From NCBI RefSeq assembly GCF_026210795.1, contig NC_089430.1:496001-560000 (forward strand): a DNA stretch of 64,000 nucleotides. The letters run 5' to 3'. Positions 1 to 64,000 of this stretch are shown piece after piece. The stretch's first letter is position 1, and every line of letters starts with the position of its first letter. The notes beneath the pieces were generated by a model. It made no database searches and had not been told where the DNA came from. It was given only the letters and a program-made list of their open reading frames with translations. The stretch is from Rhizophagus irregularis (taxonomy: Eukaryota; Glomeromycota; Glomeromycetes; Glomerales; Glomeraceae). A program made the position numbers and the translations under genes.

Positions 1-455
1 TAACCTCCTGAAGTGTTAAGAGGCATAAGCAGCAGGCGTGCATCATGTATTTTGTTGCAATTTAATCTTTTACCAATTGCGTGCATGATGAATATCTTGC
101 ACTAGATATAGATCACGGAATTAGACCTGAAGTAAATGAGAAATATACATCAGTTTTAATGACAAAGCATTGGGATTCAAATACAGATAATAGACCAAAT
201 GTTACATTGTTGCTGAATTAAAAGAATGTTTGATCTATTCAAAGATTCGATTTGTACCTCGACTGATTTTTATATTAGAGATAAGGAAATTAAAAAAATT
301 TTAAAGCAAAAGAAAATAGAAATTAAATTCATTATCTATTGAATTATTAAGTCATCTCGTCCACAAGCTATTTATACATCTCGATTTAATCCTTTTACGG
401 ATAATCTTTCAAAACACATTGAAAAATGCGAGTATACAAATGTGCTAATTTAAAA
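1..455 (+). pseudogene. Kinase C-lobe and tail remnant
   Basis: The window opens inside a decayed protein kinase. The start reads PPEVLRG, the usual APE motif of this fungal TKL family. After a shift, a stretch near 100-225 reads like LALDIDHGIRPEVN and then HWDSNTDNRPNV, matching the C-lobe 'RP...CW..NP..RP' region. Near 355-450 the typical tail SSRPQAIYTSRFNPFTDNL follows. Frames change between these blocks and stop codons intervene, so it is broken. The rest of the kinase would lie upstream of the window. The tail resembles that of the minus-strand kinase at 22907-26984 (HHPQAFYTSQLLNPYTKNL). Confidence 0.7.
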
Positions 456-1206
456 TGAGATATTATTGTGCTTTTTATTAATTATTTCGTTATTCGTTTA
501 TTACTCAAACTGACTATAGAGTAAATGTAGATATACTCTTTTACATAGTAAATCAAATTGTAACGACTAACGAGTGTTCATGCGAAAGTAGCTATTTTTC
601 CAGTTTCAAAAATTCCATCCGCAAAGTAATAAAATAATCTATAATTATTGCTATTACATATAGTACATGGTTAACTTTTAATCACTGTTTATTATTGACG
701 CATAGAGGCCTGCATTGGTCGGGTGACTCGTGTACGGTTGAATTTTGGGCAAAAATTCATGGACCCGGATCCGGGTTTTAGGACTATATTGCCGCACAAC
801 GTTGAAATTTTGCGAATAAAATTGCGTAAATTGCGTGATCTAATTTGTATAAATTTTTTACTGTCAAACTTACTAACGAAAAAAAGATATGTCAGATATG
901 TTAATCCGTCAAAAAAAAAAAGCACACGTATTATTACGAACCTAAATGACGGAATAATCATTAAAAATTTCTGGTATTGAAATTATTTTATATATCAAAT
1001 TTCATTTTTTTTTGTTAAGCCCTGAATTATTAAGTTGTGAAGTCGTATTTGAAGATAATAGAGATTAGCACTAGTTCATCCAAATTTAACTGGAACGCTT
1101 CCGCTTAAAAAGATATTGGATTCTTGAAATCTTTATTGCTCAAAAAATAAAATTACATAATAAATACAATAGTTTAATAAATTAAACAAAAAGAATAATA
1201 CTAATA
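456..1206. other. Gene-free AT-rich spacer
   Basis: No convincing gene. Short opposite-strand frames at about 690-980 overlap each other and show no domain or codon pattern. I read them as chance. Confidence 0.5.
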
Positions 1207-1716
1207 CTAAGTATTTATGTTACTAACGCATTCTCTTTTGTGCTTTGGCCAGTCCTTCTTCTGACAATCCTTGCTACAATAGTACACTGATTTACATTTA
1301 CTGCATTTCATATTACAGCTATTCATGCATATTTTGCATACCCCTTCAGTTACCCCAGTTACCTCAGTTTGTTCAGTTGCGCATATGTGCGGTCTCTTAA
1401 CTTCTTCACCTTGGACGATTTTTTTACATTTAAGACATTGCCATGAGTGCGGTGGCTGATCCTGCAATATAAACTTGCGACCGTAGAAAAGTAGCACCTT
1501 TTTAGCATGTTCAATCTCTTCCTCCCCATCATCAGGTCCAAGAAGTGATATTTCCCAACAACAGGGACAAATTCCAGTCATTTCTTGGTATTCACGTCGA
1601 CTAGGCTCGTTTGGAAATATCTTGGGAGATTCTTTACAACTCATACATTTTTTATAACCGGTAATATTAGTATCATATGGTACAACTTTATCAATAATTT
1701 CCAAACGGTTAGACAT
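1207..1716 (-). CDS. MYND zinc-finger protein with N-terminal Cys-rich domain
   Basis: An intact 169-residue single-exon frame. The C-terminus (about residues 127-164) is a canonical MYND finger: CKIC, a CSKC pair, YYCSKDCQ, then WPKHKREC, so all zinc ligands are present. MYND domains usually bind proline-rich peptides in partner proteins. The N-terminal half carries two further Cys pairs (CMSC about 24-27; CPCC about 50-53) around a '[12 protein letters not shown]' motif that recalls small zinc-binding proteins of phages and bacteria. Residues about 92-112 add a CLKC/HIC cluster. The start was taken at the first ATG of the open frame. Function beyond protein or nucleic-acid binding cannot be inferred. 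The MYND call is firm and the N-terminal resemblance is only a recollection. Confidence 0.85.
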
Positions 1717-2740
1717 CTTGAAAAGTATCTTTTTAAATTTTTATGTAAGAATAAATTTTTTTTAAAAAAAAAGAATAAAGAATAAAGAATAAAGAAAAAA
1801 AAACACAAAAATGTTTGCAACACAAACTTTTTAAGCGTACGAAAGATCAACAAATAACAATATCACAAATTTTATTTTTGCACCATTTATAAATGGTTTG
1901 GAAATGATTTCTGTAATAAGTTAGTTTTGAAGATTACTTCTAGTTTTAGGTTTTTATTTATTAAAATTCAAGTATTTTTGGTTACAACAATCCTTAAAAA
2001 TTATAATTATTAATATCATACATTAATGTATATAAATTATCATTTAAAAACATTCCTTCCATAGTTCCATAGTTAATAAGAAATTTTTCCAAGGTTCAAA
2101 AAGTTAATGAAACTAAAAAATAGTCATGAAAAACAAAAGAAAATCATTTACTTTTTTTATTATTGTATTCAATAGATCACATACTCAATAAATAAAATTT
2201 CTTATAAAACATATAATCCGGATATTTATGAAAATTTCGAGAATCTCTTAAAAATAACAAAAAAAAATATTTTTTCATTTCCTTGTCATTTAGAAATGTA
2301 CTATAAGTCCACATTAAAATTCAAAAAGTAATCACTAAAGAAAAAATGAATAAAAAGGAATAACAAAAAAGTAAAAATAAAGGAACGTTAATTACATCCC
2401 TAAAAAGACAATGAAAATAAAAACTGAAAAAGATTACCTTAGTCATCAGAAAACCCAAAAAACCACGTCTAAAGAAAACTAATTTAAGAAGGAGCGTTAA
2501 TTGCGTCCCTAAACAAGAAGTTTAAAGACAGAAAAATAATTTACTGTTTAGTTCTTAAGAAACTCCAAGAAGCCATCACTAAAAGAAAAAATAATCAATG
2601 TTAATTACGTCCAAGAAAAAAAAACGATAAAAATAAAAGGAGCATTAATCGTACCCCTAAGCAAAAAAAATTACTGGACAACAATAAAACCAGTAAAAAA
2701 AATATTTTTAAAAAAAATTTATGCTGACCCTTATTTGTGC
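1717..2740. repeat. AT-rich spacer with degenerate tandem repeat
   Basis: No gene seen. Between about 2280 and 2680 a degenerate direct repeat recurs. Its core is 'GGAaCGTTAATTaCgTCCCTAA', with starts near 2381, 2491, 2597 and 2639. The first two units are about 110 bp apart, and the flanking text (gaaaataa..ttactt..aaactcc) also repeats. The units differ by many substitutions, so the array is old. Confidence 0.5.
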
Positions 2741-2764
2741 CTATACTAAAAAGGTTTCGTCCAG

Positions 2765-2880
2765 ATTTTCGTATTTCGACCTAATTTCTGATTTCGACCT
2801 TGATCTTCAATTTTCGGCTGGAGTTTCGTTTCGGAATGATTGGCCGAAAGCCGAATACTGAAATTAGGCCGAAATTATTG
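2765..2880. repeat. Short imperfect inverted repeat
   Basis: CGACCTAATTTCTGATTTCG near 2778 faces CTGAAATTAGGCCGAAAT near 2858, an imperfect inverted pair around a CGG/CCG-rich middle. It could be a MITE remnant or a local hairpin. No target-site duplication was found. Confidence 0.35.
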
Positions 2881-2889
2881 AGTTTCGAC

Positions 2890-3575
2890 CACATGTATAA
2901 TGGAAATGTATCAGAAAGTACAGTTATAAGAATAATGGCATATGCATTTTCAAGAGATGAAATAATAAAGAAAAGAGTCATTAAAAGATATTGTGAGAAT
3001 AATGGAAAGAAAAATTATAATTACAACAGAAAGCATTAAGAAAGTACTTTAAAGAATTAAGAGATAAAGAAAATAAAATAAATAATGAGCAAGATAGGGC
3101 AAATGATGAGGATATAGAAAAAATAGTTCAATTACTATTAAGAAAAAAAGAGGAAATAGGAGCAGTAGTTAGAGAAGAAGAAATACAAAGATTTCTAATA
3201 TAGGGATATACAAGATATGAAATTTGAATATAGAAAGTTAAGGATTCAGTTGGATTTGTTTAATGAAAATGATGAAAAAGATGTAAGAGAAAAATTAAAT
3301 GAATATATAATTAAAAGAAAAAAAGATGGAAAAATAGGAAGTGAAAATAAAACAAAAATTGAAAAAGAATATGATGATAATTTTAGAAATTATGAAATAG
3401 AAAATAAGTCTTAATGATGATAATGAAATTGAAACTGAAGATATAAATACTATGGTTTTGGATTTAAGTAAAATTCAAAGTTTGAATAGTTTATTGATAA
3501 ATCCAGAAAATTTAGAAAATCCAGAAAGTGATATTAAATTATTTGATTATAACTTAGAAGAATTATATTACTTTT
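2890..3575 (+). pseudogene. Broken coiled-coil hypothetical gene
   Basis: Coding-like text in successive frames: a basic stretch ending near 3039, then a piece reading LRKYFKELRDKENKIN and IVQLLLRKKEEIGAVVREEE (about 3035-3195), then an open stretch 3217-3411 (EYRKLRIQLDLFNENDEKDV), then after another shift DDNEIETEDINTMVLDLS and NLENPESDIKLFDYNLEE to about 3570. The breaks are single frame changes or stops at about 3195-3215 and 3412, so one gene of more than 200 residues has decayed. The content is Lys/Glu-rich and coiled-coil-like. I do not recognise the family. Confidence 0.5.
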
Positions 3576-3879
3576 ACTACTTCTATTTTCAAAATTTATG
3601 CGCCATGCAAACATAAACTGAAGTAAGTTTGATTTGCCATAGACGTGCTTGTGTCACTCACCAAAAAAGGTTATTCATGCCAATAAATTATTCAATGACC
3701 TCAGATGCTTAATTTATTTCTAATTTCAAAATTACAGAGTCTTCAATCCTAAATTTTACAAAAAACAATCAAAAAATATAATCACTGTATTTTCAAGATA
3801 CAGAAACTAAACTCAATTATCAACCAATAAGTTCGAATTATTTCTTAAATCTATAACTCATTTGTAATACAATTCCAAA

Positions 3880-4458
3880 ATGATACCAAACCATCAGACC
3901 ATAAATTTCACATCCCTTATTTTCTTTTTGCTAATAACACGTATATTAAATCAAATAGAAAACTTTGTTACAGACAAATTTAATAAACTCATTAATTCAT
4001 ATTTGTCAACCTTACCCACATCATCTAAATCAATTATTAAAAATTTACTCATCCAAAATTGGACTTCTTTACCACATGATATCTGTTACATTTATACCTA
4101 AGAATAGACAATTCTTTTATAAAATGAAAAATGAAATCGAATTATACCAACGTCTTACTAAAAGGGTGGAATAGGCTATGTTATAGGTATGACAATTGTT
4201 GGTACTGCGTTGAGTTTCCATAAGATAGAGAAATGGCAAAAAGAAACAGGCTCTCAGGACATTAAAAGTAATTCATAGTCACAACATTTTCACAACAATA
4301 TTCGAGAAGAAAATATCTTAGTTAATGACGAAGACAATATATTTTTTATTGACTTTGGAAAATCAATTATAGCTGATAAGAAGTTTTTTCATCAAGAGGA
4401 ATCTGAATTATCCCATTTATTGAAATATTATATGCAATTAATATTGTTCATTATCTAA
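3880..4458 (+). pseudogene. Broken kinase-like gene of the 'HNDIREEN' type
   Basis: The pieces are: 3880-4060 (N-terminal, Ser/Thr/Leu-rich), about 4095-4170 (FIPKNRQFFYKMKNEIELYQ), about 4160-4260 (GIGYVIGMTIVGTALSF) and about 4258-4420, reading ALKVIHSHNIFHNNIREENI followed by an IDFGK motif. The last piece is the catalytic loop and metal-binding region of a kinase-like family common in these fungi, normally HNDIREEN with an IDFG. Here the catalytic Asp reads Asn. At least two frame changes separate the pieces and the end runs out near 4458. I infer a dead gene. Confidence 0.6.
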
Positions 4459-6872
4459 TTTTAATCTTGATTGTAACTTTAATAATTATATAATCATGTA
4501 ATATAATGTAATATAACTATTCGCTATATTTAATATGCCAAAGCAAATAAATGTAATTTTTAAATGTTATTAATGCACAGTTAATTTATAACTGTAAATT
4601 GAGCAGTCATCCTGGCCCCGCTTCTAAAAATAATTTTAGGTCATGTATTATTTTAATCATGATTTTGTTATTTGTTTATCGACTCGTATGACGTTGTGCT
4701 ACCTACCTACCTTTCCGACGTTAAAAAAATTTTTTTTTAAAAAAGAAGTTGTCTTTTTTTCCGTAAAATTTCGTGAACTAGGACCATATTACAAGTAATT
4801 TTTATTTAAAATTTTTATTGTGACTTATTATTACATTTGTACTTTTTTTATCGTATATTTTGGCAAAAAAAAAACGCGTTAAGTTACAATATTTTCTTAC
4901 ATTTGTAAATAGCCAACATAACTATAATATTGTACTAACTCTTATTCCATTTATTTCTAGACGTATATTACGTATATTTAAATTTTAACATGTTTATATG
5001 TATAATTGTAACTAAAAGAAGGGCAAGACCATTTTTCTCCGTAGTGGTTCAATGTTTATCAACTTTAAGTTATTTATTTACAGGAGCATTTGTTTGTATA
5101 ACTGGGTCTGGCCTATGATTATTGAAAGCAAAAGATGAAATATCTACAAGAGCAAAGGAGGAACTACAGTAAATAAAATATGTAAATATATTAATATTTT
5201 GAAATTATAATAATTACCTTACAATAAAAAAAGAAATTCATTTCTTCCTAATCAGCATTATATAATTTAATTGTCCGGTTATAAAATTAAGATATAGAAT
5301 TATTGTAATTACCATATAGAAAGAAGTGAAATACTATCATTAAAAAAATTTATTAAAATAAGTTTATTTTTTAGTTGGATTTTTTTTTAATGCTTATAAT
5401 TTATAAACAGCAAATGCTTTTTAAATCCTTCTGACACAGGTTATAGTGTTATCCCATCACCATAGTTATTGGATTGTACGAATTTGCATTAAGTGATGTT
5501 CACAAAATGAAAGTAACTTTGTTTAATGAAGATTAAATTAAGGACTTGAAAATGAATAATTAAAAATCTTTAAATATTATTGTGTAAAATATTAATTAGA
5601 TTCCAATCTTATAGTAATATACAAATGTATTGTATCGAGATCTTGACGTAAATAAACATTTTCTTTATAATTATTGGTAGATATTTGTTGAAGGTTCCAG
5701 AAAATATATTGAAAAGTGAAGATTTCGGACAATAACCGTAATGTTAAGAAACTCAATTTTTTTTTGTTTTTCAAAATATATAATTAACTACCCGTATAAT
5801 TAAAGAATTTTGTCTTAAATTATATAATACAATAATTTAATAAAGAGATTTAATAATCTAATGTAATGACACAAGATTTATTTCAGTAATGCTACGTAAT
5901 TTAGAGGTCAATTGACTAGGAAATTAAAAAAGAAATCAAACCTCTTTGAACTTTTTTTTTTCATTGGGAAACAAATAAACTGTGCAAAAAAAAAAACACT
6001 GATCTTGTCCTAATATTATGTAAATTATATATCGGAAATATACTTTTTTCTCTTCTATATAAATTTCAATCTCGTTTGCTATCAAAAATTTTTTCTATAT
6101 AAATAAAGGTACATACACTATTATGAAGAAAATTAACACATGATTATTAGTTTAAATAATTATAAAAATAACAAACTTTAGATTATTTATTGACTTGAAG
6201 ACCATGAAGACTACCGACGTGCTAGATCCTAAAACATGACCATTCTATTTACTGTAGATAATTTCCAATAATAGCCAATCTAGTTCTTTGTTTATTTGTT
6301 ATTACACCTAGTCATTTATTGAAAAAAAGAATTATACATAATTTTATAAAAACTCATTTTATTTATGGCCATATAACGTAAAAATAGGAATATGGCACAA
6401 AAAATCCAACTTGAAAAATCAAACCACCCTTAAAAAGGATTTTCGGGATATTATTCTTACAATTCAAATATTTCTTTCCAGTTAAAGTTCTTTGTTTCTC
6501 AATTTAACAAAATTATACATTGCTATACCTTCAAATTTTTTTAAATAATTTCTGGTGTTGCAAAGGAACGGGGTCAACATTGTAATGACGTAAATTTGTA
6601 TACACAAGCGCAATTATTTGCTAGAACCTTCTACGTACAGTACGTTAAAGTGTGACTAATTTTTACTGTATCAAACCATTTTGATGTTTAAACACGTGAT
6701 TTTTCTAATATTCATAAAATTTTACAGTTTAAAAGCAAAAATTGTAACAAAATATAAAAAGAAGAACCATGCATCACTTTATTATATTACAGTTAATACA
6801 TAATTAATTACATAAAGTTATCTTAATTGTCTCCTAAAACCTAAATAAAGTGATTGATTTATGCTATGACAA
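4459..6872. other. Long gene-free AT-rich region
   Basis: About 2.4 kb with no supported gene on either strand. It holds homopolymer palindromes (T-run then A-run near 4727-4745), (A)n tracts and short chance frames only. No tRNA, inverted-repeat element or tandem array stood out. Confidence 0.5.
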
Positions 6873-7331
6873 TTAAAAAATACCACCAACTAATCTATAA
6901 ACAAGATTTATGGTATTTCTTGTCTTAATATTATAACTCGACAGTGTTCTGTCATCTAAGAGTGGTTGACCTCCAAAGATATATCTTTGTTTACCTACTT
7001 CTAATCCATTTCTTTCATAATATAATTCTTTAACTTTTTTAATGGTATATGAAGACTGCACTTGAAGAGAAGTTGTTCTTCCGTCTAAATCTTCAACAAA
7101 TATTTGAATGCCACCAGTAACGATAAGAGTGAGTCTAATTTGATCATTTTCTTTAATGTTATAATCGTTTATAGTCCTTTCATTCTCAAGTCTTTGGCTT
7201 CCAAGGTGTAATAATTGTTTGTTTACATCAATATCATGGAGTGCTTTGATTTTATTTTTGACTTGTAGAATCGTATCATAAGAATTAACTTCAATTCTTG
7301 CTCTAAGCCTGAATTTAACAAAGATAAACAT
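6873..7331 (-). CDS. Tandem ubiquitin-like protein (two domains)
   Basis: An intact 152-residue, single-exon frame made of two beta-grasp ubiquitin-like domains. Domain 1 (about 1-75) begins MFIFVK and ends TGG. Domain 2 (about 76-150) begins IQIFVEDLDGRTTSLQV, contains YIFGGQPLLDDRTLSSYNI and ends RLVGG followed by Ile-Phe. This mirrors ubiquitin, including the LxFxGxxLxDxRTLxxYNI core and a C-terminal Gly-Gly. Domain 1 is shorter by about two residues in its first hairpin. The two residues after the last GG mean a protease would have to trim it before conjugation. It could also act unprocessed as a ubiquitin mimic or adaptor. It diverges from an RBR ligase gene starting 184 bp away. Confidence 0.9.
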   Translation of the reverse strand: MFIFVKFRLRARIEVNSYDTILQVKNKIKALHDIDVNKQLLHLGSQRLENERTINDYNIKENDQIRLTLIVTGGIQIFVEDLDGRTTSLQVQSSYTIKKVKELYYERNGLEVGKQRYIFGGQPLLDDRTLSSYNIKTRNTINLVYRLVGGIF

Positions 7332-7515
7332 TTTTTATTATCAATAGAGGAGATAAAGAATAAATGACATAATAATAATTTGCGTATCTAATATAAACAC
7401 CCAAAAGATGTTAAACTATAAATGGATTAAATTGACATCTCAAACCATTATAAAAGCTAGTTGGTTTCTTTTTTTTTTTAAATAAAATTTCTGATAAAGT
7501 GATACTAAATAAATT
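7332..7515. promoter_or_regulatory. Shared divergent promoter, ubiquitin-like gene / RBR gene
   Basis: 184 bp separates the two start codons, so both promoters must lie here or overlap the genes. The right part holds a T-run followed by AAATAAAATTTC (7470-7490). Co-regulation is inferred from geometry only. Confidence 0.5.
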
Positions 7516-8346
7516 ATGGACCTCTATGAATGTTTATTTTGTTGTGAAACGGAGAATAGAAATTACTGTAAAATAACTTCAAAATGTACTCATAAAATCG
7601 TCATTTGCGTAGAATGTGTTAATAAAATCATTGAAAAGAGTATTAATGAAAAACAATCTATTGAAATCACCTGTCCTACACCAGGATGTAATAAATCAAT
7701 GGATAGGAATGATGTATTAAATATTGCAACAAAAGAAATATTTGAAAGGTTTTTTAACTTATTATTGTAAAGGTATCATTATTTATACAGTACGTAATAA
7801 TATTTACTTTTTTTCTTTTAGATATGATGAACTTTCTTATAAACACGCAATACAAAAGATCCCAGAATTTAGATGGTGTCAGGCCTTTTGTGGAAGTGGA
7901 CAAGTTCATGAAGGAAAAGGTACTTTTTAGGGAGTCGCAATTTTCTTCTCATTAATAAAATTCTAATAAAATTCTCTTTAACTTCTTTAGATCCGCTTTT
8001 TATTTGTGAAGGATGTGGCGCGAAATCGTGTTATGTTCATGAGGTTATCTGGCATGAAGATCAAACTTGTGAACAATATGAAAAAAGTATATCAAGATCA
8101 GACTCAGCTACAAAAGCTTATCTTTCAAATACAAAAAGATGTCCTGGATGTAATATATATATTGAGAAAGTAAACGGATGTGATACCATGAAATGTGAAT
8201 GTAAATGTATATTTTGTATGATGTAAGTATTACATTTTTTAATAAAGAAATATTTATGCTTAAATTAAAATTTGACATAAATTTATTTTATTGATAGTTG
8301 CTTACACAAATATCCAGGTCATAAGCCTACTTGTATTCGTGGTTAA
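7516..8346 (+). CDS. RBR-type E3 ubiquitin ligase, four exons
   Basis: The exons join as 7516-7748, 7822-7919, 7991-8222 and 8298-8346 (612 nt, 203 residues). All introns are GT-AG, 71-75 bp, and the frame closes exactly. RING1 (about 5-70) has CLFC, KCTHK, ICVEC and CPTPGCNK. The in-between RING (about 96-140) has WCQAFC, FICEGCGAKSC and WHEDQTC. RING2 (about 160-200) has CPGCNIYIEKVNGCDTMKC, CIFCMIC and PGHKPTC. In RBR ligases the Cys of the 'GC' in RING2 takes ubiquitin from the E2 as a thioester, and that Cys is present here. The protein is compact, essentially RBR only, with no targeting domain. Substrates are unknown. Its divergent neighbour is a ubiquitin-like gene. Confidence 0.88.
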
Positions 8347-8659
8347 TAAAATTTTATATAAACTGTATTTCTGGATGAAAGCATTTTATTAAACTAGCCA
8401 AAAGAAAGCATGGTATATTATTCGCTCTTTGAGTTGAGTTCTATAAAAGGATTGGCTTTTAATGATGGATTAACCAAATTATAAACTAGTCGAATTAAAA
8501 TTAATTTTTTTATCATTATTATAAATAATTAAATAATTTACATTTTATTTTTCATTTTCGTTAAAAAAAACTATATTATTCAAAATACTCGTGTGTAAAC
8601 AATTTATAAAAATATGACATACCTCAGATGACTAATGCTAGCCAACTCTCTTAAGGCAT
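8347..8659. other. Spacer after the RBR gene
   Basis: AT-rich spacer with no gene or repeat I can support. Confidence 0.45.
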
Positions 8660-8685
8660 TACCGTATAGCACTGCCTAAGAGACC

Positions 8686-9471
8686 TAGAGCTTTCCTTAA
8701 CGGTAATGTAACTAGAATACTCTAGGATTTATCCTATTAGCCTATATATCCGGATTGTTTTTATAGAGTATCCGAATATTGATTTTTTTTATATAGGATT
8801 ATCCGGATTATACTTTCGGATATCCCAGGTTTAATAATAGTTTATAGCTTAATTGTTATTTTTAAGCTTTTAACTCTTCTAAAAATGGCTACTAGTGATA
8901 ATAAAGAAACTACACTAGCACAAAATAATATAAATAATACAATATGAAGAGGAACTATCTGAGAAAGAAAATGGAGATGATGAGGTTGAACAATATCTTG
9001 CAATAGCTCAGATTCCTAGGGACCAAGATTCTCTAAAATGGTGGAATGCAAATCAAAGACAGTTTCCAATTTTAGCCAAATTGCTAGAAAATATTTATCA
9101 AATTCAAGCAACGTCAGGCGCAAGTGAACATGTATTTAGAGATGCAGGCTTGATAATGACAGCTAAAAGAACTTCAATGAAAGAAGACTTGTTTGAAGCA
9201 TTAATACTTCGTAACATGGTTGATATGATGTTTAATTGATTAAGTAAAATTAAATCGAGTGAAAATGTAATAAATATAAATTTATTTGAATTAATTATAA
9301 TAAATAAATATGTGTGGATAATTGCTGCGCCTGTAAGCTTAGGATAATCCGAATATCTTATAATTTTCATTCGGATTTATCCGTTACTAACTGACACAGG
9401 GTATTCGGATACAATTTTTTTGAAACGGATAACCCCATAACAGCATTAGGGTTATCCGGTTCAAAGCTCTA
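8686..9471 (+). mobile_element. hAT element, internally deleted
   Basis: 786 bp. It starts TAGAGCTTT and ends AAAGCTCTA, a 9-bp terminal inverted repeat. It is flanked by a perfect 8-bp target-site duplication AAGAGACC (8678-8685 and 9472-9479), the length typical of hAT. Subterminal regions are rich in TCCGGAT/ATCCGGAT and CGGATA motifs in both orientations, as expected for transposase-binding repeats. The transposase is reduced to an N-terminal start and a C-terminal dimerisation domain, so the element is non-autonomous. Confidence 0.85.
8885..9239 (+). pseudogene. hAT transposase remnant (start plus dimerisation domain)
   Basis: An ATG at 8885 opens MATSDNKETTLAQNNINNTI and stops. In the next frame the text continues QYEEELSEKENGDDEVEQYL, then PRDQDSLKWWNANQRQFPIL and the block QATSGASEHVFRDAGLI to a TGA ending at 9239. 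That is the hAT C-terminal dimerisation domain (WW..., FP.LA, ATS..SE..F...AG). Everything between the N-terminal residues and this domain, including the RNase H-like catalytic core, is missing. Confidence 0.85.
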
Positions 9472-9500
9472 AAGAGACCCCCCTATCCGCGTACCCCCAC

Positions 9501-10014
9501 TATCCCTTAAACTGTTTTGCAGCCAAATTTGCCTGCAATTTTGTTTTTTAATTAAAGACACTTTTAAATGCTTTAAAATATTTTATTACATAAACCAATA
9601 TTTTTGTAATAAATTCTATAGTATTTTCTAAGTAAAAATTGAAAAAAAAGTTCAATTGATTAATGATTTTTTAAAAGTAAATGATCGACAAATTATAACA
9701 AATAGTAGCTAAATTTTTTAAATTGAAATATCTTTTTATCCATTAACCCTAGAAATATAAAATTACCACCATTTGATGCGTCTTAATGAGAAGAATCTGA
9801 TAAAAATAAAATTGTCCTTCTACAAATATTATGTGACAGGATAACTTATAAAATCTAAAAATTTATTATCAATTTTAGAGTTACCATTAAATGCGCCTTA
9901 ATAAGAGGAATCTAACAAATATAATTTCATCTTTCTATGATCACTAGATCTTAAGATATTTTAAAAATTCAAAAATTTTTAAAATTAATTTTAGCCCCTA
10001 CAGTTTAAGGGATA
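9501..10014. mobile_element. TA-flanked MITE (Tc1/mariner-like ends)
   Basis: Thirteen-bp perfect terminal inverted repeats, TCCCTTAAACTGT (9503-9515) and ACAGTTTAAGGGA (10000-10012), are flanked by TA on both sides. No coding capacity. Inside, a block of about 120 bp is repeated once: ATTACCACCATTTGATGCG near 9762 and TTACCATTAAATGCGCC near 9883, each followed by similar text. TA duplications are typical of Tc1/mariner-like elements. Confidence 0.7.
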
Positions 10015-10180
10015 ATATACCCGGGTATGATATGTGGTTAAAAAATCTTAATTCTGGTAAGAATTCGGCTAATTCTGGCCAATTTTTCCATATTCCATAC
10101 AAGATACCCCGGGTATAATTCAATTTTTAAGTTGGTGAAATTGATATATACCCGGGTATTTTAGGCAGTGCTATACGGTA

Positions 10181-11639
10181 TAAAATTGTCCATCTGAAAG
10201 ATTTACAACTAGTGGTACGGTAAGGTCGTTAAGTTCCCTTAATATTTCTTGCGCAAAATATTAGTTAAGTACTTTCTGCAAGCTGTGATAATTGTATATC
10301 TCCAATTTTCCAATTTTTGAATGATTCAGTTTCTAATAATATAGTATCTCTGCTGAATAGTATGGAATCTTCGTTCTATGCGATAACTTAATAAATAATC
10401 CGCCTTACGCATAAAATATAATCTTTCGTTCAAGATCTTTTGTTAGTTAATATCATAATATTTAATCTTATGGTTAAATATATTATAACACTGAGTATGC
10501 TAATAATGTGATTTTAGCTTACTTATATATAAAATACGATTGCTAATAAAAACAACATTTCCTATCGAAACAAAAGAATTAGCAATAAGAATGGTTTATA
10601 CTATATATATTTAACTACTCTTTACGGTTATTAGTAGTTGTCTTGATAGACATAAATATATAATATCTTTGCAATATTTTTGCTTAGGCAAAAGGCATGG
10701 CATGATAGTATTAATATTTATAATAACTACGTAAAACATGATTTATCACGAATATTTATAGTTTCCTTTTTTTTTTTAAAAAAAAAAAAAAAAATATTAT
10801 TAAGGCGACTTAAATTATAATGTTTTAAAGACTTGCGGAATAAAATTATTTGTTTTTTTTCCGTCTTTTAGGAAATATTCATTTTTTATCGATAATACTA
10901 ACTGCATAATGAACAAAATTTGAACGTTTTGCATCTCATAATAATGATGCATTATTAAGGAAATTTTATTATTTCATGAAAAAATATTAATGAAAATGAA
11001 GATTAAGAGATGTATTATTTGCATGTGGATACGTGGGGAAGTTAATATTTCTCTAAAAGTTAACTATAATAAATCTATAATCTATTTTAGATTAATATAC
11101 ATTATTCAGTTATGTAGTTTACCTCCAACGTGTAAATAATTTGAAAATAATAAAAACATATACTATTTTTAATGGCTCTGACGCCTTTAGAATCAACCAA
11201 TAATATATCGATATAATGATTATATAAAAATATTGTGATATTTCTCTAGGTATAAATTTCATTGATTGTTATTACAGTATTTCTGTTCCGTTTATCAATT
11301 TGACATAATTATAATTTGTACAATACATGATAAATTTTCTATACTCATTTTGAACTTTAAAATATAAGTTAATGAATTAGATTAATCTAAGAATTTGTAC
11401 CCGTACCCGAAAGAGTTCTGTACCATAATTTTAATAACATACGCTTGTGGCATGGTGTGCTCGCGTAAACAAGTGTGACAATTTAATATTGTGATATTAC
11501 AGAATTGTAGCAATTCTAAGTTTATTTATAGACCATCGCCATAAGATTTACAGTAAGTCATAAGTTCTGTTTCACAAATTCTTTTTTTGTTTAAAGATAA
11601 AAAATTTTTATGAATTTTATTTTTTTAATTTTTCAACTA
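10181..11639. other. Gene-free region
   Basis: AT-rich DNA with no supported gene. It holds a T9/A16 homopolymer palindrome near 10766-10793. I see no complete transposon here. Confidence 0.45.
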
Positions 11640-11755
11640 TCACCGGGGGTGATGATCACCGGTGACTGAAATTATAACGATCGACCAGCATTAAAAAAAC
11701 ATAGTGCCGGTAAAAATTGATAATTCTGGCCAACGGTGATGATCACCCCGGTGAT
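11640..11755. mobile_element. Miniature palindromic element, 116 bp
   Basis: TCACCGGGGGTGATGATCAC (from 11640) faces GTGATGATCACCCCGGTGA (to 11755), about 20 bp of near-perfect inverted repeat around a short core. Flanks TTTTCAACTA and TTTTGAAGTA look like a degenerate 10-bp target duplication. A transcriptional hairpin is the alternative. Confidence 0.5.
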
Positions 11756-12080
11756 TTTGAAGTAAAAACTTAAATTCAAAATAAGATAAGATTATTTATA
11801 AAAATATCATTCGATTGAAGGATGAAAAATACTCTGAAGAACGTATGTTATTTTTATTGTTAATTCCATCTATAAGTATAAATAAAACAGCCGAATTACC
11901 AACTTCTTTAAATAATAATCCTTCTTTATTATCCGCTAATTTTTAACTATTTAACATATGCGTTTTTATTTATACAAAAAAAAATTATGCTAGGATTTAA
12001 TTAATTATTTATTCTTAAAAATTCATATCTTGGCAGAAAAGCTGGGTGATTTGATTACTAGTTCTGAGGATGTGCGGATT
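11756..12080. other. Spacer between two inverted-repeat elements
   Basis: AT-rich and gene-free. It ends at the GTGCGGATT copy of the next element's target duplication (12072-12080). Confidence 0.45.
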
Positions 12081-12524
12081 GCATGTCTGAAATTTGTGCC
12101 AGGTTGATGGCGCAGTGTGGCGCAGCGATTTTTCCAAAAAAAATTAAATTGCAATTTTTTTATTTAAAATAAAACTTTTAAATTCCTGCACTAGGTGTAT
12201 TTTCGTCCGCTTTGCAAATTTACTTAGAGCATATGCAAGTGGTTTAGAAGGCCATTTTCGAGTTATTTAACAAAAACCATTTTTTCAACAAATCCAATTT
12301 TGGAAATGATCAGCAAAGACGATAAAATCGGTTGTTATATACTAAAGTCAAAATCTACTTCCAAAACCTCCTTTCATTTATAAGTGAATTTTGTAAAACA
12401 GATGAAAATACATCTAATGTGTAAATTTAAAAGCTTTATATTAAAAAGAAAAACTTTAACTTAAATCTTTTTGAAATTACTGCGCCACACTGCACCGTCA
12501 ACCTGGCACACATTTCAGACGTGC
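12081..12524. mobile_element. MULE-like MITE with about 50-bp terminal inverted repeats
   Basis: The left end GCATGTCTGAAATTTGTGCC and the reverse complement of the right end GCACGTCTGAAATGTGTGCC continue to match for about 50 bp through GGCGCAGTGTGGCGCAG-type sequence. The flanks GTGCGGATT (12072-12080) and GTGCAGATT (12525-12533) form a 9-bp target duplication with one mismatch. Nine-bp duplications with long terminal repeats suggest a Mutator-like origin. No coding capacity in 444 bp. Confidence 0.75.
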
Positions 12525-13550
12525 GTGCAGATTACGCCATGATGCAATTGATGTAGTTAAAAATAGAAAAAATCCAATAGCTCTGATACGTTAAACATTT
12601 ACTGAGTCATAAATCATAATCATGTAAGATAGAAGTTTATAAATTCTATAAATGCTTTAATAGAATTTCATAAATAATATTTATTGATGATAGTTGTGAA
12701 AGATGTTTTTTTTAACTTTTACATAGCAATTTTGATAGAAAAGTTCTGAAATGACTTTATTTATTTGATTATTATGAAATAAACTGTAAATAACGTGTTA
12801 GGAGGCAAAATTCACTTGTGAACTATGTCCTTACCGCCTTAGCACATTTATATTGTAATAAAGTGAGTGTAAATTAAAAATCCAAACACAAAATTTTATT
12901 TTTTTACTCGTTGACTTAATTCTATACAAATCTGATCAAATGTATGATAAGCAAAATTACCATTTCCGTAAAAATTATAAATTTACAAAATAAATAGGGA
13001 TTTAACACAAATATAAAGGTAACGAATATGACAATATAAAAAATAATAATAATTCAAATACATATGAATCACATAGCGATAATGTGAAGATGCAATAATG
13101 AAAAACTGTTCTAAAAAAAATGTTCTATTTGAGACTAAACAACGCTACAAATTTTTTTTTTTTGTAAAATGTTCTATATAGGTGTTACTTTAAGTGTAAT
13201 TCAAGCAATAAATCTTTTAAACTTTACATATTACATATATATAGTTGGAATGCTAGAAGTTCCCATGGTTTTTGATAAATATATACATATATGATCAGCC
13301 AAATTACTAAAAATACGCAAAATAAACCCTTAAACAAAAAACCTGTTCCTGTTAAAAATACGCATTATAATAGTCTGACTGTTTAAATCCCTTTACTTGC
13401 TTTACCCTATTGTAACATTACTACTAAGATAAATCGTTTGCGGTATAGCGATTTTATCACTACGCTGCAAATTTAGATTTAATGAATATATATTTTTTTT
13501 TAAATTTTGTAATGCATTTCCTTATTAGGATAACACATCCAAAAATTCTA
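12525..13550. repeat. Start of duplicated kinase upstream region, copy A
   Basis: From about 12950 this sequence recurs upstream of other kinase copies. The block 'aatataaaggTaacGAATA..aataataat..aattCAAATA' near 13005-13070 has relatives near 19755, 43410 and 58420. The block 'GtTTGcGGTATAGCGA..TTATCaCTACGC' near 13436 has relatives near 20056, 43605 and 58587. No gene inside. Confidence 0.6.
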
Positions 13551-14480
13551 GAACAGTAGAACCGCACGTGCAACACGATACGGCTAAAAAAAAACACACA
13601 AACAAAGTAAGAGGGAAGGAAGAGAAGAACGAGAGAGAAAAGAAAGGAATATCGCTATTTAAATAATTTTTGGAGAGTAACATACGAACCTAATTTAAAC
13701 TAATCCTAATCTAAAAAAGACTAACTAACTTTACTCAATAGGAACTAAAATCAAGAGAAGCTCGCGCTAAGCCTAGAAAATTGCAAGTAAACTAGTGTGT
13801 AGGTTGACCTCTTCCCTAACATTTAATCCCCATACTCGAACCCAATTCTATACCACGATCAGAAACCTTCTTTAATTTTTTTCTCAAAAAATTTTATTCT
13901 TGCGAACAAGAGACTTGAGAATAATGTTTTCTATCGTTCGTTCCAAATCTTGGTTACTGCGGATATGACTGATTTCTCGTTTGCTGCCGAATTTGTCCCA
14001 CAGTAAACCCTCTCGTTACCTATTCCCAATACACGTCCTACAAAGCCGAAAAATTATGTGGTGTCCCCAAGGTAGAAGACTAGCGGTTGGCCCTCCATGG
14101 TCATACTCCAATCCAATCTTCTTGAAATCCAATCTTAAAAATTAATCCTTATTTTCGTCATCATTACGCCACGTGATTACTGCGGATATGGTTGTTCCCT
14201 TCCTCGGATAAAATTGTTGCCGCAATTTTGTCCCACAGTAAATCACCTCACTTCTCGACATTCCTATTTCCTCGCTGAATCTTCCGTTACTACTTTTGAA
14301 TTTCTGAGCTAAACTCCACTATCTAAAAGTCAGTTTTCTTTGTATTTTTCCAAGCCTCTGTTATCGACTTCTGACAAACTTTTTGTTGGAGCAACACCTC
14401 GCCCTACTTGGCCCTTTTTGGGTCACTACCGTAAAGGCTGACAGCGAGAAATAACTTTTGGTCGAAAAAATTTGAAAACT
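13551..14480. repeat. GC-richer gene-free block with a repeated TTACTG...CAGTAA module
   Basis: Noticeably less AT-rich than its surroundings and absent from the other upstream copies. The module TTACTGCGGATATG...TTTGTCCCACAGTAA occurs at about 13955-14008 and again at about 14178-14241. The ends of each module are inverted (TTACTG/CAGTAA) and the interior differs. No open frame of note on either strand. It could be an inserted element, but I could not find its ends. Confidence 0.45.
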
Positions 14481-15198
14481 ACTAACAAACTTACACTAAA
14501 ACTCCTATCAAAATGTTCATAAAGGACTGAATAAACAGTTGGTGATGTTGAAATGCGTAAAATAACGGCTTAGTCGACTTAATTTTACATAGCATCATAT
14601 GAATAACGAACTACCGATTCGTCTGGTTAATTAATGATTTATTTATATTAAAAGTTTTGTATACTTTATATATAAAAAGTCTTGTTATTCTGTGCCGAAA
14701 AATTCCTTCTGTTTAGAAATGACTACGTTACGTCGTTACGCATCAAACGTGGTGTAACGGTAAAATAAACATAAAAGATCATTTATACTGTATGTTGATG
14801 ATCTTAATTGTTAAGAATGTTATCAAAACTCCGGACAATAACTTATTTATTTCTTCAGAGAATATATCATATTACACACCGATACTGGAGTAACAATAAA
14901 TAAATCGAATTTTCGAAATGGAAATCAAAAAAGAAGAAAAATTTTTACCACAGAATTCTATAATTCATTTCTATATTGGGTTCCATGGATTATGTAACTA
15001 GCAAAATTCAACTAGTCGCAGTCACGTGCATTCTGTTACGCCACTATAATTTGTGATCATTTAGTATGTATGTAACATGATGCAGTCAGTTTCTTACGAA
15101 AATTCTAAAAGTTCTAATAGATTATCTTTAAATAAACTATAAAAATCGCTACGTAATTTTCTTTGTTTTAATAAAATTTCTTAAATAAACACAACATA
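14481..15198 (+). promoter_or_regulatory. Upstream region and conserved promoter motif of kinase 1
   Basis: Gene-free. The block at about 15100-15150, 'TTCTAATAGATTATC' then 'TAAATAAACTATAAAA', recurs at 21290-21345, 32790-32840 and 45235-45300, each time 40-70 bp before a kinase start or its remnant. The AAATAAACTATAAAA part looks like a TATA region. It is likely the core promoter, inferred from conservation between paralogues and position. Confidence 0.55.
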
Positions 15199-18051
15199 AT
15201 GGAACTTACAAATAAAAATAATTTTGACCCAACACCGAAATTAAAATCTAGTCCCATACCGATTTTATTTCTTCCATTTAATAATGAGAAACTAAGATGT
15301 AATAATTGTGGAAATAAATATTCTACCACATATTTGTATGAACAGAAATATTGCAAACAATGTTTATTATTGTACATTGAAAATATAGCAGACAATACGG
15401 ACAATAACAAATACTTTGATGTAAACATTATGACAATAAATACTCATTGCATTGAACACAAGTCAACAAGAAAGATAACATTTTTTACAAAAAGCATCCA
15501 GGAATGGTGTGTAAATTGCTCAGAAATTTTATATTTTAATAATTACTATGATTACGTTATCAATACTACGACGAAGTGTATTCGTAAAGAAAAGGATTGT
15601 AAATTATGTGAAAAAAAATTTGTTGATAAGAATACCTTTGAGATTAAGTTGTGTTCTAATTGCTACTTAATTTCTTCTGGGTGGACAAAATCAATTCTTA
15701 CTAATAAACCTATTCCAATACTTCATTTACCATGGTGGGATGCTTCCAATAAAAGTAGGGTCTGCAACCATAACCTAAAATTTCTAACCGATTGTAAAAA
15801 ATGGTGTTCATATTGCTTTATAGTTTACGTAGGGTGTAGATATTGTTTGACAACGAATATAATTTTTGGAATTATTGATCAAACTCAATGCAAAAAATGC
15901 AAAAGAATATCAAATATAAATATTGATATCGAAATTATTAGCAGTGGAAATCACGATATAGATGAATTTCTTATTTCTACAAGAACAAATACCGATAATC
16001 ATGATAAGTTTGCTAATTATATGAATAATAGTGATAAAAATTCTAATCCTTTAAACGTATATAATTTTATCGAACATAAGCTTATAAATTTTAATTATAA
16101 ACGAACAATGGAATGGATTCCGTATTCTCAAATTAATAATTTAGAAAAGATAGCAGAAGGGGGATTTGGTATTATTTATAAAGCAATTTGGTTAAATAAA
16201 ACTTCTGTTGCCGTAAAAAGATTTTCAAAATCACATATAATAAACTTTTTAAATGAGGTAATTAATTATAACAATATTTAATTTAATTAGTTGTTGTACA
16301 TTTTATCACTAAATTGAATTTATGACTTTTAGGTGAAATCACTCCATCGATGCTATGATTCAGTTTTTATTGTTAAATATTATGGTATTACGCAAGACCC
16401 TGTAATAAAAGACTACATGTTAATTATGGAATATGCGAGAGGCGGAAATTTACATAGTTATTTACAAAAAAATTTTACAGATATTAAATGGACCACAAAA
16501 TTAGCTGTTTTATGTCAAATTTCAGACGGGTATTTATGTTTATATTAATTATTCTATAAATAATTACGCGAAATGATATTAAAATTTAAATTACTATTCA
16601 TACTAGACTTAAGGCTGTTCATAACGAAAATTTCATACATCGAGATTTTCATAGTGGAAATATATTATCATTAAAAAATGATCACAAAAAATGGGTAATT
16701 GGAGATTTAGGATTATCACAACCAGAAAATAATTCGTCGAATAATGAAATATATGGAGTAATACCTTACGTCGCACCGGAAATATTTCAAGATGCTATGT
16801 TTTCAAAAGAGTCTGACATATATAGCTTGGGTATGATTATGTGGGAATTAACAACAGGTTGTAAGCCCTTTTCTAAAGTTGAACATGATGCTGGACTTGT
16901 TCTTCAAATTATTGATGGTAAAAGACCTGAAATCACAATTGATACTCCTGAGTGTTTCGCTAATTTAATGAAAAGATGTTGGGATTCCAATCTCTTAAAG
17001 AGACCTTCCATAGCAGAAATTAAAGAAACCGTTGATGGTTGGTACAAAAAGCGTAACAAAACTGAAATAATATTTAGTAACGCTGAGGAACAACGAATAG
17101 GATTAATACAATTGAAACAACTTGGACCAAAATTTACAGAAAAACAACATCCTGGCGCTATTTATACTAGTAGGCCTATAAAATCTCTTATTTCTCAAGT
17201 TTCATCTCTTAATTCGTCTTCGACTATTTCGAATCAAGTTTCGAATCAAGGTATGTATTAAAAATTAATTAATGATATATTACTTGAATAGTTTAATAAT
17301 AGATAAAATTTTTATTCTTTACAGTATACACTTCGGAAGAATATAAATTTGATATAGATAATAGTCATGATACTCAAAGGTATTGTAATAAACTTATTTA
17401 ATACAGAAAAAAGATCGTTATCTAACTTCTATTAACAAACTTAGACAAACCATTTCAAGATCTTCGTCTATCAAATCATCATCTGGTATGTACAGTACTA
17501 TTACTTAAAAATATTTCTTGATTTTATATTAAGTTTATCTTTCTATCTTATAGGATATATTTCAAACGATTTAGATTTTGATATAGAAACAAATACTCAA
17601 AGGTATTAAAATGAAACTTATTTGATACAAACAAGATAAATTATCTAACTTTTGATTATAATAAACTTAGATTAACCACGTTTGAATCTATAAGATCTTC
17701 GTCTATCAAATCATCTTCTGGTATGTACAGTACTATTACTTGAAAAAAAAAATTTCTTGATTTCATATTAAGTTTAATGTTTTTCTATTATATAGGATAT
17801 ATTTCAAAAGATTTAGATATAGATATAGAAACAAATACTCAAAGGTACATATATGTTTAAGATTAAATACATTGTTTTATTTTTTTAAATTTTTATTTAA
17901 ATTAAATTTTGTTAATAATAACGATATACTATTTTATTGACATTTTAGGTTATCTACAATAAATATAAATTCAATGTCACATCCAAATGCAATTTATACT
18001 AGTAGACCATTAAGCGCACTTATTTCACATGTAAGGAATAATAGAAATTAA
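15199..18051 (+). CDS. Cys-rich TKL-type protein kinase 1, nine exons
   Basis: The exons are 15199-16257, 16333-16529, 16607-17250, 17325-17379, 17445-17485, 17554-17602, 17671-17720, 17796-17844 and 17949-18051 (2247 nt, 748 residues). All introns are GT-AG and the frame closes. Residues about 30-240 hold paired cysteines (CNNC, CKQC, WCVNC, CKLC, LCSNC, WCSYC, CRYC, CKKC), probably zinc-binding. ISSGNHDIDEFL and EWIPYSQ lead into the kinase domain: glycine loop IAEGGFG (about 318-324), VAVK Lys340, catalytic HRDFHSGN with Asp432, metal-binding DLG Asp452, YVAPEIF, SDIYSLGMIMWE and RPSIAEI. All catalytic residues are present, so it should be active. The tail has two in-frame exon-pair repeats (RSSSIKSSSGYIS..DL, IETNTQR) and ends near IYTSRPLSALIS. 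Its paralogue is at 32894-35739. Confidence 0.88.
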
Positions 18052-19160
18052 CAAGTAGTAAAATGATTTAACGTAGTAAAATGTATTTTGTAATTATAAA
18101 TAAATACGTTATATTTAAATAAAGTAACCAAGCGTAAAGCGAATAAGTATTAAATTTATTTTATTTTAACTTTATCAATAACCAAAATTGGACGAATATT
18201 CAATTACTGCAAAAAGAAATTAGTCAAAATTAAAATTCAGTAAAAGTTCTTTCTACAAACTTAAACTTATTAGTCAACTGCGCGTATCTTCACGAGATCA
18301 CGTGATTGTTTATTGTTTTGTTGTGATACGTTTTTTTATCACCGGTTCTAACCTTACATACATGTCTCATTGTCTCAAGTATCTAGCCCCGCCCATAGTT
18401 TCTTTAAAAAATTGATTTTTGATTTTATTTTTTTCATTCCCTACTCGCTACCCTTTCTTTTTTTTTAAAAAAAAATATTTTCTTCTCATTTTTATAAAAA
18501 AAAAATTTTTTCTATTTTTCTAACTTTATTCATCATCCTCCTTTTCCTAACTTTGTCATCCCTCCTTTTTTAAAAAAAAATTTTTTTATTCCCCTTTTTA
18601 GGTTTCTTTTATTTTATATTTTATTCTTTTTTTTTGTCTTATAGGTTGAATATATTTTTTTTGTTGGTTGATTCTTCTTGTGGGTTAGTTCTTCATGGGT
18701 CAGTTCTTTAAACGTGAGTCAATTATTTTTATGTAGATCAATTTAATATTTTTACGTGAGTTGTTTCTTTTCGTGGGTTAATTCTTTTTCGTTAGTTAAT
18801 TTTTTTCATGGGTTGTTTCTTTTCGTAGATTTTTTTTTGTAGAATGCTTCAGGATTTTTTTCTTTTTTGTAGGTCTTTTTGCTGTTACAAGACTCCAAAC
18901 TTTAGAAATGCCAACTCTTGGAGATTTGGGGAAGTTTTGTTTCTAATTGGGTTAAACATTCTTATGTTTCTTTTTCTTTTTGTTTTTTAGGTTGTTATAT
19001 TCTAGAAGACTTGGATAGGAGAAGTGGTTTATCTATCGGGAAATTCAAAGTTTCTTTTTGTTTTAGTTTGAAAAAACTTTTCATAATATATTTGCATTTT
19101 ATTTTATTTTTATATTTGTTTAATAAATATTATTTTTTAAAATTAATTATGATATAACTA
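18052..19160. other. Spacer with T-rich imperfect repeats
   Basis: The 3' flank of kinase 1 (to about 18250) resembles 35740-35890 and 53930-54150. Beyond it lie T-run/A-run palindromes (18468, 18575) and, at about 18650-18850, a degenerate repeat of 'TTTTCGTGGGTTAaTTcTTT'. The open frame at 18918-19157 has no domain and low-complexity ends. I do not call it. Confidence 0.45.
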
Positions 19161-19164
19161 GCAA

Positions 19165-19400
19165 TAAACTGTAGCTTAAGTAGTAAATTTTGCGACCAAA
19201 TTACATTACAAATCATCATGAATTCGGCGTCTTAATCATGTGAATTCCGTGTGAGTTCCATGCAAATTCCGTATCCAATTTGTATTTTTAGTGATACGGA
19301 ATTGTGCATTTTTCCGTATCCTTTTCAACGGACTATTATGGTACGTTATTTCTAAGGAAAAAAATCGTATAAAAAACATTATTAAAAACGTATCCAGTTT
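19165..19400 (+). repeat. Dispersed repeat, forward copy
   Basis: The stretch with TGATACGGAATTGTGCATTT and TTATTTCTAAGGAAAAAAAT occurs again in reverse complement at about 63675-63900. Both copies carry runs of ACGGAATT/AATTCCGT. Neither codes. Family unknown. Confidence 0.6.
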
Positions 19401-19429
19401 TTTTACAGGTTTTAACAAGAGTTTTTATT

Positions 19430-19720
19430 TAAAAAAGAGAGGGGGGAGGGGCTAAAAATAGTAAAAAAATAATTTAAAAATTTTGTAAATTATTAAATTT
19501 TAAAAATATGAGAGGGGGAGGAGGAAAAAGTAAAAAAAAAAGAAATCTAATTCCATAGTGGGGGGAATATTATATAAAAATTTTTTTTTATGTATACAGT
19601 AGTAAGAAACCAAATTTTTGAGGGGAAGGAGAAGGGGATTTAAAAAAATTGATAAAATTTTGCTTTTTTTGATATCTATCTAAATTTAAAATTTTTGAGA
19701 GAGGGGGATTTTGTTAGACA
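19430..19720. repeat. G-rich purine clusters
   Basis: Clusters such as GAGAGGGGGGAGGGG (19437), GAGAGGGGGAGGAGG (19510), GTGGGGGG (19558), GAGGGGAAGGAGAAGGGG (19620) and GAGAGAGGGGG (19696) are spaced 50-75 bp apart in AT-rich filler. The filler (aaattttgtaaatt, aaatttaaaattttt) is partly repeated, so this is a degenerate tandem repeat. It could form G-quadruplex or triplex structures. Confidence 0.55.
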
Positions 19721-19734
19721 GAAAATAAAATTGG

Positions 19735-21760
19735 TCCGGCCTCATAGCAATACAAATATAAAGGTGACGAATAGTGCAAAAATAATAATAGTAGTAATTC
19801 AATATGTATGTACTACCTAACAATAATACGAGGAAGTAATAATGTAAAGAAACGTTTCGAAAAAAATGTTCGATGTATTTCAATTCGAATTAAAATACTT
19901 GATCATTATAATTAATTAAAAAAAAAAAATAGAAAAAAAACGAACATTAGTATTGAGTTTTTTAAAATTTTAATTCGAATGCAATTCTATTTTATCATAT
20001 AATGATAGATTAATAAATGTAAAACAAGAACGTAAAAAAAAAAATATAGTTAAATCGTTTGTGGTATAACGACTTCATCGCTACTCCACAAATTTTGATT
20101 ACTGTAATTAGATGTAGTAAAATTTTTGAAAATATTTCGATTCATTTGTAGTATAATATATTCACCACTACACTACAATTTCGAATGTTCTGATTATTTC
20201 AATTCATAAATTAGATAACTTGTATTTAATCGAGTATTTGAAAATTTTCGAATTCGAGCAAAAATTGATCTTTTCCTCTGGCAATCACGATACAACAAAT
20301 TAACGAATGTGATGTAACAAAATGATATATATATACTGTACGTGCAATTAATCGTTTTGACATCGCCACTTGCAAATTTTTTAATTATTTATAACTTATT
20401 CATGTCACACCAAAATTTTGCATAAAAAAATTCCTAACTTAAATTATTGACAATTTCTTCGTAGAATAGAACGTATTACACACTGACACTGGTGCAGCAG
20501 TAATAAAACCGAATTCTAGAAGGCAAAAGAAAATTGTACGCTGATCTAATCCGAATAAGTTATAGCATAACGATGACTATTTATGGGATAAACTTTTTTT
20601 ATCTCCCTGAATGATCCTTTGTATATTTTCCATTTCAACTAAATCCCTATAAAAAATTTTCAGGGCAAAATTCCGATAAATGATCGTTTTTCTAGTTTTC
20701 ATTCTCAATTTTATAAAAATTTTTTATAGGGGCGTGCGTCCTGCTACAGTATTCCGTAACACAAATATTCTCAAGAAACAATTTTTTTAAAAATAAATAA
20801 AATTAAAAAGAACTAAGTTTTAATAGATGCATAAAATATCATATTAAAATGATTTATTTTTATCAATAAAGTTTAAAATGATATTATTTTACATGAAATG
20901 ATTATTCGTATATAAATTATAAATATCAAACTATCTAATTTTCATTGTTTTATTAAAGTTCCTTAAATATAACATCATGAATGAAGACTTAACGCCAAAA
21001 TTTTGAGTTTTTTTTTCTACACAAACAATTTATTCTGTATGCATTAACGTGTGACAACTGACAAGCGGGTACGCCACAAATGTAAATACATTGTGCGACA
21101 AGTCTGGCATACAAGACAAAGGACAAAGAAGATAATGTCACCAGGAGGGTCAAGTCCGATTCTTTTGCATTTCAGATAGTCGTAGTCACATGCATTCGGT
21201 TTACAATTTTTGTGGCTTAAAAACTGTTATCGTGACGATGCAGCCTCTTGAAAGTATATTAGTTTTTTGTTAAAAGAAAAAAGGAAATTCTTAAAGTCCC
21301 AATAGATGTATGATTATCTGTAAATAAACTGTATCACTATTTAATCTTCATTAATTTGTTAAAGTTTCTTTGTAATGGAACTTACAAATGAAAATTATTG
21401 TTAGTTTCCGTAATAATCGTAAAGGTTTGTATAACAATTAATATGTATCACGTGAAATGTATAGTAACTATTAAAGTGATCGACAAGCAAATTAGTGTAA
21501 CTTTGTATAAACTCATTCTCCTGTTTTGGAAATTTGGGTAACGGCATGTGACATAACGCGAAAATTGACCCGGCATTATTGAATTAAGAAGAAATTTCGA
21601 AATTAAAGTAAATTAGAGTTGCAATCCAGGTTGTAATCTGAAAATGCCGTAATTATTACTGACGGCAACCAACTTTAATGAAAATAAATTTGACTCAACG
21701 CCAAACAGAAAATGTAACACATAAAAACACTTCTACGACAAATCATGATTTTGTATTTTG
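19735..21760 (+). repeat. Duplicated kinase upstream region, copy B, with decayed start
   Basis: Carries the same ordered blocks as copies A, C, D and E: the aatataaagg block (19755), the TGTGGTATAACGACTTCATC block (20058), the GCATAAAAAAATTCCTAACTTAAATT block (20420), the GGGATAAAC...TATCTCCCTGAATGATCC block (20584) and the promoter motif (21290-21345). A kinase start follows at 21375 (MELTNEN then a stop), and a second fragment (NENKFDSTPN) lies near 21680. No kinase domain follows, so the gene copy is lost. It serves as the empty site for the foldback element in copy C. Confidence 0.7.
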
Positions 21761-21978
21761 CTAACGACGTTAGAATGATGAAAGACTTAAAAAATTCAAT
21801 ATTTATTATGGATTACATACTAAATCGCAAGACAAACTATTTGGAAAAGATGGCCAAAAATAATTTTATATATCACATAACATTAGAAAATTATACTGGT
21901 AAGTGTAATTCTTTATTAATATGTGAATTTTATATAATTTTGTGTCTTTGATCGTCAATACTTTCTTTTTTACAGTAT

Positions 21979-22379
21979 TGTAGCGAACGATCGATCACGT
22001 GACCAAAATTTGGGCCTAATCACGAGGTGACGATCAATGTTCGAAATGTTGCATATGTTGCATATATGTAACATATCAAATATATGCAACATATCAAATA
22101 TTTCAACATATCAAATATATGCAACATATCAAATATGTTTAATTTATTTAATATATTCAATATATGCAATATGTTAGATATTTTTAGTCTAGTATTTTTA
22201 CATATATATAGACCTGTAATTAGACCTGTAGTTGAATGAAGTTCAGTAGAAGAGTTTTCTTAATAAAAATGGTTCTAATGATTATATTAAATAAACTGTT
22301 GTTTGAATTTAACGAAATATAAATTTGTTATCCTTTATTCGTGTTGGGAGTATATGCCGACGTACAGTGCTATACTACA
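21979..22379 (+). mobile_element. Possible solo LTR
   Basis: A 401-bp piece starting TGTAGCGAACGATCGATCAC and ending ATACTACA, so its ends carry a 5-bp inverted TGTAG/CTACA with TG...CA. It contains a short internal repeat (GCAACATATCAAATAT, 22075-22135), a TATA-like stretch (22202) and AATAAA signals (22262, 22289). No 5-bp target duplication is visible (AGTAT versus CGTCT), so recombination or decay is needed to explain it. Confidence 0.4.
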
Positions 22380-22906
22380 CGTCTGATTGGATTGTTTATT
22401 AAGTGTTTATACATATAGTTTATTTATTGATTATACCCGCCTACCTATATACCTTCTGCTTACCCTTTTCCATTTGTTTACGTTTGTAAACGCTAAAGAA
22501 CTGGCTATAACAGTATTGCCACATTGTGCCTTCAGAAGAAAAGCCTTCGAATCTTCTAATATTCTTTAATTTTAAAATTTTCTTACAATACTTACCACAG
22601 TTGTATTATTTTATTTAAATACTAACAGCTAATTAATATTATAAATTACGCCAGTGAAAACTTTAAATTTTATTAAATCATAAAAAATTGATTTTATTTA
22701 TTTTATTATAAAAAAATTATTTGCTCAATTACAAACTGATTTATTTATGTAAATGAAAGTTTACATATACTCTATAATCAGTGTTGAACAAAACAATATA
22801 TTTATTATCATTTATTCTAAAAGCTTTAAATTTCCTTGAAAAAAAATTTAATTTTAACTCATTTCATTTTTTTTTTAAAAAAAATATAAAATGCAATGAT
22901 AAAATA
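22380..22906. other. 3' flank of the minus-strand kinase gene
   Basis: No gene supported. AT-rich, with a T-run/A-run palindrome near 22867-22885 just beyond the kinase stop, where transcription of the minus-strand gene would end. Confidence 0.45.
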
Positions 22907-25900
22907 TCATATTTCACAATCCGAACATTCATCAGAATAATTATAATAGTATTTTGATAGATTTTTTGTATAAGGATTAAGTAATTGAGATGTATAAAAA
23001 GCTTGTGGATGATGAGTTACTGATTGTTTTTTTTCCTCTAAAATTAAGAAATTTGATTCTTTATATTCATCTGCTTTTTTGAATTGCTTTTCAATATCAT
23101 AATGTTGTTGTTCTTTTTCTAAATATAAATCTGATTCCGGAACATATGAATCATAAAATAACGAAAACAATTCATATATTTCAGTTGCTTTTGGCCTATT
23201 ATCTGGATTTGAATTCCAACACCTTTTCATTAAATCAATATAACACTCTGGTGCTTCTTGATCATTTATATTAGGTCTGCTTTCATCTTTACAGATATCT
23301 AATGCCAAAGCTTCATCATGTGCTCGATTGGCAAAAGGTTGTCTTCCTGTTGCTACAAAATACATAATCATACCAAAACTATATATATCTGCTGCTTGAG
23401 TATAAGGGTTTCCTCTTAAAACTTCAGGAGCTACATATGGCATAACTCCATAAATATCCGATTTATCTATTTTATCAACTTTTCCACATAATCCCATATC
23501 CGATATAACCATTGAAATAGTTTTATCTAAAGAATTGGACATTGATAATATATTTCCTGTATGAAAGTCACGATGAACCATTTTATTTTCATGAATTCCT
23601 TTAAGGCCACTAATGATAAAACGTAATACATTTATATTATATGACCAATCAAATTTTTTGTAATGCTTATTTACCCAATGACATAAATTTCCACCTTCTG
23701 CATAATCAAGAACCATAATATAATCTTTTGTATCAGTATTTTGGGATATTCCATATACTGAAAGAATTTCATTTAATTCATAAATAGAATATTCTTTAAT
23801 CTATTAAAAGTTAAACCACTAATTACTTTTAATATATTTAAAAAGTTTTAAGATAGGAAAATCTCATCATACCTCATTTAAAAATTTAACAGTAATATTT
23901 TGTGAATCATATAATTGTTTTAAAGCAATTTTTTTCTTATCTCTTACATATTCACATCCATTATAAGATAATGGTCCATCTTTCCATGTTGCTGAATATA
24001 TTGTAGCAAAACCACCTTTACCTATTTCTTTAATATTACTAAATTGATTGTATGGTATCCATTCAAATATTATATCTTTTGAATTATCAGTTTCCGATTG
24101 CATTTCTTGAATTAATTTGTCAATTCTTTTATTTCCACTAGTTCCGTATATTAAGTTTTTAATATTCTTTAACTGGCATGGTTTACACCACTTATTAAAT
24201 AAAAATGATGTATATTTTTCATCACATTGTTCACAATACTCATTTTCAAAAACTATAATATAATCTTTTGTATTAGGATCTTGAGATATTCCATATTTTT
24301 TTATAATTGAACCTTTTTCAACCTATTAAGTATTAACGTTAATATTAAAAATTAATCATTAAAAAATAAATCGCGTTATTAAAAATCAAATCTATAGAAA
24401 ATTACTGTACCTCATCAATAATATTTTGTGAATACATTAAAGAAACTTTTAATTTTAATCTTCTTTTCTGATCTTTTTCATAAAGATTATCATAATATAA
24501 AAAGTCATTATTCCATATTACTGAATATATGTTATCATCACTATTTATCTTTTTAATATTAATAAATTGATTGTATGGTATCCATTCAAATGTTCTATTA
24601 TTATCTATTCTATTAACTTCTAATTGCATTTTTTGGATCAAGTTATCAATTTCATCATTTTCGCTAGTCCAGTTTGCAAAGTTTAATTTTAAATCATTTT
24701 CTAAACATTCTATACATCCATATTTAAGATTATACATAAAACATTCTACACCACACCTTTCACAAAAACATTTACTTGTAATAACAATAATATAATGTTT
24801 TGTATCTTGATTTTGAGATATTCCATATATTGAACTATCACTTTCTGATAAATATTCTTCAACCTATAAGAATAAAAAAATCAAGTATACATTATTATTT
24901 CAAAAAATAAATAAATAAATAAATAAATAAATATTTGTTAGAAATTCCATACCTCATCTGTAAATTCATCAATACTTTGTAAATCATATAATTTTAAATA
25001 AACTTTCTTATTTGATTCTCTTGTCCATTTCTTATCATAATAAAGTAATGGACCATCTTTCCATATTGCTGAATATATTGTAGTAAAATCATCTTTATCT
25101 ATTTCTTTAATTTTAATAAACTGATTATATGGTATAAACTCAAGTATTGTATCATTAAGATCACTAATTTTCAATTGTATTTTTTGAATTAAATTATCAA
25201 TTTTTTTATTTCCACTGGTCAAATTTTTAAAAAATAATTTCAAATAATTCATGTGACATAATCTACACCAATTAGAATTTGTATTTATGTAATTTTCATC
25301 ACACTTATTGCATTTTTCATTATATTCGTTTTGAAGAATCATAATAAAATCTTTTGTACTTGGATTTTGTGAAATTCCAAAAATTTTACCATGATACTTT
25401 TTAACCTATTAAGAATTCGTAATTAATTATTAATATAATAAAAACACTATTAAAATTATAAAGAAAACATCAGAAACTTCGTACCTCATTTAAAAATTCA
25501 TTATTAGTAATATTTTGGAAATTATATAATTTTAAAGCAACTTTTATATTACGCTGATTTCTCATATACTCATTTTTTATTTTATCATAATTTAATGGAC
25601 CATCCTTCCATATTGCCAAATATTCTTTAGTAAAAATATCTTCTTTAATATCATTTAACTGATTGTAAGGTATCCATTCGAATACTATATCTTGATTTTT
25701 ATTAATTTCTAATTGCATTTCTTGAATTAAATTATCAATCATTTCATTTCCACTGGTCCAGTTCATAAAATTTTGTTTTAAATTATTTATTTGACACATT
25801 TTACACCACTCATCACTTGCATCATCTTTACATTTATATTGTTCATTACATCTTTTACAATATAAAATCGGAAAAACCATAAGATAGTCTTCCGTATCTG

Positions 25901-26984
25901 GATTTTGGGATATTCCATATATATTAAGATGTTCCTCAACTTTAATCTATTAAATCAAAAAAAAAATTAATAAAGAACTATAGTTACAAATAAATTTATA
26001 TCTATAAATTCATACCTTATTTAGAAATTTAGTAATATATTGTGAATTATATAAATATTTTAAATTAACCCTTTTATTTGATTTTCTCGTCCATTCTCCA
26101 TCACTATAATATAATGGGCCATTCTTCCACGTTGCAGAATATATTATATCCAAATCAATTTTACTTATTTCTTGAGTATTATCTAACTGATCATATGGTA
26201 TCCATTCAAACACTAGTTCTGATTCATAATTGATTTTTAATTGCATTTCTTGAATTATATTATCAATTATTTCATTTCCACTGATGGCCAAATTTTTATT
26301 AAAGTAATATATTTGACATGATTCACACCATTTTTTAATTATATTTGTATACTTTTTACCACATGTTTTACAATATATTTCTTGAAAAACGATGATATAA
26401 TCTTTTGTATTTGGACATTGAGATATTCCATACATTCTAAGAACTTCACCAATATATGTTATAGAATATTTTTTATCCTAATAGAAAAAAAAATTATGTT
26501 AATTATTACAAAGGAAATGAAAATTAAATTCATAAAGAAGTTTTATTGTTACCTGATCAATAAAAAATTCATTAATGATATTTTGTAAATTAAATAATTT
26601 TAAAGCAACTTTTTTATCCTGTTGATTTCTTGTATATTCATTTTTATATTTATCATAATATAAAGGACCATCTTTCCATATTGCTGAATATATTTTATCA
26701 AAACCTTCTTCGTTATCAAAATCTTCTTTATTACCTAAATTTGTAATATCAATAAATTGATCATATGGTATCCATTCAAATATCATATCATCAAATTCAT
26801 TAATTTCTAATTGAAATTCTTGAATTAAATTATCAATTTTTTCATTTCCACTGGTCCAATTTGTAAAATTTTGTTTTAAATTATTGATTTGACATGATTT
26901 ACACCAATTATACTTTATATCATATTTACTAGTATATTTTTCGTCACATTCCTTACACTGATCGTTATCGTCTTGATATAACAT
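22907..26984 (-). CDS. Kinase with six tandem zinc/N-lobe exons, one intact kinase
   Basis: The minus-strand exons are 26984-26553, 26477-26016, 25946-25485, 25405-24953, 24863-24411, 24322-23873 and 23800-22907 (3606 nt, 1201 residues). Every intron is phase 0, about 75-90 bp, GT-AG. Exons 1-6 are repeats of one unit: a CxxC...WCxxC zinc motif, SGNxxIDNLIQ, FEWIPYNQ, a kinase beta1-beta3 segment (IYSAIWKDGPL...VALKL) and a helix-C end (FLNE). From exon 2 each also begins with a beta4/beta5 piece YGISQNPDTKDYII. Only exon 6 keeps the glycine loop (IGKGGFA, about 854-860) with Lys889. Exon 7 supplies the hinge (DYAEGGNL), HRDFHTGN (Asp982), DMG (Asp1005), YVAPEVLRG and RPKATEI. Units 1-5 have lost the glycines but mostly keep a beta3 Lys. 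One full kinase plus five pseudo-N-lobes is the simplest reading. Alternative splicing could join any unit to exon 7. Confidence 0.85.
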
Positions 26985-28990
26985 TTTATATAAAATAATT
27001 AAAGTTTTGAATAAAATATATAAAAATTCAAAAAACTTATTTTTATAAAAAAAAGGGAAAAGTAAAAAATAAAAAGAATATTTTTCAAAACAATTTGTAA
27101 TACGTTATTTATTTTATTTATTGTTTTACTTGTATAACTTGTATTACTCTTTTTGTGTCCGTGTCTATCAAATAATTTTGTTAAACTAGGAATGTGACGC
27201 AGTTATACCTGTCACAATAATCACGTGAATAATTTTGTCATTGCCATCACACGACCAAAAAATTTTGTGTTTTGGTCATTTTAAGAATTTAAGATGATTT
27301 GTCATTATTAAGATGGGGAACTTAATAATTCTAAAATTATCATTCGTTAATATAATTGTGAAGATAGAAGTAAAAAAGTGTAAATATTTATTTTTTAATA
27401 GAATTCCATGCAACAAAAAAAAATATTATCTTTTGGTTTTCTTATGAGGGTAATTACGCAATCGTCTGATCCCACGATAATAATCTGTTGTTAAAAAGAA
27501 TGAAAGATTAATTAGTAAATTCGTTTGCTTCCACTACAATAAATCAATAATTTTACAAGTTTTTGTACATTTATGATTATAAATTTTTATAATTTAATAT
27601 GCAAACAGTTCGTTGACACAAAAGAATATTTGCGATTTCAAATTTATCTAATTTTTACAATAGAATGATTAAAATTTTATATAAAATTGTGGTATAATTA
27701 TTCGCCATCAGCATTTACAATATAAATTTACGCATCGCTCTGATTGTACAGCAATATGTAAACCATCTTATTTTTTTTTAAAAAAAAAATAAGTAATGGA
27801 TATCAATGATTTTCACGGCTGCGCCGTGAAGTTCATGATATTCCAGTGACTCCGTGAAATAACTGATTTATCCCACGGTAACCGTACCATAAAACCCTTT
27901 AATATACTTAACTAAATAATTATTCTAATATTGATAGACTTTTTACCCATCTTTCAAATAAACACCACCCGTGAAAATATCAAGAAAAAAAATCACAAAT
28001 TTTAACTAGGAACTATGGGATAAATAAAATGATATTTGATATGATGAGTGATGGTAGACCTTGACGTTAAATTCAGAATTAAGAAACAAACGAAACGAAC
28101 GAAATATTAGCGTTAATAGCTTTCATTATACATTGTCAGCTCAAAATTGACTTTTCCTTTTTAATGCATTGTACCCACTAATCTTTGTGTTTAACCATCT
28201 ATTTATAAAATTTAGATATATAGTACCTAATAATTTTCTAAAATTGGATATTGTTGATCGGTAAAAGTGAATAATTTAAATAATATATCACTAGACAATA
28301 ATATATCAATAAAGAATATAAAACAAAAAAATCAGTATGCCAAAAAGTATTAGATACATATAAAAAATCAACTAAGGAGATAGAAATAAATGGCTTAATA
28401 TAAATTTAATGGAAACTTTTAGGCAAAATGAAATTTTTGTTTTTTTGTAAACTTTTTCTTCTAAAAAAATTTCATTACCTAAAGTTTTCTTAAACAATTA
28501 GCATTTTTAACATAAAACATCTTCTTTTTGACATAAATTTACATATAATGCAAAGGCCCAGGGTTTATATTTTATTAATAAAAAAATTTTTATATGTAAA
28601 ACTGTGACATCTGATTGGCCAACTTTGAAAGATACCTACTAATCAGAAATCTTGAAAAATTGGAAAGGTTTACATGTTGAAAAAGAAGCAAAAATGAAAG
28701 TCGTTTGTGGAGATAGATCGATTTTACATTTATCATCTGATTTGTGAAGCAGATTTTGAAGTGAAATCTAGGCCATTAAAAACATTAGTCAGTGAAAAGT
28801 TGCAGCACAATGCATTGCTTGAAGAAACTTGATATGCTGGTAAAAAGAGAAGAAAAGAAATTTGTAAAATTAAATAAAAAAAAAATGTTAAAACTAATTG
28901 GTATATACAGTAGTACTTTTATTTTTTACTGTTATATTTATTTTTTGAGACAATACACGAATAATAAAACATTAAACAATATAAAACATT
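26985..28990. other. Upstream flank of the tandem-exon kinase; gene-free
   Basis: No gene supported. It holds a T9/A9 palindrome near 27772-27790 and an inverted pair near 28410-28495 (AAACTTTTAGGCAAAATGAA against TTTCATTACCTAAAGTTTT). A short coding-like piece at about 28640-28880 (HVEKEAKMKVVCGDRSILHL; LVSEKLQHNALLEET) is interrupted by stops and unassigned. Confidence 0.45.
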
Positions 28991-29534
28991 TCTGTAGTTC
29001 ATGTGATAAATTTTTTATATATAAATTTTTGTAGCAAAGTGTTCATTACATAATTCAAAGATTTATACAGGTAGTCTAAACGACACCACGTGACTGCATG
29101 ATTTAAGTATATAGATAAATATATAGATTATTTATAATTTCTTCAAGTCACACCAAAAATTGTTTGCATAAAAAAATTTCTGACTTAAATTCTTGGCAAT
29201 TTCTTCATAGAATAGAAACGCATTACATACACACCGACACCATTCTTAATAGAAAGCAAAAAAATTTTCATACGCTGATCTAATCCGAATAAGTTATCGC
29301 CCGATGACTGTTTTGGGATAAATTTTGTTTATCTCACCCCACTCGGGTGATCATCAAAGGATATAACCTTATTATTTACGTCACAAGTGCATAGGTTATA
29401 TCCTTTGGTGGGCGGCCCATGGGCATTACTATATAAGTCACGTGACTTTTAATTTTAACGTTAATATTTTAATGCTAATTTCAGCACATACCTATAATGC
29501 CCATAACGTCTGGCGCACATTTCCAGAGAAACAT

Positions 29535-30080
29535 GCATTAGTCTGGCGCATGTTTCCCAGAGTAACATGCGCTAGTCCCGCCGCATGTTTCCTAGAGTAA
29601 CATGCGCTAGTCCTTGCCGCATGTTTCCCAGAGTAACATGCGCTAGTCCTTGCCGCATGTTTCCCAGAGTAACATGCGCTAGTCCTTGCCGCATGTTTCC
29701 CAGAGTAACATGCGCTAGTCCTTGCCGCATGTTTCCCAGAGTAACATGCGCTAGTCCTTGCCGCATGTTTCCCAGAGTAACATGCGCTAGTCCTTGCCGC
29801 ATGTTTCCCAGAGTAACATGCGCTAGTCCTTGCCGCATGTTTCCCAGAGTAACATGCGCTAGTCCTTGCCGCATGTTTCCCAGAGTAACATGCGCTAGTC
29901 CTTGCCGCATGTTTCCCAGAGTAACATGCGCTAGTCCTTGCCGCATGTTTCCCAGAGTAACATGCGCTAGTCCCGCCGCATGTTTCCCAGAGTAACATGC
30001 GCTAGTCCTTGCCGCATGTTTCCCAGAGTAACATGCGCTAGTCCTTGCCGCATGTTTCCCAGAGTAACATGCGCTAATTC
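29535..30080. repeat. Left-arm 36-bp minisatellite, about 15 copies
   Basis: Units of 36 bp, CCGCATGTTTCCCAGAGTAA plus CATGCGCTAGTCCTTG, are nearly identical across the array, with variants at both edges. Each unit contains GCATGTT...AACATGC, a small palindrome. Because 36 is divisible by three, both strands show long repetitive frames that are not genes. A degenerate continuation runs to about 30360. Confidence 0.95.
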
Positions 30081-30689
30081 CCTACCACACATTTTCCAGA
30101 GGTTATATCCTTTGGTGGGCATCCCATGGGCATTACTATATAAGTCACGTGACATATAATTTTATAAAGTTCTTAATTCTGGAACATATTACTAAAGCAA
30201 TATGTGATAATTCTAGCACACAAATTCTCTCCATGTTTATTTCTGTAATATGCAATAACTTTGGTGCATATTTCCTACTGTAACATGCGGTAATTCTGGT
30301 GCATGTTTCTTACTATAACATGTGGTAACTCTGGTGTATATTCCTTACTGTAATGATTCTGATTTCTGATACATGTTCTTATGTTTAAAACATCAAATAT
30401 TTAAACTGAATATTACCAGAATCACTGCATTATATTATAGAATATTGCATATTATACATCAGGAATATATGCAAGAATTGTTGTATATACATTATAAATT
30501 TACATTGGAATGTATGTTAAATTACTGCATATTATATTAATAAATAATATACAGCATCTGGAATATGTGCTATGATTACTGCATATTATGGTAGAAAATA
30601 CATATTAAATTGTTATATATTTTTTTTGAAATAGTATTTAAAGTTTATTTTAGTAATTTTAGCAAAAAAATAATAAACAATAAAAAATT

Positions 30690-31215
30690 AAAAATAAATA
30701 AAAAAAAATAAATAAAATTAACAAAAAAAAAAGATAAAATTAACAAAAAAAAAATAAAATTAACAAAAAAAAATAAAATTAACAAAAAAAAATAAAATCA
30801 ATAAAAAAAATAAAATCAAATAAAAAAAAAAGAAAAAATTGAATATATAGGAATGAAAAAAAACAAATGATTATTATATTTGTATCAGTAAAGTGATTTA
30901 CATGATCATAAAATTAATTACTTATAAACTTTAAAATATACAACATGATTATGCAAATCATTTGTTATTTTTTATTTTTTGTTGTTTTTTGTTATTTTAT
31001 TATTTTTTTTTTTGTTTATTTTTTTTTTGTTTATTTTTTTTTGTTTATTTTTTTTTTGTTTATTTATTTTTTTTTTGTTTATTTTTTTTTTGTTTATTTT
31101 TTTTTTGTTTATTTTTTTTGTTTATTTTTTTTTGTTTATTTTTTTTTGTTTATTTTTTTTTGTTTATTTTTTTTTTGTTTATTTTTTTTGTTTATTTTTT
31201 TTGTTTTATTATTTT
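30690..31215. repeat. Mirrored A-rich and T-rich arrays in the foldback core
   Basis: Left: (A)n with AATAAAATTAAC spaced about 16-18 bp apart (30690-30830). Right: TTTTTTTTGTTTAT repeats spaced about 14-18 bp apart (31000-31210). They are roughly reverse-complementary and flank the central loop. The open frames through the T-rich half are low-complexity artefacts. Confidence 0.85.
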
Positions 31216-31385
31216 TTTGCTAAAATTACTAAAAATAAACCTTAAATACTATTTCAAAAAAATGGCCATTTTTAGTAAAGTTATATATATTTCTAAAACA
31301 TAATATGCAATATTCTATAACATAATATGCATTGATTCTAGTAATGCTTAGTATTAAATATTTGGTATTTTAGATATAAGAATAT

Positions 31386-32100
31386 GTACTAAAATCACTG
31401 CATGTTACAGTAAGAAAAATAAACTAGAGTTACCACATGTTACTATAGGGAACATGCGCCAGAGTCACCGCATGTTACAGTAGGAAACATGCGCCAGAGT
31501 CACCGCATGTTACAGTAGGAAACATGCGCCAGAGTCACCGCATGTTACAGTAGGAAACATGCGCCAGAGTCACCGCATGTTACAGTAGGAAACATGCGCC
31601 AGAGTCACCGCATGTTACAGTAGGAAACATGCGCCAGAGTCACCGCATGTTACAGTAGGAAACATGCGCCAGAGTCACCGCATGTTACAGTAGGGAACAT
31701 GCACCAGAGTCACCGCATGTTACAGTAGGGAACATGCGCCAGAGTCACCGCATGTTACAGTAGGGAACATGCGCCAGAGTCACCGCATGTTACAGTGGGG
31801 AACATGCGCCAGAGTCACCGCATGTTACAGTGGGAACATGCGCCAGAGTCATCGCACGTTACAGTAAGGAACATGCGCCAGAGTCATCGCACGTTACAGT
31901 AGGAACATGCGCCAGAGTCATCGCATGTTACAGTAAGGAACATGCGCCAGAGTCATCGCATGTTACAGTAGGGAACATGCGCCAGAGTCATCGCATGTTA
32001 CATTAGTAACATGCGCTAGAGCTATCGGGGCATGTTATCAACATGCGCCAGAGTTACCGCATGTTACTCTGGGAAACATGCGCTAAACCAGCGCATGTTT
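31386..32100. repeat. Right-arm 35-bp minisatellite, about 20 copies
   Basis: Units of 35 bp, CGCATGTTACAGTAGGAAAC plus ATGCGCCAGAGTCAC, with graded variants toward the right end (GTGGGAACATG, TCATCGCACG). Read in reverse complement, the unit resembles the left-arm unit (GCATGTTTCCTACTGTAACA against GCATGTTTCCCAGAGTAACA) but is one base shorter and differs at fixed positions. Confidence 0.95.
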
Positions 32101-32893
32101 CTCTGGGATTGTGTGCCAGACATTATGGGCATTATAAGTATGTGCTGAAATTAGCATTAAAATATTAACGTTAAAATTAAAAGTCACGTGACTTATATAA
32201 TAATGCCCATGGGCCGCCCACCAAAGGATATATCCTATGCACTTGTGACGTAAATAATAAGGTTATATCCTTTGATCACCCGAGTGGGGTGGTTTATCTC
32301 CCGAATGATCCTTTTGTATATTTCCATTTCAGCTAGCCGCAGTCACATGCATCCTGTTACTCCCAAGAAAATTTTTTTTTTTTAAAAAAAAATAAATATA
32401 ATAAAACCGAATTAAGTTTCATTTATATGCATGAAATGATTAAATTATAAATATCGCTACTTAATTTTCATTGTTTTACATAAGTTTCTTTAAATGTAAC
32501 ATCATGGCCAAAATTTTTAAGTTTTTTTTTTTTACTGTATTTAAACAATTTATGTATGCACTAATATGTGACAGGTGTGACACGCTCAGATGCAAATCTA
32601 ATGTCTGGCATAATATATTCTACAATAAAGGGATCAAAGATGATGATCAAGATGATGTAAGATAATGTCATTAGGAAAGTCAAGTCCGTCAAGCCCGATA
32701 CTTTTTGCATTGCAGCTACATGCATTCTGCTTACAATTTTTGTGGCTTAAAAACTGTTTTCGTAACATGCAGTATCTTAAAAAAAAAATGGAAATTCTTA
32801 AAGTCCTAATAGACTCTTTGTAAATAAACTATAAAATCACGAAATATTTTTCTATTTAAACTGGCTCAACGGTTAAAACGTCAAATCAATATA

Positions 32894-35739
32894 ATGGAAT
32901 TTATAAATGAAAATAACTTTGATCCAACGCCAAAATTAAAATCTAGTCCTGTACCGATTTTATTTCTTCCCTTTAATAATGAAAAACTTAGATGTAATAA
33001 TTGTGAAAATAAATATTCAGCCACAAATTTATATAAACAGAAATATTGCAAACAATGCTTATCATCGTACATTGAAAATATAACGGACAATAACATTTAT
33101 TTTAATGTAAATATTCTTACGAATAATGAACATTGTATTAAACATAAATCAACAAGAAATTTAAATTTTTTTACGAAAAATATTCAAGAATGGTGTGAAA
33201 ATTGTTCTGAAATTTCATATTTTAAGAATTATTATGATTATATTAATACTACAACGCAATATATATTTATAGAAAAGGACTGTAAATTATGTGGTAAATT
33301 AATCGATAAGATTTCTTTCGGGTTTAAAATGTGTTCCGATTGTTACTTAATTTCTTCTGGGTGGATAAAATCAACTATTACTGGTAAAAATATTCCAATT
33401 CTTTATTTACCATGGTGGGATACTTCCAATAAAAGTATATTTTGTAAGCATAACTTAAAATTTATGACAGATTGTCAAAAATGGTGCTCAGATTGCTTTA
33501 TAATTTACGTAGGATGTAGATATTGTTTGACAACAAACATAATTTATGGGATTATCGATCAAACTCAATGTATAAAATGCAAAAGAATATCAAATATAAA
33601 AATTGAATTTAAAAATATTAGCAGTGGAAATCACGATATAGATGAATTTCTTATTTCTACAAGAACAAATACTGATTGTCATGATAAGATTGCTAATTAT
33701 AAGAATACTATGAATAAAAATTCCGATCCCTTGAGCGTATATAGTTTTATTGAACGAGAACTTAAAAAGGTTGGTTCAAAACGAACAATGGAATGGATTC
33801 CATATTCTCAAATTAAAAATTTAGAAAAAATAGCGGAAGGAGGATTTGGTATTATCTATAAAGCAATTTGGTTAAATAAAACAACTGTTGCCGTAAAGAG
33901 ATTTCGAAAATCGCAGGATATTAGCAAATACTTTTTAAACTTTTTAAATGAGGTAATTATTATTTTTATTTATAATATTTACGTAATCATATTAAACTAA
34001 TTATTGGATTTATGATTTTTTTTAGGTGAAATCTCTTCATCGATGTTATGATACAGTTTTTATTGTCAAGTATTATGGTATTACGCAAGACCCTGTAATA
34101 AAAGATTATATGTTAATAATGGAATATGCGAGTGGTGGAAATTTACACAGTTATTTAAACAAAAATTTTATAAATATTAAATGGATCACAAAATTAGCTA
34201 TTTTATGTCAAATTTCAGATGGGTATATATTATTATTAATATTTCTATCAATTTCATTTATGTGAAATAATATTAAATTATTTAATATTTTTTATTCTAG
34301 ACTTAAGACTATTCATCAGGAAAATTTTATACATCGAGATTTTCATAGCGGAAATATATTATCATTAAAAAATGATCACAAAAAGTGGGTAATTGGAGAC
34401 CTAGGATTATCGCAACCAGCAGATAATTCGTCGAATAATGAAATATATGGAGTAATACCTTATGTCGCACCAGAAATATTTCGAGGTGAAGTATTTTCGA
34501 AAGAGTCTGACATATATAGTTTGGGTATGATTATGTGGGAATTAACAACAGGTCGTAAACCATTTTTCAATATTGAGCATGACATTAATCTTATCTACCA
34601 AATTATTGATGAAAAAAGACCAAAAAGACCTGAAATTACAACTGATGCTCCTAAGTGTTTTACTAATTTGATGAAACAGTGTTGGTATTCTGATCCCTTA
34701 AAACGACCTTCCATAACAACAATCAAAAGCATCGTTGATGATTGGTATAGAAAATGTAAAAAAGATGATGATATATTGGCTAAAGCTGATAATAAACGAT
34801 TAGAATTAATTGAATCGAAACAAATTGGCCCTGAATTTACCGAAAAACAAGATATAAGTGCTATTTATACTAGTCAGCCTTTAAGTTCTCTTATTTCCCA
34901 AGTTTCATCTAATAACTCATCTTCAAGAGTTTCGAAGCAAGGTATGTATTATTTTTATTTGAATAATGTAAAATTTAATAATTATTAAATTTGCTAATTA
35001 TTTTTACAGTATGTACTTCAGAAGAATGTAAATTTGATACAGATAATAGTCATAATACTCAAAGGTATTGAAATGAACTTAGATAACGATCTTTTTTCTA
35101 TATAAATAACTTTTATTAACAAACTTATACAAACCATTTTTTAATCTTCAAGATCTTCGTCTATCAACTCATCATCTGGTATGTACAGTACTATTACTTA
35201 AAAAGATTCCTTGATTTTATACTAAGTTTATCTTTCTATCTTATAGGATATATTTCAAAAGATTTAGATATGGATATAGAAACAAATACTCAAAGGTAAT
35301 AAAATGAAACTTATTTGATATAGACAAAAATAAAATTATCTAACTTTTGATTATGATTAATAATAATAAATTTAGACTAACCACGTTTGAATCTTCGTCT
35401 ATCAAATCATCTTCTGGTATGTACTGTACTGTTACTTAAAAGATTTCTCGATTTTATATTAAGTTTAATATTTTTCTATTATATAGAATATATTTCAAAA
35501 GATTTAGATATGGATATAGAAACAAATACACAAAGGTACATATATGTTTAAGATCAAATATATATATATATTTTTTTTTTTTAAATTAAATTTTTATTAA
35601 TAATAAACGTTGTTGATATTTTAGGTTATCCACAATAGATATAAGTTCTATGTCTCATAATATTTCGCATCCAAGTGCAATTTATACTAGTAGACCATTA
35701 AGCGCACTTATTTCACATGTAAAGAACAATAGAAATTAG
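32894..35739 (+). CDS. Cys-rich TKL-type protein kinase 2, nine exons
   Basis: The exons are 32894-33952, 34026-34222, 34301-34941, 35010-35064, 35153-35178, 35247-35295, 35376-35416, 35487-35535 and 35625-35739 (2232 nt, 743 residues). It is the paralogue of the gene at 15199-18051, with the same architecture: Cys-pair region (about 30-235), SGNHDIDEFL, EWIPYSQ, glycine loop IAEGGFG (about 313-319), Lys335, HRDFHSGN Asp432, DLG Asp452, YVAPEIF, SLGMIMWE and RPSITTI. Catalytic residues are intact. Exon 5 uses a shifted acceptor: the AG used in paralogue 1 reads AT here (about 35126), and the next in-frame AG at 35151-35152 shortens the exon by 15 bp without changing frame. The first glycine of one GYIS repeat is Glu. 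The foldback element sits about 600 bp upstream, between the conserved upstream blocks and the promoter. Confidence 0.87.
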
Positions 35740-36680
35740 CTAGTAGTAAAATGATTTAACGTAGTAAAATATATGTTTATAAATATATTTAAGTAAAATA
35801 ACCAATGTAGGCATAACCAACATTGGACGAATATTCAATTATTGCAAACTTGTCAAATTAAATTCAATAAAATTTCTATAAACTTAAACTTTACTGTTAA
35901 TCTGACAGTGTGAGTGTGTGACGGGTGCCTAATATACAGAAATTATCTTTTGGAATATTTTAATTAGTAAAAAAAAATAAAAAATTATTTGACGCCAATT
36001 TTCAATACAAAAAAAAAATTTAATAAATAATGCAGTGTTTTTATGCATGTTCTGCTATTATTTAAATTCAGTAAGCTAAATTTAAGAATAAATATTTTAC
36101 AACAAAATCGGTAAAATAATATGTGATAAACTAATTTTGCCACAACGTGGACCAATTATTGTTCAGAGCGAAGCAATATGTTACAACTACCCTAGCGTTC
36201 CCAAGAAAAAAAGCACTTGGTGGCCGGCATTATGCGGAATTATGCACTGTCACGTGATCGGTGCGGTGACAATTAATGTGTGACGAATAAGTTTTTACCA
36301 AACTAAGTCCCTCAGATAAATATAAACAATGAAAACACTGAGGGTGTGACGAATGTTTACATGGTCACGTGTCAAGGCTTTTTTCTTGGGATGACACTAT
36401 GGAAGAAAAATCGATCACATGAATTTCTCTGTCCGCCATGTGATCATCACATGGTGAAATCGCAAATTTTAGTTTTTCACTCTTGAGTCTGGACTTACAA
36501 TGGTTCTGAAAAAAAAAACTCTTTCCCCTTTTTTTAGTTTTGTTAGTTTTCCGCAGTAATTTAGCGCAAGGTTTTTTTTTGTAGTTTCTATTTGAAACAC
36601 CCAAAGGGATAAGAGGCCCTGTAGGGCGCCTCGGTCACAGTACGAGGTTTTATTCTTATTAATACCCATATATTAGGGAT
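35740..36680. other. 3' flank of kinase 2 and 5' flank of the retroelement-like gene
   Basis: 35740-36090 is duplicated at about 53935-54260 (AGTAGTAAAATGATTTAACG, TTACTGTTAATCTGACAGTG). From about 36120 the text includes CACGTGATC/TCACGTG sites (36252, 36363) and GTGTGACGAAT twice (36281, 36342). 36500-36680 may be the 5' UTR of the following element. No gene. Confidence 0.5.
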
Positions 36681-38837
36681 ATGACTTCTTCAAACTTTAT
36701 TGAGATAGATTTTTTCTCGGTTTCATACGAGTCTCTGAAATCTTATAGCCAGTTGGACGCTATTTCCGATATCAGAAGTAATATTGCTGAAGACGGACTT
36801 GCTGAAAATAATGTTTTAGACACAAATATACAACTACAGAATACTTTACTCTCGACTATACCAGTCCACACTCCTTTATGTCTTTCACCACCTTCGTGTA
36901 AAAATAATTCTTTTCTCATTTCCTTCAAGAAATTTCACGTGACTAGAATACACAAATCCGGTTATAACAAGATCTACGAATTTAGACGTTCAAAAAGTTT
37001 CTTTTTTGAGATTGTTGATCACCATTTGGACACCAATCAGCTTCATTTAAAGATACACACAAATGATGATCTCATGTCAACTACCCCTATTAAGTATCAT
37101 TCCACAAGTGCACTACCGAATGCCAAATATCAAATTAGCAAAGGTCTTCAGCATTTTTTTTCTTCACAAAGAGTTATTCCACGCCGTATTCAACATAAAT
37201 ATTTTAATATGATACGCCAAAAATTATTAGATAGAATCACGTTTATCAAATCACGTGAATACAAAATCAAAAATAAGAATACAACAACAAAAACCTTTTT
37301 TAATTTTTCGTATAAAAGATACAGATTTCATTTTGGTATCTTTATCCCTTGCGATCACAGAATTGAAGCGAAAGGCTTATCTATTCCACCTTGAAGTTGT
37401 GAGGTTCCTTCTCCTATAGTTATGTCTAATAATAGATATGGATGTGGTTTACATTTTTTTAAGAAATATCCAGATGGGTTAACTTTTATTCGAAATGAAA
37501 ATGGTGATCTCACACCTAAGATCCAATCCCAGAACAAAGAGCTTCATGCTAAATTGATATTTGACCGATGGATAAATAAAGAATTGAAATCAATTTTCTC
37601 TTCAAGAACGGGAATTTCTTATAACTCAAGATATATTGTTTGTAATTCAAATCGTAAAATCAACCCTGGACGTACTCACATGTATCACAAACTCATGAAT
37701 AATTTCCGTTCAACTCCAAGTCCAAATTCGAGGACAGCTAAAAGGCAACAAATGAGATTTGAACGCTCTTGTCATCGTATTTTATTACAAGAAGTTATTA
37801 AACCAGGCGCTGTTTCCAGTACATTAACGAAACTGGCTGCAGCTAAAAAAGGACGGTTCCTTTTTTTACCATCTCAAAAATTTACGACTCCTCTCAAACA
37901 CTTACGTTATAAGAAAACTGTTGATATCCCCAAACAAAAGGATTATAACTTTACTATTCCGCATTATTTTGGCGCCAATACGAACACGACCAAGGCATCA
38001 AGGACTACAAATAATATTTCCATTGTCACAGATTCGACTCTTATTCCGGCTTCTAACGATGAATTATTATATACGGTCATTCCTTATAATCCTATTCCGG
38101 ATATGTTTATTCCTCTTAAATATCGGGATATCATACCGCCTGATCCTATTTATGATAATTTTGGTTCTTTTATTATCCCTGGTTCTAGGGAATGGTTTAC
38201 TTATATGTATCAATTGGACTTAAATACACGTGATGAACGCCTCGAAAAAGCTGAAGATGCTAAATTTGCTGCTAGAATGGACGAACTTTATGCCGAATCT
38301 GTGGCTGCTAAACTTCGTTATTAACAATGACAAGAAGAACGTTTAAAAGAAATTACGAGGCTTCAATTAGAAGAAGTCGCTCGAGTTCAAAATTTGGCCA
38401 TATATCATGGCACTAGTCCTAAACACGTGAAATATCGGCAACGTCAAGCGACGGATTTGTCTGTTTGGAGTAATGTTTTTCATAATAATATGATATACGC
38501 TGAATGTCCTACCCTTTCGAAATATCAAAAGAAGAAAGCTAAACAGAAGAAAAAACTTTTACAATCAGAAATAGATTCTTTTATGATTAACTATCCAAAC
38601 GTATCCGCTCCTTTAACCCTAAAGCGCAATACTACGCGATCAGTGTTCGATTATATGGATAATATATGCCCTGGTGAACCGTACACGTCTGATGACACCA
38701 AGGAAATAGAAACTCATCCTTTAAAACGAGATGATCGTACGTTTAACTATAATCACGGATCTCATGATACATATAAACGCTCCCGTCTCGATACTCCTTT
38801 AGCTTTTGATTCCGAGCAGGCGGGATCATCCAAATAA
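36681..38837 (+). pseudogene. ORF1-like protein of a LINE-like element, three in-frame stops
   Basis: One continuous frame of 718 sense positions is interrupted by TGA (37392), TAA (38322) and TGA (38328), with no frame change. All three could arise by C-to-T change from CGA or CAA. The protein is basic, with KKGRFLFLPSQKF and HLRYKK motifs, a middle IIPPDPIYDNFG region and a C-terminal coiled-coil-like KAKQKKKLLQSEIDSFMIN stretch. I see no reverse transcriptase, endonuclease or zinc knuckle. A diverged relative lies at about 55640-57345, and both are followed by a similar 3' region and an (AAATA)n tail, which suggests a retroposed element. Readthrough of the stops cannot be excluded from sequence. 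Function unknown. Confidence 0.6.
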
Positions 38838-39275
38838 TTTTATTAATATTCTTATCTTCATACTTATAAATTAGTTTTTTTTTTTTTTTTGGAATCATTT
38901 TTTAGTATAGACATTGTCTATTTCTTATGTTTCTTTTTTATCTATTATGATAGTATATACAATAAGAATAGTGTTAACCATTCCGCCTATGACAGTATTT
39001 ACAGGTGGTGGCTTCGGCCAAGAGAAAAATACGGATCAACTAACTTCTCTTTTTTTAGATTAGCTTTTTTTGATTGTTCCCATTTGATTTATTAGCGTAG
39101 TCCTACTTTATCAAATAGTACAGATCGAAGAGTGGGGTCCCGTAGGGGATGACGAACAAAGGTCTATACACATATATTAGTCTTAAGTCTTTTCGAACTC
39201 TTTCCTCTTCTATTTGTAATAGCCTGGGTTTTACCACTCTTTTAGTAATAAAATAAAATAAATAAATAAATAAAC
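38838..39275 (+). mobile_element. 3' region and A-rich tail of the LINE-like element, copy 1
   Basis: The motif ACAGTATTTACAggTGGTG (38992) and a GCGTAGTcCT stretch (39096) recur at 57549 and 57662 after the second copy. The end is TAAAATAAAATAAATAAATA (39248-39275), matching the tail at 57804-57828. Tails of this kind are typical of non-LTR retrotransposition. Confidence 0.6.
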
Positions 39276-39902
39276 TTACAATGGTTCCTGTTTCCTAGTA
39301 TAATATATTAATCTATCCAATAATATAATATGATTATTGTTTAGTTAGAAAGTTTCATAAATTTAGTATATTTATATATCTATAACTAAAAAAAACTTGG
39401 ATACTAAATTGTGCAACATGAAATGATTGAAACGTGTGCCTGATCTATTCCGTATTTATTATAGTTAAAATAATCATTTTGAATTAAATAAAACCATGTT
39501 CATATGCGCGTGCCGATGAGCCAAATCTGAGATTGTAACAAAAATGTTTAAATTTTCTTATTAAGCATCAACCAATTTTTTAATTAATTGATTCAGCCTG
39601 AAAAAATGTTTTTTTTTTCAATACTGGAAAAAAAAATATTTTGTTTTAATCTTTTTTTTCAAATACCAAAAAAAAAAATTTTAATTCGTGATCCATGAGT
39701 CAACTGCAAAAAATTCATATATGGGTGCAAATTTTCAACACCAATTTATTTTAATAATACATAATATTTATCCCAAAGTTTCAAATAGTTTGTTTTTTAC
39801 AATAATTTTTTCACATAATTTTGCACTTCATTTGACGCCACGCCAGATTCCCATTTTCTGCAGATCATTTGCTGTTGACTTGTGGACATGGAGTCATGGA
39901 TC
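39276..39902. repeat. Segmental copy D, first part
   Basis: From about 39390 the sequence is paralogous to about 54290 onward (CCTGATcTATTCCGTATT, GTGCCGATGAGC). T-run and A-run tracts follow. The open frame at 39688-39945 crosses the end of the next element and has no support. Confidence 0.5.
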
Positions 39903-40381
39903 TAGGGATTGGAATCAATTATCATTATTAGAATCAATTTTATAATCGATTAATTGTCGATTAATTATTAATCGAAATTATACTACTGCCGGTCACATGA
40001 CTATCAAAATTATTAAGATCGACATAAAAAATTTCCTTTTTGGGAATTTTATACAATATAACAATTTCATCGGACAACAAAATTTCCTTTTTTGGATTTT
40101 TGTTAATGTCACGTGATAATGACATAACTTCTTATTAACGGACTACCCCAAAATGTCACGAAACGGCCAGCATTAAGAAATTAAGAAATTAACTGTGTGA
40201 CAAATAATGAGTGACAAATAGGTTTTTGTCAACCGAAATAAAACCAATACTTGTAGGGTACACAGTATTAACGCTACTGCGCCACAATAAGTAAATTCAA
40301 TTTTTATTCGATAATCAATTTAAAATCGATTCTTATCGATTTTCAAAAATTCGATTATTGTAAAATCGATTCCAATCCCTA
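39903..40381. mobile_element. hAT-like MITE, 479 bp
   Basis: Starts TAGGGATTGGAATCAATTA and ends TCGATTCCAATCCCTA, with more than 12 bp of terminal inverted repeat and many internal AATCGATT motifs. Flanks CATGGATC and TGTGGATC agree at 6 of 8 bases, a worn 8-bp duplication. Copy E lacks it at the matching place. It contains CACGTGA and a GGCCAGCATTAA motif also seen near 11686. Confidence 0.65.
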
Positions 40382-42111
40382 TGTGGATCTCGAATTAATT
40401 GACACTTCAAAACTAAAAAAAAAATTTTTCTAATTAGTTTTTTTTCGGTTTTTCAGTTCAAACTAAAAAAAATTTTTTTAATTAGTTTTTTTTTCAGTTT
40501 TTTTTCCAATACTTAAAAAATTTTTTTATTTTATTTTCAATCTTTTTTTTTCAAAGCAAAAAAAAATTTTTTAGTTATTAATTTCGTTGTCATAAAAATG
40601 AAATTAAATATGATCAAATACAATTTCTATCAAGTCATTATGTGTTAATTGTCACATGACAAAAAATAAATCGCATGAGCCATGAGATATAGTAAAAGAT
40701 AAATTTCTTGATGATGAGTGCAATACCATGGGCTGTAATTAGTTTAATTGCCCAGAGAATGATAATAATACTTCATGTATTAAATGAAATGTATATATAA
40801 TTACAGTATTTATTAATATAATAATTATCATAATAATACAATTTCAATTATCTTTTGCTCTTTCGCGGTCATAGAATATTTTTTTGGATTTTGATATATT
40901 GATTAATAGACCCAATGATCTTTTTTGATCACCAGCCTTTGAAAATTCAATAGTCAAGATGAATATTTTTTCTGCTAAATGAACGTAAAATTATAAGAAT
41001 TTAGTAATATTTAGTAATATTCAAGACATTAAATCCAGAGAACATATTGGAAAATTTATTATACAAATAAAAAGGTGTTAATTCCATAATAATAAGAGGA
41101 ATACTAAATGCATGTGATCAATCAACATGACTAATAATAAAATTTGTATAATAGAAATAGGTTGTATAATCTATTTTCACGGATTAATTAGTTTATATTT
41201 ATACGAACTTCAGATTGATTTGAGATGATTATGTGACTAATTAGCGATGAAATATAGGAATTATTTCATAAAATGCGAGAAAGGAAATAGATTACAAATT
41301 GCGTCTATACTTTTTTCTTTGGACTTGAAATATTCTAATATTGTATATTTCATACCACAATCTTTTTTAAAATAAAATAAATTGAACTGCGTACTTAGAT
41401 TTTTTGGTGATATTTAGATCACCCTGAATAAATTAATTTGAATTGTGTAACATGTAGCTTGTATCATGAGTGTTGATCATTTTATATCACTAGCATAATT
41501 TAAATGGTTGAAATCCATTAATAGCAACAACTTCTAAAGTAAAATAAAAATAAAATAAAAATGGTTTAAGTCCATTGACTGCTAGTCAATACTTAAAATT
41601 ATAGAATTCCTAATCCTCACTATACTGTACACAATTAAATTGGTTCAGAATTATAAAATAAAAGCAACTCCAATTTCGTCCAATGAAGTTGCTTTAATTT
41701 TTCTTTTATATTTATACGTGGCATTCATGGTAACGTAAAGAGTCAAGAATACAAAGCTAAAAAACTATATAATTTTTTAATAAATTTTATTGTTTTAACA
41801 GTTTTTATTATCATCGCATGAACAAATCTTGTGTTTGGACACCTGCTGCTATACCATTTATTCTTTTAGCGATGACTAACGATGATTTACATTATTCTTC
41901 CAATTAAAATTCATAGATGGTCGTTCTCAAGGAACTTAATAATTCTAAATTATCATTTCATAAACATAACTGTAAAGTTAGAAACAAAAGGATGCAATTA
42001 TTTTACTCTAATACTAGAATTTCATGCAATAAAAAATTTTCTTCTTTGAGGGATGATAAAATGATAGCAAATTGCATATTAAGTGGATGGCGCAGCAATT
42101 TTATCTGTAAG
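40382..42111. repeat. Segmental copy D, middle part
   Basis: 40400-40580 is a degenerate repeat of AAAAAATTTTTnTAATTAGTTTTTTTTC. 40690-41510 matches 54770-55245 (TTTTGCTCTTTcGCGGTCATAGAAT). 41550-42100 matches 57828-58320 (GTCCATTGACTGCTAG, GCAACTCCAATTTCG). A short TAAAATAAAAATAAAATAAA tract (41540-41560) sits where copy E carries the full LINE-like element. The frame at 41917-42213 is not conserved in copy E. Confidence 0.6.
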
Positions 42112-43295
42112 AACTACCCCAGTGCCACCGACAAAATTTCACGATCATGTGACCAATTTTGTCAATCATTCCCAAAAATGGTAAGCAGATTTAACGAAAA
42201 AATAAAAAAATAATAATAAACACAATATAAATTAGGGTTGGATCAGTCCTAGCAAAGACCGGTCCTGCGTCGCTCTTGGGACCGGTCTTCATGGTCTTCG
42301 GTCCGAGATCTGAGAACCGGTCTGGACCGGGACTGATCTTATATTATTAATATCCAATAAAAATGAGCCAAATTTTTGTGCTCATGTACTTCTAAGGCAC
42401 GATTTTTGCCAAAACTGATTATCAGTTCAGTTTTTAACATTTTCACAACGTTTTTTATTAAAAAAATGTGCGAAAACCTTTTTTTCGTGAAATTATTAAT
42501 AAAAAACGTTTTTGTAACGTTTCCTATTAATAAAATAATTAAAAAACGTGCTAAAACGTTTTTTTATTAAATTACTTAATAAAAAATGCTGCAAAACGTA
42601 AATTACTTAATAAAAACATTTTCGCAACGTTGTTTGTTAAAATAATTAAAAACGTTTGCGAAAAACATTTTTTTTTATGAACTTATTAATAAAAAACGTT
42701 TTCGCAACGTTTTCTATTAAAATAATTAAAAAAACGTTGCAAAACGTTGTTTATTTGTTAAATTACATGTTAAAAAATGTTTCGCAACGTTCTTTAATGT
42801 TTTAGAGGTCTTAAAATCATGGGGACAAAATTTCTTGAATTTAAATCGGTCCGGTCCCAGTCCGGTCTGGTCCAGGTTGAAAGACCGGTCTTTTTGGGAC
42901 TGGACCAGACCAGACCAGACTGATCCAACCCTAATATAAATGCCATACATTTTTAAACTCACATGGTATGTGTATTTTTGAACACTCTGCAAATTTACCT
43001 AGACGAGAAAAATATGTTTTAAAATATAAATTTTGACTTTTTATATGATAATTCGTAAATAATTAATTTTACAAAAATCTGTATTCAAAATCTACCTTTA
43101 TTGCCTAAGTAAACTTGCAGAGCAAGCAAATTTAGATATAATATATGAATTTTAAAATTAGAAAATATCTGTAGTAAGTTTTATTCAAAAAAAAATATAA
43201 TAATTTTTTTCGTTAAATCTGCTTACCATTTTTGGGAATGATTGATAAAATTGGTCACGTGATTGCAAAATTTTGTCGGTGCCACTGGGGTAGTT
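42112..43295. mobile_element. MULE-like MITE with about 100-bp terminal inverted repeats
   Basis: Left end AACTACCCCAGTGCCACCGA; right end TCGGTGCCACTGGGGTAGTT. The match continues for about 100 bp on each side (to about 42215 and from about 43200). It is flanked by a perfect 9-bp duplication ATCTGTAAG (42103-42111 and 43296-43304). The matching site in copy E (about 58310-58335) is uninterrupted. No coding capacity. It hosts the hAT-like element at 42233-42933. Confidence 0.85.
42233..42933. mobile_element. hAT-like MITE nested in the MULE-like MITE
   Basis: Starts TAGGGTTGGATCAGTC and ends GACTGATCCAACCCTA (16-bp inverted repeats). The 8-bp duplication ATATAAAT (42225-42232 and 42934-42941) is perfect. 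The interior has GACCGGTC/CCGGTC palindromes near both ends and a core of degenerate AAAACGTT..GCAACGTTTT..TTAATAAAA repeats (42440-42790). A truncated relative in reverse orientation lies at 53808-53935. Confidence 0.88.
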
Positions 43296-44269
43296 ATCTG
43301 TAAGTATACTTCGACAAAATTATTTACACAAAGTAAAATTACTATTTCCATAAAATTATAAATTTATTATAAAAAAAAAACAAACACAAAAAATAATAGG
43401 GATTATAGTTAGGCAGTAACATAAATAAAAAGGAAAATAATAATAGTAGTAATTCAAATATGTATGTACTATCTAACAATGATGTGAGAATACAATAATG
43501 AAGAAATGTTCTGAAAAAATTCTCAGGCTTGAATTAAATTTTGTGATTACTATAGTTAACAATGAAAGTTTTAAAATTTTACTTTGAACACTATTCGTAG
43601 TATAACGACAACTTCACCGCTACGCCACAAATTCAGATTTAGACCGTTTTATGTTTAATATCTATTAGGTTTGATATTATTCTCTCTTTTTTTTATGAAT
43701 TTGGTATATACAGCATATCGATTTCATTCATAAAAAGACTATGACTGATTCATTCGGTCCGACTACATTGTTAACATCCGTTTGTTATTAACAATAAAAT
43801 TTCTTGAAATGAAACTACGATGCTTTCGTTGACAAGAAATTAGTTTGATATTTATGATTGATTCATGTAACATCAAGAAATTTATCTGTATAGAAAAAAC
43901 TTAGTAAGCAATTAAATTCTATGAAGAAATTGTTCAATTTAACCATATATAGTCTTTGAATTTTCAATCAGAAAATCTTGCAGAATTGTTGTTTCTAATC
44001 CGAATTAGTTAGAGTAAATTCTTAGGATTCCTTTTTTTTAAATAAAAAACAATTTTTTTTTTATTACAATATTATATAGAATCATTTCTATGTTGATCCA
44101 ATTCGAATAAGTTATTCATTCAGAGCAAAGCGGAGGACTATTCATGGATTTAATGGCAATAAATTTTTATCCTCTTGCTTAACGTCCTTTCAAACATTTC
44201 TTTTTGAATTACTTATATCAGCTTTTTTCGAATTGTATGAAATAATTTTGCTTTGTATATCCATTTCAG
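43296..44269 (+). repeat. Segmental copy D, kinase upstream blocks
   Basis: Matches copy E at 58330-59350: the TATGTATGTACTAtCTAACAA block (43455), the GTATAACGA..CTACGCCACAAAT block (43597) and GATTCATTCGGTCCGA (43744). Gene-free. Confidence 0.6.
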
Positions 44270-45046
44270 GAATATATATTTATCCAGTACGGTACGAATT
44301 TGCAAACCTGTACGGTACGGTTGATCAATTTTTGTGATAATCATTTCGGACCATACCGTACTGGTTCTATATATAAAGAGATTATTATAGAACCAGTACG
44401 GTACGGTACGAAATGATCAACCATAAAATTTAACCAACTGTACCATACCGTACTGGCTCTATAATAATCTCTCTATATATAGAACCAGTACAGTACGGTA
44501 CGGTTATTGTTTTAAATGGACATTTTGGACATTGGTGTCCAAATTATTAAAATGAAAATTTTGGACATTGGTGTCCAAATTACAAAAATGAACATTTTGG
44601 ACATTGGTGTCCAAATTACAAAAATGAACATTTTGGACATTGGTGTCCAAATTACAAATGAATATTTTGGACATTGGTGTCCAAATTACAAAAATGAACA
44701 TTTTGGACATTGGTGTCCAAATTACAAAAATGAACATTTTGGACATTGGTGTCCAAATTACAAAAATGAATATTTTGGACATTGGTGTCCAAATTAGAAA
44801 AATGAACATTTTGGATATTGGTGTCCAAATTAGAAAAATGAACATTTTGGATATTGGTGTCAAAATTACAAAAATGAACATTTTGGACATTGGTGTCAAA
44901 ATTAGGAAAATGGACACTACTGATTTTCTCTTTATTATAGTGTCGGTACGGTACGGTCATGTTGATCAAATTTTGTAATTTTGTATGGGTGATCAACTGT
45001 ACCGTACAGGTTTGCAATTTCGTACCGTACCGATTATCCTACTACC
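44270..45046. mobile_element. Inverted-repeat element carrying a minisatellite, 777 bp
   Basis: Near both ends lie mirrored blocks: TACGGTACGAATTTGCAAAC and CTGTACGGTACGGTTGATCA on the left, their reverse complements on the right (44985-45030). The 10-bp duplication TCCATTTCAG (44260-44269 and 45047-45056) flanks it. Copy E at about 59345-59360 shows the uninterrupted site. GTACGGTAC motifs recur within 44390-44510. About a dozen 36-37-bp units fill the centre. The outermost 15 bp of the two ends match poorly. Non-coding. Confidence 0.8.
44515..44915. repeat. Minisatellite, 36-37-bp unit, about 11 copies
   Basis: Unit AAATGAACATTTTGGACATT plus GGTGTCCAAATTACAA. Each unit contains TTGGACATTGGTGTCCAA, itself a palindrome. 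Long repetitive frames exist on both strands because most units keep a length near 36, and they are not genes. Confidence 0.93.
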
Positions 45047-45339
45047 TCCATTTCAGACACCTAACCGATTTGCAAATACCCTTTAGCACGTGACAGTCGT
45101 GACACATCTTTACTATTGCGTATGTAATACCAATTTTAGATAGTAGTCGCAATGATATTTCACAATTTTTAAAACTTTTCGTAACACGATGCAGTATTTA
45201 AGAACCTCCTTTTTTTTTAAAAAAAAAAATACTAATATTCTTTGAAGTCCCAATAGATGCATAAATGATTATTTGGCAAATAAACTGTATCACTATTTAA
45301 TCTTCATTATTTTATTAAAGTTTCTTGTATATAATATAA

Positions 45340-64000: not shown

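Follow-up and report, generated by a model that had tools for sequence, protein, structure and literature searches.

A gene on the minus strand of the Rhizophagus irregularis contig NC_089430.1 is predicted to encode a 1201-residue protein in which five zinc/N-lobe modules that would not bind ATP precede a single active-looking, TKL-like kinase, and this necklace would serve as a regulatory or docking array. From the sequence features described below, we assign this reading a probability of roughly 0.7. The gene lies in the window, the whole stretch of 64,000 nucleotides that was analysed (positions 496,001 to 560,000 of the contig), and runs from 26984 to 22907, predicted splicing of its seven exons across six introns giving 1201 codons:

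Exon 1, 26553-26984 (432 bp), minus strand: Met, zinc motif, SGN/ID helix, EWIPY, beta1-beta3 and alpha-C of pseudo-N-lobe 1, without glycine loop
Exon 2, 26016-26477 (462 bp), minus strand: beta4/beta5 of N-lobe 1, then zinc and pseudo-N-lobe 2
Exon 3, 25485-25946 (462 bp), minus strand: beta4/beta5 of N-lobe 2, then zinc and pseudo-N-lobe 3
Exon 4, 24953-25405 (453 bp), minus strand: beta4/beta5 of N-lobe 3, then zinc and pseudo-N-lobe 4
Exon 5, 24411-24863 (453 bp), minus strand: beta4/beta5 of N-lobe 4, then zinc and pseudo-N-lobe 5
Exon 6, 23873-24322 (450 bp), minus strand: beta4/beta5 of N-lobe 5, then zinc and intact N-lobe (GKGGFATIY, IALK)
Exon 7, 22907-23800 (894 bp with stop), minus strand: beta4/beta5 of the intact N-lobe, C-lobe (HRDFH, DMG, APE) and C-terminal tail
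Six introns, span 23801-26552, minus strand: 26478-26552 (75 bp), 25947-26015 (69 bp), 25406-25484 (79 bp), 24864-24952 (89 bp), 24323-24410 (88 bp) and 23801-23872 (72 bp)

A first-pass annotation had described six zinc/N-lobe exons of 432-462 bp and one C-lobe exon, and this was confirmed to the base in the exon and intron coordinates and the 1201-residue product. All six introns are of the form GT...TAG, 69-89 bp long, with an in-frame stop inside each. The phase 0 proposed for all of them was found at six of six junctions in this gene and at the 171 solved junctions among 177 in the arrays surveyed below, six being unsolved. In alignment, units 1-5 are 43-53% identical to unit 6, and the four zinc cysteines, the S and N of SGN, the E, I, P and Y of EWIPY and the beta3 lysine are invariant in all six. 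The sequence GKGGFATIY occurs in unit 6 only, and the alignment thus bore out a glycine loop confined to the sixth unit. While exon 1 opens with the Met shortly upstream of its zinc motif, exons 2-6 open with a beta4/beta5 piece, in agreement with the proposed fusion of this piece to the front of the zinc exon from exon 2 on.

Predicted splicing joins each N-lobe to its missing beta4/beta5 piece, which heads the following exon, and the repeat is thus a whole N-lobe cut at the hinge. Among the surveyed arrays, the beta4 motif was absent from all 32 first exons and present in 108 of the 119 middle exons and in every one of the 29 last exons. In a comparison of arrays other than L002, L003, L004, L007 and L010, the internal beta4/beta5 pieces were as conserved as those of the C-lobe exons over the stretch that opens shortly ahead of YG and closes with beta5; the two sets diverged at the hinge. 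No C-lobe lies between units, and the following unit begins at the hinge. The duplicated unit would extend from zinc motif to hinge, i.e. one entire N-lobe. With an intron separating alpha-C from beta4, the duplicated stretch shows as exons that hold the closing part of one N-lobe and the bulk of its successor. We infer serial, constitutive splicing of exons 1-7, which would yield a string of complete N-lobes with only the last joined to a C-lobe and equipped with an ATP-binding loop.

Pfam sees the last N-lobe and the C-lobe alone in the window protein, which has one C-lobe; the PF07714 match (E 2.3e-40) covers residues 851-1114 and starts inside exon 6, and no kinase was recognised by Pfam in spliced units 1-5. 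GKGGFA, IALK, HRD, DMG and APE are all present in exons 6 and 7, and judged by its motifs the terminal kinase looks active. It also appears TKL-like: the best 60 of 1,111 nearest solved sequences were mostly roco4, MAP3K9, RIPK1, MAP3K12, TAK1 and B-raf, with JAK-type, ephrin and other kinases also among these 60 and an EGFR construct with two kinase copies (1.1e-10 each) as the top match. Exon 7 alone gave no match to the PDB with phmmer at E 1e-20. A PDB profile search with the units returned, as its best candidate, the zinc stretch of ribosomal L37 (E 0.54), which was discarded. AlphaFold2 modelling of exon 6 with a six-row alignment gave a mean pLDDT of 47 and a pTM of 0.40 and was set aside, so that independent folding of the pseudo-N-lobes is hypothetical.

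The layout exceeds chance and is not peculiar to the window gene, as it recurs at other loci of the same genome, in which 2,472 copies of the EWIPY DNA pattern were counted. Twenty-nine arrays reaching a C-lobe exon (28 loci and the window) were examined, each of 3-12 units, with the C-lobe exon at the array end and no opposite-strand units inside; two units split in fragments (L008, L018) were merged. The glycine loop was present in 24 of 29 last units as against 3 of the 138 units upstream of them, or 3 of 151 when three groups without a C-lobe exon are included. Were the loop placed at random within arrays, 5.06 of the 29 last units would be expected to carry it, and a count of 24 was not attained in any of 100,000 simulations. 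Of 11 arrays that came from the EWIPY list, 6 had a last unit satisfying the strict loop rule, or 7 with the AKGGFG of L007, which the strict pattern misses. HRD or DFG was damaged or absent in all four arrays with a loop-less last unit and in 1 of the 25 others (Fisher 2.1e-4), HCD (L012) and HHD (L026, L028) not being scored as lesions. As a separate observation on these motifs, APE is present in L002-L004, and DFG is changed but not missing in L005 and not missing in L024. In IMG/VR and GTDB genomes, patterns were matched, but 0 relatives were confirmed by tblastn.

Conservation was compared between 145 upstream and 28 last units, leaving out L002, L003, L004, L007, L010 and single units. 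The columns whose commonest residue reached at least 0.85 in last units and fell below 0.5 upstream were those of the VAxK alanine and of three glycines in the loop. Upstream units kept the second pair of zinc cysteines (0.99), the W of EWIPY (0.95) and the beta3 lysine (0.90); some losses fell outside the ATP site, e.g. S103, from 1.00 to 0.71. As judged from these alignments, upstream units lose chiefly ATP-site residues, whereas EWIPY and the zinc cysteines are retained, as is the beta3 lysine in most cases. Most of them thereby seem to show one feature of pseudokinases, loss of ATP-binding motifs in a kinase-derived domain (the loop and the VAxK alanine being gone), but they do not form the complete two-lobed domain that is another. 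Layout, phases, position-specific loss at the ATP site, constraint on the rest and genome-wide recurrence are read directly from the sequence.

Five paralogues of the window gene, on four contigs, have the six-unit layout in common, and the array is therefore older than their divergence. The proposal that the window gene itself was built by five duplications was thus not supported, its five position-matched paralogues already having six units. Pooled dN/dS values for the window gene and these paralogues were 0.34, 0.72, 0.45, 0.47, 0.44 and 0.52 for units 1-6 and 0.42 for the C exon, with values above 1 for single pairs in units 2, 4 and 5. A range of 0.3-0.7 denotes mild constraint, and unit 2 stands at 0.72. 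The five upstream half-kinases of the window gene appear to be kept by selection. A tree was built from 198 of 204 array units and nine single units, the six array units below 110 codons being left out; as it has few columns and long branches, starred groups alone were relied on. In this tree, units 2, 4, 5 and 6 of the window family cluster by position, while units 1 and 3 join in one group. The L007 array, by comparison, suggests a separate origin in another subfamily, with homogenisation as an alternative.

Loss of the loop upstream, completion of each N-lobe by beta4/beta5 and constraint among paralogues together favour a long protein over a splice cassette, the two options that the first-pass annotation had left side by side, and support one gene with five putative pseudo-N-lobes. 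By analogy with pseudokinases, the necklace would serve the terminal domain in regulation or docking. Other kinases may be its partners, engaged via the retained alpha-C/EWIPY face in the way known from pseudokinases, or alternatively its zinc modules may bind ligands, and array length would set valency.

A broader reading, which we put forward only tentatively and consider somewhat doubtful, is that in these fungi the N-lobe has turned into a free-standing tandem-repeat domain, present in perhaps 150 genes (a rough estimate), its copies acting as binding units, decoys or kinase partners wired to one effector. Targets would be other kinases or host or microbial factors, and the effector would usually be a catalytic kinase, with an MLKL-like helical domain in one sister group. 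Arrays would change in length and content in the manner of a recognition repertoire, and the necklaces would thus be fungal sensors for self/non-self or cell-death signalling.

A splice cassette, in which zinc/N-lobe exons are joined singly to one C-lobe exon to give kinases with different sensors in a Dscam-like manner, is unlikely. All 171 solved introns are in phase 0, so that exon skips preserve the frame, and brown algal ROCO genes are described, in the available part of PMC11378527, as having alternatively spliced tandem repeat exons. However, the loop is absent from 135 of 138 upstream N-lobes and the VAxK alanine mostly gone, so that cassette isoforms would probably be dead kinases. 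The beta4/beta5 head of internal exons would lack a partner unless an N-lobe exon were spliced in front, and most unit positions are fixed across the six window-family paralogues. The exons thus do not look like the interchangeable, individually competent exons of a Dscam-type cluster.

We regard it as quite improbable that the upstream units are dead weight, i.e. decaying relics of duplication with exons 6-7 or a shorter transcript alone functional. The missing ATP-site residues, the three broken exons in the five paralogues (L039 exons 2 and 6; L009 exon 5), the mild dN/dS and the continuing turnover of arrays, e.g. identical N-lobe stretches in L007 units 5/7 and 8/9, are in keeping with decay. 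In contrast, unit 6 and the C exon have pooled dN/dS values that lie inside the 0.34-0.72 range of units 1-5, losses cluster around ATP binding whereas the zinc motif, SGN, EWIPY and the beta3 lysine are retained, and 0 of 180 extracted unit exons had a stop, a count that is biased because the exons were cut from open frames. It is scarcely credible that the exons, singly or in small groups, are separate genes, or that the array is an assembly artefact. Although internal starts are conceivable (Met ahead of the zinc match in 52 of 133 non-first exons with such a match), the spacers, with a median of 72 bp, could be solved as phase-0 GT-AG introns at 171 of 177 junctions, the beta4 head is missing altogether in first exons only, units 1-5 of the window gene are diverged from unit 6 (43-53% identity), and uniform read coverage is reported, in the available part of PMC10234402, for a published long-read assembly presumed to be of the same genome.

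A hint to the regulatory-docking function of the arrays comes from L002 and L003, where the terminal kinase is degenerate and the frame continues into an MLKL_N-like helical domain and a second kinase-like domain. The C-exon frame of L002 matched MLKL_N (PF22215) at 35.1 bits (cut-off 27) ahead of the second kinase-like domain. L003 aligned to the L002 parts at 60% and 78%, while L004 has the same parts in pieces, with a frame break. Since L002-L004 are sister loci on one contig, the fusion was probably a single event. No helical match was found in the window at E 1e-5, and the tail of the window gene is without such a part.

The terminal kinase of the window gene presumably belongs to the R. 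irregularis kinase expansion, put at 2,533 members (Manley 2023) and at about 28% of putative genes (Lin 2014), with tandem arrays of duplicate genes mentioned among expanded families (PMC8647823). The available portions of this literature give counts and gene arrays and do not describe repeated N-lobes in one gene. The arrays would add structure to an unexplained kinase expansion in an arbuscular mycorrhizal fungus. If true, a half kinase domain repeated as a conserved non-catalytic module would represent a novel route to a pseudokinase. Such a design can escape domain annotation, Pfam being blind to spliced pseudo-N-lobes 1-5.

Plant tandem kinase-pseudokinases (WTK1/Yr15, RPG1) and animal JAKs likewise combine an active kinase with a pseudokinase part in one protein, sometimes by duplication, according to the available text of PMC6170490 and PMC8141879. 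There, however, the kinase or pseudokinase domain that acts as partner is complete, whereas in the arrays here the N-lobe alone is repeated, 2 to 11 times, with zinc modules. Two or more complete domains in tandem are thus absent from the window gene and found in part in L002 and L003, through their second kinase-like domain. Likeness to MLKL, a helical MLKL_N domain with a pseudokinase, is limited to the L002-L004 sister group and does not extend to the window gene. In the brown algal ROCO genes, tandem in-phase exons likewise occur, but these are 72 bp exons with one LRR each, with shuffling and alternative splicing (available part of PMC11378527), while the exons here span parts of two adjacent N-lobes. 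In BRAF, a Trp beside the N-terminal acidic motif inserts between alpha-C and beta4 (PMC13192968, a preprint, as far as its available text goes). We infer that the W of EWIPY corresponds to this Trp. B-raf and other TKL kinases are among the best 60 of 1,111 nearest solved sequences, and pairing of the RAF/KSR type offers a possible parallel. KSR has both lobes, whereas the units described here consist of the N-lobe only.

The array gene of the window runs on the minus strand from 26984 to 22907, where seven open exons join into one frame of 1201 codons through six short GT...TAG introns, each in phase 0. Exons 1-6 share one unit, made up of four zinc cysteines, an SGN/ID helix, EWIPY, beta1-beta3 and alpha-C, and exon 7 carries beta4/beta5 followed by the C-lobe. 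Beta4/beta5 also heads exons 2-6, and the glycine loop was found in exon 6 only. The layout proposed by the first-pass annotation (seven exons, phase-0 introns, a loop in exon 6 alone) was thus borne out. The terms glycine loop, VAxK, HRD, DFG, APE and alpha-C Glu, and the numbering of the beta strands, are labels that we assume from general knowledge of kinases. Elsewhere in the window the following were found:

1207-1740, minus strand: MYND zinc finger protein
6873-7334, minus strand: protein with two tandem ubiquitin-like domains
15175-17261, plus strand: kinase gene of another kind (EWIPYSQ, IAEGGFG)
29508-30154: array of 36-bp repeats
32828-34988, plus strand: second kinase gene of that other kind (EWIPYSQ, IAEGGFG)
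44504-45038: tandem repeat with several frames open on both strands
45923-48112, minus strand: 729-aa open frame, DUF7431 (E 4.3e-94)

The two plus-strand kinase genes, which are alike and flank the array gene, each have a single N-lobe preceded by several CxxC motifs. A 68-bp direct repeat (29390-29457 and 30097-30164, 93% identical) flanks the 36-bp repeat array, and the 729-aa frame also has a fungal MACPF-like match under the curated cut-off.

Fetched loci of the same genome (29 with arrays and 8 with a single unit) were surveyed, giving 32 array groups with the window. A C-lobe exon was present in 29 of the 32, being absent from L029, which is cut by the fetched stretch, and from short groups in L008 and L021; in L010 it is a 49-residue remnant, and the L025 array is truncated on its 5' side. 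Where a C-lobe exon is present, the number of units per array is 3 to 12 (median 6). With all three phases permitted and the search confined near the expected ends, 171 of 177 exon junctions were solved, all in phase 0, and 6 were unsolved; the introns at solved junctions have a median of 72 bp and a length that is a multiple of three in 51/171. The beta4 motif was scored in 0/32 first, 108/119 middle and 29/29 last exons, several of the misses being variant forms, for example YGMSQ. For the four-cysteine motif the counts were 24/32, 106/119 and 27/29, respectively, and the L007 units are without it. A Met precedes the zinc motif in 24/32 first exons and also in 52/133 non-first exons with a zinc match, so start codons alone are no proof of a single start.

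Three arrays showed further features. L007 (C2:391800-401200, minus strand) is a 12-unit array of a different kinase subfamily with a single-unit relative in L026; its units 5/7 and 8/9 have identical N-lobe stretches, and the picture suggests array growth that was separate or recently homogenised. A five-unit array in L021 (C26:2311800-2320800, minus strand) has the two-unit group lacking a C-lobe on its upstream side, and its first two units match that group at 92% and 96% identity. The first exon of L014 (C11:5042000-5048500) retains a beta5-like remnant, TKDYIM, whose Met could be used for initiation; it looks like an internal exon that has come to stand first.

The genome searched (146,748,485 bases, 32 contigs) includes the window; the R. 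irregularis DAOM197198 assembly is reported with 32 scaffolds, 146,773,001 bases and uniform coverage (Manley 2023, PMC10234402). Exon 6 as query gave at least 150 scored matches from 4,970 first-look candidates. The EWIPY DNA pattern occurred 2,472 times against 1 for a reversed control, and a stringent DNA signature for the fused exon 264 times against 0. Scaled by its 54 matches per 148 internal units in the fetched loci, this gives ~724 such exons and, with 148 internal units in 32 array groups, ~150 arrays, a rough estimate since the loci were picked either for their likeness to the window exon or out of the first 100 EWIPY sites.

The intron of the unit lies between alpha-C and beta4. 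Over 23 columns around beta4/beta5, matched in 124/127 internal exons and 24/24 C-lobe exons (L002, L003, L004, L007 and L010 left out), conservation was alike for the stretch that starts two residues ahead of YG and stops where beta5 ends; it diverged from the hinge onward, and also in the first of the 23 columns. By this pattern, the duplicated segment begins at the zinc motif and extends to the hinge, one whole N-lobe, and serial splicing would restore complete N-lobes across each intron. The fused beta4/beta5-zinc exon noted in the first-pass annotation is the trace of the duplication breakpoint.

Among arrays with a C-lobe exon, the glycine loop was present in 24/29 last units, those adjoining that exon, versus 3/138 upstream units (3/151 with the three groups lacking a C-lobe exon). 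Random placement of loops within each array predicts 5.06/29, and 24 was reached in 0/100,000 simulations; in the 11 arrays from the EWIPY list the loop was found in 6/11 last and 2/47 upstream units. The last unit fails the loop rule in L002, L003, L004, L010 and L007, the last of which reads AKGGFG. In the other four, HRD or DFG is changed or most of the C-lobe is missing (4/4), compared with 1/25 other arrays (L005, DFG changed; Fisher 2.1e-4). The tree places the last unit of L010 and that of L003 together with units from inside sister arrays, as though both had lost their true last exon. The label 'last' required 13 changes on the tree, against 27 to 33 for a random unit per array (200 shuffles). 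Comparing 145 upstream with 28 last units (numbering of trimmed window unit 6), the commonest residue reached at least 0.85 in last and less than 0.5 in upstream units at G64, G66 and G67 of the loop and A96, the VAxK alanine. Further drops were seen at F68 (1.00 to 0.55), alpha-C Glu113 (1.00 to 0.59), S103 (1.00 to 0.71) and L100 (1.00 to 0.77), while the second zinc cysteine pair (0.99), W51 of EWIPY (0.95) and K98 (0.90) were kept upstream. Loss is thus concentrated on the ATP site, though not confined there.

Six units in the same order recur in L009 (C2), L038 and L039 (C5), L040 (C6) and L041 (C8). Starred tree groups follow position for units 6, 2 and 4 (six rows each) and unit 5 (five, the L009 row being dropped). 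Units 1 and 3 form a single starred group of twelve, in which unit 3 of L009 and L038 stands beside unit 1, so that positions 1 and 3 are not cleanly separated.

Pooled dN/dS in the family of the window gene
Exon: dN/dS; codons; pairs with dN < dS, of 15
Unit 1: 0.34; 140; 15
Unit 2: 0.72; 98; 14
Unit 3: 0.45; 142; 15
Unit 4: 0.47; 138; 14
Unit 5: 0.44; 81; 13
Unit 6: 0.52; 145; 15
C exon: 0.42; 277; 15

Units 2 and 5 are shortened here because of broken exons (L039 exons 2 and 6, L009 exon 5). In other array pairs dN/dS per unit was 0.25 to 0.97.

Layout, phases, position-specific loss and constraint combined favour one protein whose non-ATP-binding N-lobes have been retained in some other role; a multivalent docking or pairing array is the version that we prefer. 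The rival, in which upstream N-lobe exons are spliced singly onto the C-lobe, is disfavoured, since upstream exons would yield dead kinases and their beta4/beta5 heads require a preceding N-lobe exon. In BRAF, as described in a preprint, a Trp beside the N-terminal acidic motif slots between alpha-C and beta4 (PMC13192968). We propose that the W of EWIPY may insert likewise, and its retention would then point to beta4 supplied by the next exon.

In L002 (C1:5109500-5115500, minus strand) the C-lobe exon frame is 644 residues, with Pfam MLKL_N (PF22215; E 1.1e-8, 35.1 bits, cut-off 27) between two kinase stretches; its helical stretch matched MLKL weakly in the PDB (E 0.03) and gave 125 matches in the genome (138 candidates, all scored). 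L003 (minus strand) has an MLKL_N-like part and a second kinase-like domain in one frame, 60% and 78% identical to L002, and L004 (minus strand) has L002-type parts in pieces, the frame broken. The string of pseudo-N-lobes is thus joined to an MLKL-like part in one sister group with a degenerate terminal kinase. This junction fits a sensor or regulatory role of the string. The junction probably arose once, however, and gives no direct evidence on the window gene, which is without such a part.

A literature search of titles and abstract openings, mainly of open-access papers, found no description of kinase N-lobe arrays. The work of Kwon (2019) on pseudokinases across life reportedly describes fungal pseudokinase expansions. 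Pseudokinases are described as allosteric partners, switches, scaffolds and competitors (PMC8141879). Nearest in layout are the tandem kinase-pseudokinases and JAK, whose second domains, unlike the repeated N-lobes, are complete (PMC6170490).
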